Shown here piece after piece: positions 1 through 64,000 of a DNA stretch of 64,000 nt (position 1 is its first letter; the number at the start of each line of letters is the position of its first letter). Below the pieces are notes generated by a model, which saw only the letters and a program-made list of their open reading frames with translations, did no database searches and had not been told where the DNA came from. Source of the DNA: an uncultured bacterium (GTDB lineage: Bacteria; Acidobacteriota; Aminicenantia; Aminicenantales; Saccharicenantaceae); NCBI GenBank assembly GCA_937920515.1, contig CALEUG010000027.1, positions 1 through 64,000 on the forward strand. Reading direction: 5' to 3'. Position numbers and translations under genes: made by a program.

Positions 1-690
1 GTATTCGCGCACCAGGCCATAGACCCGGACCTCGCGGTTGAGATAGAGCTTTTCCGGCGGCCCGGGAAAGCGGTCAAAATTGCTGGCAAAAATAACCGCG
101 GTGAAATACCTTTTCCAGTTGCGGTGAAAATTCAGAAAGCATACTTTCCCGGTATTGTTGGCGGCCACCACTGTCCCTCTTACCCGGACCGTTTGCCCGT
201 AATAAGAAGCCGCTTCTTCCCAGGATATTTCCCTGACCGTTTCAGGCCCGACACCGGAGGAAAGGGTGCGGTCTTTGTCCTGAGATGCTTCCTGTTCCTG
301 TTTCCGGGTGGCCGCCAGTTCTCCGGTAACCATTATCTGGGCCGGAGAATTAAGGATTATTTCCGGCCGGCCCCGGTAGAGCAGCACCCGGCCCCTGGCC
401 CTGACTTTCCTGTTCAAAAAATACTTCTCAGGCTCAGGCGGGAACCTGTCAAAATCGGAGCTAAAGATGACCAGGCTTAAATACTTCTGGTAGTCGGGAT
501 GAAAATTCAAAAAACAGGCCCGACCGGAGTTAAATGTTCTGACTATCACTCCCTCGACCACAACTTCCTGGCCGACATAATTTCCGGCTTCTTCCCAGGA
601 GATGGTTTTAACCTGAGCGTAAAGGCGATATGAACTGAAAGCAGAGAGGGACAAAATTAAAATGGCAAGCAGGATGACCGGCTTTCTCAT
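1..690 (-). CDS. Secreted tandem OB-fold protein, 3' part cut off by window edge
   Basis: The frame is open from the ATG at 690 to the window edge, 230 codons with no stop. The N-terminus is a signal peptide (basic MRK, a hydrophobic stretch, then cleavage near YAQ). Two homologous modules follow, at about residues 28-115 and 153-230. Each begins ISWEEA-x-x-Y-x-GQ and carries CFLNFH, VIF-x-S/A-x-x-FDRFP and NR-x-VR-x-x-G. This is the pattern of the OB-fold nucleic-acid-binding domain often found beside or fused to staphylococcal-nuclease domains (family knowledge, from memory). The ATG overlaps the TGA of the upstream nuclease (ATGA), so the two are translationally coupled and probably act together outside the cytoplasm. 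The second module runs off the edge, so total length and further repeats are unknown. Confidence 0.75.
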   Translation of the reverse strand, partial: MRKPVILLAILILSLSAFSSYRLYAQVKTISWEEAGNYVGQEVVVEGVIVRTFNSGRACFLNFHPDYQKYLSLVIFSSDFDRFPPEPEKYFLNRKVRARGRVLLYRGRPEIILNSPAQIMVTGELAATRKQEQEASQDKDRTLSSGVGPETVREISWEEAASYYGQTVRVRGTVVAANNTGKVCFLNFHRNWKRYFTAVIFASNFDRFPGPPEKLYLNREVRVYGLVREY

Positions 691-1547
691 CTGTTATCCT
701 TTATCCAGCCGCTGGCCAGGAGGACCTTTTCCAGGTCGGAGGGTGAAAACTCGCTGGTCCACTGCCTCAGGTTAACCAGTTCCCGCTGCAGCTCATCGGA
801 ATTTAACCGGAGCCGCACGTACTCTCTGTACCTTAGCCCCCACCAGTTGTTGGCCATTTCAAAAATTTCATAGGGTATGTTTTTCTGGTCAAGAATCCAG
901 TGGAACTCATCCAGCCCCTGGTTTCGCCACAGGCCCAGGCCCTGTTCCCTGGCCTGAGCTTCAAGCTGCCTGTACCTGACCAGGTGCTTGAAAGGAAAAC
1001 GCAGCAGGGCAAAACCGTAGCCGTTTTTTATGACCTCTTCGTTCAAGGAGCGCCCGTCTTCCAGGTAAACGTAAGCCAGGGTGCGGCCGTACTTATCAAT
1101 CCTTTCCCGGTCATATTCCAGCCGGACCCGCGATTGTCCAAGGAGGTTTTTGACGAATTCGGAAGCTTCCCGGGCATAATACTGGAGAGGTTTGAGCGGA
1201 TGGTAGAGCTCGGGAGTATCCACACCGATCAAGCGGACTTCGCCGACGCCCTCCACCTCCAGGCTGTCACCGTCTATCACCCTCAATACCCGCAAGAACC
1301 GGTCCCCGGCCGTCGGTCGGGGCTGGTCTGCTTGAGAAATAGATGACCGGTCAAGATATGAACAGGCACATTGGTTCAGGTCAAAACTGTGTCCATCAGC
1401 CCGATTGATTACAGCCGGGGAATCGGCTGCCAGGATAAAAAGAGCGGGCAGGATGCAATAAAGAAAAAAATAGCTCCTGGTAAAAGCCCTATGCCTGAAG
1501 CAGGAAGCACGGCTATTTTTGATATTCACCCCTGTTCTGACCAGCAT
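687..1547 (-). CDS. Secreted thermonuclease (staphylococcal nuclease family)
   Basis: This 286-residue protein is an SNase-like Ca-dependent phosphodiesterase of DNA and RNA. An N-terminal hydrophobic segment (about residues 25-41) looks like a signal peptide preceded by a long basic leader, so export is likely. The nuclease fold runs from about 83 to 210. The motif DGD (92-94), VRLIGVDTPE (Arg105, Asp110, Glu113) and DKYGR (Arg155) reproduce the Asp, Asp, Glu and two Arg residues that form the known active site, so it should be active. The family motif GLGLW is also present. A C-terminal extension of about 75 residues has no recognised domain. The start lies just downstream of tRNA-Arg and has no strong ribosome binding site. 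A later start is possible, but the signal segment argues for a start before residue 25. Its stop overlaps the next ATG. Confidence 0.85.
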   Translation of the reverse strand: MLVRTGVNIKNSRASCFRHRAFTRSYFFLYCILPALFILAADSPAVINRADGHSFDLNQCACSYLDRSSISQADQPRPTAGDRFLRVLRVIDGDSLEVEGVGEVRLIGVDTPELYHPLKPLQYYAREASEFVKNLLGQSRVRLEYDRERIDKYGRTLAYVYLEDGRSLNEEVIKNGYGFALLRFPFKHLVRYRQLEAQAREQGLGLWRNQGLDEFHWILDQKNIPYEIFEMANNWWGLRYREYVRLRLNSDELQRELVNLRQWTSEFSPSDLEKVLLASGWIKDNR

Positions 1548-1564
1548 GACTCTTGAAGCAGGAG

Positions 1565-1638
1565 TACGCCTGGCGCGATTCGAACGCGCGACCTACGGAT
1601 CCGGAGTCCGTCGCTCTATCCAGCTGAGCTACAGGCGC
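1565..1638 (-). tRNA. tRNA-Arg(CCG)
   Basis: Read on the minus strand the gene folds into a full cloverleaf. The acceptor is GCGCCTG paired with CAGGCGT, with one terminal G-U pair. The D stem is GCTC/GAGC, the anticodon stem ACGGA/TCCGT has loop CTCCGGA (anticodon CCG at 1604-1602), and the T stem GCGCG/CGCGC has loop TTCGAAT. It decodes CGG. The discriminator base is A and no CCA is encoded. A good promoter sits immediately upstream. Confidence 0.95.
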
Positions 1639-1647
1639 ACTGCTTTA

Positions 1648-1676
1648 TTTATATCTGATTTCCGGTTATATGGCAA
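1648..1676 (-). promoter_or_regulatory. Promoter of tRNA-Arg(CCG)
   Basis: On the minus strand TTGCCA (1676-1671) is separated by 17 bases from TATAAA (1653-1648). Each is one mismatch from the sigma-70 consensus, and the predicted start is a few bases before the mature tRNA 5' end. Confidence 0.65.
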
Positions 1677-1707
1677 GAAGCCAGCCGGGTAGAAAACCCG
1701 GGATAAC

Positions 1708-3765
1708 TCAATCCCGCTCAGCCCTGTGGCCTGAGTTCAGCAGCGCCCCGGCCAGAATCTCGGCCACGTCCATTACCCTGAATTCATCGGCATCTTTATC
1801 TCGCAGGCCGTCCTGGAGCATGGTCAGACAGAATGGACAGGAGGTGGCCACCAGGCGGCTGCCATTCTTGATTATTTCTTCGCTTCGCAGATGGTTTATC
1901 CGCTTTCCGGCTTTTTCCTCGGTCCACATCAACCCGCCGCCGGCGCCGCAGCAAAATGTGTGTTCCTTTGAATTCTTCAGCTCTCTCAGGTTCTCCCCCA
2001 GGACAGCCCGGAGCACCTTCCGGGGTTCAGCCAGCAGTTCGTTGTGCCGGCCGTAATAGCAGGAATCATGGACAGTAAAAGAACTCAGGGCTCCGGTTTC
2101 TTCCGGTTTTCGCAGAGGCAGCCTTTTCCGGTCGACCAGCCCGGTCATCAGCTCCAGATGAGAAATCACCCGCAACGACCGGATTTTTTCTTTTTCCTCC
2201 TGGCTTAACTCGCCGAGCACCTCCAGCAGCGCCGGATAATCGTTCTTAAAAACGTTATAACCGTGCGGGCAAAAGGTAATCAGGCCTTTCAGGCTGGTTC
2301 CGGCCAGAATCTTCATGTTGTCCAAAGCCAGCGTCTGGAAGAGATACTCGTTACCCAGACGCCGGGCCGAATCGCCGCAACAACGCTCTTCAGCCCCGAG
2401 GACCGCAAATTTGAGGCCGGCCGCTTTCATTATCCTGACCATGGCCCCGGCAATTTTTCGACCCCGGTCATCAAAAGTGCCAAAACAGCCAAGCCATAGC
2501 AGGTACTCGGCCTCCGGGTATTCCCCGAGCGTTTTTACACCGACACCGAGCTCCCGGAGCAGCTCGGTCCGATGGGCGGGGGGAAAACCCCAGGGATTGC
2601 CATAAGTTTCCAGGTTGTGGAAGAAACTGCGCAGCTCGGCCGGGAAACGCCCCCGGGCCAGAACCAGGTTCTGGCGCAGGCTCAACAGCTTGTCCGGATG
2701 CTCTATGTCAAAAGGACAGACATGAAGGCAGGCTCCACAGGTGGTGCAGGCCCAGATTTCATCTTCGGTAAAAACGCCGGGCACCAGCCAGGGCAGTTTT
2801 TCCCTGTCCTTTCTTATGTTTTTATATTCAGCCAGCAGGTGTTTTTCCAGGTTGAGGATTACCATCTTCGGGGAGAGGGCTTTTCCGCTCTGAAAGGCCG
2901 GGCAGACATCCTGGCAGCGACCACACTCGACGCAGGCCATGGCATCAAGGCCATCCTTCCAGCTGAAATCGGTGGCCCTTTCTGCCCCGAAATTCTCTGC
3001 TGTCTCCAGGTTAAGGGGAAGCATCAGGCCGGTGGGCCGGCTTCTGCGGAAAAACAGGTTTACCGGGCCGGCCAGAAGGTGAAAATACTTGGAATGCGGA
3101 ACGTAGGAAATGAAGGAAAAGACGGCCAGGGCATGCAGCCAGTAGCCAAGCTTCAGGTTGCGTTCCAGGGCCGGAACGGACATAGTGGCAGGCAGGAATT
3201 TTTCAGCCAGGAACCGGCTCAAGAAAGCCCCGGTCCGGCTTCCGGGATGGAGAGCCACGGAGAACACGTTAAACAGCAAGAAGGTACTGACCGCCAGGAA
3301 AATGAAAATATAGATCAAAGCCGAATCCCCGGCGCCGGTATCGTAGGCCCGTGGCCTGAATACAAATCGCCTGACGGCAAAAAAGCTCACCCCGGCCAGC
3401 ACGGTTATGGAAAACAGGTCAACCGAGGCTGCAAAAAGCCGTCCCGGCCAGGATTGGCCGAAAAGGTAGAAGCCATCGACATAGCCCTCGATTACATGAT
3501 TTATGGTCATGGTGTCAAAGGTTATGGCTCCGTAGAAAATCAGAAGGTGGGCGACCCCGGTCCAGGGCCTTTCATTCTTCAGAGTGCAGAGCTGCAACAA
3601 CACCCGGGAAAAAGCGTAGAAGAATCTCTTCAAAATAGAATCAAACCGGGCTGCGGCCTGGAGTCGAGCCAGGATAAGCACTCGCTTAATGACCGGAAAA
3701 AAGAACAGGAAAAAAGTCGACAGGACAAGAATCGTCAGAATAATTTTTTCGGCCAGAGTCAGCAT
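1708..3765 (-). CDS. Membrane NarI/HdrD-like iron-sulfur electron-transfer protein
   Basis: This 685-residue protein fuses a NarI-like membrane part with an HdrD/GlpC-like soluble part. About five hydrophobic segments lie in the first 240 residues. Histidines in the membrane part (GVAHLL; YWLHAL; VPHSKYFH) could ligate b-type heme. Two 4Fe-4S motifs follow, CVECGRCQDVCP near 278-289 and CTTCGACLHVCP near 340-351. Two CCG domains come after them. The second is complete (CCGAGGG and CPFC), but the first ends CPHG instead of CxxC. The arrangement matches proteins proposed to pass electrons between electron-transfer flavoprotein and menaquinone (the EMO/FadF group, established knowledge). That role here is inferred, since no etfAB is nearby. 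The ATG at 3765 is preferred over an adjacent GTG because AGAGGAG lies seven bases upstream. Confidence 0.8.
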   Translation of the reverse strand: MLTLAEKIILTILVLSTFFLFFFPVIKRVLILARLQAAARFDSILKRFFYAFSRVLLQLCTLKNERPWTGVAHLLIFYGAITFDTMTINHVIEGYVDGFYLFGQSWPGRLFAASVDLFSITVLAGVSFFAVRRFVFRPRAYDTGAGDSALIYIFIFLAVSTFLLFNVFSVALHPGSRTGAFLSRFLAEKFLPATMSVPALERNLKLGYWLHALAVFSFISYVPHSKYFHLLAGPVNLFFRRSRPTGLMLPLNLETAENFGAERATDFSWKDGLDAMACVECGRCQDVCPAFQSGKALSPKMVILNLEKHLLAEYKNIRKDREKLPWLVPGVFTEDEIWACTTCGACLHVCPFDIEHPDKLLSLRQNLVLARGRFPAELRSFFHNLETYGNPWGFPPAHRTELLRELGVGVKTLGEYPEAEYLLWLGCFGTFDDRGRKIAGAMVRIMKAAGLKFAVLGAEERCCGDSARRLGNEYLFQTLALDNMKILAGTSLKGLITFCPHGYNVFKNDYPALLEVLGELSQEEKEKIRSLRVISHLELMTGLVDRKRLPLRKPEETGALSSFTVHDSCYYGRHNELLAEPRKVLRAVLGENLRELKNSKEHTFCCGAGGGLMWTEEKAGKRINHLRSEEIIKNGSRLVATSCPFCLTMLQDGLRDKDADEFRVMDVAEILAGALLNSGHRAERD

Positions 3766-4220
3766 CACAAGTCTCCTCTAAACTGGCTGAAGTTTCTAAT
3801 AGATTTTAAACATTTTTCGGGTAAATTCCACTGTTCTGGCTAAATCCCTCTGTGAGAACGGCCTTTTCCTTTTGATCCCGTCCGCTATCATCGCAGCTGG
3901 CAGTGATAAAAATCCGGGGCTGACGTTCGGGACATTTAACAGGCAGGCAATAAAAATAAAAAAAAAAGTAAAAGACCTGGAGGTCTCGCTATATTTCATG
4001 TCAATGAAAAAAGTCATCCGCCCGGCCTGGCCGATCAAATACTTCAAGCGGCCTGGAACTGGTTTTTATGATTACCCTTTCCCTGAGGAAGAGCTCAGGT
4101 CTGGATCCGGTTATGAAATCGGAACCTGTTTTCCCGAGAAACCCCGGCCTGAAGCCAGCAGCAACAGAGACAATGCTTTTTAATCTCAGGAGCCGGGCCA
4201 GAGCGTTTTGATCAGTAATA
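3766..4220. other. Intergenic stretch of about 455 bp
   Basis: Nothing convincing is coded here. A minus-strand frame of up to 83 codons (3796-4047) begins at TTG with no ribosome binding site and has no recognisable domain. The only structured element is the hairpin/T-tract listed at 3953-3986. Confidence 0.5.
3953..3986 (-). terminator. Possible terminator after the outer-membrane protein gene
   Basis: On the minus strand the palindrome AGACCTCCAGGTCT (3986-3973) is followed by a long run of T broken by single A and C residues. The stem is short (4-6 bp), so strength is uncertain. It lies about 240 bp downstream of the 4221-4682 gene. Confidence 0.4.
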
Positions 4221-4682
4221 TCAGAAATAGTAACGGAAGCCGAGGAAGCCGAGAATGTGCAGCTCGGTGGCCGGGATTACGTCCATCACCGGGCCGAGTT
4301 CCACAAAGATGTCTATCGGCGTTTTCTCGAAAATGTAGCTCAGGCCGACAGGGATACGGAGACCAAACCTGGTCCTGTCCTGGAGGCTCAGCCTGGCCCC
4401 GATCCCGTAATAAAGAGGCAGCTGACCCCTGTCTACCTTGAAAATATTGAAGCTGTGAAACAGGTAATCGGCGTGAAGATGGAAGGAATCTTCACCGGCA
4501 AAAGACCAGGACCCGGCTATATCAAAGGCCGTGGTCCGGCTGGTCCAGTACTTGGCAATGAGACCGGTGGGCTCGCCCAGGATGATACCCAGGCCGAACT
4601 TTTTCTGCTGGGCCTGGCCGGGCACAACCAGCGTTAGAATCAGTACCATAACAGACAGGATGGCCATCTTTTTCATCTTCAT
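4221..4682 (-). CDS. Small outer-membrane beta-barrel protein
   Basis: This 153-residue protein has a clear Sec signal peptide (MKMKKMAIL, a hydrophobic core, cleavage near GQAQQ). The mature part alternates short amphipathic strands (GLGIILGEPTGLIAKYW; LPLYYGIGARL; RFGLRIPVGLSYIF) and ends in an aromatic FRYYF, the C-terminal signature of an outer-membrane barrel. It resembles the generic porin-like or OmpA-like small barrels in which the GEPTG motif is common. No ligand can be assigned. The start at 4682 is chosen because TAAGGAG lies six bases upstream, and an in-frame ATG six codons earlier overlaps that ribosome binding site. It is monocistronic with its own promoter. Confidence 0.7.
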   Translation of the reverse strand: MKMKKMAILSVMVLILTLVVPGQAQQKKFGLGIILGEPTGLIAKYWTSRTTAFDIAGSWSFAGEDSFHLHADYLFHSFNIFKVDRGQLPLYYGIGARLSLQDRTRFGLRIPVGLSYIFEKTPIDIFVELGPVMDVIPATELHILGFLGFRYYF

Positions 4683-4739
4683 CGTATACTCCTTATACAT
4701 ACAAGCCTGAAATGTTATTTATTCTCTGTTTAGTTGCTA

Positions 4740-4768
4740 ATTCTATTACATTTTTGAACTCAAGACAA
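4740..4768 (-). promoter_or_regulatory. Promoter of the 4221-4682 outer-membrane protein gene
   Basis: On the minus strand TTGTCT (4768-4763), 17 bases, then TAGAAT (4745-4740). This predicts a leader of roughly 50 bases ending in a strong AAGGAG ribosome binding site. Confidence 0.5.
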
Positions 4769-5305
4769 GGGAAGGCCGGCAGCCGGGTTTAGCCCTGGCC
4801 GCCAGTTTCAATCGGCAAACGAAGATGTCGTGGTAACCGGATAGGTATTTACCATTATCCGGGTCTGCTCTCTAACTTTAATAGTTCCCAGAAATGCCTG
4901 ACAGGAAAAAAGTCTTGCTGTTTTCAGCGCTAACCGGGACAAATTTTCATAACCCCTCAAATTCCTGAACTCTGAAAAATGTATCCGAACTACCGCGGCC
5001 CAGAGGCAGACGCCCGATTTTGCCCGGCGGCCAGATTCAAACTAAAAAAATTTCTTGTTGACATCAAATTTCCCAGATATAAGATATTTTTTCTAAAGAA
5101 TTTTTTAGATTGGCCTGGCTGACATTATGCACAAAGAAATTAAAACTGCGGCTTCGGGTGGTATCCAGCTGCTATCTTCATCACCAAATCGCCTTTATTC
5201 TAATCTCTCCCTTATGCCTGTAATTCAAAGGACATTCAGAAGAAATTGCCTCAGCTGCCATCGCTTTCCTGGATGCGGCCTGAAGCCCTGCAAGGAAGGA
5301 GGCTC
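4769..5305. other. Divergent intergenic region of about 540 bp
   Basis: The region lies between the minus-strand barrel gene and the plus-strand amidohydrolase operon. Apart from the plus-strand promoter at 5058-5085 and the ribosome binding site AAGGAGG at 5296-5302, I see no gene or strong repeat. The leader from promoter to start codon would be about 210 bases, long enough for RNA control, but no known riboswitch motif was recognised. Confidence 0.5.
5058..5085 (+). promoter_or_regulatory. Promoter of the amidohydrolase operon
   Basis: Perfect -35 TTGACA, a 16-base spacer, then TAAGAT, in an AT-rich stretch. The first 12 bases (TTGACATCAAAT) are identical to those of the porGDAB promoter at 36218. 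Confidence 0.5.
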
Positions 5306-6646
5306 ATGAAAAAAGAATCCCGGAGACCCTGCCTGTCCGGGCAACGGAAGAAATGGTTGCTGCTCCTGATTCCGCTAATGCTGGCCGGTGTCCTGAACTC
5401 CCTCGCCGCCCTGGCCGTGGCTGAAGTCAAACCGGCCTATGCCCTGGTAAACTGTCGCCTCGTCCCGGTTTCCAGCCCGCCCATAGAAAAAGGAACCATC
5501 ATCGTCCGCGACGGGCTGATCGAAGCCCTGGGTCCGGCTGACAGGATTAAATTACCGCCCGATGCTGAGGTGATCGAGGCCGCCGGACTGACTGTCTATC
5601 CCGGATTGATCTCGGCCCACACCAACCTTTTCCTGGAGGTAAAGGAACAGGAACAACCCCAGACGACTGAAGACTTTTTGGGCACCTATACCCAGGCGGC
5701 CACTCCCCAGCAATTTCCCGAGCTCCAGGTCTTCAAGGAGATCAAGCCCAAAAAACAGACCGTGGAATCCTGGCACAGAGTTGGTGTTACCGCCGTGGTG
5801 GTCGCTCCCAACCGTGGTATCTTCCAGGGACAGAGCGTTGTTCTCAACCTTAACGGCGACCGGGCCAATCAAATGGTACTGAAACAGCCCTGGGCTCTGC
5901 ATATTAACTTTACCACCGAAAGGGGCGGAATCTATCCTTCGAGCCTGATGGGGACGGTGGCTTTTATCCGGCAGAAATTTTACGACACTGTCCATTATGC
6001 CCTTCATCAGAAAAAATACCTGTCGTCTCCGCAATTCTTAAAGAGACCAGAATACGACCTTTTCCTGGAAGCCCTTGTTCCCTTCGTGGTGGATAAAAGG
6101 CCAGTCGTTTTCCAGTGCAATAACCAGGAAGACATCAAGAGGGCTCTGCGCCTTATAGATGAATTCAAGCTGAATGCCGTTCTTACCGGCTGCAACGAAG
6201 CCTGGAGAGCGGTTGAACATTTGAAGAAGGTCCGGGTCCCGCTGCTGGTTACCCTGGACTTCAGACCTCCCGCTACAAGCATCTACAACCAGCAGGGTGA
6301 AGCCGCCAGGAAAAAAGCCGAAGCCGAAATCTACCCGGCCAACGCCGCCGCCCTTTTGAAAGAAAATATCCCCTTGGCCCTGACCGGCTTCGGGCTGTCT
6401 GAATCCAGCTTCGTCAAGAACCTGCAGGCCGCCCTCAGGGCCGGCCTGTTGCCTGAGGCCGCCCTCAGGGCCCTGACCATAGAGCCGGCCAGGATTCTGG
6501 GCTTGGAGCGGCAACTGGGCACCCTGGAACCCGGCAAGATTGCCAATCTTATCCTGACCAGAGGTGACCTTTTTGGAGAAAAGACCAGAGTGGTCAAAGT
6601 ACTGGTCGATGGAATTCTCTTTAACTACGAGGAGAAGGGCCAATGA
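5306..6646 (+). CDS. Secreted amidohydrolase-family protein with lost metal ligands (paralogue 1)
   Basis: This 446-residue member of the amidohydrolase superfamily (imidazolonepropionase/dihydroorotase-like fold) has a signal peptide. The ATG at 5306 follows AAGGAGG. The N-terminal beta-sandwich (ALVNCRLVPV, VRDGLIEALG) and C-terminal closure (RILGLERQLGTLEPGKIANLIL) are well kept. The barrel is not: HxH at the first strand is AHTN (His105, Asn107), the histidine matching RCHA of the next gene is CNN, the one matching FEHAW is CNEAW, and the catalytic Asp of strand 8 is replaced (GFGLS). A canonical two-metal site therefore cannot form. It may be a non-catalytic partner or a divergent enzyme. 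It is first in an operon of four and overlaps the next gene by ATGA. Confidence 0.8.
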   Translation: MKKESRRPCLSGQRKKWLLLLIPLMLAGVLNSLAALAVAEVKPAYALVNCRLVPVSSPPIEKGTIIVRDGLIEALGPADRIKLPPDAEVIEAAGLTVYPGLISAHTNLFLEVKEQEQPQTTEDFLGTYTQAATPQQFPELQVFKEIKPKKQTVESWHRVGVTAVVVAPNRGIFQGQSVVLNLNGDRANQMVLKQPWALHINFTTERGGIYPSSLMGTVAFIRQKFYDTVHYALHQKKYLSSPQFLKRPEYDLFLEALVPFVVDKRPVVFQCNNQEDIKRALRLIDEFKLNAVLTGCNEAWRAVEHLKKVRVPLLVTLDFRPPATSIYNQQGEAARKKAEAEIYPANAAALLKENIPLALTGFGLSESSFVKNLQAALRAGLLPEAALRALTIEPARILGLERQLGTLEPGKIANLILTRGDLFGEKTRVVKVLVDGILFNYEEKGQ

Positions 6647-7953
6647 AGAAACCGACTCGCACTTCAATTTTCATCCTGGTTCTGATATCGCTCCTGGCCG
6701 GTCCGGCCAACCGGCTGCTGGCTGCCGGAAACCTTCTGATCAAGAATGCTACCATTCTCCCCGTCACCGGCCCACCCATCAACGGCGGAGACGTCCTGGT
6801 AATAGACGGAATCATAAAACAGGTTGGTCGGAACCTGACCGCCCCCCCGGGCACCAGAATCATAGAGGCCTCGGGCAAATACCTGATACCCGGCATAATC
6901 GACACTCACACCCACCTGGCCCTTTCCGGAACCAACGAGGGCACCGAGGCCATAACCCCGGAAGTCAACATGGCCGAGGTCATCAATCCTGACGACCCGG
7001 CAATTCTCACCGCCCTGAGCGGCGGGGTGACCATGGTTCATACCATGCACGGCAGCGCCAACGTCATCGGCGGGGTCAACGTTGTGTTGAAAATGAAATG
7101 GGGCCAGCCCTCGGAAAAGCTGGTGGTCAGGGAAGCCTACCCCACCCTGAAGTTCGCCCTTGGCGAAAACGTCAAGCAGTCCAACCGGATGCTGCTCCCG
7201 GGGCGGCCGCAGCGTTACCCGGCTACCAGGATGGGAGCCAACGCCATAATCAGGCGGGAGCTGTTGCGGGCCAGAGATTATATGGCCGAGTGGGAAAGGT
7301 ATGAAAAACTCAGAAGCTCCAAGAATCCGCCGCCCAACCTCCTGCCTCCGAAAAAAGACCTGAGACTGGAAACCCTAAGCGACCTGCTGCGCGGGAAGCT
7401 TTATGCCCGCTGCCATGCCTACGTGGCCACCGAGATGGTGGAATTCTTAAACCTGGCCAGAGAGTTCGGGTTCAAAATAGGAGCTTTCGAACACGCCTGG
7501 GAAGCCTATAAGATTACCGACGAACTCCTGGCCGCCGGCGTGGGGATATCGGTTTTTATCGACAGCTGGGCTTACAAGATGGAAGCGGCCGAGGGAATTG
7601 CCTACAACGCCGCCTATTGCACTAAAAGAGGGATTCTGGTTTCCATCAACTCCGACAGCTCGGAGAGGGTGCGGCGCCTTTTCAACGAAGCCGGCAAGGC
7701 GGTTAAGTACGGTCTGACTCCGGATGAAGCCTTGAAGCTAATAACCATCAACGCCGCCCGGCAGCTGGGGGTTGACCGCCTGGTCGGAAGCATTGAAGTC
7801 GGGAAACAGGCCGACCTGGCCCTGTTCAACGAACATCCGATGAGCGCTTATACCCGCTGCGACCTGACCATCATCGAGGGCGAGGTTTATTTTGACCGGG
7901 AAAAGCTTCTCCTGGAAAGAGAAGCCGCGGCTGCCAGGAAAGGAGGAAACTGA
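6643..7953 (+). CDS. Secreted amidohydrolase with intact metal site (paralogue 2)
   Basis: This 436-residue protein has a signal peptide (core ILVLISLLAGPANRLLAAG). The metal-binding set is complete: HTH at 89-91 (GIIDTHTHL), His258 (ARCHA), His284 (FEHAW) and Asp338 (SINSDS). The usual C-terminal motif for the sandwich domain is GSIEVGKQADLALF. This makes it a probable periplasmic hydrolase of cyclic amides, dipeptides or N-acyl amino acids. Substrate cannot be read from sequence. The closest general group is the imidazolonepropionase/Xaa-Pro dipeptidase-like amidohydrolases. It overlaps its upstream neighbour (ATGA) and downstream neighbour (TGATG), so the three paralogues should be made in similar amounts. 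Confidence 0.85.
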   Translation: MKKPTRTSIFILVLISLLAGPANRLLAAGNLLIKNATILPVTGPPINGGDVLVIDGIIKQVGRNLTAPPGTRIIEASGKYLIPGIIDTHTHLALSGTNEGTEAITPEVNMAEVINPDDPAILTALSGGVTMVHTMHGSANVIGGVNVVLKMKWGQPSEKLVVREAYPTLKFALGENVKQSNRMLLPGRPQRYPATRMGANAIIRRELLRARDYMAEWERYEKLRSSKNPPPNLLPPKKDLRLETLSDLLRGKLYARCHAYVATEMVEFLNLAREFGFKIGAFEHAWEAYKITDELLAAGVGISVFIDSWAYKMEAAEGIAYNAAYCTKRGILVSINSDSSERVRRLFNEAGKAVKYGLTPDEALKLITINAARQLGVDRLVGSIEVGKQADLALFNEHPMSAYTRCDLTIIEGEVYFDREKLLLEREAAAARKGGN

Positions 7954-9305
7954 TGTCGAGGATACAAATAAATCGCTGTAAGAAAGGTCTGCTGCTTAAG
8001 TTCCTGTTAAGTCTGGTTATAATCGCCTGTCTGGTTCAGTCCGCAGTGGCCCTGGACACCGAAAAAACGGGCCAATCGGACCAGGGCCTTCTGGCCATCG
8101 TCAACGCCCGGATAGTCCCGGTCGTCGGCCAGGAAATTCCCTCGGGAACCATCCTGGTTGAAAACGGAAAGATAAAGGCCCTGGGCCCTGACCTAAAAAT
8201 TCCGAGCGGAACCAGAATAGTAGAAGCCCGCGGCCTGACCGCCTACCCGGGAATGATTGACAGTTATTCTTCCCTGGGGCTGGTGGAGATAAGCGGCGTT
8301 CCGGCCACGGTTGACAACCGGGAAACCGGGCGAATCAACCCCCAGGTCAAGGCCATCGAAGCCCTGAAATATGACTCCATGCATATACCAATCGCCCGCT
8401 CCAACGGAATCGTGGCCGCAGTGGTGGCCCCCTCCGGCGGATTGATAGCCGGGCAGAGCACCCTGGTCAAGCTTGACGGCTGGACCAACCGGGAAATGGT
8501 TATCAAGGAAAGCCTGGCCCTGGTGGTCGAGCTTCCGGGCCTGAGAGGCGGAAGACGGGGATTCATGGGATTGGGCGCTCAGCAGGCGGCCGTCTCCACC
8601 GAGCAGGCCCTAACTGAACTGAAAGAACTGTTTGATAAGGCCAGGATGTATGAAGTAAGAAGAGAGCAGGCCGCAAAAAACCTGTTGCTGCCCAGGCCCG
8701 ATTTCGACGAAACCAGCCACTGCCTGCTGCCGGTGGTCAAAGGGGAGCTGCCGGTCATTTTTTCGGTCCAGGCCGACAAGGACATCCTGCAGACCATCCG
8801 CTTCGTTCAGGAACAGAAGATTAAAGCCATATTATACGGGGTGCACCAGGGCTACAAAGTGGCCGAAGAGATAAAGCAAGCTGGAATTCCCTGCCTCATC
8901 GGCTCGCTTTATGAGCAACCCCCGGTCTGGGAAGACGGCTATGATTCACTTTTCCTCAACCCGGTGCTGCTCCACCGGGCCGGCGTGAAAATCGCCTTTT
9001 CTTCTTCCAGCTCCAGCGCGGCCAAGGACCTCCCCTACCACGCAGCCAAGGCGGCGGCTTTCGGACTTGACCGGCTGGAAGCCCTGAAGGCGGTAACCAT
9101 CTACCCGGCCCAAATATTTGGAGTGGATAAGCTTATGGGCAGCCTGGAAGCCGGCAAACTGGCCAACATCGTCCTGGCTGAGGGCGACCTGCTGGAACTC
9201 GGAACCAGGATAGAAAAGGTGTTTATTGAAGGTCGCGAGGTTGACCTCAACAACCGCTACACCGAGCTTCTGGAAAAATTCAGGAAAAGAGAAAGGGAGA
9301 AATGA
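7953..9305 (+). CDS. Secreted amidohydrolase-family protein with lost metal ligands (paralogue 3)
   Basis: This 450-residue protein has a signal peptide (LLLKFLLSLVIIACLVQSAVA). It has the same architecture as the two preceding genes, with the sandwich motif GSLEAGKLANIVL. The first-strand HxH is replaced by Tyr105-Ser-Ser107 (MIDSYSSLG), the strand-5 His region reads VQAD, and the strand-8 Asp lies in a serine run (SSSSSS). A His remains in YGVHQG. As with paralogue 1 a normal metal centre is not possible. The pattern of one intact and two degenerate copies suggests a heteromeric assembly or substrate-binding partners, which is inference. The last codons sit just before the M20 gene, whose ribosome binding site GGGAGA lies inside this gene. 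Confidence 0.8.
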   Translation: MSRIQINRCKKGLLLKFLLSLVIIACLVQSAVALDTEKTGQSDQGLLAIVNARIVPVVGQEIPSGTILVENGKIKALGPDLKIPSGTRIVEARGLTAYPGMIDSYSSLGLVEISGVPATVDNRETGRINPQVKAIEALKYDSMHIPIARSNGIVAAVVAPSGGLIAGQSTLVKLDGWTNREMVIKESLALVVELPGLRGGRRGFMGLGAQQAAVSTEQALTELKELFDKARMYEVRREQAAKNLLLPRPDFDETSHCLLPVVKGELPVIFSVQADKDILQTIRFVQEQKIKAILYGVHQGYKVAEEIKQAGIPCLIGSLYEQPPVWEDGYDSLFLNPVLLHRAGVKIAFSSSSSSAAKDLPYHAAKAAAFGLDRLEALKAVTIYPAQIFGVDKLMGSLEAGKLANIVLAEGDLLELGTRIEKVFIEGREVDLNNRYTELLEKFRKREREK

Positions 9306-9306
9306 C

Positions 9307-10917
9307 ATGAATCACGCCAGGCTGAATGAAGGAAGTGGACATCCGGGCCACCATCCAGTCATCAGATACTGGCGGCTGTTCTGGCTGGTTCTGACAGCCG
9401 TCTTCCTCTGCCGCCTGCCCGGGCTCCCTGCCGGGCTGGAAAACGCTCCGACAGCCAGGAAAAAAGTAGCAATAAAAGTCAGCCGGGAAAAGAAGTTCAT
9501 ATTGAACTGGCTGGGAGAGAAAGAGCAGCTGGAATTCTTTGGCCGGATTTCAGACCGCATCTGGTCCTATGCCGAACTGGGCCTGCAGGAATTCAAGTCT
9601 TCAAAACTTTTGGCCGACACCCTGGAACAGGCCGGGTTCAAAGTAGAGCGGGGACTGGCTGGCATGCCGACCTGTTTCGTGGCCAGCTACGGCCAGGGTA
9701 AACCGGTGATAGGTTTTCTGGGGGAATTTGACGCCCTGCCCATGCTTTCCCAGAAAGGGAGGGTGGCCAGAAAGGACCCGGTGGTAGAAGGAGCCCCGGG
9801 CCACGGCTGCGGACACAATACCATGGGCACGGCCGCAGTGGCCGCGGCCATTGCCACTAAGAAAGCCATGGAAAAATTCGGAATCAAGGGAACGATTAAA
9901 GTTTTCGGTTCACCGGCCGAAGAAATCCTGGCCAGCCGGCCTTATATGGTCAGGGCCGGCCTTTTCAAGGACGTGGACGCGGTCATCGACAACCACAGCT
10001 CCAGTGATTTCGGCACTGCTTACGGAGTATCGGGTAACGCCGTGATTTCAGCCATCTTTACCTTCAGGGGAAAAACGGCCCACAGCGCCGGGGCTCCCTG
10101 GTCCGGGCGCAGCGCCCTGGACGCGGTGGAACTGATGAACGTGGCCACCAATTACCTGCGTGAACACCTCAACCCGGCCCACCGCCTGCATTATGTTATC
10201 CTTGAAGGTGGCCAGGCTCCCAATGTTGTGCCCGATGCGGCCTCGGTCTGGTATTACGTTCGCAACACCGACGACCAGCTGGAAGCGATGTTTGAACGGG
10301 TGGTCAACTGTGCCAGGGCCGCAGCCCTGGCTACCGGCACAGAACTGGCCGAAGTCCGGGTGCTCAGCGCCACCCACCAGTTTCACGGAAACAGGGCCCT
10401 GGCTGAACTCATTCAAAAGAATATTGAACTGGCAGGAATGCCGGAATGGGATAAAGAAGAAGAAGAATTTGCCCTGGCCCTGCAACGGGAACTGAAGTCG
10501 GAAGAAAAAGGTCTTAAAAAAGAAGTCAATCCGCTGCGGGAACCGAGAGATTCATTCATTGGCGGAGGCTCGACAGACGTGGGCGAAGTAACCCTGGTAG
10601 CCCCCACCGCCACCGTGCGTTTTCCGTCCAGCGTCCCCGGGGCCATCGGCCATCACTGGTCGACCGTGGCTTCAGTCTACGGTTCTATTGCCTGGAAGGG
10701 ATTGAATGCCGGGGCTAAAGCTATGGCCCTCACGGCCGTTGACCTGTTGACCGGGCCAGAAGAGTTGAAAAAGGTCAGGGCCGAATTCGAAGAACATATG
10801 AAGACCCGTTCATATAAATCCTTTTTGCCGCCGGAAGCCACTCCTCCGCTGGAAATCAACCGGTCCCTGATGGAGAAATGGCGAGCCTTGCTGGAACAGC
10901 ACGAAATAAAGGATTAA
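9307..10917 (+). CDS. Secreted M20 amidohydrolase, AbgB-like
   Basis: This 536-residue protein is a metallo-amidohydrolase of the M20D group, closest in motifs to subunit B of p-aminobenzoyl-glutamate hydrolase. Motifs seen are GFLGEFDALP, GHGCGHNTMG, SPAEEI, DNHSS and GAIGHHWS, and the dimerisation segment FTFRGKTAHSAG. An N-terminal hydrophobic segment (RLFWLVLTAVFLCRLPGLPAG) after a polar leader acts as signal peptide or anchor, so it would work in the periplasm, unlike cytoplasmic AbgB. The ATG at 9307 is chosen because GGGAGA lies six bases upstream, and an earlier in-frame ATG would lie inside the preceding gene. It is the last gene of the amidohydrolase operon, which suggests breakdown of N-acylated or glutamyl amino acids. 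An insertion of charged residues (EEEEFALALQRELKSEEKG) is unusual. Confidence 0.8.
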   Translation: MNHARLNEGSGHPGHHPVIRYWRLFWLVLTAVFLCRLPGLPAGLENAPTARKKVAIKVSREKKFILNWLGEKEQLEFFGRISDRIWSYAELGLQEFKSSKLLADTLEQAGFKVERGLAGMPTCFVASYGQGKPVIGFLGEFDALPMLSQKGRVARKDPVVEGAPGHGCGHNTMGTAAVAAAIATKKAMEKFGIKGTIKVFGSPAEEILASRPYMVRAGLFKDVDAVIDNHSSSDFGTAYGVSGNAVISAIFTFRGKTAHSAGAPWSGRSALDAVELMNVATNYLREHLNPAHRLHYVILEGGQAPNVVPDAASVWYYVRNTDDQLEAMFERVVNCARAAALATGTELAEVRVLSATHQFHGNRALAELIQKNIELAGMPEWDKEEEEFALALQRELKSEEKGLKKEVNPLREPRDSFIGGGSTDVGEVTLVAPTATVRFPSSVPGAIGHHWSTVASVYGSIAWKGLNAGAKAMALTAVDLLTGPEELKKVRAEFEEHMKTRSYKSFLPPEATPPLEINRSLMEKWRALLEQHEIKD

Positions 10918-11155
10918 CCGGCAGACGCCTCAATCCCCTGGCCAATGCTTCCTGTGATAAGTTCTGGAGTCCAGCCCCGTCTCAAGCCATTTGTCCAGCT
11001 GAGGTCATGGTCAAACTGGATGACCGGGCTGGACTGATTTCAGGCTTTCGCCAGGATAATCGCCGGGGCCATAATCCTGGTCAGGCATGTAGAGCAACGC
11101 CACGGATCGCCTTGTCGAGCCCTACCGGATAGACCGCTACCCTGGCTTAAACCAA

Positions 11156-13294
11156 TCAACGGTAAATCGGCTTCAGGCCCATAACCCGGAACATGAAAGA
11201 ATACTTGTCCGTTAGCTCGTCTATGGCCTTGGTGACGTTGCTCGAGCCGTGCCCGGAGCGGGTCTCAATCCGTATCAGTACCGGCTTGTTACAGGCCTGC
11301 TTTTCCTGCAGGGTGGCCGCAAACTTGAAAGAATGAGCCGGCACCACCCGGTCGTCGTGGTCGGCCGTGGTCACCATGGTGGCCGGGTAGCAAATCCCAT
11401 CCCGGATATTGTGCAGTGGAGAGTATTTATAAAGGTAACGGAACTGCTCTTCGTTGTCGCTCGAGCCGTATTCCACCACCCAGCCCCAGCCAACGGTAAA
11501 CCTGTGATAGCGCAGCATATCCATGACCCCGACCGCCGGAAAGGCCACCCCGAACAGCTCCGGCCTCTGGGTCATGACCGCGCCCACCAGCAGGCCGCCG
11601 TTGGAGGCGCCGGAAATGGCCAGGAACCTCGGAGAGGTATATTTTTCGTTAATCAGGTACTCGGCGGCCGCGATGAAGTCGTCAAACACGTTCTGTTTGT
11701 TTTCCAGCATTCCGGCCCGGTGCCATTTTTCTCCATACTCTCCTCCCCCTCTCAGGTTGGGCTGGGCAAAGACTCCGCCGTTTTCCAGGATTATCAGTAT
11801 CGTCGGGTTGAAACCGGGGGTGAGGCTTACGTTAAACCCGCCGTAAGCCGTCAGCCAGGTAGGGTTCTTGCCATCCAGAACCAGGCCCCGTTTGTGGATT
11901 ATGAACATCGGCACTCTGGTCCCGTCCTTGCTGTTATAAAAAACCTGCTTGACCTCAAAATCTTCGGGGTTGAATTTTACCTGCTGCCGGACAAAGACTT
12001 CAGACTGTCCACTGGCCAGGTCATATTTATAGATGGTCGGCGGGTAGTTGAAAGACTGAAAGGTGTAAAAGATGACTTTATCGTCCCTCCAGCCGCCGAA
12101 ACCCGAAGCCGTGCCGATGGCAGGAAGCTCAACTTCCTTGATGAGCTCACCGGTTGGCCGGTGTTGATAGACCCTGGTCCGGGCATCCTGGAGATAGGAA
12201 GCGAAAAGATATCCGCCAGCCGTGCTGGCCGAGACCAGGACTTCAGGTTTTTCGGGCAGGATTTCCTGCCATTTGTCCGGTGATGGGTTTCTGGGGTCAA
12301 CCAGCACCAGGCGGTAATTGGCCGCCCCGATGTTGGTTCTGACCAGGAACTTATCTCCCAGGTTATCTATGACCTCGCTATCATTTTCAAAACCGGGAAT
12401 CAGGAGCTGGAAGTCAGATTTTTTAGCGGCCAGGTCCTTCCAGTAGAGTTCATTGCCTGAGGTTCCGGCCGAAACCTCCAGGACAGCATACTTCTGGTCC
12501 TCGGTGACTCCCAGGTTGAAATACCGCAGTGGATTTTTTGGGTCCTGATAAACGAGAGTATCCTTCTCCTGCGGTTCACCCAGCTTATGATAAAAGACCT
12601 TCTGGTACTCGTTGCGGGCCCGAAGTTCCTGACCTGGAGCCGGCTGATCGTAACCGCTGTAGAAAAAGCCATCTTTATACCAGGCCGCCCCGGAAAATTT
12701 GACCCACCGTATCCGGTCTGGAAGCTCCTGCCTGGTGGCAATTTCCATCACCCTGATTTCCGACCAGTCGGAGCCGGCTTCGGAGCGGTTGATGGCCACG
12801 TAGCGGAAGTCGGGAGAAAATCCGGCCAGGCCAATCCTGACCGTTCCGTCTGGCGAAAGCTGGTTGGGGTCGATGAAGACTTCTGGCTGCCCGTCCAGGC
12901 CTTTCTGAACATAAATCACCGACTGGTTCTGAAGTCCATCATTCTTGTAGAAGAAATAGTACTCCCCGGCCCTGATGGGCTGCCCCATCCGGGGATAGTT
13001 GTATATATCTTTGAGGCGTTTGCGGATTTTCTCCCGGTAAGGTATTTTCTCCAGGTAAGCGAAAGTCACCCGGTTCTGTTCTTCCACCCAGCTTCTGGTC
13101 TCCTCGGAATTATCATCTTCCAGCCAGCGGTAGGGGTCGGCCACTCTGGTGCCGAAATAATCATCAACCTGGTCCACTTTTTCAGTCCGGGGATAGGTGA
13201 TTTTTTCCTCCCCTTTACGGCAGGCCGCAACCACCAGCATTACAACCATAACAAAGATAAGAAAAACCATTGCCTTCATTTTACCCTTTCTCAT
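11156..13294 (-). CDS. Prolyl oligopeptidase (S9A), lipoprotein
   Basis: This 712-residue serine peptidase cleaves after proline in short peptides. The N-terminus is a lipoprotein signal (hydrophobic core then VVAAC, Cys near 25), placing it in the periplasm on a membrane. The family start YPRTEKVDQVDDYFGTRV-x-DPYRWLED is textbook for S9A. A seven-bladed propeller region follows. The catalytic domain has GASNGG (Ser near 564), Asp near 648 (ADHDDRVVP) and His near 682 (RSGHGS), so all three catalytic residues are present. The start at 13294 is supported by GGAGG five bases upstream; TTG and ATG codons further upstream overlap that site. It converges on the amidohydrolase operon and fits the same peptide-scavenging theme. 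Confidence 0.92.
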   Translation of the reverse strand: MRKGKMKAMVFLIFVMVVMLVVAACRKGEEKITYPRTEKVDQVDDYFGTRVADPYRWLEDDNSEETRSWVEEQNRVTFAYLEKIPYREKIRKRLKDIYNYPRMGQPIRAGEYYFFYKNDGLQNQSVIYVQKGLDGQPEVFIDPNQLSPDGTVRIGLAGFSPDFRYVAINRSEAGSDWSEIRVMEIATRQELPDRIRWVKFSGAAWYKDGFFYSGYDQPAPGQELRARNEYQKVFYHKLGEPQEKDTLVYQDPKNPLRYFNLGVTEDQKYAVLEVSAGTSGNELYWKDLAAKKSDFQLLIPGFENDSEVIDNLGDKFLVRTNIGAANYRLVLVDPRNPSPDKWQEILPEKPEVLVSASTAGGYLFASYLQDARTRVYQHRPTGELIKEVELPAIGTASGFGGWRDDKVIFYTFQSFNYPPTIYKYDLASGQSEVFVRQQVKFNPEDFEVKQVFYNSKDGTRVPMFIIHKRGLVLDGKNPTWLTAYGGFNVSLTPGFNPTILIILENGGVFAQPNLRGGGEYGEKWHRAGMLENKQNVFDDFIAAAEYLINEKYTSPRFLAISGASNGGLLVGAVMTQRPELFGVAFPAVGVMDMLRYHRFTVGWGWVVEYGSSDNEEQFRYLYKYSPLHNIRDGICYPATMVTTADHDDRVVPAHSFKFAATLQEKQACNKPVLIRIETRSGHGSSNVTKAIDELTDKYSFMFRVMGLKPIYR

Positions 13295-13377
13295 CAGAGC
13301 CTCCATCAAGAATTTTAAACTTTATACATAGCACAACCGGGAGAATTGTTCCAGAGAATTTCCGGGCAGAAAGAAAA

Positions 13378-13406
13378 TTGAAGACAGGTTCAGCCTGTGG
13401 TATTTT
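13378..13406 (+). promoter_or_regulatory. Promoter of the symporter operon with a small inverted repeat
   Basis: TTGAAG, 17 bases, TATTTT with an extended -10 (TGG before it). The spacer carries ACAGG-ttcag-CCTGT (13384-13398), a perfect 5-bp inverted repeat in a position where a repressor could block polymerase. Confidence 0.45.
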
Positions 13407-13428
13407 ATGCCATCTGGAGGAGATAACC

Positions 13429-13521
13429 ATGCTGTCAGCTATCTTCGGCCTGTTCATCATGCCCGGCCTGATCCTGGTCCTGGCCCTGGCCCTGGGCCTC
13501 AGGAAGGGAGGGAAGAAATGA
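13429..13521 (+). CDS. 30-residue single-span membrane peptide upstream of the symporter
   Basis: This short gene has an excellent ribosome binding site (TGGAGGAG, six bases before the ATG). It encodes 30 residues: MLSAIFGLFIMPGLILVL, more hydrophobic residues, and a basic tail (LRKGGKK). That is one transmembrane helix with the positive end probably in the cytoplasm. Its TGA overlaps the ATG of the symporter gene (ATGA), so the two are translationally coupled. Small one-helix accessory peptides are known for NSS (MetS-type) and some SSS symporters (family knowledge). This peptide is placed exactly like one, but I cannot confirm homology. Confidence 0.7.
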   Translation: MLSAIFGLFIMPGLILVLALALGLRKGGKK

Positions 13522-15005
13522 ACACCTTCAGCATTCATACCAACCCCTGGGCCCTGGCTGCATTTATTTTATACGTCTTGATGATGATCTCGGTCGGAAT
13601 CATCACTGCCAGGTTTTCCTCTCGCGGCATCGGGGAGTTCTTCCTTGGCGGCCGGAAAATGAAGTCCTTCGTGGTGGCCCTGGCCGCGGTTACCTCCGGC
13701 CGTTCGGCCTGGCTGCTCATCGGCGTTTCCGGGATGGCTTTTACCCGGGGAGTCTCGGCCGTCTGGGCCGTGGTCGGATACATTCTGGTCGAGCTGTTCA
13801 TGTTCATCTTCCCCGGCAAACGCCTGCGCTACTTTACCGGGAAGATGGGCGACATCACCATTCCCGATTACCTGGAGTCCAGGTTCGAAGACCACAGGCA
13901 CCGGCTGCGGCTGTTTGCCCTGATTCCCATCCTGATTTTCATGACGGCTTACGTGGCCGCCCAGTTCAACGCCGGTGGCAAGTCTCTCTCCGCCAGCTTC
14001 AACCTTACCCCTTTGCAGGGAATCCTGATAACAGCGGCCATCGTTATCTTCTACACCGTCCTGGGCGGTTTCATGGCTGTCTGCTGGACGGATACCCTCC
14101 AGGCCCTTTTCATGATCTTCGCCCTGATGATTCTGCCTGTCATAGCCATAATTCATTTCGGCGGACTGGGCCGGATGTTTTCTGTCCTGAAAGATATTTC
14201 ACCCGGCTATCTCGACACCTTTGCCATTGGTTTCGGGGCCTGGCTGAGCTTTGTCGGCATCGGTTTCGGCTCTCCGGGTAATCCCCACATCCTGAATAAA
14301 TACATGAGTATCGAGGAGCCGGAAAAACTCAACAAGACCGGGTTAATCGGCACCATCTGGAACGTCCTGATGGCCTGGGGAGCCATCTTCATCGGGCTGG
14401 CCGGAAGGGCACTCTACCTGGACGTGGCCAATCTGCCCGGAAAAGACCCGGAGAACGTTTATCCCCTGCTCGGTTCCCAGCACCTGCACCCCTTTCTCTT
14501 CGGATTAACCATAGCGGCCATTTTTGCAGCCATAATGTCAACGGCCTCTTCCCAGTTGCTGGTAGCTTCCTCGGCTGTGGTCCGTGATGCTTACCAGAAG
14601 ATTATCGCCGGCCACAGACAAATTCCTGAAAAGAGACTGGTTTTAATCAGCCGGGTCTTTACCTTTCTGGTGGCGGTGGTGGCCCTGCTCTTTGCAGCCT
14701 ACGCCAACAAGCTGGTTTTCTACCTGGTACTGTTCGCCTGGGGCGGGCTGGGGGCGGCCTTCGGTCCGGCTGTCCTGCTGTCGCTTTACTGGAAAAGGAC
14801 AACCAGGGAAGGAGTCATCGCCGGCATCCTGGTTGGTTCGCTGACCGAAATTGTCTGGTATCTTATTCCGGCTCTCAAGGCCATGGTGGCCGAGTGGGTG
14901 CCAGCCTTCATACTATCCTTTATAGCCGTGGTCCTGATCAGCCTCTACACCCGGCCGCCTGACAGGGTTGAAGAATACATGCGATATATGAAAGGAATTA
15001 GCTGA
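13518..15005 (+). CDS. Sodium:solute symporter (SSS/PutP family)
   Basis: This 495-residue protein has about 13 hydrophobic helices. Family features are the early GIGEFFLGGRKM loop, SGRSAWLLIGVSG in helix 2 and the GFMAVCWTD segment (compare the SSS signature GG-x-x-A-V-x-WTD). Further ones are GFGSPGNPHILNKYMS and the SSQLLVASSAVVRDAY region corresponding to the conserved sodium-site serines. It most resembles sodium/proline symporters. Substrate is inferred to be proline or another amino acid, consistent with the neighbouring prolyl oligopeptidase. The start at 13518 is preferred to an upstream in-frame ATG because it overlaps the stop of the 30-residue peptide and is preceded by a GGGAGG sequence. 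It is followed after 18 bases by a zinc-ribbon gene. Confidence 0.9.
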   Translation: MNTFSIHTNPWALAAFILYVLMMISVGIITARFSSRGIGEFFLGGRKMKSFVVALAAVTSGRSAWLLIGVSGMAFTRGVSAVWAVVGYILVELFMFIFPGKRLRYFTGKMGDITIPDYLESRFEDHRHRLRLFALIPILIFMTAYVAAQFNAGGKSLSASFNLTPLQGILITAAIVIFYTVLGGFMAVCWTDTLQALFMIFALMILPVIAIIHFGGLGRMFSVLKDISPGYLDTFAIGFGAWLSFVGIGFGSPGNPHILNKYMSIEEPEKLNKTGLIGTIWNVLMAWGAIFIGLAGRALYLDVANLPGKDPENVYPLLGSQHLHPFLFGLTIAAIFAAIMSTASSQLLVASSAVVRDAYQKIIAGHRQIPEKRLVLISRVFTFLVAVVALLFAAYANKLVFYLVLFAWGGLGAAFGPAVLLSLYWKRTTREGVIAGILVGSLTEIVWYLIPALKAMVAEWVPAFILSFIAVVLISLYTRPPDRVEEYMRYMKGIS

Positions 15006-15023
15006 AAAGGCTGGATTTTTAAA

Positions 15024-15341
15024 ATGTTTTTCTTCATTGGAGGCATAAGCCCGCGAATAAAAAAACTGGATGACCTGCCTGGAATCTGCCCGCGCTGCGG
15101 GCAGGCCGCCCTGCGGCGGGTCAGGGTCGATCACTACCTCGGCCTTTTTTTCATTCCCCTTTTCCCGGTCAAAAAGGGCCGGACCGTCCGCCTCTGCGAA
15201 AACTGCGGGCTGGAAATTCCGGAAGACGCTCCCACTCAGGCCAGTTATGATACGCGGCTGGCCGGAACCTGCCCGGGTTGCGGGCAGAAGCTGGCTCCTG
15301 AATTCCGGTTCTGCCCTTATTGCGGGCGGTCTTTAAACTGA
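15024..15341 (+). CDS. Double zinc-ribbon protein
   Basis: This 105-residue protein has four CxxC pairs: CPRCG and CENCG at about residues 23 and 59, then CPGCG and CPYCG at about 85 and 97, making two zinc ribbons. Between the first pair is a hydrophobic stretch (YLGLFFIPLFPVKKG), typical of small zinc-ribbon proteins of unknown function. It follows the symporter gene closely and is probably cotranscribed. Function unknown. Confidence 0.7.
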   Translation: MFFFIGGISPRIKKLDDLPGICPRCGQAALRRVRVDHYLGLFFIPLFPVKKGRTVRLCENCGLEIPEDAPTQASYDTRLAGTCPGCGQKLAPEFRFCPYCGRSLN

Positions 15342-15360
15342 AAATCAACTCTGGTAATAT
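15332..15360 (+). promoter_or_regulatory. Possible promoter of the phosphofructokinase gene
   Basis: TTTAAA, 17 bases, TAATAT with TGG before it (extended -10). It begins within the last codons of the zinc-ribbon gene and ends 26 bases before the ATG. Confidence 0.4.
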
Positions 15361-15386
15361 CAACAGAACAGACAGGGCTTAAAGAA

Positions 15387-16343
15387 ATGTTAAAAAGAAT
15401 TGGAGTTATAACCAGGGATTGCGCCGGGGTGAACGCCGCCCTGAGGGCTCTGGTCAGGACCGCCTCCAGTCATGACCTTGAAGTCCTGGGGATAATAAAA
15501 GGTTATGACGGGCTGATAGACGGAAACCTGGTAGCTCTCGACCGGCGCTCAGTCTCGGGCATCATCAACCTGGGTGGCACCATCCTGAAATCGGCTCGCT
15601 CGGAAAGGTTTCTGACCGAAGCCGGCCAGCAACAGGCTCTCCGAACCATAGGCGACCACGGGCTCGAGGCCCTGGTGGTTATCGGTGGAAACGGTTCACT
15701 CAGCGGGGCTCACCTGCTGGCCACCAGGCACGGAATCAGGGTGATAGGAATCCCGGCCACCATCGACAACGACGTCAACGGCGTTGACTTCTGCCTGGGC
15801 GCGGATACGGCTGTCAACGTGGCCCTCGATGCCCTGGACAAGATCAGGGACACGGCCACCAGCCTGGAAAGGATTTTCGTGGTGGAAGTCATGGGCCGCG
15901 ACTGCGGTTATCTGGCTATGAAAGTGGCCCTGGCCGGAGGGTGCGAGGACGTGCTTCTTCCGGAACAGGATTTTTCCCTGGAAGAAATCTGTCAGGAAAT
16001 AGCGGCCGGAAATGCCCGCGGCAAGGTCAGCTGGATAGTGGTTGTGGCCGAAGGGCGGGCCACAGCCAGGGAGGTGGCCGCAGCCATCACCGGCCTGACC
16101 GGCCTGGAAACCAGGATCGCCGTTCTGGGTCATATCCAGCGTGGAGGCCGGCCGACGGCTTTCGACCGGATTCTGGCCGCCAGGCTGGGACACGCGGCTG
16201 TGGAATACCTGCTTCAGGGCGAAACCGATAAGTGCGTCTCTTTTAAGAATGATAAAATAGAACTGGTGCCCCTGGAAATTGCCATTCAACCCAAGAAATT
16301 GAAATTTGAATCGGAATACCGTCTCCTCAAAATCCTTTCCTGA
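15387..16343 (+). CDS. pfkA: 6-phosphofructokinase (PfkA family) with atypical nucleotide loop
   Basis: This 318-residue protein has the usual PfkA length. Catalytic and sugar-binding motifs are kept: PATIDNDVNG (catalytic Asp), VVEVMGRDCGY, VAEG and LGHIQRGGRPTAFDR. Two nucleotide-site elements are altered. The N-terminal TSGGDxPGMN loop is reduced to TRDCAGVN, losing the Gly-Gly pair and two residues. The GGDGS loop reads GGNGS, replacing the Asp that binds Mg in the E. coli enzyme; the following Gly is the type that favours ATP over pyrophosphate. It should still bind fructose 6-phosphate, but phosphoryl donor and activity are uncertain. The 2-hydroxyacyl-CoA dehydratase activase gene follows after about 50 bases. 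Confidence 0.8.
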   Translation: MLKRIGVITRDCAGVNAALRALVRTASSHDLEVLGIIKGYDGLIDGNLVALDRRSVSGIINLGGTILKSARSERFLTEAGQQQALRTIGDHGLEALVVIGGNGSLSGAHLLATRHGIRVIGIPATIDNDVNGVDFCLGADTAVNVALDALDKIRDTATSLERIFVVEVMGRDCGYLAMKVALAGGCEDVLLPEQDFSLEEICQEIAAGNARGKVSWIVVVAEGRATAREVAAAITGLTGLETRIAVLGHIQRGGRPTAFDRILAARLGHAAVEYLLQGETDKCVSFKNDKIELVPLEIAIQPKKLKFESEYRLLKILS

Positions 16344-16348
16344 TATCC

Positions 16349-16367
16349 TGGTATAAACTGGTATAAA
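16349..16367 (+). promoter_or_regulatory. Tandem extended -10 elements before the activase gene
   Basis: TGGTATAAA occurs twice, at 16349-16357 and 16359-16367, ten bases apart. Each is an extended -10 (TGnTATAAA). No good -35 is seen. An AGGAG ribosome binding site at 16379 follows. Confidence 0.4.
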
Positions 16368-16393
16368 ATGGTAGCAGCAGGAGAAATAAGGGC

Positions 16394-19300
16394 ATGAGCT
16401 TTCTGGCTGCAGGACTCGACCTCGGGGTCCAATCGGTAAAGCTGGTGGTCCTTGATCAGAATCGAAGACTTCTGATCAGAGACAGCCAGGCTGTCAGAGG
16501 TAATTTCCTGTCCGCCCTGGAAACAATACTCAGTAGAGGCCTGTCTTCCTTTTCGGACCAGAAGTTCCTTATTTCGGCCACCGGGGCCGGGCGAAACGGC
16601 CTGAACTTTCCGCCCGTGGTCCTTAATGTCAACGAGATTTCAGCCCTGGCGGCGGGGGTCGGGCTGATTTTTCCAGGGGCCAGGTCGGCCTTTGACATCG
16701 GGGCCGAAAGCGCTCGCTGGCTGGAACTGGGTCAGGCCTCCGGAGAAGAAATCTTTCCAGAAGTGGTCGATTTCGCCCTCAATGAAAGATGCGCCGCCGG
16801 GACCGGACTTTTCCTGGAGCAACAGGCTTACCGCTTGCGCCTGTCGGTGGATGATTTTTCGGCTCTGGCCGCCCGGGCCAGAAAGGGAGCGGCCATCGCC
16901 GGACGTTGCAGCGTCTTCGCCAAGTCGGATATGATTCACCTCCAGCAGAAGGGAACCCCGGCCGAAGAAATCGCCTATGGAGTCTGCCTGGCCCTGGTCA
17001 GGTCGGTGACCTCTTCCCTGCTCAAGGGAAAGGATGTTTCCTGGCCCCTGGTTTTAGCCGGAAATATTATCAAAAACGCCGGTGTGGTCAGAGCTTTTCG
17101 GGAGGTGTTGAAAACCGGGTCCGACCAGCTTCTCTATTCTGAACTTTCGCCCTATCTACCGGCCATCGGAGCGGCCAGCCTGGCCATCAATAAATACCAG
17201 GAGCTTGAACTCACAACTTCAGGAGACCTTCTGGCTGGCCTCCGGCCGACCGCCAATCGCCCGTTTTCCACTCTGAGACAACTGGGAGAACTCAGACCCT
17301 GTCCGCCTTCCGAGCCGGTGGGCAGGATAGATTTCCCGGCCCGGGGATATCTGGGGATTGATATCGGTTCAGTCAGCACCAACCTGGTTATATTAGACGA
17401 AGCCAACCGGGTTCTGAGCGGGGTCTACCTGCCGACCAGGGGCCGGCCGCTGGAAGTCCTGCAGGAAGGGCTGCTGGAGCTTTTTTCCAGGTTTCCGGCC
17501 GGACTGGAAATCCTGGGAATCGGAACCACCGGCAGCGGCCGATACCTGGCCGGGCGATTGCTGCGGGCTGATATCATCAAGAATGAAATCACCAGCCAGA
17601 TGCGCAGCGCCTGTTATTATTTTCCGGACGTGGACACCATCTTTGAGATCGGCGGTCAGGACTCAAAATACATTCAGGTCGAAAAAGGCCGGGTGGTCGA
17701 TTTCAACCTGAACAAAATCTGTGCCGCCGGGACCGGTTCCTTCCTGGAAGAACAGGCAGCCCAGCTGGGCTTCCGGGTGGAAACAGATTTCGCCGTTCTG
17801 GCTTCTGCCTCCGGGCAACCCTCGGACCTGGGCAGTCGCTGCACAGTTTTCATGGAATCAGAACTTTTAAACGAAGCAGCCCGGGGACAACCCTTGCCCG
17901 ACCTGGTGGCCGGACTGGCCTATTCCATTGCCAGAAATTATTTGGAAAAGGTGGTGGAAAGAAGACCTGTCGGCCAGAATATAGTTTTCCAGGGCGGAGT
18001 GGCTTCCAACCAGGCCGTGGTCAGGGCCTTTTCTATCCTGCTGGGAAAGGAAATAAAAATTCATCCCTACCACCGCATCTCCGGGGCAATCGGGGTAGCC
18101 CTGGAAGCCCGGGAGGTGGTCAGGAAATCAGGCAGAAAATCATTGAGCCTGGAAGAGATCAGAAACCAGTTATTTCAGTCCTGCAAGCTGACCAGCTTTG
18201 AATGCCGGCAGTGTGCCAACCGCTGCCAGGTAATAGCGGTTGATTCGGGAAAAGACCGGGTCTACTTCGGCGATATCTGCGAGCGCTACACTTCCTCCTC
18301 GCGCCTGGAAGTATCTCCCGCTGATTTTCATAACCCGCTGGCCTTCAGAAAAAAATTACTGGACAGCCTGCCGCTCCAGAAACCGACTGAGGGTCCGACA
18401 GTCGGCTTGCCCCGGGCTTCGGTTTTCCAGGAATTTCTGCCTTTCTGGCTGACCTTCTTTTCCCGGCTCGGTTACAGGGTGAAAGTTTCCCCGGAAACCA
18501 ACCCTGAAATAATGGAGGCTGGCATAAAACTGCAGCCAGCCGAAACCTGCCTGCCGGTGAAAATTGTCATCGGGCACATAAAACATCTCCAGGACGACCC
18601 GGAGGTCGACCTGGTCTTCCTGCCCAGCTTAGTTGACCGCCATCTTAACCGGAAAGAATCATTCTATTTCTGTCCCTATACCGAAAACCTGCCCCACATG
18701 ATTCCCGAAGCCGTCAGGGAAAAATTGCTGACCACCGCCGTCTACCTGGAACCGGTTGAGGGCAGCCAGAAATTGAGCTGGCAGAACCTGGCCGACCTGT
18801 TCAAGGAACCAGAAGAGACTATCGCCCGGGCCTGGGAGACAGCCTGGCAGATCCAGCTGGAATTCAACCGGCAGCTTAAAGAACAGGGCCAGCAGTTGCT
18901 GAAAAGAGGTTTTCAGAGCAAAAGACCGGTCTGGCTGATTTCCGGACGGCCATACCTGCTGTATGATAATTTCCTTAACCTGAATTTCTGGTCCCATCTG
19001 GAAAAGCTCAACCTTATAGCCATACCGGCAGACTATTTGCCACTTGAAGAAATAGACCTGGCCGACCAGTGGCTGGAAACTTCGGCCGTTCCACCCTGGA
19101 GATACCCTGAGAAAATGCTGAGGGCAGCAGTCTGGGCTGACCGCCAGCAGGGAGTTAATCCACTTTTCCTGTCCAATTACGGCTGCGGGCTCGATGCTTT
19201 CTGTCTTAAACACCTAAAAAGCCTGCTCGACCGAACTCCCCACCTGATTCTGGAATTTGATGAACACCGGGGAGAAGCCGGTCTGATTACCAGGCTGGAA

Positions 19301-20584
19301 GCCTTTGCTGACGAGGTCAGCCAGCACCGGGCCGGAAGCCGCCCGGCGGCCCGTCTTAAAAAAGTGGAAAACCCGGAGACCTGGCCAGTGGAAGAGGTAA
19401 AAAAGGTTCCTTTCGTTATTCCCTATTTTGCCGACCAGGCCCGGGCTTTTGCCGGAGCGCTCCGCAAGTCCGGTCTGCAGGCCGCGGTCCTGCCCCCGCC
19501 CGATGAGTGCAGCCTGGAACTTGGAGAAAAATATTCTTCGGGCAAAGAATGCCATGCTTATTCCTTTCTTCTGGGAGACCTGCTGAAACTGGTCCTGGAT
19601 GAAAAATTTGCCGGACCCCGGATTTTCTTTTTCCCTGGTGCCCGTTATTCCTGCTTGTTGCAGCAATATGGCCCGGCCATGCGCCAGCTGCTGCGGGAAC
19701 TCGATGACCACCGGATCTTCCTGTTAACCCCGACGCTTGATTATTTCTGGAAATTAATCGGCTTTGACGGGCTCAAGAGCCTGTATCAGGGGCTGGTGGC
19801 TATTGATCATCTGACCAGGCTTTCCTGTCAGCTCCGTCCTTATGAAGTGAACAGGGGTGAAGTAAACCTGGCCTTTCAGGAAGGCTTAAAGCTGATCGAA
19901 GAGGGACTGGCTGCTAACAGGCTGGCTGAGACCCTGGAACAAATCAGGTCCCGTTTCAGCCGGATTAAATTTACTCCTGAAGCAAGACCGCTGGTTGGAA
20001 TCGCCGGCGATATATATACCAGGCAGAATTCATTTGCCAACAACCGGCTGTTCGAGCAGCTGGAAGAACTGGGTTGCGAGGTCTGGCCCTCGCCCTTTCT
20101 GGTGGATGAGATTGATTTCAGCTTCAGCCGCAGTTTTTATGAAAAGGTGTCGGAAGGAAACCTGCTGGAATCACTCAAGTATGCCGGGCTGAACCTGGTC
20201 CGGGAAGTCAACCTGGCCCAGGTCAGGAAAAAGCTGGAGTTTACCGACCTCAAGTTGAAAGAGCCACGTTTTGAAGAACTTCTCCGCTCCTCCCTGTCCT
20301 ATCTCAACTACAACAATAATCAGACTCTGTTCCTGAACGTGGCCAGGATGGCCGACCTGGCCCGGCGGGGAGCTGACGGTATTATCAACGTAATATGTTT
20401 TAACTGCATGCTGGGAACGGCCTCGGCGGCCATCTCCCGCCGGATTAAAAAAGATTTTGACGGGCTGCCCCTGCCTACCCTGGTCTACGGCGAAAGCGAA
20501 ACAGCCAGCACCCGGAGCCGGCTGGAAGCCTTCGTGGAACAGGTCATGACCAGGTACAGAAAAAAGAAAGCTGCATTATCCTGA
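16394..20584 (+). CDS. Double-domain 2-hydroxyacyl-CoA dehydratase activase (BcrAD/BadFG ATPase family)
   Basis: This very large protein (1396 residues) joins two ASKHA ATPase domains, about 1-265 (GLDLGVQSVKLVVLD) and 318-585 (GIDIGSVSTNLVILD). Each keeps the cysteine motifs that hold a shared 4Fe-4S cluster in the activator family: ERCAAGTG with GRCSVF in the first, and KICAAGTG with SRCTVF in the second. A cysteine-rich linker (CRQCANRC) follows. The C-terminal 730 residues match the CoA-substrate enzyme activase/DUF2229 and HgdB-like arrangement (PAETCLPVKI; GKECHAYSF; FNCMLGTASAA). Known relatives use ATP to inject a low-potential electron into a dehydratase. Here activator and dehydratase-like parts are on one chain, a form common in anaerobes but without proven substrate. 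Confidence 0.85.
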   Translation: MSFLAAGLDLGVQSVKLVVLDQNRRLLIRDSQAVRGNFLSALETILSRGLSSFSDQKFLISATGAGRNGLNFPPVVLNVNEISALAAGVGLIFPGARSAFDIGAESARWLELGQASGEEIFPEVVDFALNERCAAGTGLFLEQQAYRLRLSVDDFSALAARARKGAAIAGRCSVFAKSDMIHLQQKGTPAEEIAYGVCLALVRSVTSSLLKGKDVSWPLVLAGNIIKNAGVVRAFREVLKTGSDQLLYSELSPYLPAIGAASLAINKYQELELTTSGDLLAGLRPTANRPFSTLRQLGELRPCPPSEPVGRIDFPARGYLGIDIGSVSTNLVILDEANRVLSGVYLPTRGRPLEVLQEGLLELFSRFPAGLEILGIGTTGSGRYLAGRLLRADIIKNEITSQMRSACYYFPDVDTIFEIGGQDSKYIQVEKGRVVDFNLNKICAAGTGSFLEEQAAQLGFRVETDFAVLASASGQPSDLGSRCTVFMESELLNEAARGQPLPDLVAGLAYSIARNYLEKVVERRPVGQNIVFQGGVASNQAVVRAFSILLGKEIKIHPYHRISGAIGVALEAREVVRKSGRKSLSLEEIRNQLFQSCKLTSFECRQCANRCQVIAVDSGKDRVYFGDICERYTSSSRLEVSPADFHNPLAFRKKLLDSLPLQKPTEGPTVGLPRASVFQEFLPFWLTFFSRLGYRVKVSPETNPEIMEAGIKLQPAETCLPVKIVIGHIKHLQDDPEVDLVFLPSLVDRHLNRKESFYFCPYTENLPHMIPEAVREKLLTTAVYLEPVEGSQKLSWQNLADLFKEPEETIARAWETAWQIQLEFNRQLKEQGQQLLKRGFQSKRPVWLISGRPYLLYDNFLNLNFWSHLEKLNLIAIPADYLPLEEIDLADQWLETSAVPPWRYPEKMLRAAVWADRQQGVNPLFLSNYGCGLDAFCLKHLKSLLDRTPHLILEFDEHRGEAGLITRLEAFADEVSQHRAGSRPAARLKKVENPETWPVEEVKKVPFVIPYFADQARAFAGALRKSGLQAAVLPPPDECSLELGEKYSSGKECHAYSFLLGDLLKLVLDEKFAGPRIFFFPGARYSCLLQQYGPAMRQLLRELDDHRIFLLTPTLDYFWKLIGFDGLKSLYQGLVAIDHLTRLSCQLRPYEVNRGEVNLAFQEGLKLIEEGLAANRLAETLEQIRSRFSRIKFTPEARPLVGIAGDIYTRQNSFANNRLFEQLEELGCEVWPSPFLVDEIDFSFSRSFYEKVSEGNLLESLKYAGLNLVREVNLAQVRKKLEFTDLKLKEPRFEELLRSSLSYLNYNNNQTLFLNVARMADLARRGADGIINVICFNCMLGTASAAISRRIKKDFDGLPLPTLVYGESETASTRSRLEAFVEQVMTRYRKKKAALS

Positions 20585-20616
20585 ACCTGACGCTGACCGC
20601 TGACCGCCGGCAATTC

Positions 20617-21312
20617 TTAAATAGAGGTCAGAACCACAGCGATAATTCCGGTAAGAAAGACCCCATCGAAAGTCCCGGCTCCTCCAATTGAAGCCACCGG
20701 GGCTCCCAGGCCAGCAATTTTTTTGAGATTCAACAGGTCAGCTCCAATCAAGGTTCCCAGGGTGCCAGAGACATAAGCAATCACCGGGGCGCCCTGCAGG
20801 CCGGCGGGAGAAAAAGTCGACAACAGCAAGGCGACCAGAGCAGCTACCAACGGCGGGAAAAGGGCCGGGGTGGCAATGCCCAGTCCCTTAACCGGCCGGG
20901 CCACCCTGTTTATCATTATGGTGACGACGAGCGTGGCTACAATAAAAAGCATGATAAGAGAAGCCCAGCGCCAGATTAAAAACAGGCTCAGAAGCCCGGG
21001 GATAACCGCTCCGCCGACGTTCACGGCCAGGACCGTGGTATTGCGGGCGCCGGCCGACGGGATACGAAATTTCCAGCCATAGAACTCTACCACCTGTTCC
21101 GGAAGCAAGCCTTCGCTCCGAATTCGTTTCACCGGGATGTTAAGGCCTCCGCCGAGCAGACATAATAACAGCAGGGTGAAGACCAGCTCCGGCGGCAACC
21201 CCAATCTCTGGAAAGCCAGGGAAATAAGTCCGATCTTGAGAAAAAAGAATAATCCGCCCAGGAGAAAAAAATAGAAAACCAGAAACAGGAATATTACCGG
21301 CAGGAAAAACAT
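20617..21312 (-). CDS. DUF1614-family membrane protein
   Basis: This 231-residue, strongly hydrophobic protein has about seven membrane segments. The motif GGGLNIPV near residue 55, NVGGAVIPGLLSL, and AYVSGTLGTLIGADLLNL with the C-terminal GGAGTFDGVFLTGI are characteristic of the DUF1614 family (from memory), whose function is unknown. It is the last gene of gltX-hutU-DUF1614, starting 11 bases after the hutU stop. No strong ribosome binding site is visible. Confidence 0.75.
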   Translation of the reverse strand: MFFLPVIFLFLVFYFFLLGGLFFFLKIGLISLAFQRLGLPPELVFTLLLLCLLGGGLNIPVKRIRSEGLLPEQVVEFYGWKFRIPSAGARNTTVLAVNVGGAVIPGLLSLFLIWRWASLIMLFIVATLVVTIMINRVARPVKGLGIATPALFPPLVAALVALLLSTFSPAGLQGAPVIAYVSGTLGTLIGADLLNLKKIAGLGAPVASIGGAGTFDGVFLTGIIAVVLTSI

Positions 21313-21323
21313 CTGTTTTCGCC

Positions 21324-23006
21324 TCAGGGCCTGGATTTCGGCAGCAGTGGAATCTTGATTTTGTTTTTTCGGGCGCAGGATAGAGCCTCTTCGTAGCCGG
21401 CATCGGCGTGACGCACCACTCCCAGGCCCGGGTCCACGGTCAGAACTCTCTCAAGCCTCCGGGCCATGGCCGCGCTGCCGTCGGCCACAATCACCATGCC
21501 CGCGTGAATCGAAAGGCCTATGCCCACTCCGCCTCCGTGGTGAACCGAAACCCAGGAAGCGCCGCAGACCGCGTTCAGAAGAGCGTTGAGTATCGGCCAG
21601 TCGGCGATGGCATCGGAACCATCCTTCATTTTCTCAGTTTCCCGGTTGGGAGAAGCCACCGAACCGGTATCCAGATGGTCGCGGCCGATAACAATCGGGG
21701 CACTTATCTTGCCCTTCTTTACCAGGTTGTTAATCACCTCTCCGAAGAGAGCTCTTTCCCCGTAACCCAGCCAGCAGATCCGGGCCGGGAGCCCCTGGAA
21801 CTTGACCTGCTTCTGGGCCTTTCTTATCCAGCGGGCCAGGGCCTCGTCTTCAGGGAAAGTTTTGAGCACGACCTCATCGGTAACGTAAATATCCCGGGGT
21901 CTTCCGGACAGGGCGGCCCAGCGGAAAGGCCCCTTGCCGAGGCAGAAAAGAGGCCGGATGTACTCCTGGACAAAACCGGGTATGTCAAAAGCATTGGCCA
22001 CTCCGGCCTTCTGGGCCTGGCCACGGATGTTGTTACCGTAATCGAAGGTGCGGGCTCCCCTTATCTGCAGTTCCAGCATGGCTTCAACCTGGGCAGCCAT
22101 GGATTCATAAGCCAGGGCGATGTATTTCTGCGGGTCTTTCTTCCTGAGTTCCAGGGCTTCGCCAAAGGGAAGGCCCCGGGGGACATAGCCGTTAAGCTCG
22201 TCGTGGGCCGAAGTCTGGTCGGTGAGGACATCAGGTGTAAGGCCGCGCCGCACGAGTTCCGGCAGGACATCGGCCGCATTACCCAGCAGGGCGATGGACA
22301 AAGGCTGGCCCTTCCGGCAGGCTTCATCGGCCATTTTCAGGGCTTCATCCAGGCTGGTGGTCATGGTATCCACGTACTTTGTCTCCAGCCTTCTCCTGAT
22401 CCGGTCCGGGTCCACCTCGACCACGATGGCCACACCATCATTCATGGTCACTGCCAGAGGCTGGGCTCCACCCATGCCACCCAGGCCGGCGGTTACCACC
22501 AGCTTGCCTTTGAGACTGCCCCTGAAATGCTTGCGAGCCACGGCAGCCAGGGTTTCGTAGGTGCCCTGAAGAATGCCCTGGGTTCCGATATAAATCCAGC
22601 TGCCGGCGGTCATCTGGCCGTACATGGTCAGGCCCAGGGCTTCCAGCCGCCGGAACTCGTCCCAGGTGGCCCATTTTGGAACCACCATGGCGTTGGAGAT
22701 CAAGACCCTGGGAGCGTCGGGATGGGTTTTGAAAATCCCGACCGGTTTTCCTGACTGGACCAGCAGGGTTTCGTCGTTCTCCAGCTTCTTCAGGCTGTTG
22801 ACGATGGCCCGGAAGCAATCCCAGTTGCGGGCCGCCTTCCCGGTGCCGCCATAGACTATGAGTTCCTGGGGTTTCTCGGCCACCTCCGGGTCCAGGTTAT
22901 TCATCAACATCCGCAGAGCGCCTTCCTGGGACCAGCCCTTGGTGTGGAGCCGGCTCCCCCGGGGAGCCCTGACCGGTTTATAGGCACTCTTTTCTTCGGT
23001 GTTCAT
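21324..23006 (-). CDS. hutU: Urocanate hydratase
   Basis: This 560-residue protein has the normal family length. HutU uses NAD as an electrophile to convert urocanate to imidazolonepropionate in histidine breakdown. Recognised motifs are [35 protein letters not shown] and [13 protein letters not shown]-x-HAGMV; the cysteine of the conserved GYGERA region is preserved. GGAGG lies about eight bases before the ATG. No hutH, hutI or hutG is in the window, so the rest of the pathway is elsewhere or carried by the secreted imidazolonepropionase-like amidohydrolases (speculative). It starts 13 bases after gltX ends and is probably in the same transcript. Confidence 0.95.
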
Positions 23007-23019
23007 CCGCAGTCCTCCC

Positions 23020-24459
23020 TCAGTTTTCTATTGTTTCCCTGACCGCGGATAGTTTTTCCATCCTGGCCAGGGTCCTTTCCCTGCCCATCAATTCCAGGAC
23101 TTCAAATATTCCCGGGCTGACCGACCGTCCCAGAACCAGGACCCGAAGGGCATGAATCAGGGTGGCCGCCTTGATTCCTTCTCTGTCCGCCCTCTCCCTG
23201 AGAGCCGCTTCAATTTCCCGGGCAGAAAAATTTTCCAGCTTCTGGAAATCCTCTTTCAGCAGCGGCAACACCCGGTCCAGTTCACCGCTCAGCAGGTGCT
23301 TCCGGACGGCTTCAGGGTCATAGTTGAATTTATCGGAAATAAAGGGAGCAATCATCAAGCTCAGGTCGACCAGGGTCCGGCTACGGCTGCGGGTCAGGTT
23401 AACCAGCTTTTCAAACCACTCCTTCCTGAAGGTCAACAGTTCTTCAGACCACAGGCCTTCTTTCTCCAGCCAGGGCCTGAGATAAGTTATGAGTTCAGAG
23501 AGTGACAGTTCGTTGATCAGCCGGCTGTTGAGCCATTCCAGCTTGTTGAGGTCAAAGACCGGGCTGCCCTTGCTGATTCGCTCCAGGGAGAATTCCCTTA
23601 CCATTTCCTCGATGGAATATATTTTTTCTTCGTTGCCCGGCGACCAGCTGAGCTGGGCCATAAAATTAAAAAAGGCCAGGGGCAGATAGCCCTTATCCCG
23701 GAAATTAAGGACCGAGGTGTCCCCGTGCCTCTTGCTCAGTTTTTTCCGGTCGGGACCGAGAATCAGCGGCAGGTGGGCAAACTGCGGCACCGGCGCACCC
23801 AGGGCCCGGTAGAGAAGTATCTGCTTGGGCGTGTTGGAAATATGGTCATCCCCCCGGATTACATGGGTAATCCCGGTATCGATATCGTCCACCACCACCG
23901 ACAGGTGGTAAGTCGGGAAACCATCGCCGCGAAGCAGGACAAAGTCCTCCAGGTTCTTGTGGTCGACTGCAATATGTCCGTGGACCAGGTCGTCGAATTC
24001 GGTCAAACCATCCGGTACCAGGAAACGTATGGCCGCCGGAATTCCTTTCTCCCGCAGGCGTTGTTTTTCTTTTTCCTCCAGATGCAGGCAGCGCCGGTCA
24101 TACTTCCAGTGCTCACCGCGGGCCTGGGTTTCCTGGCGTCGGTGTTCGATTTCCTGGGGCGAGCAGAAGCAATGATAGGCCAGCCCCCTCTCCACCAGCC
24201 TCCTGGCGGCCCGGCGGTATATTTCAAAGCGCTGCGACTGATAGATGGGCCCCTCATCCCAGTCGAGACCGACCCAGCTCAAGGCTTCCAGAATCGACCG
24301 GCTCATTTCTTCCGAAGACCGGGAGACATCGGTATCTTCAATCCTCAGGACGAAGGTTCCCCGGTGATGCCGGGCAAAAAGCCAGTTAAACAGGGCGGTT
24401 CTCAGGGCTCCAACATGCAGGTGTCCCGTCGGGCTGGGGGCGAATCTCACTCTCACCAT
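23020..24459 (-). CDS. gltX: Glutamyl-tRNA synthetase
   Basis: This 479-residue class I synthetase has the HIGH-type motif in [20 protein letters not shown], the KMSKS equivalent KKLSKRHG, and the cysteine pair CFC with a later YDRRC that forms the zinc site in many bacterial enzymes. It charges tRNA-Glu (and possibly tRNA-Gln, since gatB is present at 53.7 kb and amidation of Glu-tRNA-Gln is therefore likely). An open frame continues 39 codons upstream, but the homologous protein begins at [12 protein letters not shown], so 24459 is chosen. A promoter lies at 24500-24528. Confidence 0.95.
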
Positions 24460-24499
24460 ATTTGTTATTATCTGTTTTCGGGTTGATGACCAAGTTAGA

Positions 24500-24528
24500 A
24501 ATATATCACACCCGGAAACGATATTCAA
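24500..24528 (-). promoter_or_regulatory. Promoter of gltX-hutU
   Basis: On the minus strand TTGAAT (24528-24523), 17 bases, TATATT (24505-24500). This gives a leader of about 34 bases. Confidence 0.5.
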
Positions 24529-24600
24529 AAAACAGCCAGGTAATGCCAGTTGTGGTCCCGGGCTCAGAACAATCACAGAAAAGTTATAGAAAAAAATTTA

Positions 24601-24629
24601 TTGACTGAATATAATTATTTGAGTAAATT
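24601..24629 (+). promoter_or_regulatory. Promoter of the GAF-GGDEF-PilZ gene
   Basis: TTGACT, 17 bases, TAAATT. It is divergent from the gltX promoter, with about 70 bases between them, and gives a leader of about 55 bases. Confidence 0.5.
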
Positions 24630-24691
24630 ATCGGTGAACGAGCTAAGCCAAGGTTTTACCGGAGGGCGCAGGGAAAGAAATCCCGGTTCCA

Positions 24692-26710
24692 ATGGCGCAG
24701 ATAAATATTCTGGTCTATGTTTCCAGCGTGGAGCAGGCTCTGCGGGTGGTCAGGCTCTGCGAAAAAGAATACCTGCCGGTGGTGGCCAATTCTTTTGAAG
24801 AAGTTCCACCCCTTCTTAAAAACTACGACTGCTGGGCGGTCGTCATCGATTCCGGTTTCGCCGATTATGACCGCTGGAAGGACATCATCACCCCCGATTG
24901 CTCGGTTATCATCCTGGGGCGGGAAGAAGCTGAAGTCTACCGGAACCTGCTAACCTGGCCAGCCTACCATCACCTGGAATACGTTCTGGAAACAGCAAGT
25001 CAGCCCCTGGAACCGATCCTGAACCAGATCCTGAAAATCGCCATCAATCACAGCCGTATAAAGAGGGAGTGGACCCAGCTGCAGCAGACCGTGGCCCTGA
25101 ACTCGACCAGCGCCCGGGAGGTATTCAGAGAAATTGCCGAAATAAAAAGGCTGATAAACGAAAATTACCTGCGCGAGCTGGAAAGGAGAATATCTCTGGA
25201 AGCCCGCTACGTCTGGTCTCAGAGGGAAAGATGGAAAATCGAGAATATCGTCAGAAAAATATATTCAGCCAACGACGTCAGCAGCCTGCTGGGAGTGGTC
25301 CCGGATATCAAAGACCTGCTCCAGGCCCAGGGCCTGACCATCTATTTAATAGAAGAGAGCGAGACTCTGGGCAAGCACCTGAAACCCATCATCTGGGATG
25401 ATACCTTCATCACCCACCCCGAGACTTTTAAGTACGTGGCCCGGCTGGAAGCTCCTGACTTTGCCGCGGCCGTGGCCCGGCACGGGCAGGAAGTCAACAT
25501 CAGCGACCTCACCTACGACAAGAGATTTTCGCTCCGTTACCAGCACAACCTCAAGACCCCGCTGAAGAGCATCCTGGCTGTTCCCATCATCTACGAAGAA
25601 CAGGTCATAGGAGTCATTGAACTTTATAACAAATGCATAATGGACAGCCTGGTGCCGGAGGGCTTCAGCCGCGAAGATCAGCAGATCCTGAGAGGGCTGT
25701 CAGAACACGTCGGCATCGCCATGACCAAGCTCAACCTCATTCAGTACGACGCCCTGACCGGGCTGCTGCGGGCCGAACCCTTCTTTGACCGGATCCTCCA
25801 GAAAGTCAACTCCATGAGCAAGAGAAAAATAGAAGAAGGGGCCTTTGCCATGGTCATGGGGGATGTGGACTGGTTCAAGCACTACAACGACCGCAACGGC
25901 CATGAAGCCGGCAACCGGCTGTTGCAGGAACTGGCCGCGATTCTGAAGCAATCGGTCCGGGAAAATGATTTAATCTGCCGCTACGGAGGCGAAGAGTTTC
26001 TGTTCTTTCTTAGCGGCGTCACCACCCTGGAGGAAGCCTGCCAGCTTACCGAAAGAATCAGGAAAAATGTCGAAGACCATTATTTTCCTTACGAAGAATT
26101 TCAGCCCAGGAATAACCTGACCATGTCCTTTGGCGTCACCGTCTTCCCCCACAAGAAAATTGAAGACGACGGCCAGCTGACCCGGGAAGACCTCAAACAC
26201 CTGGTGCACGAATGCGACCTGGCCCTGGCTGAAGCCAAGGGAAAAGAGACCTGGCGTCTGCCGCCCTCAGAGGCCCAGAGCCGCCCGGCCACCAAGAACA
26301 TGGTGGTGGCCTATTCGCGCGACTGGGAAAGAGAAAATCACCTCCGCCCGACCGTAACCTACCAGGAAAAGCTGTTCCGCGAAAAGCGGCATTTCCAGAG
26401 GCATTACACCTCCACTATCTTGATGTACCGCGACGACGGCCAGCTGAGGGTCTGCAAGACCATCAACCTCAGCCTGGGCGGAGCCAAAGTTCTATCAGAG
26501 AGACCCCTGCCCGCTTCGGGGACGATGGAAGTTATCCTGATCCTGGGCAAGAAAGCTCACCCGCTGAAAGGCGAAGTGGTCTATTCAGAAAAGGCCAGCC
26601 CCGACTCCGGCACTTTTTACACCGGACTGAAATTCAAGGAACTCAGCGGCGATGATTTCCAGATCCTGGAGAATTACTTCAGGGAAGTGCAGAAAGAAAC
26701 CTTTAACTGA
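24692..26710 (+). CDS. Diguanylate cyclase with GAF and PilZ domains
   Basis: This 672-residue cytoplasmic signalling protein has four parts. About 1-110 resembles a receiver fold without a clear phospho-acceptor. A coiled-coil linker follows, then a GAF domain at about 190-345. The GGDEF domain (about 350-510) has an active-site RYGGEEF near 432 and an intact inhibitory I-site RxxD (REND) five residues before it, so it should make cyclic-di-GMP under product inhibition. A C-terminal PilZ domain (about 560-672) has the RxxxR motif (RHFQR) and NLSLGG, so it should bind the product. Synthesis and sensing on one chain is uncommon. An HD-GYP protein 1.6 kb downstream supplies the opposing activity. 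The ribosome binding site is weak. Confidence 0.9.
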   Translation: MAQINILVYVSSVEQALRVVRLCEKEYLPVVANSFEEVPPLLKNYDCWAVVIDSGFADYDRWKDIITPDCSVIILGREEAEVYRNLLTWPAYHHLEYVLETASQPLEPILNQILKIAINHSRIKREWTQLQQTVALNSTSAREVFREIAEIKRLINENYLRELERRISLEARYVWSQRERWKIENIVRKIYSANDVSSLLGVVPDIKDLLQAQGLTIYLIEESETLGKHLKPIIWDDTFITHPETFKYVARLEAPDFAAAVARHGQEVNISDLTYDKRFSLRYQHNLKTPLKSILAVPIIYEEQVIGVIELYNKCIMDSLVPEGFSREDQQILRGLSEHVGIAMTKLNLIQYDALTGLLRAEPFFDRILQKVNSMSKRKIEEGAFAMVMGDVDWFKHYNDRNGHEAGNRLLQELAAILKQSVRENDLICRYGGEEFLFFLSGVTTLEEACQLTERIRKNVEDHYFPYEEFQPRNNLTMSFGVTVFPHKKIEDDGQLTREDLKHLVHECDLALAEAKGKETWRLPPSEAQSRPATKNMVVAYSRDWERENHLRPTVTYQEKLFREKRHFQRHYTSTILMYRDDGQLRVCKTINLSLGGAKVLSERPLPASGTMEVILILGKKAHPLKGEVVYSEKASPDSGTFYTGLKFKELSGDDFQILENYFREVQKETFN

Positions 26711-26743
26711 TAAATCCACCGAAAGAACCTCTCTAGTTTAGCT

Positions 26744-28051
26744 TCAGGCCTCCAGCTCTCTCTTAAGAGCCCCGTAATAAATCGAGGCCGGAGTGGTCCT
26801 GGCCTTAAAGGAAGCTGTAAGGTTGATTATATTCTGCTCGAACCGCGACAGGTCATCGGACAGGCTCCAGTTCTGAACGGCCAGCTGGTCGGACAGTTCC
26901 TCCAGGACTTGCTGGTTGAGTATGTCCTGGGTCAGGGCCGGGAAGCGGAAATTTTTCTTGGTGGCCAGAAATACAACCCGCAGCAGATATCGCCTCACCC
27001 CTTCCTGCAGACTTATGATTTCCTGCTTCAGGTAAAACTGTTCCTTGGCCGCGGTGACAAAGGCCATCTTGTAATTCAATTTGCGGGCCTCATTGATCGC
27101 TGCCCTCAACCTGCTCAATAATTCTTCCGCTTCCAGTATGTTCTTCTTGCCTTTCTGGTAAAAACCGATCGGGCTTGACCCGTTGGCCGGCTCTTCCCGG
27201 TAAAATTCCTCCAGGTCCTTCCGGGTTATCGGCTCGAAGCTTTCAGCCTTAGCCTCAGAAGCCGAAGGTTCCTCTTGCCTTTCGGCCTGCCTGGATTCCA
27301 GACGACCGGCAATTGTTTTCCTGATTTCTTCAGCCAGTTTATCTGCCAGGGTCGGCCCGGCTGTTTCTTTTTCAACGGGAAAGGTCTCGGCTTCGGCCGG
27401 CTTCTCCTGGGCGGCTGGTGGTTCCAGCGGCGGTTGCGGCTCAACTGCCTCTACCGCCTGGCCTTCCTGCTCCTCCCCTGCAGCGGAAGGCTGGGGCTGA
27501 GTCAGGCCGCTCTCCAGGAGCAAAAGCTCCTTGACTTTCCTGAGCTTTTCTAACTCCGGGGTAAGGTCCAGCTCCGGTCTTTCAGTCTCTACTGGCCCGG
27601 GAATCTCTGCCTTGAGCCCGAATTTCTCCTCCAGGCCCTTCTTGAGAACCTCGGCCTGTTCCAGCGATTGCCGCCTCAGCTCTTCCAGCTCCTGGTGTAA
27701 TTGGCTGATGGCAAGGATATCCTCCGAGGTGGCCCGCGTTAATTTTTCGATTTCCTGCTGCCGGCCGGCAATTCTTTCCAGGCATTCCCGGATTTTTCCT
27801 GAAATTTCCTGCCTTCTGCCTTCAAATTGCTCCCAGACCCGGTCGTACTCTTCCAGGGCCAGCCATTCCCTCTTAACCGCCTGTTCGATTTCGGCCAGCT
27901 GCTGTCGGGCCAGTTCTCTCTCCCTCTGGATTCTCTCTTCAAGGGATTTTTCAATTTCTTCCCTTTGCCGTCGGAGATATTCTTCCAGTTGATTTTCAAT
28001 TTCCTGGATGATGGATGCCGGTCTCTTTGTCAAGTGGCTATCTTCGCTCAT
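26744..28051 (-). CDS. Coiled-coil protein of unknown function
   Basis: This 435-residue protein has a long coiled coil at about 10-185 rich in Glu, Gln, Arg and Leu (QREEIEKSLEERIQRERE). It is followed by a Pro/Glu/Ala-rich disordered linker (about 185-285) and a helical C-terminal domain of about 150 residues (FYQKGKKNILEAEELLSRL; VVFLATKKNFRFPALTQDIL). No signal peptide or membrane span is seen. I do not recognise a family. It lies between and opposite the two cyclic-di-GMP genes, with its own promoter. A scaffold role, for example at a pole or motility apparatus, would be a guess. Confidence 0.7.
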   Translation of the reverse strand: MSEDSHLTKRPASIIQEIENQLEEYLRRQREEIEKSLEERIQRERELARQQLAEIEQAVKREWLALEEYDRVWEQFEGRRQEISGKIRECLERIAGRQQEIEKLTRATSEDILAISQLHQELEELRRQSLEQAEVLKKGLEEKFGLKAEIPGPVETERPELDLTPELEKLRKVKELLLLESGLTQPQPSAAGEEQEGQAVEAVEPQPPLEPPAAQEKPAEAETFPVEKETAGPTLADKLAEEIRKTIAGRLESRQAERQEEPSASEAKAESFEPITRKDLEEFYREEPANGSSPIGFYQKGKKNILEAEELLSRLRAAINEARKLNYKMAFVTAAKEQFYLKQEIISLQEGVRRYLLRVVFLATKKNFRFPALTQDILNQQVLEELSDQLAVQNWSLSDDLSRFEQNIINLTASFKARTTPASIYYGALKRELEA

Positions 28052-28090
28052 TGCCCGTTCCTTTGCCTGTTATTCAACCCTGGCAAGGCT

Positions 28091-28120
28091 ATTCTAAAAT
28101 CAACCCGGTAAGGCTGTCAA
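28091..28120 (-). promoter_or_regulatory. Promoter of the coiled-coil gene
   Basis: Perfect TTGACA (28120-28115), 18 bases, TAGAAT (28096-28091) on the minus strand. Confidence 0.55.
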
Positions 28121-28285
28121 GGATAAAAGCGGGTGAGCCTCTCGGGGAATTATCATATAGAGCGGGGGGAAAGGGATTAGCCACAAAAGGCGAGCCGGTA
28201 ACCAAAAAATCACCCCGCTCCAGGACGCCGTCCTGTCTGGCTGTCAGAAACCGAAAGAATTCCACGGCTATTTTTTTCAAAATAC

Positions 28286-28314
28286 TTGCCTTGAGTTCCA
28301 ATTTGATGTATACA
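28286..28314 (+). promoter_or_regulatory. Promoter of the HD-GYP gene
   Basis: TTGCCT, 17 bases, TATACA. The ATG is 22 bases past the -10, giving a leader of about 15 bases with no ribosome binding site. Confidence 0.45.
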
Positions 28315-28335
28315 GGATTAAGTAAATAAGTAAAT

Positions 28336-29466
28336 ATGAGCCGCGGAGCTAACCATAACCATCAGCTGAAAATCATCCTAACTGTTCCCGAAGGTAGATT
28401 GCGGCAGCAGCTGGCTGAAATCTGCCGTCAGTTTCAGGTCGGAATGGAAGAAATATCTGACCTGTCTCTTCTTTCCTCTGCCAGCAGCCTTAAAAATGCC
28501 ATTCTGGTTTTCTACTCCGAACCAACCGGAAACCGGAAAATCCTGGCCTTCCTTAAACAACTGAAAAAGTCCTGTCCGCGCCTGAGCCTCATCCTGCTGA
28601 CCTCACCGGTGGCAACCATAGAGTTCCTCAAACCCCTGGAAGAAAACCTGCTGGATTTTGTCTGCCCCAGGAACAACCTCCCGGTCATCTTCTCGGCCCT
28701 GAGGTCGGAAATCCAGAGGTGGCAACTCAGGCTGGAAAACGAGTACTACCTCAAGAACCTGACCAAGCTCAAGCTGGAACGGTCACGGCACATCCGCAAG
28801 CTGCTGGAACTTGAAGAAATATACGATACCACGGTGGAAAACCTGATGACCGCCCTTGACCTAAGAGACGTGGAAACCTTCGGGCATTCGCGCACGGTCT
28901 CCAGGTACAGCCAGGTCCTGGCCGAAGTCCTGGGCCTCAAGGACCAGCCAACCCTCGACCACATCAGAAAAGGAGCCCTGCTCCACGACATCGGAAAGAT
29001 TGCCATTCCCGATTCCATTCTCAAGAAGCCAGGACCTCTGGCCCCCGACGAATGGGAAAAAATCAAGATGCATCCGACGCTGGGCTACGGTTTGATCAAA
29101 GAGATGAAATTGCTTAAAGAAGTCGGCAACATCATTCTTTACCATCACGAGAAATACGACGGCACGGGATACCCTCGTGGCCTGAAGCAAGAAGACATTC
29201 CGCTGGAGGCCAGGATCTTTGCCCTGGCCGATGCCCTGGATGCCATCACCTCCCACCGGCCCTACCGGCCGGAACAGGATTTTCTGACCGCCCGGCAGGA
29301 AATAATCAGGAATTCCGGCACCCAGTTTGACCCGGTGGTGGTTGAAGCTTTCTGCGCCCTGGACATCGACCACTGGGAAAGAATTCGTTTCGAAACGACC
29401 AGGCTGCTGCCTTCGTTTGAGGATTACCACCGGCTGATGTCCGGCCGGGGCAAGCAGCCGCAATAA
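28336..29466 (+). CDS. HD-GYP cyclic-di-GMP phosphodiesterase
   Basis: This 376-residue protein has an N-terminal region (about 10-130) that looks like a receiver domain but lacks the phospho-accepting Asp at the end of strand 3 (ILVFYSEP), so it is probably not phosphorylated. A coiled-coil linker (about 135-170) leads to an HD-GYP domain with HDIGKIAIPD (His217, Asp218), HHEKYDGTGYPRGL (from residue 270) and the further motif ALADALDAITSHRPYR. All metal and substrate residues are present, so hydrolysis of cyclic-di-GMP is expected. Together with the GGDEF-PilZ gene it forms a local cyclic-di-GMP circuit. Confidence 0.9.
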   Translation: MSRGANHNHQLKIILTVPEGRLRQQLAEICRQFQVGMEEISDLSLLSSASSLKNAILVFYSEPTGNRKILAFLKQLKKSCPRLSLILLTSPVATIEFLKPLEENLLDFVCPRNNLPVIFSALRSEIQRWQLRLENEYYLKNLTKLKLERSRHIRKLLELEEIYDTTVENLMTALDLRDVETFGHSRTVSRYSQVLAEVLGLKDQPTLDHIRKGALLHDIGKIAIPDSILKKPGPLAPDEWEKIKMHPTLGYGLIKEMKLLKEVGNIILYHHEKYDGTGYPRGLKQEDIPLEARIFALADALDAITSHRPYRPEQDFLTARQEIIRNSGTQFDPVVVEAFCALDIDHWERIRFETTRLLPSFEDYHRLMSGRGKQPQ

Positions 29467-29492
29467 TAAGTTCGCTCCGGTCTGGCCGGAAT

Positions 29493-30341
29493 TCAACCCG
29501 GCTTCCTGACCGTCATCACCCGGGGCCAACCCGCATAATCAGGAGTGATTTCCGGCCCGGACCACCTCCGGTCAAACAATTTCCGTACTTCATTTTCCTG
29601 GCCGGCCCCGAATTCAAATACCAGAAATCCCCCCGGTCTCAGGCAGAACCAGGACTGGCTGACCAGCTTTTCAATCACCTCCAGGCCGGTCAGACCGGCC
29701 ACCAGGGCTTTCCGGGGTTCGAAATCCCGCACCGGCCGGTCAAGCTTTTCCCAGTCGTCTGCAGAGACGTAGGGCGGATTGCTGACTATAACCTCAAATT
29801 TTTGCTTTCTCTCGATAAAATAACGGAGCAGGTCGCTGTGAACAAAGGAGATATTCCTGACCCCGTTTTTTCTGGCGTTCCAGGCGGCCAGAGCCAGGAC
29901 CCGTCTTGATACATCGGAGGCCACCACCCTGGCCCGGGGTTTCTCTCTGGCCAGGGAAACGGCTATGTTGCCGCAGCCGGTGCCCACGTCCAGGATTCGC
30001 GGGTTTTCCGGAAGGGGTAAGGACAGGACTTTTTCCACCAGCAGTTCGGTCTCCGGCCTGGGGATCAGCACCAGTCGGTTGACCCTGAACTCCAGGCTCC
30101 AGAATTCTTTACGGCCAAGGAGGTAGGCCACCGGCCAGCCGCTCAGCCTTTTTTCAACCAGGAGGGACAGCTTTCTGACCAGCCGAGGGGACACCGCCGA
30201 ATCCAGGCGGCGGAAAAAATCCGATTCGTCCCAGCCAGCCGCCTTCTGAATCAACAGGCGGGCTTCCAGGAAGGGGCAGGCTGATAAGGAAAGCTTGAAG
30301 GCGGTGCGCCGGAAGAGCTGCTCCAGATTCTTATATCTCAA
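29493..30341 (-). CDS. prmC: Release factor glutamine methyltransferase
   Basis: This 282-residue protein is an S-adenosylmethionine methyltransferase that modifies the Gln of the GGQ motif in release factors. An N-terminal helical domain (about 1-90) is followed by a Rossmann fold with DVGTGCGNIAVSLA and the substrate-binding motif SNPPYVS. The start codon is TTG at 30341, 11 bases inside prfA. The prfA-prmC pair is widely conserved and supports the assignment. Confidence 0.95.
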   Translation of the reverse strand: MRYKNLEQLFRRTAFKLSLSACPFLEARLLIQKAAGWDESDFFRRLDSAVSPRLVRKLSLLVEKRLSGWPVAYLLGRKEFWSLEFRVNRLVLIPRPETELLVEKVLSLPLPENPRILDVGTGCGNIAVSLAREKPRARVVASDVSRRVLALAAWNARKNGVRNISFVHSDLLRYFIERKQKFEVIVSNPPYVSADDWEKLDRPVRDFEPRKALVAGLTGLEVIEKLVSQSWFCLRPGGFLVFEFGAGQENEVRKLFDRRWSGPEITPDYAGWPRVMTVRKPG

Positions 30342-31434
30342 CTTGCCGGTCCGCTGACAAACCTGCTCTGTTTTCTTCCAGGGCCCTTGTCTGGAAATGG
30401 ATGACCAGTTTATCTATCAGCTCGTCCAGTTCACCGTCCATGATGCTTTCCACGTTGTGGAAATTCTCGTTCAGACGGTGGTCGGTTATCCTGGACTGGG
30501 GGAAATTGTAGGTTCTGATTTTTTCGCTTCTTTCGCCAGTCCCCACCTGCTTTCTCCGGTCCCGGGAAATCCTGCTCATCTGCTCCTGGCGGGCGATATC
30601 AAGCAGCCTGGTCCGGAGAATCTTCAAGGCCTTTTCCCTGTTCCGGTGCTGTGATTTTTCATCCTGGCAGGAGACCACGATACCCGATGGCCTGTGGGTC
30701 ACCCTGATGGCCGTATAGTTGCGGTTAACATTCTGCCCGCCGGGCCCGGAAGCTCCAAAAGCTTCTATCTTCAGGTCCTTTGGATCCAGCTTCAGGTCAA
30801 TTTCTTCGGCCTCGGGCAGGACGGCCACCGTAGCCGTTGAAGTATGAATCCGCCCCGAGGCTTCGGTTTTAGGAACCCGCTGCACCCGGTGAACTCCGCT
30901 CTCATATTTGAGGAAAGAATAGACCCTCTTCCCCTGGATGTTAACGATGGCTTCTTTAATACCCCCGATCGGCGAATAGCTGACGTCCATGAGTTCCCAC
31001 TTCCAGCCCTTATGCTCGGCATAACGGGTATACATCCGCAGCAGGTCCTGGGCAAAAAGAGAGGCCTCATCTCCCCCGGCCCCGGCCCTGATTTCCAGGA
31101 TGACATTCTTTTCGTCGTTGGGGTCTTTCGGCAGCAGCAGTCTCTTCAATTCCTCTTCCAGCCGGTCCTTTTTTCCCCTGAGCCGGTCCAGTTCGGCTTC
31201 AGCCAGCCGTTTCAGCTCGGGGTCAGACTGGCCCTCGGACAGGATGGACTCGGCCTCGCCGAGCTCCTGCACCACTTTCTTGTACTCATCATATTTTCTG
31301 ACGACGGGTTCCAGCTCGGACCTTTCCCGGGCCAGTTCCTTTATTTTCTGTGGACTGGAGGAAATGTTGGGGTCGGAAAGGAGGACAGTAATCTGCCTAA
31401 ACCTGTCTTCTAAGACCTTTAATTCCTGAAGCAT
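30331..31434 (-). CDS. prfA: Peptide chain release factor 1
   Basis: This 367-residue protein recognises UAA and UAG. It has the RF1 PxT recognition motif as PKT in RVPKTEASGRIHTS, and the catalytic GGQ in SGPGGQNVNRNYTAIRVTH. Length and the N-terminal helical domain are as expected for RF1. It lies between rpmE and prmC, with which it overlaps by 11 bases. Confidence 0.96.
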   Translation of the reverse strand: MLQELKVLEDRFRQITVLLSDPNISSSPQKIKELARERSELEPVVRKYDEYKKVVQELGEAESILSEGQSDPELKRLAEAELDRLRGKKDRLEEELKRLLLPKDPNDEKNVILEIRAGAGGDEASLFAQDLLRMYTRYAEHKGWKWELMDVSYSPIGGIKEAIVNIQGKRVYSFLKYESGVHRVQRVPKTEASGRIHTSTATVAVLPEAEEIDLKLDPKDLKIEAFGASGPGGQNVNRNYTAIRVTHRPSGIVVSCQDEKSQHRNREKALKILRTRLLDIARQEQMSRISRDRRKQVGTGERSEKIRTYNFPQSRITDHRLNENFHNVESIMDGELDELIDKLVIHFQTRALEENRAGLSADRQVEI

Positions 31435-31439
31435 ATGGT

Positions 31440-31649
31440 TTATTTTTTGGTCTTGGTGGCATATTTTTTCCTGAATTTTTCAACCCGGCCGGCGGTATCC
31501 ACGATTCTCTGTTTGCCGGTGAAAAAGGGATGGCACTGGGAGCAAATTTCCACCCTTATTTCTTTCTTGGTGGACCTGGTCTTAAAAGTATTACCACAGG
31601 CGCAGATGACCGTGCATTCCTGGTATTCCGGATGAATTCCTTTTTTCAT
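31440..31649 (-). CDS. rpmE: Ribosomal protein bL31, zinc-binding form
   Basis: This 69-residue protein begins [12 protein letters not shown] and has the cysteine set CACG and CSQCHPF, marking the zinc-containing (C+) form of L31. The C-terminal tail is basic. It is first in rpmE-prfA-prmC, with its own promoter and a GAGGAG ribosome binding site that can be buried in a hairpin (31657-31678). Confidence 0.96.
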
Positions 31650-31656
31650 GAGCTCG

Positions 31657-31678
31657 TCTCCTCTTACTCTTAAGGAGA
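31657..31678 (-). promoter_or_regulatory. Hairpin over the rpmE ribosome binding site
   Basis: In the rpmE leader TCTCCT (31678-31673) can pair perfectly with AGGAGA (31662-31657), which contains the ribosome binding site; the loop is ten bases. Such a fold could give translational control of bL31, for example by protein or zinc state. Inference only. Confidence 0.4.
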
Positions 31679-31681
31679 TTG

Positions 31682-31710
31682 ATTATAGCAGGTTTTGGTT
31701 GGTCAGTAAA
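31682..31710 (-). promoter_or_regulatory. Promoter of rpmE-prfA-prmC
   Basis: Minus strand TTTACT (31710-31705), 17 bases, perfect TATAAT (31687-31682). It overlaps the stop of the upstream gene. Confidence 0.6.
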
Positions 31711-32566
31711 GGACGCCCTGCTGCCGGCATTTCTGCTGGAAAAGGTCCCAGTCCAGACTGAAATTTGCGGTTTTTTCCACGTGTTTTGATATTTCCCGAT
31801 AAATTCTTGATTCCAGGTAATTTCTGAGGGTCTCGGTCAGAGCCACAACCTGTTCTTCGGCTCGCCATTCGTACACCCGGCCGTCTTCATCCCTCAGGCA
31901 CCCGAGGTAGACGGCCCAGGCCAGATGCCTGAAGGAAACATGGCTGAATTGCCTTCTGATAGCCTTGATTTCACCCTGTTTTATGGGGTCGATGAACTGA
32001 AAATACCTCGAAAAGAGCAGGGCGTTATGAAAATAGGCTGGAAAGGCCACCAATGCCTCGATCTGGATAAGCCTGCCCAGATGGAGAAAAATTTCCAGTA
32101 TTTTCTTGGAAAGGCTGAGACCGGGCTTATTCTGCCCCGGAAGCGGCGGATGTCGTTCGTCAAAGCTCAGGCGCGGGTTCTGCAGGGTCAGCCACTCGAA
32201 CAGCAGACAACGCTGGGGAGGCAGCCGGTAGCCGTGCCGGGCCGGGGCGGTAAACCGGACTTCGGCTTCCCTTATTTTAAGGTCAACGACCAGCCTGTCC
32301 GGGTGTTCCTCCTCCCAGTAAATAAGAAGTCTCTGGACCGGATAATCGGAAGAGTCCAGCCGGTATTTGATCGGCCAGAGATTCTTTTTCCTGGCCTCCC
32401 GGAAAAAACTCTTCCTGGCCAGAACGGCCATAACTTCCTTGAGGGTATAACGACCCAGGAAGAGCAGCGATCCGCGGGAAGGACCGAGCCGGGAAAACAT
32501 CTCCTCGTCTTTAAGGACAGGTTCATTTTCCCAGAAGGGTTCAATCTTGCGGTCATTTTTGGTCAT
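31703..32566 (-). CDS. Unknown protein in the translation gene cluster
   Basis: This soluble protein of 287 residues has no signal peptide, membrane span or family I recognise. It is rich in aromatic and basic residues (LLFLGRYTLKEVMAVLARKSFFREARKKNLWP; WAVYLGCLRDEDGRVYEW, cited as separate pieces of one chain) and mixes alpha and beta segments. The ATG at 32566 follows a TTG one codon earlier, and the ribosome binding site is weak. It lies between rsmD and rpmE, all on the same strand, with a gap of about 55 bases after rsmD, so it may be cotranscribed with ribosome-maturation genes. Confidence 0.6.
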   Translation of the reverse strand: MTKNDRKIEPFWENEPVLKDEEMFSRLGPSRGSLLFLGRYTLKEVMAVLARKSFFREARKKNLWPIKYRLDSSDYPVQRLLIYWEEEHPDRLVVDLKIREAEVRFTAPARHGYRLPPQRCLLFEWLTLQNPRLSFDERHPPLPGQNKPGLSLSKKILEIFLHLGRLIQIEALVAFPAYFHNALLFSRYFQFIDPIKQGEIKAIRRQFSHVSFRHLAWAVYLGCLRDEDGRVYEWRAEEQVVALTETLRNYLESRIYREISKHVEKTANFSLDWDLFQQKCRQQGVLY

Positions 32567-32620
32567 CAATCACCGACCCGATAAACTCCAATTACATTCT
32601 ATAAAATTAGTGGCCTTAAT

Positions 32621-33214
32621 TCAATCGCCGGCGGCAGAATTGCCCTTTCCTGAAGAAGCAGCCACTATTTCCCCTGAATAAAAAGAAAAAATATCGTCGC
32701 CAAAATCAACCCGGCGCAGAAGCCTGAAATCTTCCAGCGAGGGTGAATAGTGGCGGTGATGCCTGATGATGAGAAGCCCTGCGGGTTTCAGGACACCACG
32801 TTTCCTTATGACCCTGAGCGGGTTTCGCTCCACCAGCATTTTATATGGTGGATCCAGGAAAATAAGGTCAAACTTTACTCCCTTCTTTCCCAGTTCGATT
32901 ATTGCCCGGTTGAATTCCTGGTTCATGACCAGGCCCAGGTCTTCAGCCTGGCATCTGGCCAGGTTGGCTTCTATAATTCTGGCAGCCTGGGGAAGTTCCT
33001 CGATGAAAACGGCCCGGCTGGCTCCCCGGCTGAGAGCTTCAATCCCGACCGAACCAGTCCCGGCAAAGCCGTCCAGGAAGAAGGCATCCACCACCCTGGC
33101 CTGAAGTATGTTGAATAAAGAACCACGGAGCTTGGCCGGAAGCGGACGGACTGCCGGGTCGGGCACCATCTTCAGCTTCCTTCCCTTGAATCGACCACCT
33201 ATAATTCTTATCAT
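32621..33214 (-). CDS. rsmD: 16S rRNA m2G966 methyltransferase
   Basis: This 197-residue protein starts with the family signature MIRIIGGRFKGRKL, followed by RPLPAKLRGSLFNIL (RP-x-x-x-x-x-R-x-x-x-FN-x-L), FAGTGSVGIEALSRGA for S-adenosylmethionine binding, and the catalytic FLDPPY. It methylates G966 of 16S rRNA in the assembled small subunit. It starts ten bases after the stop of the upstream gene. Confidence 0.92.
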   Translation of the reverse strand: MIRIIGGRFKGRKLKMVPDPAVRPLPAKLRGSLFNILQARVVDAFFLDGFAGTGSVGIEALSRGASRAVFIEELPQAARIIEANLARCQAEDLGLVMNQEFNRAIIELGKKGVKFDLIFLDPPYKMLVERNPLRVIRKRGVLKPAGLLIIRHHRHYSPSLEDFRLLRRVDFGDDIFSFYSGEIVAASSGKGNSAAGD

Positions 33215-33224
33215 CTTTTCAATC

Positions 33225-33824
33225 TCAATAATAAATCAGAAGGCTCCCGGCCCCGGTTTCCACCCGGGCAATTCCCTCCGGAAGGTCATACCAGTCGTTC
33301 AGGTGACGGGCTTCCAGCCCCCTGGTCCTGGCCACCAGGTCTATCAGGGCGTTGACAATCTCGGGCTGGACCCTCCGGGTCTCCAGAAAGAGGCTGCTGA
33401 AATTCAGTCTGACCCGGCGCGCTTCCTGTTCTATTTTAGCCGCGAAATACAGGTTGCGATTGCCGGGAAGGCCCCGGGAATCAAGGTCAATAATTACCCA
33501 GCCCTCTACCCGGTTGCCCGGAACCAGCTTCAACCGCAGCGATTTCAGGCCGGGATTATGTTCCGACAATAAATACTGAAAAAAAGCGCTTACCTGTTCC
33601 TGGCTGAATTCGGCCACCAGACCCTGGAAACGACCTTTATCCCGGCTGAAGCTGGCTGCTTCTTCCAGAAAATTGATTATCCTGAGAATATCATCCAGCC
33701 CGTCCACCCTGTTCAGGCTCTCCAGATTTTCCACGAGACAGGCTTCCACCGGGCCCGGACCGGGAAACAGAATGTGGCAGAGAAGGACCGGGGTGAAAAA
33801 AGCCGTCCGGAAACTCTTGCTCAT
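33225..33824 (-). CDS. Unknown protein with hydrophobic N-terminus
   Basis: This 199-residue protein has a hydrophobic start (FFTPVLLCHILFPGPGPVEA) that could be a signal peptide. The rest is mainly beta with hydrophobic strands (RLKLVPGNRVEGWVIIDL; RNLYFAAKIEQEARRVRLNF), reminiscent of periplasmic lipid-binding or AsmA/LmeA-like sandwiches, though I cannot assign it. It is the first gene of the minus-strand series leading into rsmD. A 15-base inverted repeat stands just before its start. Confidence 0.55.
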   Translation of the reverse strand: MSKSFRTAFFTPVLLCHILFPGPGPVEACLVENLESLNRVDGLDDILRIINFLEEAASFSRDKGRFQGLVAEFSQEQVSAFFQYLLSEHNPGLKSLRLKLVPGNRVEGWVIIDLDSRGLPGNRNLYFAAKIEQEARRVRLNFSSLFLETRRVQPEIVNALIDLVARTRGLEARHLNDWYDLPEGIARVETGAGSLLIYY

Positions 33825-33831
33825 TGATTAA

Positions 33832-33846
33832 AATGCTACCAGCATT
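33832..33846. repeat. Small inverted repeat AATGCT-acc-AGCATT
   Basis: This perfect 6-bp dyad with a 3-base centre lies eight bases upstream of the minus-strand gene start at 33824, in the divergent region before thiC. It could be an operator or a leader hairpin. Confidence 0.35.
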
Positions 33847-33927
33847 CGGTCCGTTTGTAAATTTTTTCAGGCAGCCAGTTTCGTCCATCGACCTGAATTT
33901 GCTTCCAGGACCAGCCGGCCGGTTTCC

Positions 33928-33956
33928 TTGACAGGGTATGGGCTGTAAACTATACT
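33928..33956 (+). promoter_or_regulatory. Promoter of thiC
   Basis: Perfect TTGACA, 17 bases, TATACT (one mismatch), the best sigma-70-like site in the window. The predicted transcript starts about 30 bases before the ATG, too short to hold a TPP riboswitch. Confidence 0.7.
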
Positions 33957-33993
33957 GAGTTTTGATAATACTCTCTAAAGAAAGTCAAAACTC
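33957..33993 (+). promoter_or_regulatory. Hairpin filling the thiC leader
   Basis: GAGTTTTGA (33957-33965) and TCAAAACTC (33985-33993) are perfect 9-bp complements. The right arm ends immediately before the ATG, and the 19-base loop carries the only ribosome-binding-like AAAGAAAG. The arms may act as an operator in DNA or as a start-site hairpin in RNA. Confidence 0.5.
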
Positions 33994-35298
33994 ATGACCC
34001 TGATCGACCAGGCCAGAAAAGGATTTTCTTCCCTCCTGATAAAAAAAATAGCCCGGGAAGAGAAAGTATCCCCTGAAGAATTGCTGTCTCTGGTAGCCCG
34101 GGGACTGGTGGTCATACCCTACAACCGGAATCATGCACCGCAAAGGCCGGCCGCCATCGGGCAAAAAATGCGCACCAAGGTCAACGTTAACCTGGGCACC
34201 TCCAGGGATTATCCGGACCTGAAAACTGAAATCGCCAAGCTGAAGATAAGCCTGAAATTCGGAGCCGACGCCGTCATGGACCTCAGCACCGGCGGGGATA
34301 TCAGGGCCATAAGAAAAAAATTGCTGTCGCGGTCTCCCCTGCCGCTGGGCACGGTCCCCATTTACCAGGCGGCAATCGAAGCCATATCCAGAAGAGGTTC
34401 CATCGTGCGGATGACCGAAGACGATCTGTTCTCGATTATCGAAGCCCAGGCCCGGGAAGGCGTGGATTTCATGACCGTGCACTGCGGTCTTACCCTGAAA
34501 GCGGTCGAACGCCTGAAAAAGCAGGGTCGGATTGCCGACATCGTTTCCCGCGGTGGAGCGTTCCACTTAGCCTGGATGCTTCATAACGAAAAGGAAAATC
34601 CCCTGTATGCCAGGTTTGACCGCCTGCTGGAACTGGCCAGAAAATACGACTTCACCCTGAGCCTGGGAGATGGCCTGAGACCGGGTTCGGTGCTGGACGC
34701 CACCGACAGGCCCCAGATAGAAGAACTGTTGACGCTGGGAGAGCTGGTGGAGCAGGCCAGGAAAGCCGGAGTCCAGGCCATGGTCGAGGGCCCCGGACAT
34801 GTCCCCCTGGACCAGGTGGCCTTGAACATGAAGCTCCAGAAACGCCTGTGCCGGGAAGCTCCTTTCTATGTCCTGGGACCCCTGGTGACCGACATCGCTC
34901 CGGGTTATGACCATATAGTGTCTGCCATAGGCGGGGCGGTGGCCGCTTCAGCCGGGGCCGATTTCCTCTGCTACGTGACCCCGGCCGAGCACCTCGGGCT
35001 GCCCACGGTTGAAGACGTTAAAGAAGGGCTGATTGCCTCCCGGATTGCCGCCCATGCTGCCGATATCGTGAAGGGTTATCCGGGAGCCATAGACCGGGAC
35101 GCCGAAATTTCCCGGGCCAGGAAAAAACTTGACTGGGACCGCCAGGAAAAACTCTGCCTGGACCCCGATAAATTTGCCGAGGTCCGGCGGAGGCGGAAAT
35201 CAAAGACCAGGGCCTGCTCCATGTGTGGCGAATTCTGCGCCATGAAGATTGTCAGCGAATTCCTGAAAAGTGGAGAGGCTGATGACTCCTGTTTCTGA
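33994..35298 (+). CDS. thiC: Phosphomethylpyrimidine synthase
   Basis: This 434-residue radical SAM enzyme converts aminoimidazole ribotide to hydroxymethylpyrimidine phosphate for thiamine. It is the short form, without the roughly 150-residue N-terminal extension of the E. coli enzyme. Motifs are VNVNLGTS, DAVMDLSTGGD, FMTVHCGLT, SRGGAFHLAWM, SLGDGLRPGS, VEGPGHVPLDQV, GPLVTDIAPGYDHI, GADFLCYVTPAEHLGLP and the cluster motif CSMCGEFC (Cys408, 411, 415). The last is spaced CxxCx3C, not the CxxCx4C of E. coli. A benzimidazole-forming paralogue (BzaF) is an alternative reading. No other thi gene is nearby. Confidence 0.92.
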   Translation: MTLIDQARKGFSSLLIKKIAREEKVSPEELLSLVARGLVVIPYNRNHAPQRPAAIGQKMRTKVNVNLGTSRDYPDLKTEIAKLKISLKFGADAVMDLSTGGDIRAIRKKLLSRSPLPLGTVPIYQAAIEAISRRGSIVRMTEDDLFSIIEAQAREGVDFMTVHCGLTLKAVERLKKQGRIADIVSRGGAFHLAWMLHNEKENPLYARFDRLLELARKYDFTLSLGDGLRPGSVLDATDRPQIEELLTLGELVEQARKAGVQAMVEGPGHVPLDQVALNMKLQKRLCREAPFYVLGPLVTDIAPGYDHIVSAIGGAVAASAGADFLCYVTPAEHLGLPTVEDVKEGLIASRIAAHAADIVKGYPGAIDRDAEISRARKKLDWDRQEKLCLDPDKFAEVRRRRKSKTRACSMCGEFCAMKIVSEFLKSGEADDSCF

Positions 35299-36154
35299 AG
35301 GTCTCCTTTTCGGCGTGGCCGGAATTCCCCATTCCTGCCCGGAAGATTCTTCCCTAAAAGCCGTTGAGCTGGTGCGCCAGGTCGGCCTGGAGGCTCTGGA
35401 ACTGGAATTTGTACAGGGGCTTAAGATGGGCCAGGAAACCGCCGGCCGGATAAAACAGGCTGCCCGCCTGCAGCGGGTCAAGCTCAGCGCCCATGCTCCT
35501 TATTTCATCAACCTGAACGCCGAAGACCGGGGGAAGAGGATGCAAAGCCAGGACCTGCTGCTGAATTCACTGCGCCTGGCGGCCTTGGCCGGGGCTACAG
35601 ACCTGGTTTTTCACGCCGGTTATTATGGCACAAAGAGTCCGGAAGAAAGCTATAAGGATATCAAGAACACGCTGAAGGAAATCCTGTCAATTGCCAGGTC
35701 GGAGAGAATTCCAGTCCGACTCAGGCTGGAGACCATGGGCAAGAGGAAGCAATTTGGCTCCCTGGATGAGGTTCTGTCGCTCTGCCGGGAGCTCTACGGC
35801 CTGCTTCCCTGCTTTGATTTTGCCCATATTTTTGCCCGGGAAGGCCGGGTCAACTCTTACCGGGATTTCCTGCAAGTTTTCCGGAAGGCGGAAAGAAAGC
35901 TCGGCCGGTCAGCCCTGAAAGACGCCCATATTCATATCTCCGGGGTTAAATACAATCAGACAGGCGAACTCAAACATCTGGACCTGGATGATTCAGAATT
36001 CCGTTATGACGACTGGCTGCAGGCCCTGGCCGATGCCGGAGTATCCGGAACCGTAATCTGTGAAAGTCCTTCGCTTGAAGACGACGCCCTGAGGCTGAAA
36101 AACCTCTACCATAACCTCAAGGAAAAGAGGATCGATTCCGGGCTTTCCGAATGA
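35282..36154 (+). CDS. Endonuclease IV-like TIM-barrel protein
   Basis: This 290-residue protein belongs to the AP endonuclease 2/xylose isomerase-like barrels and resembles the archaeal type of endonuclease IV. Likely metal residues are seen in order: SAHAPYFINL (His), LVFHAGYY (His), LRLETMGK (Glu), CFDFAHI (Asp and His) and DAHIHISG (His). The E. coli DRH motif is replaced by the ELKHLDLDDSEF form, which fits the archaeal-type group. It may cut at abasic sites. The ATG at 35282, preceded by GGAGAGG, lies inside the 3' end of thiC (17-base overlap), so the two genes are cotranscribed without an obvious functional link. Confidence 0.75.
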   Translation: MTPVSEGLLFGVAGIPHSCPEDSSLKAVELVRQVGLEALELEFVQGLKMGQETAGRIKQAARLQRVKLSAHAPYFINLNAEDRGKRMQSQDLLLNSLRLAALAGATDLVFHAGYYGTKSPEESYKDIKNTLKEILSIARSERIPVRLRLETMGKRKQFGSLDEVLSLCRELYGLLPCFDFAHIFAREGRVNSYRDFLQVFRKAERKLGRSALKDAHIHISGVKYNQTGELKHLDLDDSEFRYDDWLQALADAGVSGTVICESPSLEDDALRLKNLYHNLKEKRIDSGLSE

Positions 36155-36466
36155 AGCCAGCCCGCTCTTACTTCTGACCCAAGGGCCACCGCAGGAGGCT
36201 TTCCAGGGAGGTTTTTCTTGACATCAAATATGGTTAAGAATAAACTGAATCCTAATCTTTATAAATTATCTAATTAGCTGAATGGACTCAAACATAAGTG
36301 CGGTGGATAGCGGGGAATTCTTTCCCTTTACCCCGACGGGAATATACCTAATCGGGCCAGCTCTCCCGGGTTCACACCTGGTGCCGACAGCCATCTGCCC
36401 TGACCTGACAGGGGCATTTATATCAGCATCAAAATCAAAGAATATCTCTTGGAAAAGGAGAAGCAG
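36155..36466. other. Intergenic region before porGDAB
   Basis: This stretch of about 310 bp contains the promoter at 36218-36246, a leader of about 210 bases and the AAGGAG ribosome binding site at 36455-36460. No gene or known RNA motif was recognised in it. Confidence 0.5.
36218..36246 (+). promoter_or_regulatory. Promoter of porGDAB
   Basis: Perfect TTGACA, 17 bases, TAAACT. It shares TTGACATCAAAT with the amidohydrolase promoter at 5058. Confidence 0.55.
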
Positions 36467-37009
36467 ATGATTGAAATTCGCTTCCATGGACGAGGCGGCC
36501 AGGGAACGGTGGTAGCTTCCAAAATACTGGCTGACGCCCTGGCCAAAGAAGGTAATTATGTCCAGGCTTATCCCGAGTTCGGGGTGGAACGCCGCGGAGC
36601 CCCGGTCTTTGCCTTCATCCGCATAGACAATAAGCCGATTTACGACAAGAGCAAGATTTACAATCCTGACCACGTGGTGGTGGTCGACTCCACGCTGGTG
36701 GAAGCCATCGACGTAACCGAAGGACTTAAGGAAGGTGGCTGCATTATCATCAACAGCAACAACCCGCCCGAACATTTCAGATTACCTTCAAAATTCAAGG
36801 TGTTTACCGTAGATGCCACAGAAATTGCTGTTAAACACAGGCTGGGGACGCTGGCCGCACCCATCGTCAACACGGCCATCACCGGGGCTGTCATCAAGAT
36901 TCTTAACCTGACCAGGCTGGAGTCCCTGGTGGAAGCCATCCGGGAAGGAATCTCGATCAAGCCGGAAGACAACGTTAAGGCGGCCATCGAGGCCTACGAA
37001 CGGGCCTGA
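36467..37009 (+). CDS. porG: 2-oxoacid:ferredoxin oxidoreductase, gamma subunit (probably pyruvate)
   Basis: This 180-residue protein opens with the family motif IEIRFHGRGGQGTVVASKIL and has EFGVERRGAPVFAF. It forms part of the CoA-binding gamma domain in the four-subunit pyruvate:ferredoxin oxidoreductase, which oxidises pyruvate to acetyl-CoA with reduction of ferredoxin. The ATG at 36467 is selected over one six codons upstream because AAGGAG lies six bases before it. It is first in gamma-delta-alpha-beta order, the arrangement of thermophilic PORs. Confidence 0.9.
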   Translation: MIEIRFHGRGGQGTVVASKILADALAKEGNYVQAYPEFGVERRGAPVFAFIRIDNKPIYDKSKIYNPDHVVVVDSTLVEAIDVTEGLKEGGCIIINSNNPPEHFRLPSKFKVFTVDATEIAVKHRLGTLAAPIVNTAITGAVIKILNLTRLESLVEAIREGISIKPEDNVKAAIEAYERA

Positions 37010-37020
37010 AGGAGGAGCTA

Positions 37021-37320
37021 ATGAGCAAAAAGAAAGAAGCCAGGAAAATCACTTTCGAGTCGGAAAAAGAGATGCCTGTTGCGCCCATGTCCCTGGGCTC
37101 AATGCTATATAACAAGACCGGGGCCTGGCGCAACATCAAGCCGGTCATAGACCTTTCCAGGTGCATCAAATGCGGCATCTGCTGGAAATTCTGCCCCGAC
37201 GCTTCCATCGACATTGTTGACGACTGGCCGCAGATAAACTATGTCTACTGCAAGGGCTGTGGACTGTGCGCCGAAGAATGCCCGCAAAAATGCATCGCCA
37301 TGGTCGAGGAGGAAAAATGA
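37021..37320 (+). CDS. porD: 2-oxoacid:ferredoxin oxidoreductase, delta (ferredoxin) subunit
   Basis: This 99-residue protein has two 4Fe-4S motifs, CIKCGICWKFCP and CKGCGLCAEECP. It carries electrons from the thiamine centre to free ferredoxin. An N-terminal stretch of about 45 residues contains the MSLGSM segment common in PorD. Its TGA overlaps the ATG of porA. Confidence 0.93.
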   Translation: MSKKKEARKITFESEKEMPVAPMSLGSMLYNKTGAWRNIKPVIDLSRCIKCGICWKFCPDASIDIVDDWPQINYVYCKGCGLCAEECPQKCIAMVEEEK

Positions 37321-38471
37321 AAAAGGTAATAATGGGAAATCATGCCCTGTCCTACGGGGCCATGTTATCAAGGGCTCAGGTCATCGCCGCCTACCCCATA
37401 ACCCCCCAGACCCAGGTGGTGGAGCTGCTGTCAGAAATGTGCGCCGACGGCACCCTCAACGCCAAGTTCATAAAAGTCGAATCCGAGCATTCGGCCATGG
37501 CCGCCTGCCTGGGCGCTTCCCTGGCCGGAGCCAGAACTTTTACCGCCACCTCGGCCCAGGGACTGGCCCTGATGCATGAAATGCTGCACTGGGCGGCCGG
37601 GGGACGGATGCCGGTAGTTATGGGCAATATCAACCGGGCCATGGCCCCTGGCTGGAGTATCTGGGCCGACCAGAACGATAGCCTGTCGGAAAGAGATACA
37701 GGCTGGATACAGTTTTACTGCTCCTCCAACCAGGAGGTCCTGGATACGGTGATTCAGGCCTTTAAGGTCTCAGAAAAACTGATGATCCCGAGCATGATCG
37801 TCCTGGACGCTTTTGCCCTTTCCCATACTTACGAAGTGGTTGAAATCCCGGAGCAGGATAAGGTTGACCGGTTCCTGCCACCCTTTAATCCCCCCTGGCG
37901 CCTGACCCCGGATGATCCGCACGCCTTCGGTGGGTTGACTTCGCCGGATCACTACATGGAGTTTCGTTACAAGCTGCAAAAAGATATGGAAAAGGTTCCG
38001 GCCCTGGTGGAAGAGACTGGAAAGGAATATGAAAAATTATTTGGCCGCTACCTGGGGCAGGTAGAAGAATATTTCTGCGACGAGGCCGAACTGGTTTTTG
38101 TCACCTCGGGTACTGCCGGCTACACGGCCAGGGTGGCCGTAGATGAACTCAGGGCAAAAGGCATCAAGGCCGGGAACCTCAGAATCAAGCTCTTTCGTCC
38201 CTTCCCCTTTGAAAAAGTCAGAGACATTCTGTCCCGGGTGCCAAAAGTGGCGGTTCTGGACCGTAATATCTCCTACGGCCACCACGGAATCTTTTACCAG
38301 GAAGTAAAATCAGCCATGTACGGCCAGCCATCCTCCCCGCTTATCTTTGGTTTCATCGCCGGGCTCGGTGGCCGCGACATCACCAGGGATTCTTACCAGG
38401 AAATTGCCGAATACGCATTGAACAAAAATAGAGCCGAGGAAGAAATCGTCTGGATAGGAGTGAAAAAATGA
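37317..38471 (+). CDS. porA: 2-oxoacid:ferredoxin oxidoreductase, alpha subunit
   Basis: This 384-residue protein contains the pyrimidine-binding domain with AAYPITPQTQVVE, SEHSAMAACLGASLAGARTFTATSAQGL and GNINRAMAPGWSIWADQNDS, typical of PorA. The start at 37317 overlaps the porD stop (ATGA), and the match to the family starts there. Pyruvate is the likely substrate, but branched 2-oxoacids (VOR) cannot be excluded by eye. Confidence 0.93.
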   Translation: MKKVIMGNHALSYGAMLSRAQVIAAYPITPQTQVVELLSEMCADGTLNAKFIKVESEHSAMAACLGASLAGARTFTATSAQGLALMHEMLHWAAGGRMPVVMGNINRAMAPGWSIWADQNDSLSERDTGWIQFYCSSNQEVLDTVIQAFKVSEKLMIPSMIVLDAFALSHTYEVVEIPEQDKVDRFLPPFNPPWRLTPDDPHAFGGLTSPDHYMEFRYKLQKDMEKVPALVEETGKEYEKLFGRYLGQVEEYFCDEAELVFVTSGTAGYTARVAVDELRAKGIKAGNLRIKLFRPFPFEKVRDILSRVPKVAVLDRNISYGHHGIFYQEVKSAMYGQPSSPLIFGFIAGLGGRDITRDSYQEIAEYALNKNRAEEEIVWIGVKK

Positions 38472-39364
38472 GCAAAGAAAGAAAAATGACCATAACCATA
38501 CCGCGGGAAGAATACATGAGCCCGGGCCACCTGGCCTGCCAGGGATGCGGCGCCTCCCTGGCCATGAGGCTGGCCCTCAAAGGCCTGGGGCAGAAAACGA
38601 TCGTCTGCATTCCAGCCTGTTGCTGGGCAGTGATTGATGGTCCCTTCCCCCATTCATCGCTGGATATACCGATTTATCACTGCGCCTTTGAAACCGCCGC
38701 TTCTTCCGCTTCTGGAGTCAGGGCCGGTTTGGACATGGTCGGCGACACCGAGACCACTGTCCTGGCCTGGGCCGGCGACGGTGGAACTTTTGACATAGGG
38801 CTCCAGGCTCTGTCTGGTGCCGCTGAGAGAAATGACGATATCGTCTATACCTGCTATGACAACGAGGCCTACATGAATACTGGCATCCAGAGAAGCTCGG
38901 CCACCCCGATTGGAGCCTGGACCACGACCACCCCGGTCAAGCATTATAAGAAAGAGCGGAAAAAAGACATCATCGGTATCATGGCTGCCCACGGTCTTCC
39001 TTACATAGCTACCGCCAGCGTGGCTTACCCGGAAGACATGGTAAAAAAATTCAGGAAGGCCAGGGAGATCAGGGGGACAAGGTTCATCCACGTCTTCGCC
39101 CCCTGCCCGGCCGGCTGGAAGAGCCGCCCGGAAGACACGGTCAAGCTGGCCAGGCTGGCGGTGCAGACCGGCTATTTCCCGCTTTTTGAAATAGAAAACG
39201 GAGAAAGATGGACTCTTAACCTTAAAGTCAAGGAAAGAAAACCCATAGCCGAATACCTGAAGCTTCAGGGCCGCTTCCGGCATCTAAAGGAAGACGAGAT
39301 AACCCTGATCCAGCAGGAAGTCGACGCCCGCTGGGAAAAAATACTGAAGAATTGCGGTCTGTGA
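38468..39364 (+). CDS. porB: 2-oxoacid:ferredoxin oxidoreductase, beta subunit
   Basis: This 298-residue subunit binds thiamine diphosphate: GDGGTFDIGLQALSGAAERN and YDNEAYMNTGIQRS give the Mg/TPP motif. The cysteine motifs CQGCG near the start and IPACCW, plus a later Cys (FAPCPAGW), fit the cluster ligands of PorB. It overlaps porA by ATGA and completes the complex. Low-potential ferredoxin from this enzyme could supply the activase at 16.4 kb. Confidence 0.93.
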   Translation: MSKERKMTITIPREEYMSPGHLACQGCGASLAMRLALKGLGQKTIVCIPACCWAVIDGPFPHSSLDIPIYHCAFETAASSASGVRAGLDMVGDTETTVLAWAGDGGTFDIGLQALSGAAERNDDIVYTCYDNEAYMNTGIQRSSATPIGAWTTTTPVKHYKKERKKDIIGIMAAHGLPYIATASVAYPEDMVKKFRKAREIRGTRFIHVFAPCPAGWKSRPEDTVKLARLAVQTGYFPLFEIENGERWTLNLKVKERKPIAEYLKLQGRFRHLKEDEITLIQQEVDARWEKILKNCGL

Positions 39365-39392
39365 CCAGGCCGGTTGAAGAAAGGAACTAAAA

Positions 39393-39917
39393 ATGAAAAA
39401 AACTGTACTGTTTATTATCATGGCCACGCTGCTTCTGGCCGGATTGGCCTGCCACAAAGAAAAGGAGGCCTCGGGTAAGGCTGTTGAGCCAGGAATCAAG
39501 GCCGAACCCGCCCCGGAGTTTTCGGTCACCACCCTGGATGGCCAGGAGCTGAGCCTGGCCTCGTTGAAAGGGAAGGTAATCCTGGTTAACTTCTGGGCTA
39601 CCTGGTGTCCTCCCTGCCGGGCCGAGATTCCCGAATTTATAGAAGCCTATGCCGAACTCAAAGATCGGGGACTGGAAATTCTGGGATTCTCGGTCGACGA
39701 CATTTCAGAAGCCGAGCTGAAATCTTTCGTGATCAAGGCCAAAATGAACTATCCGGTGGCCTTGGTCGGCCAGGACATCGTTTCAGCTTTCAGACCCGGA
39801 CAGTATATACCCACCTCGATCTTCATAGACCGGAGCGGGCGTCTGAGGTATAAACACGTAGGACAGCTCGCCAAAAAAGACCTGGTCCGGATTTTTGAAG
39901 AACTGGAAAAGGAATAA
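39393..39917 (+). CDS. TlpA/ResA-like thioredoxin lipoprotein
   Basis: This 174-residue protein has a lipobox (LLLAGLAC) so it is anchored outside the inner membrane. The thioredoxin fold has NFWATWCPPCRAE with the redox pair CPPC and the cis-proline YIPTSIFID. It is a periplasmic thiol oxidoreductase of the TlpA/ResA group, perhaps used in cytochrome maturation or thiol repair. It follows porB by 28 bases and may be read from the same transcript, though functional linkage is not evident. Confidence 0.85.
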   Translation: MKKTVLFIIMATLLLAGLACHKEKEASGKAVEPGIKAEPAPEFSVTTLDGQELSLASLKGKVILVNFWATWCPPCRAEIPEFIEAYAELKDRGLEILGFSVDDISEAELKSFVIKAKMNYPVALVGQDIVSAFRPGQYIPTSIFIDRSGRLRYKHVGQLAKKDLVRIFEELEKE

Positions 39918-39984
39918 CCAGAATTTGCTTTCTTAACCGGCCATGTACTTTTTTTAATGCCGGCAGCACCACCGGAAGCGCAAG

Positions 39985-40977
39985 CTACCAGCGGTAAATG
40001 GTTGCAGCCCAGGTAAACCCTGCTCCAAAAGCCACCATGGCCACGATTTTTCCCGGCTGAAGCCTGCCTGCTTCCTGCAGCTCGTAGAGAGCAACCGGAA
40101 TGGTAGCCACCGACATGTTGCCGTAGCGGTCGACGTTGACCACTACCTTTTCCGGGTCGAGGTCCAGCCTTGCTCCGATGGCATCTATTATCCGAAGGTT
40201 GGCCTGGTGCGGTATCAGGAAATCCACCTGGTGCTTGTTTAGCCCGGCCGACTTCACAGCTTCAACAATCGACTCTTCCATACGCTTGACCGCATGCTTG
40301 AAAACATCATTCCCCTTCATATAGATATAATGCATCTTTTCTTTTATCGTCTGTTCGCTGGCCGGATGGAGTGTTCCTCCGCCGGGGAGTATCAGCAACT
40401 CACCCAAAGAGCCGTCGGCACCCCAGAAATGGGATATCAGTCCCGAGTCATCAGAACTTTCTTCCAGAACCCAGGCTCCGGCCCCGTCTCCAAAAAGAAC
40501 ACAGGTGGTCCGGTCTTCCCAGTTGGTTATTTTCGAAAGAATATCCACTCCGACGAGGAGAACCCGCCGACAGGTTCCGTTCAGGATCAAGCTCTCGGCC
40601 AGAATCAGACCGTACAGAAACCCGGTGCACCCGGCCTGGAGGTCAAAGGCTGGCATTTCCCTGGCGCCCAGCTTTTTCTGTATCCAGCAGGCAGTTGAGG
40701 GAAACAGGGTATCCGGGCTGTTGGTGGCCACCAGGATAAGGTCAATATCTTCAGGCTTCAGGCCGGCCCGATCCAGGGCCTGCCTGGCCGCAGCCACGCC
40801 CAGGTCGGAGGTTACCTGGTTCTCGGCCGCAATCCTTCTTTCCTTGATCCCGGTGCGGGTGGTGATCCATTCATCAGAAGTTTCAACCATCTTTTCCAGG
40901 TCAAGGTTGGTCAGGACCTTCTCGGGGAGGTATATCCCCACGCTTCTGATCTTAATTCTTCTGTCCTTCTTTACCAT
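39985..40977 (-). CDS. fabH: Beta-ketoacyl-ACP synthase III
   Basis: This 330-residue enzyme condenses acetyl-CoA (or a branched acyl-CoA) with malonyl-ACP to start fatty acid synthesis. The catalytic triad is visible: Cys in DLQAGCTGFLYGL, His in IPHQANLRI and Asn in YGNMSVA. The C-terminal GFGAGFTWAA-type end (VAFGAGFTWAATIYRW) is complete. The ATG at 40977 is supported by AGAGGAG about seven bases upstream; an in-frame GTG lies two codons before it. No other fab gene is adjacent. Confidence 0.95.
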   Translation of the reverse strand: MVKKDRRIKIRSVGIYLPEKVLTNLDLEKMVETSDEWITTRTGIKERRIAAENQVTSDLGVAAARQALDRAGLKPEDIDLILVATNSPDTLFPSTACWIQKKLGAREMPAFDLQAGCTGFLYGLILAESLILNGTCRRVLLVGVDILSKITNWEDRTTCVLFGDGAGAWVLEESSDDSGLISHFWGADGSLGELLILPGGGTLHPASEQTIKEKMHYIYMKGNDVFKHAVKRMEESIVEAVKSAGLNKHQVDFLIPHQANLRIIDAIGARLDLDPEKVVVNVDRYGNMSVATIPVALYELQEAGRLQPGKIVAMVAFGAGFTWAATIYRW

Positions 40978-41005
40978 GAACACACTCCTCTTGATTTTCT
41001 ATAAT
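40977..41005 (+). promoter_or_regulatory. Possible promoter of the 41069 outer-membrane protein gene
   Basis: A perfect TATAAT (41000-41005) is preceded at 17 bases by TGAACA. The site overlaps the start of fabH on the other strand. Confidence 0.4.
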
Positions 41006-41068
41006 ACCCATTTCACTTTCAAAAATAAAGCCATGGGTGTTAAAATAAGAGTGTTCAGGTTTGGTCTA

Positions 41069-42334
41069 ATGAGAAAATGGACTTTTAAATTCCTGCTATT
41101 CTTAATTATTTTTTCTATTTTTCTGTCTGCTCTACTGGCCCAGAGCGGCCCGGGCCAGTACACAGAAGAAGCTCCGCTTGGTAGCTGGAATATCCTGGGC
41201 CCAGACTCTGCTTCTGGCCTGGGTTCAGGTTTCTGCCGCCTGGCCAGGGCGACCTCAAGCGACGTCCTCTATGCCAACCCTGCTCTCCTGGTCCTTTTAC
41301 CACCCCTTACCTTCAGCCTGAGCTTCAGCTTTAACCAGAACCAGCTTTTCAGCTACTGGCTGGTCAACACCGGGGTCATCACCACCCGGGGCAACCTGAC
41401 TGCAAGATACTGGCAGCTGGACCATCTCGGCCTTTCCTGGCGATCAGGCCGCTGGACTTTCGGACTGGGAGCAGCCCTGACCGAAAACTACGGAAGGCCC
41501 GGGCTTGAATACCGCTATGTTTATAACCAGGTGGTCTACAACCAGATGCAAATCTGGCAGGCGGGACATCTATCCGGATACGCCCTCAGCCTGGCCGGCA
41601 GATTAAGCCGGAACCTGAGCCTCGGAGCCAGTTTTGTTTACGAGCAGGGTTATCTCGAAAGGAGCCTGGATGAATTCTGGGCTCAGGATGAGATTCAGTT
41701 GCTCGATTATCGTTACCAGAAGATTACAGGTTTGAGATTTGTTGCCGGCCTGTACTATGAAATCAGCAACCGCCTGTCCCTGGGCTTGAGCCTGAGTCCG
41801 CCGTATATTCGGAAAGTTAAGGGAGAAAGCTCCCTCTCCTATCTGACCTCCCTCACTGAAATTAAAACAAAGAGCCAGGCCTCCGACCGGATAAGAAGGC
41901 CGCTGACGATCGGCCTCGGAGGAAAACTGGTCATTAATCAGCACCTGGAAGCTTACCTCGATGCCCTTTATTTCAACTGGAAACACTACCAGTTTTCTTA
42001 TTTCGGGGAAGAACAGCTCCGAAACTTCCGCGATACGGTCAGAATCGGGAGTGGCCTGGAATACCGGACCTGGTTCAGGTTTCTGGGGCGGACCTGGTCC
42101 TCGCCATATTACCTGGGTCTGTCTGTCGATCCCCAGCCCGACCTGGGGGTCAGGTCGACCTATTATTTCCTGACTTTTGGTTCCGGCTTGAATAATAAGC
42201 TCCTGGCCTTAAACTTTTCTGCCGCCCTGGGACTGGAGCGTGGTTCAGGCCATAACCTTAAGAGGCACAAGATATCATTAACCCTGGAATTTCACCCCGA
42301 ACCGGGGAAAAATTCCCGGAAAAAAGTAGAATAA
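41069..42334 (+). CDS. Outer-membrane barrel protein, OmpP1/PorV-like
   Basis: This 421-residue protein has a signal peptide (MRKWTFKFLLFLIIFSIFLSALLAQS). The mature part begins with ASGLGSGFCRLARATSSDVLYANPALL, the hallmark of the FadL/PorV group. About a dozen amphipathic strands follow (GLSWRSGRWTFGLGAAL; NRLSLGLSLSPPYI; PLTIGLGGKLVINQHL). It probably forms a barrel for uptake of hydrophobic compounds or serves as a secretion partner. An in-frame ATG at 41033 is possible, but the signal peptide fits the later start. A carboxypeptidase gene follows within six bases. Confidence 0.75.
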   Translation: MRKWTFKFLLFLIIFSIFLSALLAQSGPGQYTEEAPLGSWNILGPDSASGLGSGFCRLARATSSDVLYANPALLVLLPPLTFSLSFSFNQNQLFSYWLVNTGVITTRGNLTARYWQLDHLGLSWRSGRWTFGLGAALTENYGRPGLEYRYVYNQVVYNQMQIWQAGHLSGYALSLAGRLSRNLSLGASFVYEQGYLERSLDEFWAQDEIQLLDYRYQKITGLRFVAGLYYEISNRLSLGLSLSPPYIRKVKGESSLSYLTSLTEIKTKSQASDRIRRPLTIGLGGKLVINQHLEAYLDALYFNWKHYQFSYFGEEQLRNFRDTVRIGSGLEYRTWFRFLGRTWSSPYYLGLSVDPQPDLGVRSTYYFLTFGSGLNNKLLALNFSAALGLERGSGHNLKRHKISLTLEFHPEPGKNSRKKVE

Positions 42335-42339
42335 AAAGA

Positions 42340-43689
42340 ATGAAGGTCAAACTGACAGTAATCATCCTTCCCCTGTTCCTGGCCGCCCTGGCCGTCCTCC
42401 GGCCAGCCCCGATCGCCGAAACTGAAACTGGAAACCTGGAGGTCATAGCCCTGGACCCGGGCCAGGACCTCAATACCTTAAGATTAAATTTCCCGCTCGA
42501 CCCGCTGCTGGCCGACGGTTTAAAGGTCTATTTCCTGGTTGAAAGAAAGTACCTTGAGGCCATCCGGGAGTCTGGCTACGTCTTTACCATTGAGACCGGC
42601 AGATTTGAGAAGCAAAAGGAGAAAAGCCTGCGCTTGAAGGCAGACGGCGCGGGAGGACTCAACGGAGCCTATCATTCTTACCGGGAACTGGCCGCCGAGC
42701 TCAGGTCCCTGGCGGCTTCCTACCCGGTACTGGCCAGGCTGTATGTACCCGGCCGGAGCCTGGAAAACAGGAATATTTACGCTCTTAAAATCAGCGATAA
42801 TCCCGCCCTGAGAGAAGATGAACCGGGTATAGCTCTCCTGGGTGGACACCACGCCCGGGAATGGATTTCGGTGGAAGTGCCCCTGCTCATCGGCCGCTAC
42901 CTTCTGGAAAATTACCACAGAGATAACCGGGTCAGGGACCTGGTCAATTCGGCCGAAATCTGGATAGTGCCACTGGTCAACCCCGATGGGCTGGAATATT
43001 CAATCCTTAATTACCGGCTGTGGAGAAAGAACCGAAGACTGAACCAGGATGGTTCTTACGGCGTTGACCTTAACCGCAATTATTCCTACCAATGGGCCTA
43101 CGACGATATCGGTTCAAGTTCCAAGCCCTCCTCAGCTGTTTTCCGCGGGACAGGCCCCTTTTCAGAGCCAGAAACAGAAGGCATCAGAAAGCTTTTCCAT
43201 AACCACCGGATGTCGGCGGCCATTTCCTACCACAGTTTTTCTCAGCTCATCCTGTATCCCTGGGGCTACCTGGACCAGCCAACAGAAGACGAAGCCCTGC
43301 TCCGGAGCCTGGCCGAAGACATGGCCGGGTTGATCTCCCGGGTCAACGGCCGGGTCTATCAGACTGGCCGGGCTGCTTCTTCACTATACCTGACCAACGG
43401 CGATTTCGCCGACTGGGCCTACGGCTTTTTCCGGATACCCGTCTTTACCATTGAATTGCCCCCGGTCGACCTGCTCCGGGGAGGCTTCCTCAATTCGGAA
43501 AGCGACATAGAACCGATATTTCAGGAAAACCTGCCGGCCGCGCTTTACCTGATAGAGAGGGTCGTCGCGTCCTATACCAGCAGCGGAGCCCGGGCAGTCC
43601 CCTTCTTCAGGAGAGAACTTGAAAAAAAGCGGGAAAGTATGGTAAAAGACAGACCGGGTGCCGCCTTCAAGGGAAAGGAGAGCAGGTAG
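42340..43689 (+). CDS. Secreted M14 zinc carboxypeptidase
   Basis: This 449-residue protein has a signal peptide, an N-terminal pro-like region (about 25-105) and an M14 catalytic domain (about 110-410). Zinc ligands are in GGHHAREWIS (HxxE) and SYHSFSQ (His), and the catalytic Glu is in VFTIELPP. NPDGLEYS, RKNRR and DLNRNYSYQW match the substrate-binding residues (Arg and Asn-Arg) for the C-terminal carboxylate. It removes C-terminal residues from peptides in the periplasm or outside, in keeping with the other peptidases of the window. Confidence 0.92.
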   Translation: MKVKLTVIILPLFLAALAVLRPAPIAETETGNLEVIALDPGQDLNTLRLNFPLDPLLADGLKVYFLVERKYLEAIRESGYVFTIETGRFEKQKEKSLRLKADGAGGLNGAYHSYRELAAELRSLAASYPVLARLYVPGRSLENRNIYALKISDNPALREDEPGIALLGGHHAREWISVEVPLLIGRYLLENYHRDNRVRDLVNSAEIWIVPLVNPDGLEYSILNYRLWRKNRRLNQDGSYGVDLNRNYSYQWAYDDIGSSSKPSSAVFRGTGPFSEPETEGIRKLFHNHRMSAAISYHSFSQLILYPWGYLDQPTEDEALLRSLAEDMAGLISRVNGRVYQTGRAASSLYLTNGDFADWAYGFFRIPVFTIELPPVDLLRGGFLNSESDIEPIFQENLPAALYLIERVVASYTSSGARAVPFFRRELEKKRESMVKDRPGAAFKGKESR

Positions 43690-44366
43690 TGGATGGCCTG
43701 GTTTCAAGCCATATGAGTCTTCTTCAAACGCCGGAACTGCAGAAAGGAGGTCTGCCCTTCTGGGTTTTCTATCTTCTGCTGAGTGTCATTTTACTTCTGA
43801 TTTTTATCAATTTTCTCCAGAAAAAAGACCTGCGACAGAGAATCAGTTACATTCTGGCCAGTCCCAGGCGCCGTTTTTCCCGCCTGAGAATCGAGGTCCT
43901 GTTAAAAAGAGAAGAGAGCAAAAAAAACGAGCTTCTGAAACGTCTGGGAGAATTAACTTCCATCGAGTGGCCTGGCCTGCCGGAATTAGAAGAAATTTCC
44001 AGAGAAATTAAAACCCTGGAAGAAAAAAATACCAGACTCCAGGCCGAGTGGCACAGGATTTATAAAAAATTAGAAAACCTCAAACAGGAGAAAATCGAGC
44101 TGCTGTCCTCCCCAGTTCCTGATGACTGCCTCAGAATCCGGCTGACCGAGCTGGAGAAGATCATTGACAGCCTGGAAAAAGAACTCGGCCGGGTCCAGGC
44201 CAGCATCGTGGCCAGCGACGAGCAGCTGGAACCATTCCACCAGACTATCGGCCACATCATGTATAACTTAAAGCCTGATCGGGAAGACCTGGCCTTTCTT
44301 TATTTTCAGATAGATTCTCTGGAGAACAGGATCCGCCAGCTGAAGGAAAAGCTGGAAAAAATATAG
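43689..44366 (+). CDS. Membrane-anchored coiled-coil protein
   Basis: This 225-residue protein has one transmembrane helix (about 24-43, FWVFYLLLSVILLLIFINFL) followed by a long coiled coil (about 70-225). It has no recognised domain. The GTG at 43689 overlaps the stop of the carboxypeptidase and has GGAG eight bases upstream; an ATG eight codons later is the alternative. The topology (short outside part, cytoplasmic coil) resembles DivIC/LapA-like structural proteins, but no family is claimed. Confidence 0.6.
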   Translation: MDGLVSSHMSLLQTPELQKGGLPFWVFYLLLSVILLLIFINFLQKKDLRQRISYILASPRRRFSRLRIEVLLKREESKKNELLKRLGELTSIEWPGLPELEEISREIKTLEEKNTRLQAEWHRIYKKLENLKQEKIELLSSPVPDDCLRIRLTELEKIIDSLEKELGRVQASIVASDEQLEPFHQTIGHIMYNLKPDREDLAFLYFQIDSLENRIRQLKEKLEKI

Positions 44367-44431
44367 TCCTGGTTTACCAGAAGGCGCTGCCATATCGCTG
44401 GACCAGGGTACAGCTCAGGGGAAGGTTAGCC

Positions 44432-44460
44432 TTTACCCGCCAGGTTATCGGGGCTAAAAT
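44432..44460 (+). promoter_or_regulatory. Promoter of queH-hypF, probably leaderless
   Basis: TTTACC, 17 bases, TAAAAT, then only six bases to the ATG at 44467, so transcription would begin at the start codon. Confidence 0.45.
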
Positions 44461-44466
44461 AGACTC

Positions 44467-45015
44467 ATGGAAAAAAGCCCGATTCTGGCCCACCTGTGCT
44501 GCGCGCCCGACGCCCTCTACGTGGTCAGCCTGCTGCAGACAGAATATGAAGTAACCGGGCTGTTTTATAACCCCAACATCCATCCGGAAGAAGAATACCG
44601 GCTGCGCCTGGCAGAAGCCAGAAGGGTGGCCGGGCACCTGCAGTTCAAGCTGATCGAGGATATCTACGACCCGGAGACCTGGTTCCGTCTGACTGAGAAA
44701 TTCAAATCCGAGCCTGAGAGAGGCCGCCGCTGTAACATATGTTTCGCCATGCGGCTGGACCGAACTGCCAGAATAGCCATGGAGAACGGAATTCCCCTGT
44801 TCACCACCATCATGAGCGTCAGCCCCTGGAAGAACAGCGTGTTGCTGAACAGAACTGGAAGAATGACCGCCAGAAAATACGGGCTGAAATTTCTGGAAGC
44901 CGATTTCAAGAAGAAAGACGGCTTCAACCGCAGCGTCCGGCTCAGCCGGGAGTTCGGGCTTTACCGTCAGAATTATTGCGGTTGCCTGTACAGCCGGAGG
45001 CCAGCCTCGCCATGA
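44467..45015 (+). CDS. queH: Epoxyqueuosine reductase QueH
   Basis: This 182-residue protein is the non-cobalamin enzyme for the last step of queuosine synthesis in tRNA. Family cysteines are present: HLCCAPD at the N-terminus, RCNICFAMRL in the middle and YCGCLYS at the end. These form the cluster and the redox pair known for QueH (DUF208). No queG is in the window. The stop overlaps the hypF start (ATGA). Confidence 0.92.
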   Translation: MEKSPILAHLCCAPDALYVVSLLQTEYEVTGLFYNPNIHPEEEYRLRLAEARRVAGHLQFKLIEDIYDPETWFRLTEKFKSEPERGRRCNICFAMRLDRTARIAMENGIPLFTTIMSVSPWKNSVLLNRTGRMTARKYGLKFLEADFKKKDGFNRSVRLSREFGLYRQNYCGCLYSRRPASP

Positions 45016-47288
45016 CCCGGAAGGCTTTCCGACTGATAGTACGGGGAACAGTCCAGGGAGTGGGATTTCGCCCTTTTATTTACCGCCTGGCCCTCCGGCT
45101 TGGCTATTCGGGCTATGTCAGAAACATCGGGGAAGGGGTGGAAATATACCTGGAAAAGGAAGGTGGCGACCCGACAGCCTTCCTGAAATCCCTGAAAGCC
45201 GAAGCCCCACCTCTGGCCCGGATTGAAGCGGTTGATTACCAGCCGGTTGAACCTCTGGGGCGTTCGGGGTTTGAAATTGACCGTTCCAGCCAGGAACAGT
45301 CTTTTGTTTTTATCTCGCCCGATATCGCCACCTGTCCTGATTGTTTAAGAGAGATTGAGGACCCGGAGGAAAGGCGGTACTGTTATCCATTTACCAACTG
45401 CACCAATTGCGGCCCCCGCTACACCATCGTCCGGCAGCTTCCCTACGACCGGCACCAGACCACCATGTCGGGCTTCCGGATGTGCCCGGACTGCCGGCGT
45501 GAATACCAGGATCCCTCGGACCGGCGCTATCATGCTCAACCGATCGCCTGTCCTCGCTGTGGCCCGGAACTCAGCCTGCTCGAGGCCAGAACCGGGCGCA
45601 GGATACCAGGCGGCCTGGAAGAAGCTGTCAGGCTGATCAGGCAGGGCAAGATACTGGCAATCAAGGGGCTGGGGGGATTTCACCTGGTCTGCCTGGCCAC
45701 CAGCCTTAAAGCCATAAAAAGGCTGAGGCAGATTAAAAGGAGACAGACCAAGCCCCTGGCCCTGATGGCCCGGGACATAGCAACGGTCAGGAAGTATGCT
45801 GAAATCAGCCCGGTCGAAAAAAGCTGGCTGACCTCTCCAGCCCGGCCGATTGTTCTTCTGAGAAAGAAAAGGGAACTTCCGGGAATAGCTCCCTTCATCG
45901 ACACGGTGGGCATCATGCTCCCCTACACTCCGCTCCATCACCTTCTGCTCAAGGAATTGCCACTGGTCGTGGCCACCAGCTCTAACCGGAAAGATGCACC
46001 GATCATCAAGGACGATTCCCTGGTCGGTCCGGAGCTCTGCGATTACATTCTGACCCACAACCGGGAAATCGCCATGCGGGCCGACGACTCGGTGCTAAAG
46101 GTGGTCAAGAAGAAGCCAGTCTTTTTCCGCCGGGCCCGGGGATTCGTTCCCTTCCCCCAGGCCGTCCCGGAAAGCCTTAACAGCCCGGTTCAGATCCTGG
46201 CCGTGGGCGGCGAACTGAAGAACACCATTTCCATTTACAAAAATGGCTACACGATTACTTCGCAATTCCTGGGTGACCTGGACGACTACGAGAACTTCCG
46301 ATACTTTGAAGAAACCCTGTACCACCTAAAGAAATTGTTCAGCTTCCGTCCCGACCTGGTGGTCAGCGACCTCCATCCAGATTTCTGGAGTACCCGCTAT
46401 GCCCGTGAACTTAAAATACCCCACCTCCTGGTGCAGCACCACTTTGCCCACAGCCTGGCCCCCCTCATAGAACACCGGATAGCCCCGGGCCAGAAATTTC
46501 TCGGGGTGAGCTGGGATGGTTTCGGTTACGGGGATGACGGACAGGCCTGGGGAGGAGAATTTCTGCTGGCTGACTACGACGGCTACGAGAGATATGCTCA
46601 TTTTGATTATGTCCACCTGCCGGGAGGAGATGAAGCGGCCAGGGAACCATGGAGAATGGCCGCAGCTTATCTTTACAGGGCCTTCGGGCCAGACTTTCCC
46701 CGGCTCCAACCCATGGCCCGGGTCCCGGAAAACAGGCTGCGCTCGGTGCGGGTGATGATGGAGAGGAGAATTAACAGCCCGCTTACTTCCAGCGCCGGCC
46801 GGCTTTTTGACGCCGTGTCCTTCCTCTGCGGTCTGGCTCCGGTCCGGGTTGAATTCGAAGCCGAAGCCCCTTCCCGGCTGGAAGCCGCAGCTTCTGGGGT
46901 TGTTTCCGGGCAGAGTCATGGCTATCCTTTCGCTATAGACAGGAGCTCCCGGCCTCACCGGGTAGATTTCAGCCAGACCATAAGGGAACTGGTTTTCGAC
47001 CTGAAGAAAAATGTCCGTCCCGAACTGGCCGCCTGGAAATTTCACCTGACCCTGGCCCGGGTAATCCTGGAAATGGCCACTCTGGCCCGAAAAGAGCATG
47101 GTCTCAAGCGGGTGGTCCTGACCGGAGGAGTTTTTCTCAACCGCATCCTCACCGGGCAGACCGAGAGGCTGCTGAAAAAGAATGGATTTGAAGTCCTCAG
47201 GCCTGTCCTCTATTCTCCAGGAGATGAATCCCTGTCCCTGGGCCAGATAGCTTATGCCCTGAATAAAGTGAAAAGAGAACCCTTCTGA
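45012..47288 (+). CDS. hypF: Carbamoyltransferase HypF (NiFe-hydrogenase maturation)
   Basis: This 758-residue protein has all the HypF modules: an acylphosphatase domain (1-92; VRGTVQGVGFRPFIYRLA), a zinc-finger pair (about 105-190; CPDCLREI, CTNCGPRYTI, CPDCRREY, CPRCGPEL), a YrdC-like domain (about 195-380; IKGLGGFHLVC) and a C-terminal Kae1-like domain (HHFAHSLAPL; SWDGFGYGDDG; LTGGVFLNRIL). It makes the thiocarbamate used for cyanide ligands of NiFe hydrogenase. No other hyp or hydrogenase gene is here, so it is an orphan copy or the locus is scattered. The reading frame is open far upstream, but homology begins at 45012. Confidence 0.95.
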   Translation: MTRKAFRLIVRGTVQGVGFRPFIYRLALRLGYSGYVRNIGEGVEIYLEKEGGDPTAFLKSLKAEAPPLARIEAVDYQPVEPLGRSGFEIDRSSQEQSFVFISPDIATCPDCLREIEDPEERRYCYPFTNCTNCGPRYTIVRQLPYDRHQTTMSGFRMCPDCRREYQDPSDRRYHAQPIACPRCGPELSLLEARTGRRIPGGLEEAVRLIRQGKILAIKGLGGFHLVCLATSLKAIKRLRQIKRRQTKPLALMARDIATVRKYAEISPVEKSWLTSPARPIVLLRKKRELPGIAPFIDTVGIMLPYTPLHHLLLKELPLVVATSSNRKDAPIIKDDSLVGPELCDYILTHNREIAMRADDSVLKVVKKKPVFFRRARGFVPFPQAVPESLNSPVQILAVGGELKNTISIYKNGYTITSQFLGDLDDYENFRYFEETLYHLKKLFSFRPDLVVSDLHPDFWSTRYARELKIPHLLVQHHFAHSLAPLIEHRIAPGQKFLGVSWDGFGYGDDGQAWGGEFLLADYDGYERYAHFDYVHLPGGDEAAREPWRMAAAYLYRAFGPDFPRLQPMARVPENRLRSVRVMMERRINSPLTSSAGRLFDAVSFLCGLAPVRVEFEAEAPSRLEAAASGVVSGQSHGYPFAIDRSSRPHRVDFSQTIRELVFDLKKNVRPELAAWKFHLTLARVILEMATLARKEHGLKRVVLTGGVFLNRILTGQTERLLKKNGFEVLRPVLYSPGDESLSLGQIAYALNKVKREPF

Positions 47289-47315
47289 CTAAATTGCCTT
47301 CGGTCTTAAGGTTTG

Positions 47316-48110
47316 TTACTTAAGGGATATTCTTCGGCGGCTTTTTTTCAGCCTGAAACCTGGCTCGCCGAAAAAGTAGATGGTCAGGTTTACCAGCAGG
47401 GCCAGCAAAAAGCCTGAAACGGCCGCCAGCGCAAACCCGAAAATTCCGCCCAGCAGGCTGAAGACCAGTCCTCCCATCAACTTACCCTGCATTTCTTTCA
47501 GAAAAACAGGCAGAAGGGCCACCAGGCCCGGGAAAAATTCCGTCGAGCCGAGCACCAGCCCGAACAGAACTCCCAGGAAAATTCCCAGACCACCGAAAAA
47601 CAGCAGAAAAGAAAACTGGTCAACCGAACGCAGGTAGAGGATTCCGCCTTCTGCCGTCTTCTCTTCCAGCCGGGCAGCCCCGGGTTTCTTTTCGGGGACG
47701 GCTGCCTCAGGCTGCCCGTACAACCCCGCCTCACAGAAAGGGCAGGTCTTCAGGTTCTGGTCAATCAGATTTCCGCACTCAACGCAGATAATCTTGGTGG
47801 AAGTCTTTATCAGGACGGTCCCGCAGGCCTCGCAGTTTCTGGCCCCCGGCTCGTTCTGATGGTAACATCTCGGGCAAAGAACGAATTCACGCCCGTCCTC
47901 GGGCGGCTCTGATTGAATCCACTGCTGTCCGTCATAGTAATACCAGCGGCCGGTCTGGGCCCCTATCATCCAGCAACGCCCCTCGCCGTCGACCAGCCGC
48001 AGCTTTTTCAGGGCCTCGGCATACTGGTCCCGGCTGATTTCTCCGCGCTTGAACTGCTTGCTCAGCTGATAGAAACTGGCTTCCACCGCCCGAAAACGTC
48101 TGTCCAGCAT
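47316..48110 (-). CDS. Zinc-ribbon membrane protein
   Basis: This 264-residue protein has a short helical N-terminal module (about 1-40; RRFRAVEASFYQLSKQFKRG) and a GRWYYYDGQQW motif. A double zinc ribbon follows (CPRCYHQNE, CEACG, CVECGN, CPFCEAG; about 78-130), then a linker and two or three membrane helices in the C-terminal half. Such zinc-ribbon/TM proteins are frequent and mostly uncharacterised. The basic C-terminus (LKKSRRRISLK) probably lies in the cytoplasm. Confidence 0.65.
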   Translation of the reverse strand: MLDRRFRAVEASFYQLSKQFKRGEISRDQYAEALKKLRLVDGEGRCWMIGAQTGRWYYYDGQQWIQSEPPEDGREFVLCPRCYHQNEPGARNCEACGTVLIKTSTKIICVECGNLIDQNLKTCPFCEAGLYGQPEAAVPEKKPGAARLEEKTAEGGILYLRSVDQFSFLLFFGGLGIFLGVLFGLVLGSTEFFPGLVALLPVFLKEMQGKLMGGLVFSLLGGIFGFALAAVSGFLLALLVNLTIYFFGEPGFRLKKSRRRISLK

Positions 48111-48324
48111 TTGAGCACCCTGTCTAAATTTATATTGAAGCTAACATTTTAGCAAATTCTGGCGACAAATATCAGGTGCCTAAATTTTGTGCAGTTAGTG
48201 ATATCTTGTGTAAATTCAACACATTCGGACTGAAAACCCGGGTCTTTTTACACAGATTTTTCCACAAAAATTGTGAATATCTGCAACGGAAGAAAAATCG
48301 GTTGCGCCATTGTTACCGTTTAGA

Positions 48325-49233
48325 CTATTTCAGAAGGTCAAGCAGGCTGTTGCCGGAAATGGGGGCCGGTATAAAAGACAGGACAAAAATCAGGGCGATG
48401 GCCAGGCTGAGAAATATTCGCCTCCTGGAAAATCCCTGGCCGGAATCGGCCACCGGCGGATGCCTGAGCCCCATAACCGAGATCAGGGCGGTCCAGACCA
48501 GCCAGCCGGCCCAGTAAAAAATACCCAGGACCAGCAGGATCAGGATAATTCCCGGGACCAGTTTCCTCATCTTTTCACCGAACAGGGCATAGAGGATGTG
48601 CCCGCCGTCAAGCTGCCCCACCGGGAACAGATTGAAGGAGGTTACCAGCAAACCGACCCAGCCGGACACAGCCAGAGGGTGCAGAATCAGGTCCTGGTCC
48701 GGAGCCACCGGCCCGAAGGTCAGCCTGACAAACAGCTTGAGTAGCAGTGGCTCCCCGAACAGGATGGAGCTTTCCCTGGGAAGAGCCGGAATTAGCCTGG
48801 ATAACTGCAGGCCTGCATAAAGGGCTGGAATCGATAGAATAAATCCGGTTAAAGGCCCGCTGGCGCCGACGTCAAACAATTCTTCTCTACTGGTCAGAGG
48901 TGACCTTATCCGTATAAAGGCACCCAGGGTCCCGATCAGAGTAGGGGCGGGTATAAAATAGGGCAGACTGGCCTGGACCCGGTAGCGGCGGCAGGTAAGG
49001 TAATGCCCGAGTTCATGACCCAGCAGAATGACCAGCAGAGAGAGAGAATAGACCAGGCTGAGCCTTATAAGGGCCGGCTCCAGGAACAACGACAGGTTCA
49101 GGGCGCCGGAAATATCCTCTGGATTCCGGCCGGCAAAAAGATAATTTATTCCCCAAAGATAACCGACAAAATAGGTTGATAGTATAGTCAGGATAAAAAG
49201 GACAAGGTTAAACCACCTCTTGCCAGAAAACAT
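48325..49233 (-). CDS. Site-2 protease family (M50) membrane metalloprotease
   Basis: This 302-residue protein has about seven membrane helices. The zinc motif HELGH is in LLGHELGHYL (about residue 74), and the third ligand is in the LDGG motif (GQLDGGHILYAL). The GASGPLTGF loop is also typical. No PDZ domain is seen, and the form resembles the plant-type EGY/rseP-lacking-PDZ group. It could cleave membrane-bound regulators. Substrate unknown. Confidence 0.88.
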   Translation of the reverse strand: MFSGKRWFNLVLFILTILSTYFVGYLWGINYLFAGRNPEDISGALNLSLFLEPALIRLSLVYSLSLLVILLGHELGHYLTCRRYRVQASLPYFIPAPTLIGTLGAFIRIRSPLTSREELFDVGASGPLTGFILSIPALYAGLQLSRLIPALPRESSILFGEPLLLKLFVRLTFGPVAPDQDLILHPLAVSGWVGLLVTSFNLFPVGQLDGGHILYALFGEKMRKLVPGIILILLVLGIFYWAGWLVWTALISVMGLRHPPVADSGQGFSRRRIFLSLAIALIFVLSFIPAPISGNSLLDLLK

Positions 49234-49240
49234 GACAGGT

Positions 49241-49276
49241 CAAAAAAACAAAAACAGGAGTGCCGACGCACTCCTG
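49241..49276 (-). terminator. Rho-independent terminator after the ferredoxin gene
   Basis: On the minus strand CAGGAGTGC pairs perfectly with GCACTCCTG (9 bp, loop GTCG) and is followed by TTTTTGTTTTTTT. This is the best terminator in the window. Confidence 0.88.
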
Positions 49277-49293
49277 CTTATTTTCGAGAATAT

Positions 49294-49542
49294 TCAGTTG
49301 CCCTTCAGGCGACGGGCCTTGGCCTCCAGCTCTTCCCTTCTTTCCCGGTGATCGGGGTCAGGAACGCAGGCCCCGCTGGGACAGACCGCAGCGCACTGGG
49401 GTTCATCAAAAAAGCCCACGCATTCGGTGCACTTGTCGGGGTTGATTTCATATCTCTCGTCTCCGGGAGAGATAGCCTGATTGGGGCATTCAGGCTCGCA
49501 GGCTCCACAGTTGATGCAATCTTCGGTAATCTTGTAAGCCAT
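49294..49542 (-). CDS. Two-cluster ferredoxin
   Basis: This 82-residue protein has [12 protein letters not shown] and [18 protein letters not shown]. The second motif has the longer loop typical of the YfhL/Allochromatium-type 2[4Fe-4S] ferredoxins. A charged C-terminal helix ([16 protein letters not shown]) follows. It is a likely low-potential electron carrier for POR and the activase. It has its own strong terminator. Confidence 0.92.
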
Positions 49543-49615
49543 TTCATCCTCCTTTCCTGAAAGCTATATCTATTATATTTATATTCTCCTGACTCAAATA
49601 AACAATATTTTCTGC

Positions 49616-50272
49616 TCAACGGCCGGTTTCCAGCTTCATCACCTTCAGGACAGCCTGGTAGCCGTAATAGGTATGCTGATAGCCGGACTGCAGTTCCCGG
49701 TAGAGGCTTAGCGCCTGGTCCTTCTGGCCAGCCTTCTCATAAGCTTCAGCCAGACGGAACAGGATTACGTCCAGCGGGTAATCTTCCGGTTTTTCCTTCT
49801 CCATCTGGCGATAAATCTCAACCGCCCGCTCGGGCTGGCCCCGCCTGGACAGAACCTGGGCATAAAGGTCAAGGATCTGATAATGAACCAGGTCTCGCCC
49901 CCGGTCCTTGACCCCGGACAAAATCTGTTCGGCCCTGACCAGGTCATTTTTCTCAAAATAATGAGTGGCCAGCACCAGGCTGGCTATCCGCCCGTATTTT
50001 CTCTTCTGGGCCAGGTTTTCCAGCCTGTCCAGGCTTTCTGGTTTCTGACCCAGTTCGGCCTTGAGGGCCAGAACCTGACCCAGGTATCCAGCCTCCCGGC
50101 TCCTCTGGTATTGAAGCAACAATCTGACACCGACAATAATGGTCAGCAGGGCCACCAGGCTCAGGGCTATAGCCATGAATTTCTTTTCATGTTTTTTAAC
50201 CCACAGGACAAACCGGCTCAGCCCCGTGGCCAGTTCGTTTTCTTTCAGCTGTCTTCTCTCAGCTCTCTTCAT
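49616..50272 (-). CDS. Membrane-anchored TPR protein (YfgM-like)
   Basis: This 218-residue protein has an N-terminal cytoplasmic stretch, one membrane helix (about 33-53, FMAIALSLVALLTIIVGVRL) and a periplasmic domain of helical repeats (LVLATHYFEKNDLVRAEQIL; LDLYAQVLSRRGQPERAVEIY; RLAEAYEKAGQKDQALSLY), which read as TPR. The arrangement is that of YfgM, a partner of the SecYEG/PpiD chaperone site. The start follows AAGGAG at eight bases. Partner assignment is inference. Confidence 0.75.
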   Translation of the reverse strand: MKRAERRQLKENELATGLSRFVLWVKKHEKKFMAIALSLVALLTIIVGVRLLLQYQRSREAGYLGQVLALKAELGQKPESLDRLENLAQKRKYGRIASLVLATHYFEKNDLVRAEQILSGVKDRGRDLVHYQILDLYAQVLSRRGQPERAVEIYRQMEKEKPEDYPLDVILFRLAEAYEKAGQKDQALSLYRELQSGYQHTYYGYQAVLKVMKLETGR

Positions 50273-50381
50273 CTCTGGATTCTCCTTAAGGACTTCTTTT
50301 TAGCATAATCCAGCATAAAATCCAAGTGGAAGGTGGAATAAATTGAGAACAGAATTAACGAGAGAGAGGATGAAATTTGCT

Positions 50382-51689
50382 TTAATAACTGAATTTCAGG
50401 AGTCCGGCTTTTTCCCTGACCTGTCTCCTGATTTCCTCTTTGCTGACCAGGCCTTCCTTTTCGGCCTTGATGGCCTGGAAGAGTTCGTAGGTGGTCAGCA
50501 GGCCGTTTCCGTCCTTTTCCGCTTCTTCCACCTGGAACTGGGAAAAGGGGTTGTTGCGCAGCCTGGCCTCGACCAGGTTGAAATAATTGCCAACCAGAAT
50601 GGCCTTCATCCTGGTATTGTCAAATTCCTGCATGCGGCGGCCTTTAAATCTCTGCAGAAGGATGCAGTCATCGTCGGTAGCCCAGTTGCGGCTGCTCCTG
50701 ATAACCACCAGTATCAGAAATTCCTTTCGCAGGCAGACTTCCACCGGCTGGTCGTTATTCTCGATGAGCCACAGGTCCTCCTCCTTGTCCCTGATGACGT
50801 TCTTCCAGTACTGGTCAACGTCCACCACCCTGGCCCAGCCCAGGTACTTAAAAGCCTGGAGGACGGCCGCCTTCAGTTCCTGCCCCTCGGCCTTGAGCAA
50901 CCGGTTGAAAGCCTCCTGCTGGGTTTCCCGCAGGGTCCGGATCTGCTCGTCGAGTTCCTTCAACCTCTCTTCAAATCTCTTCTTTTCTTCTTCCTTTTTC
51001 AGGAACAATTCTTTGATTTCCGGGAAAAGATATTCTTCCTTGTCGATCCAGTCCATCTGTTCCACCTCCTTGCCTTTCATTTCCATGAGCGGAAAAACAT
51101 CTTTCAGGATGAAATCGGCCACCTTGATGTTGTTCTGACCGAACCAGGGCAGCAGCCAGATGAAGCCTTTTCCCTTTCTGATCATCAGGGAGACCGGAAA
51201 ACCATCGTGGCTCTTGGCCACTATCTTCCAGCTTTCATTCAGACTGGCCGGAACTTCCCAGATGTCGGCCCCGAAGGAGCCGGGCAGTAGCTTGTAAATA
51301 TGGGCCAGGCTGCTGGAAAATTTCTCAAAGACCAGGTTGAAGGGCATTTCCGGTGTCACCAGCAGCACCTCGCCCGGGGTTGACTCCTGGAAATGGATAT
51401 CGGGGAAGGTGCCGATAACGCCGGTCAGCTGGTAAAGATGTCCTTTGCCAACAAAGCAGACCACCCTGGCTCCATCCACCACCATTTCCTGGACCTTTTC
51501 GGCCAGCCCGCCGGGAACGGCCTCTTCCTCCACCGGCCAGTTGAGCTGATAAAAAATGGCCCTGGCTTCGGGCAGGATGGTCGGCAGGTTCTTGAAATCG
51601 GAGGTGTGAATGAGAAAGGTATCGATCTGCTCCTGTTCCAGGTATTCCTTGTCCTTATCCTCAAAATCAAGCAGGATGACCCTGTTCAT
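50382..51689 (-). CDS. Unknown protein with degenerate restriction-nuclease-like C-terminal domain
   Basis: This 435-residue protein has three parts. An alpha/beta N-terminal half (1-200; RVILLDFEDKDKEYL, AIFYQLNWP, ARVVCFVGKGHL) resembles glutamine-amidotransferase/ThuA-like folds. A coiled coil lies at about 222-268. The C-terminal domain (about 275-410) has the order of a PD-(D/E)xK nuclease: LGWARVVDVD, Asp305 in KEEDLWLIE, Glu317 in VEVCLR, KAILVGNYF and GLLTTYELFQAI. The catalytic Lys expected two residues after Glu317 is Cys319, so cleavage is unlikely. I do not know a characterised relative. It is flanked by its own gaps and looks like an independent gene. Confidence 0.65.
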   Translation of the reverse strand: MNRVILLDFEDKDKEYLEQEQIDTFLIHTSDFKNLPTILPEARAIFYQLNWPVEEEAVPGGLAEKVQEMVVDGARVVCFVGKGHLYQLTGVIGTFPDIHFQESTPGEVLLVTPEMPFNLVFEKFSSSLAHIYKLLPGSFGADIWEVPASLNESWKIVAKSHDGFPVSLMIRKGKGFIWLLPWFGQNNIKVADFILKDVFPLMEMKGKEVEQMDWIDKEEYLFPEIKELFLKKEEEKKRFEERLKELDEQIRTLRETQQEAFNRLLKAEGQELKAAVLQAFKYLGWARVVDVDQYWKNVIRDKEEDLWLIENNDQPVEVCLRKEFLILVVIRSSRNWATDDDCILLQRFKGRRMQEFDNTRMKAILVGNYFNLVEARLRNNPFSQFQVEEAEKDGNGLLTTYELFQAIKAEKEGLVSKEEIRRQVREKAGLLKFSY

Positions 51690-51923
51690 GATTCAGTCCT
51701 TTCAAATATATAATTTCACCCTTTATTAAAACATTCCGCTCTCAAATTTATCACCTTTCAAGGGGAATTGAAAGATGATTTCTGCTCCCCTCATTCAACC
51801 GGACCAGACCCTTCGCGTATTTCTGCCTCCGGAAAGGAAACTGGCCGGGTAGCCTCAAGGCTATTCCCCACCTGCCCTCGCTGACCCTTACCCCATCAGT
51901 TTATAATTCAGGATAAATCAGAG

Positions 51924-51998
51924 TGCCCCTGGGGAGACTCGAACTCCCGGCACAGGGATTAGGAATCCCTTGCTCTATCCATACTGAGCTACAGGGGC
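51924..51998 (-). tRNA. tRNA-Arg(CCT)
   Basis: The minus strand folds into a cloverleaf: acceptor GCCCCTG/CAGGGGC, D stem GCTC/GAGC, anticodon stem AGGGA/TCCCT with loop TTCCTAA (anticodon CCT, 51963-51961), and T stem GGGAG/CTCCC with loop TTCGAGT. The discriminator is A and CCA is not encoded. It decodes AGG. Confidence 0.95.
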
Positions 51999-52031
51999 AT
52001 TCTACAACAAGACTTAAATATAACTTATCAA

Positions 52032-52050
52032 CCTGATTTTTTCAATCAGG
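52032..52050 (-). terminator. Hairpin between mutM and tRNA-Arg(CCT)
   Basis: A perfect 7-bp stem CCTGATT/AATCAGG with a 5-base loop lies 25 bases after the mutM stop. The following bases are AT-rich but lack a clean T run, so it is a weak terminator or processing hairpin. Confidence 0.35.
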
Positions 52051-52074
52051 ACGGCTTCAACTGTTCCGCCTTCC

Positions 52075-52902
52075 CTACTTTTGACAGCTCGGGCAAAAAA
52101 AGGAACTCCGGCCGGCTATCTTCTTTCTGTCGATAACACCTTGCCGGCAGCGGCGACAGAGACTGCCTTCCCGGTCATAAACCAGGTGTCTCTGCTGGAA
52201 CTGCCCTTTCTCACCGCTGGAGTCGACGTAATCGCTGATGGATGAACCTTTAAGCTCTATGGCTTTTTTCAGGACAGATTTCATGGCCCGGTACAGTTTC
52301 CTGACCTCTTCCGGATTCAGGTCACCGGCCAGGCGGTCAGGTCTTATCCCGGACCGAAACAGGATTTCGTCAGAATAAATGTTGCCTATGCCGGCTATTA
52401 TCTTCTGGTCAAGCAGCCAGCCCTTGATTTTCTTGCCCCCGTGCTTCCGCAGCAAACTCTGAAATCCTGAAAAGTCCAGGGCCAGTGGCTCCGGCCCGAG
52501 TTCAGTTTCGACCCTGGTTGCGATTTCCGATAATCGCAGACAGTTCCAGAAACCGAATTTCCTGACATCGCGGAAACGGAGCTCGGATTTCACCCCGCAA
52601 AAAGTCATCCGGGCATGGGTATGCTTATCCAGGGGCTGTTCCGGTGGGCACAGGTAAAGCTGTCCGGTCATCTTGAGATGAATCAACAGGCCGCAGCCTC
52701 CTGATAAATCAAATATTATCAATTTCCCGCGGCGCCATATTTTCCGCACCCTTTTACCGCGATAAAACGCGGGACTGAGAGCGGACAGGGGTTGATGGCG
52801 CTTGAGGTGGGGCGAAAGAAAGACCAGTTCTTTGACTCGTTTGCCTTCCAGCCTGGAACGCAAACCGCTGGCCACCGTCTCGACTTCCGGTAATTCTGGC
52901 AT
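52075..52902 (-). CDS. mutM: Formamidopyrimidine-DNA glycosylase
   Basis: This 275-residue enzyme excises 8-oxoguanine and formamidopyrimidines. The N-terminal catalytic PELPEVETV is intact (Pro and Glu), followed by the beta-sandwich, the H2TH region with GIGNIYSDEILFRSGI, and a C-terminal zinc finger (CRRC and CPSC). The length is standard. The gene reads towards tRNA-Arg. Confidence 0.96.
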   Translation of the reverse strand: MPELPEVETVASGLRSRLEGKRVKELVFLSPHLKRHQPLSALSPAFYRGKRVRKIWRRGKLIIFDLSGGCGLLIHLKMTGQLYLCPPEQPLDKHTHARMTFCGVKSELRFRDVRKFGFWNCLRLSEIATRVETELGPEPLALDFSGFQSLLRKHGGKKIKGWLLDQKIIAGIGNIYSDEILFRSGIRPDRLAGDLNPEEVRKLYRAMKSVLKKAIELKGSSISDYVDSSGEKGQFQQRHLVYDREGSLCRRCRQGVIDRKKIAGRSSFFCPSCQK

Positions 52903-52977
52903 GAATCGATTTTACCCTCAAGGCGGCGGATAGCCAAGGGGCTACCTGAAGTTGGCTGGATTTTCAGACTAACCAGC

Positions 52978-53006
52978 TTGATTTAATTTTTCATTTTAAT
53001 TAATAT
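52978..53006 (+). promoter_or_regulatory. Promoter of the 53015 operon, probably leaderless
   Basis: TTGATT, 17 bases, TAATAT, with the ATG eight bases later and no ribosome binding site. Confidence 0.45.
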
Positions 53007-53014
53007 TAAGCCTT

Positions 53015-53383
53015 ATGAAAAAGAAAGCCATTACTGCGATAATTCTTGGCTGGCTCGTTCCCGGGCTGGGTCACATTTACCTGCGCCGCTATGGGAGAGG
53101 TCTGGTCTTTCTGGCCGCCATCGCCCTGATGTCCCTTTTGGGGCTGATAATGGGCGGTAAGATTTACCCCCTGCAGGCAGAAAACCCGCTGACCTTCCTG
53201 GCTTTCCTCTCCGACCTCGGAAACGGGCTGCTCTATATAATCTCCAGGTTCCTGCCGGTCGGCCTGGGTGAACTGGAAAGACGGTCTTTCGAATTCGGAA
53301 CGGCTTACCTGGCCGGAGCCGGGCTGCTGAACTACCTGGTAGCCCTCGATGCCTGGGACATAGCCAGAGGAAAGAAACAATGA
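53015..53383 (+). CDS. Small membrane protein of the TM2/DUF6677 type
   Basis: This 122-residue protein begins KKKAITAIILGWLVPGLGHIYLRRYGRGLVFLAAI, a pattern shared by TM2-like and DUF6677 proteins (GW-x-x-PG-x-GH-x-Y). It has three or four membrane segments. Function unknown. Its TGA overlaps the next gene's ATG. Confidence 0.7.
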   Translation: MKKKAITAIILGWLVPGLGHIYLRRYGRGLVFLAAIALMSLLGLIMGGKIYPLQAENPLTFLAFLSDLGNGLLYIISRFLPVGLGELERRSFEFGTAYLAGAGLLNYLVALDAWDIARGKKQ

Positions 53384-53559
53384 TCCTGGAAAGTCACCTC
53401 GTAACCATGATAATCTACGCCTTCCTGGTGTCCCTGGTGCTGGCCCTGATCCGTCGCCCCGACCTGAAAAGCCGGCTCAGGTACGGCCTGACCCTGTTCC
53501 TGATAATGACCCTGGCTTCACTGGCCTTTGGCTGGTTCATGTATCTGTTTGTCAAATAG
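53380..53559 (+). CDS. 59-residue two-span membrane protein
   Basis: This short gene starts at the ATG overlapping the preceding TGA (ATGA). It encodes two hydrophobic helices (MIIYAFLVSLVLALI and FLIMTLASLAFGWFMYLFV) separated by a basic loop (RRPDLKSRLRYG), so the loop probably faces the cytoplasm. It is tightly coupled to the TM2-like gene and is likely its partner. No family recognised. Confidence 0.7.
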   Translation: MILESHLVTMIIYAFLVSLVLALIRRPDLKSRLRYGLTLFLIMTLASLAFGWFMYLFVK

Positions 53560-53613
53560 ACCTGTCGGAAAAATCCTGGCCTTTTCTCCTTCCCGCAAAT
53601 GGCCAGAAAGCTT

Positions 53614-53641
53614 TTGGCCAGAAAATAAATTGTGTTATAAT
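53614..53641 (+). promoter_or_regulatory. Promoter of gatB
   Basis: TTGGCC, 16 bases, perfect TATAAT with TG one base upstream (extended -10). The leader is about 17 bases. Confidence 0.6.
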
Positions 53642-53664
53642 CAATTTCCTTTAAGCGGACCGTC

Positions 53665-55206
53665 ATGAAATACGAAACTGTCATCGGCCTGGAAATCCAT
53701 GCCCAGCTTCTGACCAGGACCAAGCTCTTCTGTCGATGCAGTACCGAGTTCGGAAGGACTCCCAACACGCTGACCTGCCCGGTCTGCCTGGGCCTGCCGG
53801 GCAGCCTGCCTGTCATCAACCGGGAAGCGGTCCGGATGGCTGTCAAGCTGGCCCTGGCCCTGGAAGCAAAAATCAACCTCAAATCGATCTTCAGCCGGAA
53901 GAATTATTTTTACCCGGACCTGCCCAAGGGCTACCAGATTACCCAGTATCATCTTCCGGTAGCCGAAAACGGCCGCCTGCTCATAGAAGTCAACGGGACC
54001 ACCAGGGCCATAGGAATAGAGAGAATAAACCTGGAAGAAGACGCCGGTAAATCGCTGCACGAAGGCTTCCCGGATTCGGCTGAAAAAACCTACCTGGATT
54101 TTAACCGCTGCGGCCTTCCCCTGCTGGAAATCGTCGGCCGGCCCGACCTGCGGTCGCCCGGAGAGGCGGTCGAGTTTGTCCAGAATCTCAGAACCATCCT
54201 TCAGTACCTGGAAATCTGCGACGGTAACATGGAAGAGGGTAACCTGCGCTGCGACGCCAACCTTTCCGTCAGGCTGGCCGGTTCCACCGAATTCGGAACC
54301 AAGACCGAGGTCAAGAACCTGAATTCTTTCCGCTTCCTGGCCAGGGCCCTGGAGTACGAGGCCAGCCGTCAGATCGAGGCCCTAAAAAGAGGCGAAAAAA
54401 TAATCCAGGAGACACGCGGCTGGGATGCCACGGCCAACCGGACCGTTCCCCAGCGCAGTAAGGAAGAAGCCCACGACTACCGCTATTTCCCCGAGCCCGA
54501 CCTGCCACCGCTGATCATTACCGAAGACTGGGTTCAGGAAATCGCCCGGGAGCTGCCGGAGCTCCCGCGGGCCAGGCTCGACCGGTTTATCAGGGATTAC
54601 CAGCTTCCAGCCTGTGACGCCCGCCTCCTGACCGGAAGCCGGGCCCTGGCCGATTATTTCGAAGCGGTGGCCGGAATTTCAGGTTACCCCAAGCAGGCCA
54701 GTAACTGGATAATGAGGGAAGTGCTGCAATACTTAAAAGAACACAACCTCGAGGCTGAACAGTTTCCTCTCCCCCCCGAATCCCTGGCCGAACTGATCAG
54801 GCTGGTGGAAAACCGGGAGATAACGATAACCCTGGCCAAGGAAAAAGTCTTCCCGGAAATGCTTAAATTGAGCGAGACAGAAAAAACGCCCGGCCAACAA
54901 CACCCCGGGATGATTACCGAAAGCCCGAAAGCGGAAGAAAAAATAAAATTGAAAATAGATCCTAAGGAAATAATCGAGAAACTCGGTTTGAAAAAGATTG
55001 GCGATGTACAGGCCCTGCAGAACATCATAGATGAGGTCCTGGAAAAGAATCCCGGACCGGTACAACAATACCTGGAAGGCAAGGTCCAGGTCCTGGGATT
55101 TCTGCTGGGCCAGGTGATGAAAGCCAGCAAAGGGCAGGCCGACCCGCAGATAGTACAGCCTCTCCTGCGCCAGGCTCTGGACCGGCTGGCCAAAAATGAG
55201 AACTGA
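53665..55206 (+). CDS. gatB: Aspartyl/glutamyl-tRNA amidotransferase subunit B
   Basis: This 513-residue subunit supplies tRNA binding and the kinase step for converting Glu-tRNA-Gln or Asp-tRNA-Asn. Motifs are YETVIGLEIHAQL, a cysteine set CRCSTEFG...CPVCLGLPG (zinc), YFYPDLPKGYQITQ and LRCDANLSVR, and a C-terminal YqeY-like domain. It is somewhat longer than usual because of a linker rich in Lys, Glu and Pro (about 410-440) before the YqeY domain. gatA and gatC are not adjacent. Confidence 0.96.
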   Translation: MKYETVIGLEIHAQLLTRTKLFCRCSTEFGRTPNTLTCPVCLGLPGSLPVINREAVRMAVKLALALEAKINLKSIFSRKNYFYPDLPKGYQITQYHLPVAENGRLLIEVNGTTRAIGIERINLEEDAGKSLHEGFPDSAEKTYLDFNRCGLPLLEIVGRPDLRSPGEAVEFVQNLRTILQYLEICDGNMEEGNLRCDANLSVRLAGSTEFGTKTEVKNLNSFRFLARALEYEASRQIEALKRGEKIIQETRGWDATANRTVPQRSKEEAHDYRYFPEPDLPPLIITEDWVQEIARELPELPRARLDRFIRDYQLPACDARLLTGSRALADYFEAVAGISGYPKQASNWIMREVLQYLKEHNLEAEQFPLPPESLAELIRLVENREITITLAKEKVFPEMLKLSETEKTPGQQHPGMITESPKAEEKIKLKIDPKEIIEKLGLKKIGDVQALQNIIDEVLEKNPGPVQQYLEGKVQVLGFLLGQVMKASKGQADPQIVQPLLRQALDRLAKNEN

Positions 55207-55215
55207 CATCAGCCG

Positions 55216-55884
55216 ATGATTGAATTATTTCACGTCTGGAAACAGTACCAGAAACCGCACTGGGCCCTGTCCGACGTTTCGCTGGAAATCAGAACCGGGG
55301 AATTCTGCTTCATCACCGGGCCGAGCGGGTCCGGCAAGACCACCCTGCTGAAAATAATTTTTCGCGAGCTAATCCCGACCGAGGGACAGATCCTGGTCGA
55401 CGGGGTCAACATCCTGAAAATACCGAACCACAAAATCTACCGGCTCCGCCGCACCATGGGCATCGTCTTCCAGGATTTCCGGCTGCTGTTTCACCAGTCC
55501 GTGTTTCACAACGTGGCCGTCCCCCTGCAGGTCATCGGGCTGCCCCACAAGGAAATCAGGCGCCGGGTGTTCAACGCCCTGCGCCAGGTCAACCTGCACC
55601 ACAAGATGTGGGACTTCCCCCAGCGTTTGTCCTACGGCGAACAGCAACGAGTGGCCATCGCCCGGGCCATCGTCAACAACCCTTCCATCCTGCTGGCCGA
55701 CGAGCCAACCGGCAACCTGGACCCGGAGCTGGCCTTCGAGATCATGAGCATCTTCAAGGAAATCAACCAGCAGGGAGCAACCGTCATCATCGGCAGCCAC
55801 GACCGGGAACTCATCCGGCATTTCGGGGACAGGATCTTTTTCCTGCAGAAGGGCAAAATCATCGGTAAGGAAGTGAAACAGTGA
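55216..55884 (+). CDS. ftsE: Cell division ABC-type ATPase FtsE
   Basis: This 222-residue ATPase has Walker A GPSGSGKTTLLK, Q-loop VFQDFRLL, signature LSYGEQQRVAIARA and Walker B ILLADEPTGNLD. With FtsX it activates cell-wall hydrolases at the septum. The stop overlaps the ftsX start (GTGA). Confidence 0.95.
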   Translation: MIELFHVWKQYQKPHWALSDVSLEIRTGEFCFITGPSGSGKTTLLKIIFRELIPTEGQILVDGVNILKIPNHKIYRLRRTMGIVFQDFRLLFHQSVFHNVAVPLQVIGLPHKEIRRRVFNALRQVNLHHKMWDFPQRLSYGEQQRVAIARAIVNNPSILLADEPTGNLDPELAFEIMSIFKEINQQGATVIIGSHDRELIRHFGDRIFFLQKGKIIGKEVKQ

Positions 55885-56780
55885 TTTTCCGGCAGCTCTG
55901 GTACCTGGTCAAGGCCGCGGCCAGCAACCTCTGGACTTTCCGCGGCCGCAACCTGGTCTCGGTCCTGATAATCAGCTTTTCTTTTCTGGTCATAGGCATC
56001 TTCCTGGCCCTGTCCAACAACCTGACCTACCTCGGCCAGCAGCTGTCCAACAACCTGGCCATTTCCTTTTTTCTCGACAGAAACCTGAAAACAACCGAGC
56101 TGGACTATATTAAATCACAAATCCTGGCCTCGGAACTGGTGGACCGGGTCACCTTCGTTTCCTCTGAAGAGGCCCTGAACCGTTTTCGGGCCAACTTCCC
56201 CGAGCTGCGCCAGATCCTGGACAACCTCAAATCCAACCCCTTCCCCCCATCTTACGAAGTCAAGCTCAAAGAGAAAATTCTCAGCCTGTCGGCCATTGTC
56301 TATTTCATGGAGAAAATCAAGGGGCTGAAAGGTGTCATAGACGTCCAGTTCAACCAGGAATGGGTGGAAAAAATGGACTCCCTCAGCCGGATCGTTCAGG
56401 CCGTGGGCTTTTTCCTGGGTGGTATCCTGATCCTGGCTTCTTTCTTTATAATCTCCAACGTGGTCAGGCTGAACGTTTTTGCCCGCAAGAACGAGATAGA
56501 AATTCTCCGCCTGGTCGGAGCCACCAACACCTTTATCAGAATTCCGTTCCTGCTGGAAGGGTTCGTTCTCGGACTGCTGGGAAGCCTGGTATCGCTGCTC
56601 ATTCTTTTAATCCTGGTCAAGGTCTTCCCCCTCTACATCGGAAGCTCTCTCGGGGCGGCCCGCGAGCTTTTCACCCTGAGGCCGTTGACGAGCGAGCAAT
56701 CCCTCTGGCTGGTGGTCGGCGGGGTGGTGACCGGAACCCTGGGCAGCGTCACCTCGGTCTCGCGTTTTCTGAGGATTTAA
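55881..56780 (+). CDS. ftsX: Cell division protein FtsX
   Basis: This 299-residue protein has one N-terminal membrane helix (about 25-45), a periplasmic domain with the FtsX pattern (LAISFFLDRNLKTTEL; VTFVSSEEALNRFRANFP) and three C-terminal helices forming the permease core (NEIEILRLVGATNTFIRIPFLLEG). It starts at GTG, overlapping ftsE. Confidence 0.94.
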   Translation: MIFRQLWYLVKAAASNLWTFRGRNLVSVLIISFSFLVIGIFLALSNNLTYLGQQLSNNLAISFFLDRNLKTTELDYIKSQILASELVDRVTFVSSEEALNRFRANFPELRQILDNLKSNPFPPSYEVKLKEKILSLSAIVYFMEKIKGLKGVIDVQFNQEWVEKMDSLSRIVQAVGFFLGGILILASFFIISNVVRLNVFARKNEIEILRLVGATNTFIRIPFLLEGFVLGLLGSLVSLLILLILVKVFPLYIGSSLGAARELFTLRPLTSEQSLWLVVGGVVTGTLGSVTSVSRFLRI

Positions 56781-56995
56781 ATCCACCCGCGCTTCCCGTA
56801 CCAATTACTTTGCTGATCGCAACCGGCGACAGTGTCCACCCGGCTGAATTTGACCGAGCCGTGACTCCAGAGAGACAGAATTTCAGTGAATAATAACCCT
56901 GCTGCCATCGCAGACTGATTCACCCCGGATACCCGGAAGCAACCAGCCCGGTCACTCTGCCCATGGCCAGCCCCGGCCTCATAAGAAGAAAAGGT

Positions 56996-57024
56996 TTGAC
57001 TGATTTTCCGTCATAAATTAAAAT
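56996..57024 (+). promoter_or_regulatory. Promoter of the RodZ-like gene and recO, nearly leaderless
   Basis: TTGACT, 17 bases, TAAAAT. The ATG is 13 bases past the -10 end and no ribosome binding site is present. Confidence 0.6.
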
Positions 57025-57036
57025 TGAATCGGTCTG

Positions 57037-57903
57037 ATGGAAAGCATAGGCAAGGAACTGCAGAAAGAAAGAGAAGCCAGGGGCATTTCCTTAAAGGACA
57101 TCTCTCTCCAGACAAAAATCGGGCTTAGGCATCTGGAAGCCATAGAAAATGACCGGCTGGACCTTCTGCCGGGCGGCTTTTTTACCAGGCACATTCTCAA
57201 GGCCTACATATCGTCTATAGGACTCAACCCGGAAGAATGGTTGCCGAAATACGACCGGCCGGAACTGAAACCCCCTGACAGAGAATCAGGGGCCGGGAAA
57301 AAGGCTGTTCTCCCTCAAAAGTCTTACCAAGCGGATAAGGTCAAATACTATCTGCCTTCCCAGGAAAATAAAACCGGTACCGAACCCGAAGCCCGGAAAA
57401 AAGAACCGAGGCTGGACAGGATAGTGTGGATAGCTCTGTCAGTTATAGTCTTCGGGCTCTTTGTATTGTTAATCCACCTTTCTATCCAGACCACCAGGAA
57501 AAATGTCGAAGCCAGAAAAGCCAGCCAGAAAATTCAGGCAGAGGTAACCATCCCGACCGAAGAACAGCTGCCGGCAACCGGGAATCCGGCCGCCGAACAG
57601 GAGCTTCAAGCCGAGCAGGTCCCGGGTCTGCAGCTGGAGCTGGAATTTAACGAAGACTGCTGGATACAGGTCTACGCCGACGGCAACCTGGTGGTGGACG
57701 GGTTAAAGCTGGAGGGATTCCGGATCCTGGTCCGGGCGGAATCGGAGCTGGTAATCAACCTGGGCAACGCCGGCGGGGTAAGCTTCAGGCTGAACGGACA
57801 GCCCGGCAGACCTTTCGGCAAACGCGGGGCGGTGGTCAAGAACATCAAAATCACGCGGGAAAACCTGGCTGGGTTCCTGGACCGGGAAAAGAGCTCAGAA
57901 TAA
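57037..57903 (+). CDS. rodZ: RodZ-like cytoskeletal membrane protein
   Basis: This 288-residue protein has an N-terminal helix-turn-helix (about 5-70; GKELQKEREARGISLKDIS, HLEAIENDRLDLLPGGFFTRHILKAY), a basic linker, a membrane helix (about 130-150) and a C-terminal DUF4115 domain (LELEFNEDCWIQVYADGNLVVDG; FGKRGAVVKNIKITREN). This is the RodZ layout: HTH binds MreB inside, the beta-domain lies outside. It controls rod shape. No mre gene is nearby. recO follows by about 55 bases. Confidence 0.85.
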   Translation: MESIGKELQKEREARGISLKDISLQTKIGLRHLEAIENDRLDLLPGGFFTRHILKAYISSIGLNPEEWLPKYDRPELKPPDRESGAGKKAVLPQKSYQADKVKYYLPSQENKTGTEPEARKKEPRLDRIVWIALSVIVFGLFVLLIHLSIQTTRKNVEARKASQKIQAEVTIPTEEQLPATGNPAAEQELQAEQVPGLQLELEFNEDCWIQVYADGNLVVDGLKLEGFRILVRAESELVINLGNAGGVSFRLNGQPGRPFGKRGAVVKNIKITRENLAGFLDREKSSE

Positions 57904-57957
57904 AAGACCATAAAGCTCATAAGGCCGTTTCCTGACTTTGTTCGACGAGAAATAACC

Positions 57958-58692
57958 ATGCCGATAGACCAATCTGAAGCGGTAATTTTACGCACCCAGA
58001 GCTTTGCCGAACAGGATAAGCTGGTGGTGTTTTTCAGCCGGGAAAAGGGACTGGTGCGGGGAATTGCCAAGGGTGCCAGGAAATTCAACAACCGCTTCGG
58101 CAGCAGCCTGGAGCCATTCTCCGTGGTCAGGATTTTTTATTATGAGAAGGAAAGGCAGGACCTGGTTACCGTCAGCAATTGCGACCTGCTGGAGTCGGCC
58201 TTCGAACTGTTCAGGGACCGGAGGACTATCTGTTTTTTTTCTTACCTGGCCGAACTGACCGAAAAGTTCTCCCCATACCGGGCCGGAGAAGAGAAGCTCT
58301 ACCGGTTGCTGGTGAGCCTGATCAGGGCGGCCCGGGCCGGGCAACGGGTGGAATACCTGGTTCGCTATTTCGAGTACTGGTTTCTGAAGATTAACGGTAT
58401 CCTGCCGGATTTCCAGACCTGTCAGAAATGCCACCGCCAGATAAGCAACACTGCCTGGCTGGAGCCTCAGAAAGACGGCGTCCTGTGCGAAAGATGCGCC
58501 CGGGAAAGGAAGGTTGAACTCAGCCCGCCGCTGGCCAGGGCCATAAACTGGGTAAGAAAGAACCCGCCGGAGGCCAACCCCGACCCGGAGCTCAAACCCG
58601 GTGACTGGAAGAAACTCGGTCAGGTCTTTCAAGCCATAATCATCTTTCACCTGGAAGAAAGACCCCGGACCCTCGACCTGCTGGACTTCTGA
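57958..58692 (+). CDS. recO: DNA repair protein RecO
   Basis: This 244-residue protein has an N-terminal OB-fold (AVILRTQSFAEQDKLVVFFSREKGLVRGIAKGARK) and a helical part with a zinc finger (CQKCHRQ and CERCARER). It loads RecA on SSB-coated DNA with RecR. Confidence 0.92.
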   Translation: MPIDQSEAVILRTQSFAEQDKLVVFFSREKGLVRGIAKGARKFNNRFGSSLEPFSVVRIFYYEKERQDLVTVSNCDLLESAFELFRDRRTICFFSYLAELTEKFSPYRAGEEKLYRLLVSLIRAARAGQRVEYLVRYFEYWFLKINGILPDFQTCQKCHRQISNTAWLEPQKDGVLCERCARERKVELSPPLARAINWVRKNPPEANPDPELKPGDWKKLGQVFQAIIIFHLEERPRTLDLLDF

Positions 58693-58755
58693 CTAGAAAA
58701 CCGATGAAAATCAGGTGCCGGTTTGATAAAATCATGATGAACGGAGCTGGCCGTC

Positions 58756-60885
58756 TTGGCGTCCAGGTATTTTAAGAAACTAACCACCAGGAACACCTTT
58801 CTGACCCTGGCCTTTTTTGCCCTGCCTTTCCTCATCCTGCTGGTGGTAGTCGACCTGCATATTTCCAGGTTGATAAAAAACCAGGTCACCTCTCAGCTGG
58901 CCGGGGCGGTTCAGGATAACCTGAAAACCATCAAGCTTTTTCTGGAAGACCGGCTGACCGACCTGGGCTCGGTGGCTCGACTGAATTGCCAGGACCTCGG
59001 CTGCCTGGACGAACAGGAAAAAATCTACCTGAACCTCATCCGGGGAAAAAAATGGTACGATTTCATCTTCGTTGCCGACCTTCAGGGTAACCTGGTCAGG
59101 TCCTACAATCGCGAGCTCACAGGGAACATATCCACACGTGATTATTTTCAGGTCTCGTCCGGCGGGAAACCTTTTGTCTCCGATATTTTTTATTCTGAGA
59201 TAGCCGGGGCCAACGTCATGATCATTTCCCAGCCGGTTCTGGGCCTGGATGGTCAAATTCTGGGGGTTCTGGGCGCCTCGCTCAACCTGAACTATCTTTA
59301 CAGCTTGATTTCAGACCTGCGCCTGGGCAGGACGAGCGAGCTGTTCTTGTTGAGCCGGGAAGGCCTCATCCTTTCCCCCACCAAGCTGGGAGCCTTTCCC
59401 TTTGCTGAAAAGGCTTTCTCCGGCGACCTCAATCCCCACAGCGGAGAAAGCGGAGTAATGGTTCACCTGGATTACCGCGGGGAAAGAGTTCTCTGCGCCT
59501 ACCAGCTTCTGCCCGGAACCAGCATTTATTTAGCCTCGGAAATGGACCTGCGGGAGGCCCTGCTGCCCGTCCGGCGTTTCAACCGCATTATCTTCTATTT
59601 CTTCCTCCCTTCCTTCATTTTTCTGGTCATCATATCCAACCTCTATTCCAGGCGGGTTACAGGACTGGTGCAGAAGCTGACGGCCAACCTGGCCCGGGCC
59701 CTGGACGAATGCCGGGAGCGCCGTCAGCAGCTGGACCATATCAACCGGGAACTGGAAAACCGGATTCTGGAAAGCCAGCACCTGGCTGCTGAGCTTCAGC
59801 TGTCAGAACAGTACATCCTCCACCTTATAGACAGCATTTCGCTGGGACTGGCCGGTACAGATTTGGAGGGAAGGATTGCTAAATACAACAAGCATTTCCT
59901 GGCCCTGTTCGCAACCGGAGAAATCAGAAAGGGTGAAATCCTGTTTGAAGCCATTCCGGCCCTGAAAGACCCGGAAATCCTGGAGTCCTTCCAGACCACG
60001 GTTAAAGATGCTACCACCCGGCAGCTGACCGCCAGGAAAATCGACCGGGGTCATGGCGAAGAGTATTTCAATCTGGCCTTCTTCCCCATTACCAACGGAG
60101 AAAAACGCCTGCTGGGGATAACCATCCTGGTCGAAAATGTCACCGACAAAGAAAAGCTCCGGAACAAACTGGCTGAATACGAGAAGCTGTCGGCCCTGAG
60201 CCAGCTGGCCCTGGGTGCTGCCCACGAGATAAACAACCCCCTTCTGGGAATTTCTTCCTACCTTGAAATCCAGATGGAAGAAACAACCGACCCCCAGAAG
60301 AAACAGCAGATGGAAGTGGTCCTGGAGAATGTCTACCGGATATCACAGACCATCAGGGGCTTGCTGGACTTCGCCCGTCCCGCTCCCCCGCGATTTACCC
60401 GGATTAACCTGAATCAGGTGGTCCAGGATACCCTGGCCTTCCTGAGCCACCAGCCCATTTTTAAGAAGATAGAGGTTGAACAGAAGCTCTATCCACAACT
60501 GCCACCCGTCACCGCCGACCTCAACCATATCCGCCAGGTTCTGACCAATATTTTCATCAACGCCGCCCAGGCCATGCCCGGAGGGGGCCGTCTGACTGTA
60601 TCCACCTCCAAGGTCAAGTTTGAGGATTATGTCCAGATTTCCATCGCCGATACGGGCATTGGTATTCAACCAGAAGACCTCAAGAAGATCTTTGACCCTT
60701 TCTTCACCACCAAGAAGAGCCAGGGCACCGGACTGGGTTTGAGCATCAGCCTGTCTTACATAAAAAGCCATAATGGAGATATCCAGGTCCAGAGCCAGCC
60801 CGGAGCCGGAACCACCGTAACTATAATCCTGCCCATCAGGCAAAAAGGCCGGCTGGCCGGGAAAGAAGAGGAGATCATAAGTTGA
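58756..60885 (+). CDS. Sensor histidine kinase with Cache and PAS domains
   Basis: This 709-residue membrane kinase starts at TTG with GGAG nine bases upstream. The N-terminal helix (about 17-35), a periplasmic double-Cache domain (about 40-275) and a second membrane helix (about 278-297) make it a sensor of small external molecules; Cache domains often bind amino acids. A coiled coil and PAS domain (about 355-470) lead to the HisKA phospho-site AAHEINNPL (His490), N-box NIFINAAQAMPGGG, DTGIGI and GTGLGLSIS. It overlaps the NtrC-type regulator (TTGA), its obvious partner. The HEINNP box is the class found with NtrC-family regulators. Confidence 0.93.
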   Translation: MASRYFKKLTTRNTFLTLAFFALPFLILLVVVDLHISRLIKNQVTSQLAGAVQDNLKTIKLFLEDRLTDLGSVARLNCQDLGCLDEQEKIYLNLIRGKKWYDFIFVADLQGNLVRSYNRELTGNISTRDYFQVSSGGKPFVSDIFYSEIAGANVMIISQPVLGLDGQILGVLGASLNLNYLYSLISDLRLGRTSELFLLSREGLILSPTKLGAFPFAEKAFSGDLNPHSGESGVMVHLDYRGERVLCAYQLLPGTSIYLASEMDLREALLPVRRFNRIIFYFFLPSFIFLVIISNLYSRRVTGLVQKLTANLARALDECRERRQQLDHINRELENRILESQHLAAELQLSEQYILHLIDSISLGLAGTDLEGRIAKYNKHFLALFATGEIRKGEILFEAIPALKDPEILESFQTTVKDATTRQLTARKIDRGHGEEYFNLAFFPITNGEKRLLGITILVENVTDKEKLRNKLAEYEKLSALSQLALGAAHEINNPLLGISSYLEIQMEETTDPQKKQQMEVVLENVYRISQTIRGLLDFARPAPPRFTRINLNQVVQDTLAFLSHQPIFKKIEVEQKLYPQLPPVTADLNHIRQVLTNIFINAAQAMPGGGRLTVSTSKVKFEDYVQISIADTGIGIQPEDLKKIFDPFFTTKKSQGTGLGLSISLSYIKSHNGDIQVQSQPGAGTTVTIILPIRQKGRLAGKEEEIIS

Positions 60886-62246
60886 AAACCTTCTCGGTGA
60901 TGCTGGTTGATGATGAAATCCTGACCCTCAGCAACCTGAAAAAAGCCCTGGAAAAGGAGGGCTACGAGATTATCCTGGCTGAATCGGGGGAAAAGGCCCT
61001 GGACCTGCTGGAAAGCAGCCGGCCCCACCTTATTCTGCTCGACCTGGTCCTGCCCGGTATTTCCGGTCTGGAGGTCCTGAAAAAGGTCAAGGAAACCGAC
61101 CGGGAAATCATAGTCATCATGATGTCGGCCTACGAAATACTGGAAAAAGCGGTGGAAGCCATGAAACTGGGCGCCTATGATTATCTTCTGAAACCCTTCA
61201 AGCTCAGCGAACTCAAAGCCACCGTTCAGAGGGCCCTGGAAACCCTGTCCCTGAGGCTGCGCTTCCTGGACGAATTTGAAAAACAGAAGCAGCGATATTA
61301 TTTCGGAAAGATAGTGGCCCAGAGCCGGAAAATGAAGGAGGTGCTGGACATGGCGGCCAGGGTGGCCCAATCCGACCGGACCACGGTGCTTCTCCAGGGA
61401 GAAAGTGGCACCGGCAAGGAACTGCTGGCCCGGGCCATTCATTACCACAGCCCGAGGGCCGAGAAGCCAATAGTGGCCATCAACTGCGCGGCCATACCGG
61501 AAAATTTGCTGGAGAGCGAGCTATTCGGCTACGAGGCCGGCGCATTCACCGACGCCCGGAAAAGAAAAATCGGCCTGCTGGAAAAAGCGGACGAGGGCAC
61601 GGTCTTCTTTGACGAAATCGGGGATATGTCCCTTGCCCTCCAGGCTAAAATCCTTCGGGTGCTGGAAGACGGAACTTTTGTCAGGCTGGGCGGCTCGCAA
61701 CCGATAAAAGTCAATATCCGGGTCATGGCCGCTACCAACCGCGACCTGGTTAAAGAAACCGAAAAAGGAAATTTCCGACAGGACCTTTTTTACCGGCTCA
61801 ACGTCGTGCCCATCACCATCCCCCCCTTGCGGGAAAGAAAAGAAGATATAATTCCCCTTGTCCTGTTTTTTATGGAAGAGTTCAACCGGGAAATCAAAAG
61901 AAACTTCAAGGGACTGGAGCCGGAAGCGGCTCAGGCCCTGCTGAACTACTCCTGGCCCGGTAACGTTCGAGAGCTGAGAAATACCGTGGAAAGGGTAATG
62001 TCCCTGTACCAGTCAGAGAATATCCAGTTGCAGTTCCTACCCCAGGAAATAAGGCAGGAACTGAATCTTCCGGAAGACAAGGTCATGTCGGCTCTAACCG
62101 GGAACTGGCCGACACTGGAAAATCTGGAAAAGGCCTACATCGCCAGAGTCCTTGAACATACAGGCAACAACAAGAGTCAGGCTGCCAGAATCCTGGGCTT
62201 AAACCCGGCCACCCTTTACCGCAAAATCAAGTCCTGGAAAAAGTGA
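60882..62246 (+). CDS. NtrC-family sigma-54 response regulator
   Basis: This 454-residue regulator starts at TTG after GAAGAGGAG, overlapping the kinase stop. The receiver domain has the acidic pair D10-D11, the phospho-acceptor Asp54 (LLDLVLPG) and Lys104. The AAA+ domain has GESGTGKE (173-180) and the sigma-54 contact loop GAFTDA (220-225). The Fis-type helix-turn-helix lies at the C-terminus (NNKSQAARILGLNPATLYRKI). It should activate sigma-54 promoters. One such promoter, with candidate binding sites, follows within 85 bases. Confidence 0.95.
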   Translation: MKTFSVMLVDDEILTLSNLKKALEKEGYEIILAESGEKALDLLESSRPHLILLDLVLPGISGLEVLKKVKETDREIIVIMMSAYEILEKAVEAMKLGAYDYLLKPFKLSELKATVQRALETLSLRLRFLDEFEKQKQRYYFGKIVAQSRKMKEVLDMAARVAQSDRTTVLLQGESGTGKELLARAIHYHSPRAEKPIVAINCAAIPENLLESELFGYEAGAFTDARKRKIGLLEKADEGTVFFDEIGDMSLALQAKILRVLEDGTFVRLGGSQPIKVNIRVMAATNRDLVKETEKGNFRQDLFYRLNVVPITIPPLRERKEDIIPLVLFFMEEFNREIKRNFKGLEPEAAQALLNYSWPGNVRELRNTVERVMSLYQSENIQLQFLPQEIRQELNLPEDKVMSALTGNWPTLENLEKAYIARVLEHTGNNKSQAARILGLNPATLYRKIKSWKK

Positions 62247-62249
62247 TTT

Positions 62250-62277
62250 TTGCATATTGCAATATTGCAACTTGCAA
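62250..62277 (+). promoter_or_regulatory. TTGCAA hexamer array, probable activator binding site
   Basis: Four hexamers, TTGCAT at 62250 and TTGCAA at 62257, 62265 and 62272, lie 7, 8 and 7 bases apart. The middle two form the perfect 14-bp palindrome TTGCAATATTGCAA (62257-62270). The array lies about 55-80 bases upstream of the sigma-54 -24 element, directly after the regulator's stop codon, the expected place for an enhancer. Confidence 0.55.
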
Positions 62278-62328
62278 TAACCACACCGGTTTCTGATATC
62301 ATCTCATTTGTTTTCAATAAGATAATTC

Positions 62329-62344
62329 TGGCACGACAATTGCA
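62329..62344 (+). promoter_or_regulatory. Sigma-54 promoter (-24/-12)
   Basis: TGGCAC (62329-62334), five bases, TTGCA (62340-62344) is an exact match to the sigma-54 consensus TGGCAC-N5-TTGC. It drives the genes at 62368 and 62638, next to an NtrC-family activator gene. Confidence 0.88.
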
Positions 62345-62367
62345 CTATTCAAGGGGTGGAGGCCTGA

Positions 62368-62625
62368 ATGAAAAACATATTACCACTGGCTCAAAATCAA
62401 AAAGAGCTGGAAGAAGAAAAACAAACCGAACAACAAAAGGCCAGGATTATTAAATTCCCCGATATCCAGTTAATGGAGAAAGCTGAACCGGAGCACGGCA
62501 AATCATCCCGGGTCAAAATAACAACCCACTACCTTTATTATCGCGACAAAAAAATACCCATAAGCCGCTTTGAGAAAGCCGGGTACGGAAAGCTGCTCCG
62601 ATTGCTGGTCAAAGAAATCTCTTAA
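62368..62625 (+). CDS. 85-residue unknown protein, sigma-54 regulated
   Basis: This small soluble protein has a ribosome binding site (GGGGTGGAGG) and a clear position between the sigma-54 promoter and glutamate dehydrogenase. The first 35 residues are charged and probably helical (KELEEEKQTEQQKAR). The C-terminal half (TTHYLYYRDKKIPISRFEKAGYGKLLRLL) looks folded. No cysteines or signal peptide, and no family recognised. It could be a regulator or a partner of glutamate dehydrogenase, in analogy to small proteins of nitrogen control. That is speculation from position only. Confidence 0.7.
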   Translation: MKNILPLAQNQKELEEEKQTEQQKARIIKFPDIQLMEKAEPEHGKSSRVKITTHYLYYRDKKIPISRFEKAGYGKLLRLLVKEIS

Positions 62626-62637
62626 CAAGGAGCCCCT

Positions 62638-63930
62638 ATGCCGGATAAAGCCAGAGTCCATTATATACATCCCATTCCCGAGGCCAAGGAGTACGACCCG
62701 TTTTTTGAGGCTACCCTGCAATTTGAAAAGGCAGCCAATTTCCTGGACCTTGACCCCTGGATTTACCAGCGCCTGAAATACCCGGAAAGAGAATTGACGG
62801 TCCATATCCCGATTACCATGGATGACGGACGGGCCGAAATCTTCACCGGTTTCCGGGTGCAGCATTCCACGGTCAGAGGTCCGGCCAAGGGAGGAATCAG
62901 GTTCTCGCCCGATGCCTCCATCAGCGAGTGCAAGGCCCTGGCCACCTGGATGACCTGGAAATGCGCGGTGGTCGACCTGCCCTTCGGCGGGGGGAAGGGA
63001 GCGGTTATCTGCGACCCGCTCAAGATGTCGGAAAACGAGCTGAAAAAACTCACCAAAGAATACACCCTGGCCATAAGAGACATCATCGGACCCTTCAAGG
63101 ACGTCCCGGCTCCCGACATGTTTACCAACGCCCAGACCATGGCCTGGATTGCTGACGCCTACAGCCAGGCCTGCGGCTACCTGGAACCGGCTGTGGTCAC
63201 CGGGAAACCGGTCCATCTGGGAGGTTCTCTCGGCCGGGCCATGGCCACCGGGACCGGACTGTTTTTTGTCCTGGAAGAGGCGCTGAAATACCTTGGCCTG
63301 AATTTTGAGGGACGAACCGTGGCCATTCTCGGCTTTGGCAACGTCGGTTCATCGATAGCCAAGCTGGTGCATAATGCTGGTTGCCGGATTATCGCCATCA
63401 CCGATATCTTCGGTGGTATCTACAGCGATAAAGGAATTGACCCCTTTGAGCTGGAAAAACAGGTGAAACAGACTGGCTCGGTGGTTAATTTTCCGGGGAC
63501 AGAAGCCATCGATAATGACAGCCTGATTGCCCTGGACTGCGACATCCTGATCCCGGCTGCCACCGAAGGCCAGATTCACCGGGGCAACGCCGGCCAGGTC
63601 AAGGCCAGGATAATCCTGGAAGGAGCCAACGGTCCAACCACCACCGAGGCCGACAGCATCCTGGTGGACAAAGGAGTGCTGGTCTGCCCGGATATTCTGG
63701 CCAACGCCGGCGGGGTGACCGTCTCCTACCTGGAATGGGTCCAGGACCTGCAGCGCTTCTTCCTGAGCGAAGAAGAAGTCACAGAGAAGCTGGAAAAGAA
63801 AATGAAAAAGGCTTTCCAGGAAATCATCGACCTGATGGAAAAGCACAAGCTGCCGATGAGAGAAGCGGCCTATGTCCTGGCGGTCGGCAGAGTAGCTGAA
63901 ACCCTCAAAGCCTTAGGCCGAGCGGCCTGA
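62638..63930 (+). CDS. gdhA: Glutamate dehydrogenase (Glu/Leu/Phe/Val family)
   Basis: This 430-residue oxidoreductase has the family length. It has the active-site lysine segment (GPAKGGIRFSP; PFGGGKGAV), GKPVHLGGSLGRAMATGTG and the Rossmann motif GFGNVGSSIAK of the nucleotide domain. It interconverts glutamate and 2-oxoglutarate plus ammonium. The acidic residue following the Rossmann fold (AITDIFGGIY) suggests NAD preference, by inference. An AAGGAG lies upstream of the ATG. The local sigma-54 promoter and NtrC pair imply control by an external amino acid or nitrogen signal. In a peptide fermenter the catabolic direction is likely. Confidence 0.95.
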   Translation: MPDKARVHYIHPIPEAKEYDPFFEATLQFEKAANFLDLDPWIYQRLKYPERELTVHIPITMDDGRAEIFTGFRVQHSTVRGPAKGGIRFSPDASISECKALATWMTWKCAVVDLPFGGGKGAVICDPLKMSENELKKLTKEYTLAIRDIIGPFKDVPAPDMFTNAQTMAWIADAYSQACGYLEPAVVTGKPVHLGGSLGRAMATGTGLFFVLEEALKYLGLNFEGRTVAILGFGNVGSSIAKLVHNAGCRIIAITDIFGGIYSDKGIDPFELEKQVKQTGSVVNFPGTEAIDNDSLIALDCDILIPAATEGQIHRGNAGQVKARIILEGANGPTTTEADSILVDKGVLVCPDILANAGGVTVSYLEWVQDLQRFFLSEEEVTEKLEKKMKKAFQEIIDLMEKHKLPMREAAYVLAVGRVAETLKALGRAA

Positions 63931-63972
63931 GCACCTATAAAACCGTTTTCCTTCTTAACCTAATTCCCTCCA

Positions 63973-63999
63973 GGGAGGGCGCCAGCCCTCCCCTTTCTT
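63973..63999 (+). terminator. Terminator after glutamate dehydrogenase
   Basis: GGGAGGGC pairs with GCCCTCCC (8 bp, loop GCCA) and is followed by CTTTCTTC at the window edge. The pyrimidine tail may continue beyond it. Confidence 0.6.
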
Positions 64000-64000
64000 C

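Follow-up and report, generated by a model that had tools for sequence, protein, structure and literature searches.

Glutamate dehydrogenase connects carbon and nitrogen metabolism. In one genome of an uncultured Aminicenantia bacterium, its gene lies downstream of a sensor kinase, a response regulator and a candidate sigma-54 promoter, which raises the question of whether the pair governs the enzyme, and in response to what. We analyzed a window of 64,000 nucleotides (the whole stretch of DNA studied) from this Candidatus Saccharicenans-like genome, which is 91.7% complete. On the plus strand the order is kinase, regulator, 28-bp near-palindrome, -24/-12 site, small gene and gdhA (Table 1). 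An earlier note, made from the letters of this DNA, had described the locus in these terms, and our re-examination agreed with it on the positions of all four open reading frames, the 4-nt TTGA overlap between kinase and regulator (60882-60885), the regulator residues Asp54 and GAFTDA (residues 220-225), the exact TGGCAC-N5-TTGCA promoter and the enhancer stretch, which is the 28-bp near-palindrome; the Fis-type HTH was recovered by Pfam as HTH_8. Leaving the ligand aside, the locus is in all likelihood a self-contained sigma-54 switch on gdhA, probably with this one target, as judged from sequence comparison.

Table 1. Features of the gdhA locus, in window coordinates.
Feature	Position	Strand	Basis
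Sensor histidine kinase, 709 aa	58756..60885	+	Pfam
NtrC/AtoC-type response regulator, 454 aa	60882..62246	+	Pfam, NCBIfam, sequence
Putative enhancer, near-palindrome TTGCATATTGCAATATTGCAACTTGCAA	62250..62277	+	counterpart in 20/20 compared loci
IHF/HU-like site	62312..62324	+	7/9 consensus letters, 4 bp upstream of -24 element
Sigma-54 -24/-12 promoter TGGCAC-GACAA-TTGCA	62329..62344	+	pattern match
Small conserved protein, 85 aa	62368..62625	+	ORF, homologues
gdhA, glutamate dehydrogenase, 430 aa	62638..63930	+	both ELFV_dehydrog domains (Pfam)
Terminator-like hairpin GGGAGGGCGCCAGCCCTCCC with T-rich tail	63973..63992	+	pattern match only, just 3' of gdhA

The kinase has the Pfam domains dCache_1 (residues 39-256), HisKA (481-542, with the motif HEINNPLLG) and HATPase_c (588-695), and a weak PAS-like match under the Pfam cut-off in its mid-region. 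Its best NCBIfam match is the AtoS model, and it scores under the curated cut-off of each model listed (best 25 of 82). The regulator carries the domain set of its class, namely Response_reg (with Asp54), Sigma54_activat and HTH_8. AtoC is its best NCBIfam match, and among the models listed (best 25 of 128) it likewise scores under every curated cut-off: with 447.1 bits against 714 for AtoC (NF008469) and 431.4 bits against 558.6 for NtrC (TIGR01818), it qualifies as an equivalog of neither. Its sigma-54 contact loop reads GAFTDA, not GAFTGA, as do all 20 regulator rows compared (two of them from one genome). In PMC4641369, GAFTDA is counted among the GAFTGA variants that would keep activity.

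The pattern TGGCAC-N5-TTGCW occurs once in the 64 kb, against an expectation of 0.06 and with a match in 5 of 100 shuffles. In the whole genome it occurs 14 times, and the reversed control pattern not at all. The site thus joins a -24/-12 element of the form TGGCAY-N5-TTGCW to an upstream enhancer-like element, in a genome that contains rpoN, whose absence the earlier note had named as a finding that would speak against the circuit. Across the 20 loci, the -24/-12 letters agree at 11 of 11 positions in 17, at 10 in two and at 9 in one. These 3 of 20 promoters with one or two mismatches count against the circuit, as does the deviation of GAFTDA from the canonical contact loop. From the -24/-12 spacing, transcription is predicted to start near 62355. 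The enhancer pattern, allowing 3 mismatches, was absent from all 100 shuffles of the window, and its half-motif TTGCANNTTGCAA is found at a single place in the whole genome, here. The remaining 13 sigma-54 sites have nothing better than a 17/28 enhancer match within 160 bp, versus 25/28 here; the consensus had been derived from the same loci that were later scored with it.

Two further elements are less distinctive. The IHF/HU-like site in the window matches the consensus no better than the shuffle average (6.99 of 9 letters). Sixteen of the 20 loci match 8 or 9 of the 9 letters, on either strand, and the genome has two HU/IHF-family genes. The terminator pattern occurs at 2 sites in 700 bases versus 1.0 in shuffles, which is not above chance. 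Both elements had gone unmentioned in the earlier note, as had the clade-wide departure from GAFTGA.

We then searched 142 genomes of the class Aminicenantia. A close gdhA and the small gene each occurred in 19 of them, and the regulator occurred in 17; 20 genomes had at least one of the three and 15 had all of them, counts that are not independent since the compared genomes are related. The gaps in the block coincide with contig ends in four genomes (G010, G014, G015 and G039), with a fragment of the regulator at the contig edge in G039 and G014; in G022 the small gene is truncated. The kinase was present in 18 of the 20 block genomes (14, one of them partial, and four of six more). It was not found in G014 and G015, genomes 89 and 77% complete from which neither kinase nor regulator was recovered whole. 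A close gdhA lacking a full regulator, the counterexample that the earlier note had named, was seen only at contig ends. Two small-protein matches (G072 and G115; E near 0.005, a 522-aa frame and a stop) were discarded as chance. More distant glutamate dehydrogenases of the class (at most 54% identity), from another group of the enzyme, occur without a regulator ortholog. In six congeners without the block, the same downstream metallophosphatase-like gene follows recO after 353 to 443 bp. The kinase-regulator-enhancer-promoter-gdhA block thus seems to be retained or lost as a whole, and this suggests that glutamate dehydrogenase is switched on by an extracellular signal.

Such adjacency could have another cause. 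Chance or inherited gene order may have placed the genes side by side, with another promoter driving gdhA and the pair controlling something else; in several families the block stays close to recO, so that inherited order could account for its arrangement. We consider this very improbable, because the end of the enhancer lies 51 bp (7 loci) or 52 bp (13 loci) from the TGG in all 20 loci, despite a distance between regulator and enhancer that varies from 6 to 598 bp (in one locus, L011, the regulator stop lies about 30 bp before the enhancer), and because the enhancer motif is unique in the genome and the parts are absent jointly. Somewhat less remote, but still improbable, is that the regulator is a true NtrC, a global nitrogen regulator with gdhA as one of many targets. 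Nitrogen genes are classic sigma-54 targets, and the regulator does score 431 bits with the NtrC model and 447 with that of AtoC; both values are nevertheless under the curated cut-offs, and the Cache domain of the kinase is periplasmic, whereas NtrB is a cytoplasmic kinase. A global role is also at odds with the genome-unique half-motif, with the 13 other sigma-54 sites that have no such enhancer, and with the regulator being missing together with the close gdhA in congeners. The regulator may also repress, or have further targets with degenerate sites. For a dedicated switch on gdhA, co-occurrence, spacing, motif uniqueness and joint absence together give strong comparative support to the earlier proposal that kinase and regulator work on the promoter next to them, which we retain as a prediction.

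In the dedicated switch, a ligand bound to the periplasmic Cache domain would set autophosphorylation of the kinase, and phosphorylation of Asp54 would lead the regulator to assemble on the near-palindrome. An IHF/HU protein would bend the 51-bp spacer, and the AAA+ domain would touch sigma-54 through the GAFTDA loop and open the promoter. The resulting transcript would encode the small protein and glutamate dehydrogenase and end at about the terminator-like hairpin. Comparison suggests a periplasmic sensor that serves a single apparent target and is kept or lost as a cassette. The cassette is a compact unit for sigma-54-dependent sensing, with its putative operator defined to 28 bp, and it gives uncultured Aminicenantia a testable regulatory input.

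The enzyme itself is a GdhA, with the solved glutamate dehydrogenases 1b3b (E 1.6e-138) and 1euz (6e-131) as close relatives. A search for glutamate synthase (GOGAT) in the same genome returned a 525-aa GltB-like protein adjoining a HoxU-like protein; a classical large GOGAT was not seen in this 91.7% complete assembly. Within the genus, 11 of 19 genomes gave no glutamate dehydrogenase match at the threshold used, so the enzyme probably serves a conditional need, for instance oxidizing glutamate or capturing ammonium upon an outside carbon signal. The small protein encoded ahead of it is conserved in its C-terminal part (consensus YLYYKDKKIPI..F.KAGY.KLL.LLVKEI). It had no match in Pfam or NCBIfam up to E 1, and none on plasmids; a structure model built from 19 sequences was of low confidence (mean pLDDT 66, pTM 0.27).

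What the sensor might bind was approached through its Cache domain, which scores 78.5 bits with dCache_1 (PF02743; cut-off 45) and whose predicted structure (pLDDT 88) retrieved Cache sensor chains as top matches in a fold search. The earlier note had proposed an external amino acid. If this were glutamate or a related compound, bound as in sensors of the dCache_1AA type, the circuit would be a glutamate-induced catabolic switch. The motif of these sensors includes a carboxylate-binding Arg (PctA R126) and an aspartate (D173), according to PMC10104139. Arg128 of the kinase, within Arg128-x-Tyr-Phe, occupies the Arg position as we placed it and is invariant in all 13 kinases compared. The predicted fold also matches PctA, PctB, Mlp37 and Tlp3, with scores above or like that of KinD, and in AauSR there is an earlier case of extracellular glutamate being sensed by a sigma-54-linked pair (PMC7962211). 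Against an amino acid, none of the 13 kinases has the aspartate (11 have Ser, one has Tyr and one Gly) at the position that we placed from spacing and from alignments with PctB and PctC, which both carry Asp there; the residue that we aligned with the motif Trp is Tyr in all 13; and no amino-acid transporter is present among the five downstream ORFs searched. The best PDB profile match of the domain is KinD of B. subtilis (4jgo/4jgp; E 2e-8 over about half of the domain, a remote similarity), which shares the dCache fold and has an Arg aligned with Arg128, and which in 4jgp has pyruvate bound; KinD itself is sporulation kinase D, a kinase of another pathway. In the fold search, PctA and other amino-acid receptors rank above KinD, so that this search alone leaves the ligand class undecided. 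Given the missing aspartate and a pyruvate-binding protein as the best solved sequence relative, we regard a small carboxylate as a likelier ligand than an amino acid, with about even confidence, and consider the amino-acid proposal doubtful.

The earlier note knew of no described module with this layout. No Cache kinase/NtrC-type pair controlling gdhA was seen in the literature searched, which included few subscription journals; its logic, by contrast, has close precedents. In Bacillus subtilis, RocR and SigL likewise drive a glutamate dehydrogenase gene, the catabolic rocG, by a sigma-54-type promoter and an enhancer-binding activator. RocR responds to metabolites of arginine, among them ornithine and citrulline, and targets rocABC, rocDEF and rocG, and a title cited in the same source locates the rocG enhancer downstream of the gene (PMC4348106). 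The present locus instead pairs a phospho-regulator with a Cache kinase in the membrane; it has one apparent target, and its enhancer lies upstream. The AauSR system of Pseudomonas also combines a sensor kinase with a sigma-54 enhancer-binding regulator and is tied to outside glutamate and aspartate, but it drives expression of the transporter aatJQMP, with several more putative targets besides; neither "glutamate dehydrogenase" nor "gdhB" occurs in the searched main text of PMC7962211. In Geobacter sulfurreducens, a microarray indicated RpoN-dependent expression of glutamate dehydrogenase, and the part of PMC2725144 consulted describes no dedicated gdh sensor-regulator pair, whereas here one adjoins gdhA. 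With AtoSC, NtrBC and DctBD the locus shares the domain order of the regulator, the kinase core and the sigma-54 mechanism, and differs in sensor, target and enhancer.

A separate regulator clade lies upstream of gdhA in 8 of 66 other loci. In deltaproteobacterial relatives, a similar circuit comes with unrelated small proteins before gdhA or before NuoEF/GltB-like genes. Searches of Pfam and NCBIfam up to E 1 with four of these small proteins gave nothing, and kinship of the small proteins across the two clades was rejected (hhalign probability 0.2 against one of them). A palindromic enhancer, sought in 12 loci of this clade, reached at most 10 of 14 pairs. In a regulator tree of 64 rows (the window and 63 of 80 loci; the other 17 were near-copies, partial or not chosen), a branch with support 97/98, with long branches around it, separates the two gdhA circuits. 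This branch disfavours a single origin and suggests that they were assembled independently, the better reading if not a sure one. Two families of small proteins, neither of them named in Pfam or NCBIfam, adjoin glutamate enzymes, in what looks like the repeated assembly of one design. More speculatively, Aminicenantales and deltaproteobacterial relatives might each have built, from different regulator clades and at least twice in all, a dedicated switch at the glutamate node that responds to an outside signal, a carboxylate and not nitrogen. In each case a small protein, or a pair of them, from an unnamed family would lie between promoter and enzyme and tune glutamate dehydrogenase or a glutamate-synthase-like complex. 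If so, the sensor would govern how much of the glutamate enzyme is made as well as how active it is.

Comparison of related genomes shows the sigma-54 circuit to be a genuine, conserved cassette. The ORF positions and domain assignments in the window agree with the earlier note (see table), and RpoN, whose presence was checked, is encoded elsewhere in the genome. The nearest named loci to the regulator come from Candidatus Saccharicenans and other Aminicenantes genomes; identity runs from 95 to 66% in 14 loci, and the next loci fall to 46% and less.

Features of the window and of the compared loci
Feature	Locus	Position	Strand	Content
Sensor histidine kinase	window	58756-60885	+	ORF; dCache_1, HisKA, HATPase_c
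Response regulator	window	60882-62246	+	ORF, TTGA overlap with kinase; receiver, sigma-54 AAA+, Fis HTH; GAFTDA at residues 220-225
Putative enhancer	window	62250-62277	+	28-bp near-palindrome
Sigma-54 promoter	window	62329-62344	+	-24/-12 site, TGGCAC-N5-TTGCA
Small ORF	window	62368-62625	+	no domain assigned in domain search
gdhA	window	62638-63930	+	ORF; both GDH domains
Terminator-like hairpin	window	63973-63992	+	3' of gdhA; alone, not above chance
Small-gene remnant	L047 (genome G022)	7547-7690		about 30 codons
Deltaproteobacterial gdhA loci	L098, L095, L073, L086, L075, L067, L060, L069
NuoE-type locus	L087	7801-13090		second-clade regulator, small-protein pair
NuoE-type locus	L102	7668-13260		second-clade regulator, small-protein pair
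NuoE-type locus	L070	4814-7764		second-clade regulator, small-protein pair
HoxU-like, then GltB-like protein (525 aa)	L188 (own genome, contig C11)	1-2247		near 89-90 kb of contig

Of 142 class genomes compared, 19 contain a gdhA belonging to the window's group (71 to 100% identity; the next GDHs drop to 54% and less), 17 the regulator ortholog and 21 the small gene, or 19 after dropping two weak matches. Together the three sets cover 20 genomes, 15 of which have all three genes. Gaps lie at contig ends in G010, G014, G015 and G039, with a partial regulator at the edge in G039 and G014. One genome, G022, keeps the kinase, regulator, enhancer, promoter and gdhA with the small gene reduced to a remnant. 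The kinase, searched for in all 20 cassette genomes, was seen in 18 (partial in G091, on a separate contig in G039) and not found in G014 and G015. The parts are co-conserved; the earlier note had proposed this check.

Within the window's genus (19 genomes, some with a completeness of 63 to 82%), the block is present in six; two of the other 13 have a distant GDH, and in 11 none was found at the search threshold. The gene recO is present in all 19, and the kinase comes next after it in all six block-bearing congeners. Past recO, six block-less congeners carry, at 353 to 443 bp and in several cases after one small ORF, a metallophosphatase-like gene, which in the window lies downstream of gdhA; in four others a gene resembling the window's downstream GH123-type gene follows recO, and in three neither was found within the 0.9 to 1.5 kb examined. 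This comparison suggests joint gain or loss of the whole set: the two signalling genes, the promoter, the small gene and gdhA. In two loci (L044 and L045, first 2.1 kb) an additional kinase/regulator pair lies directly 5' of recO, beside the gdhA block.

The adjacent promoter is very probably the target of the kinase/regulator pair. The exact -24/-12 pattern reported in the earlier note is confirmed as the single match in the window (0.06 expected; present in 5 of 100 shuffles), and there are 14 matches in the genome versus none for a reversed control. The regulator-gdhA stretch was compared in 20 loci, from 19 of the 20 cassette genomes (it is cut in G015) plus the locus L050. Of the 11 promoter letters, 17 loci keep all, two keep 10 and one keeps nine. 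The palindrome pattern had no match in 100 shuffles of the window, and the best match per locus had 20 to 28 of 28 letters, with a consensus derived from the same loci as scored; when each locus was shuffled 300 times by single letters, the top scores were 17 to 19. The gap between regulator and enhancer varies from 6 to 598 bp; the enhancer ends 51 bp (seven loci) or 52 bp (13 loci) from the promoter TGG. The sequence TTGCANNTTGCAA occurs once in the genome, at the cassette. This spacing, the uniqueness of that sequence and the joint presence and absence of the parts all argue for the proposed action of the pair.

The genome has 13 further TGGCAC-N5-TTGCW sites (L023-L034, L036); within 160 bp of these, no enhancer match exceeds 17 of 28. 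By eye, they lie mostly 5' of exported-looking ORFs with signal-peptide-like starts, one of them a pilin-like gene, in agreement with the view put forward in PMC3162934 that sigma-54 controls the cell exterior.

Between enhancer and promoter there is a recurrent IHF-like site, scored against the IHF consensus. Its mean best score over the 20 loci is 8.1 of 9 versus 6.99 in dinucleotide shuffles, none of 400 reaching 8.1. In 15 loci a plus-strand match of seven to nine letters ends 4 or 5 bp 5' of the TGG; in the remaining five the better match sits on the opposite strand. The window's own match has only seven of nine letters, and the genome has two HU/IHF-family genes. Because the loci are related, this recurrence is support, not proof.

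All 20 Aminicenantales gdhA regulator rows (two from one genome) have GAFTDA instead of GAFTGA. The same exchange in NorR uncouples the activator from sensor-domain control, which is no more than a lead. Among the other 66 loci retrieved, the most frequent form is GAFTGA, detected in 41 with a pattern that does not catch every row. A Desulfovibrio activator likewise has GAFTDA, which PMC4641369 places among the variants expected to remain active.

The earlier note proposed that the Cache domain senses an external amino acid. A fold search with its predicted model (pLDDT 88) scored amino-acid receptors, PctA among them, above pyruvate-bound KinD; in a sequence-profile search KinD was the best solved relative. 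An Arg invariant in the kinases aligns with a position held by Arg in one of two KinD sequences and by Ala in the second, a mutant designed at the ligand site. As described in PMC10104139, the motif of amino-acid sensors includes an Arg for the carboxylate and an Asp. Since the 13 kinases compared all keep the Arg but none has the Asp (placed via PctB and PctC alignments), an amino acid now appears, with moderate confidence, a less likely ligand than a carboxylate.

Control of GDH by sigma-54 is itself already known or predicted: passages of the respective papers describe it for rocG (PMC4348106), from promoter prediction in Bacillota (PMC12316311) and from microarrays in Geobacter (PMC2725144). 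Glutamate sensing via sigma-54 is likewise described for AauSR (PMC7962211), and GDH-mediated glutamate use was proposed for one Aminicenantes genome (PMC4897734). In the literature searched no report of a Cache kinase/NtrC-type pair with gdhA in this layout was found, so the earlier claim of novelty held for the layout among these reports.

In eight of the 66 other loci, named Desulfobacteraceae, Syntrophobacteraceae or plain Deltaproteobacteria, gdhA also lies 1.1 to 1.4 kb past the regulator. The intervening DNA holds two small ORFs, paralogs of each other, and a -24/-12-like site with 9 to 11 of the 11 letters. The kinase of L098 has a dCache_1 domain by family search, and 10 further clade kinases align with the L098 kinase at 56 to 63% identity. 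A contig end cuts off the kinase in L086 and L095. Three loci of this second regulator clade, one named Abyssobacteria, have NuoE-like genes in place of gdhA, identified by family search in L087 and by eye in L070 and L102. Two of these loci, L087 and L102, continue with genes resembling NuoF and, more weakly, GltB. Given these neighbours, the second clade likewise sits on the glutamate node. In the regulator tree the Aminicenantales group is one clade (support 100/100), separated from the second by a 97/98 branch among long surrounding branches. The second clade's small proteins, of which 16 from nine loci were aligned, show no detectable relation to those of the Aminicenantales group. A classical large GOGAT was not found in the window's genome, which encodes a HoxU-like protein followed by a GltB-like protein.
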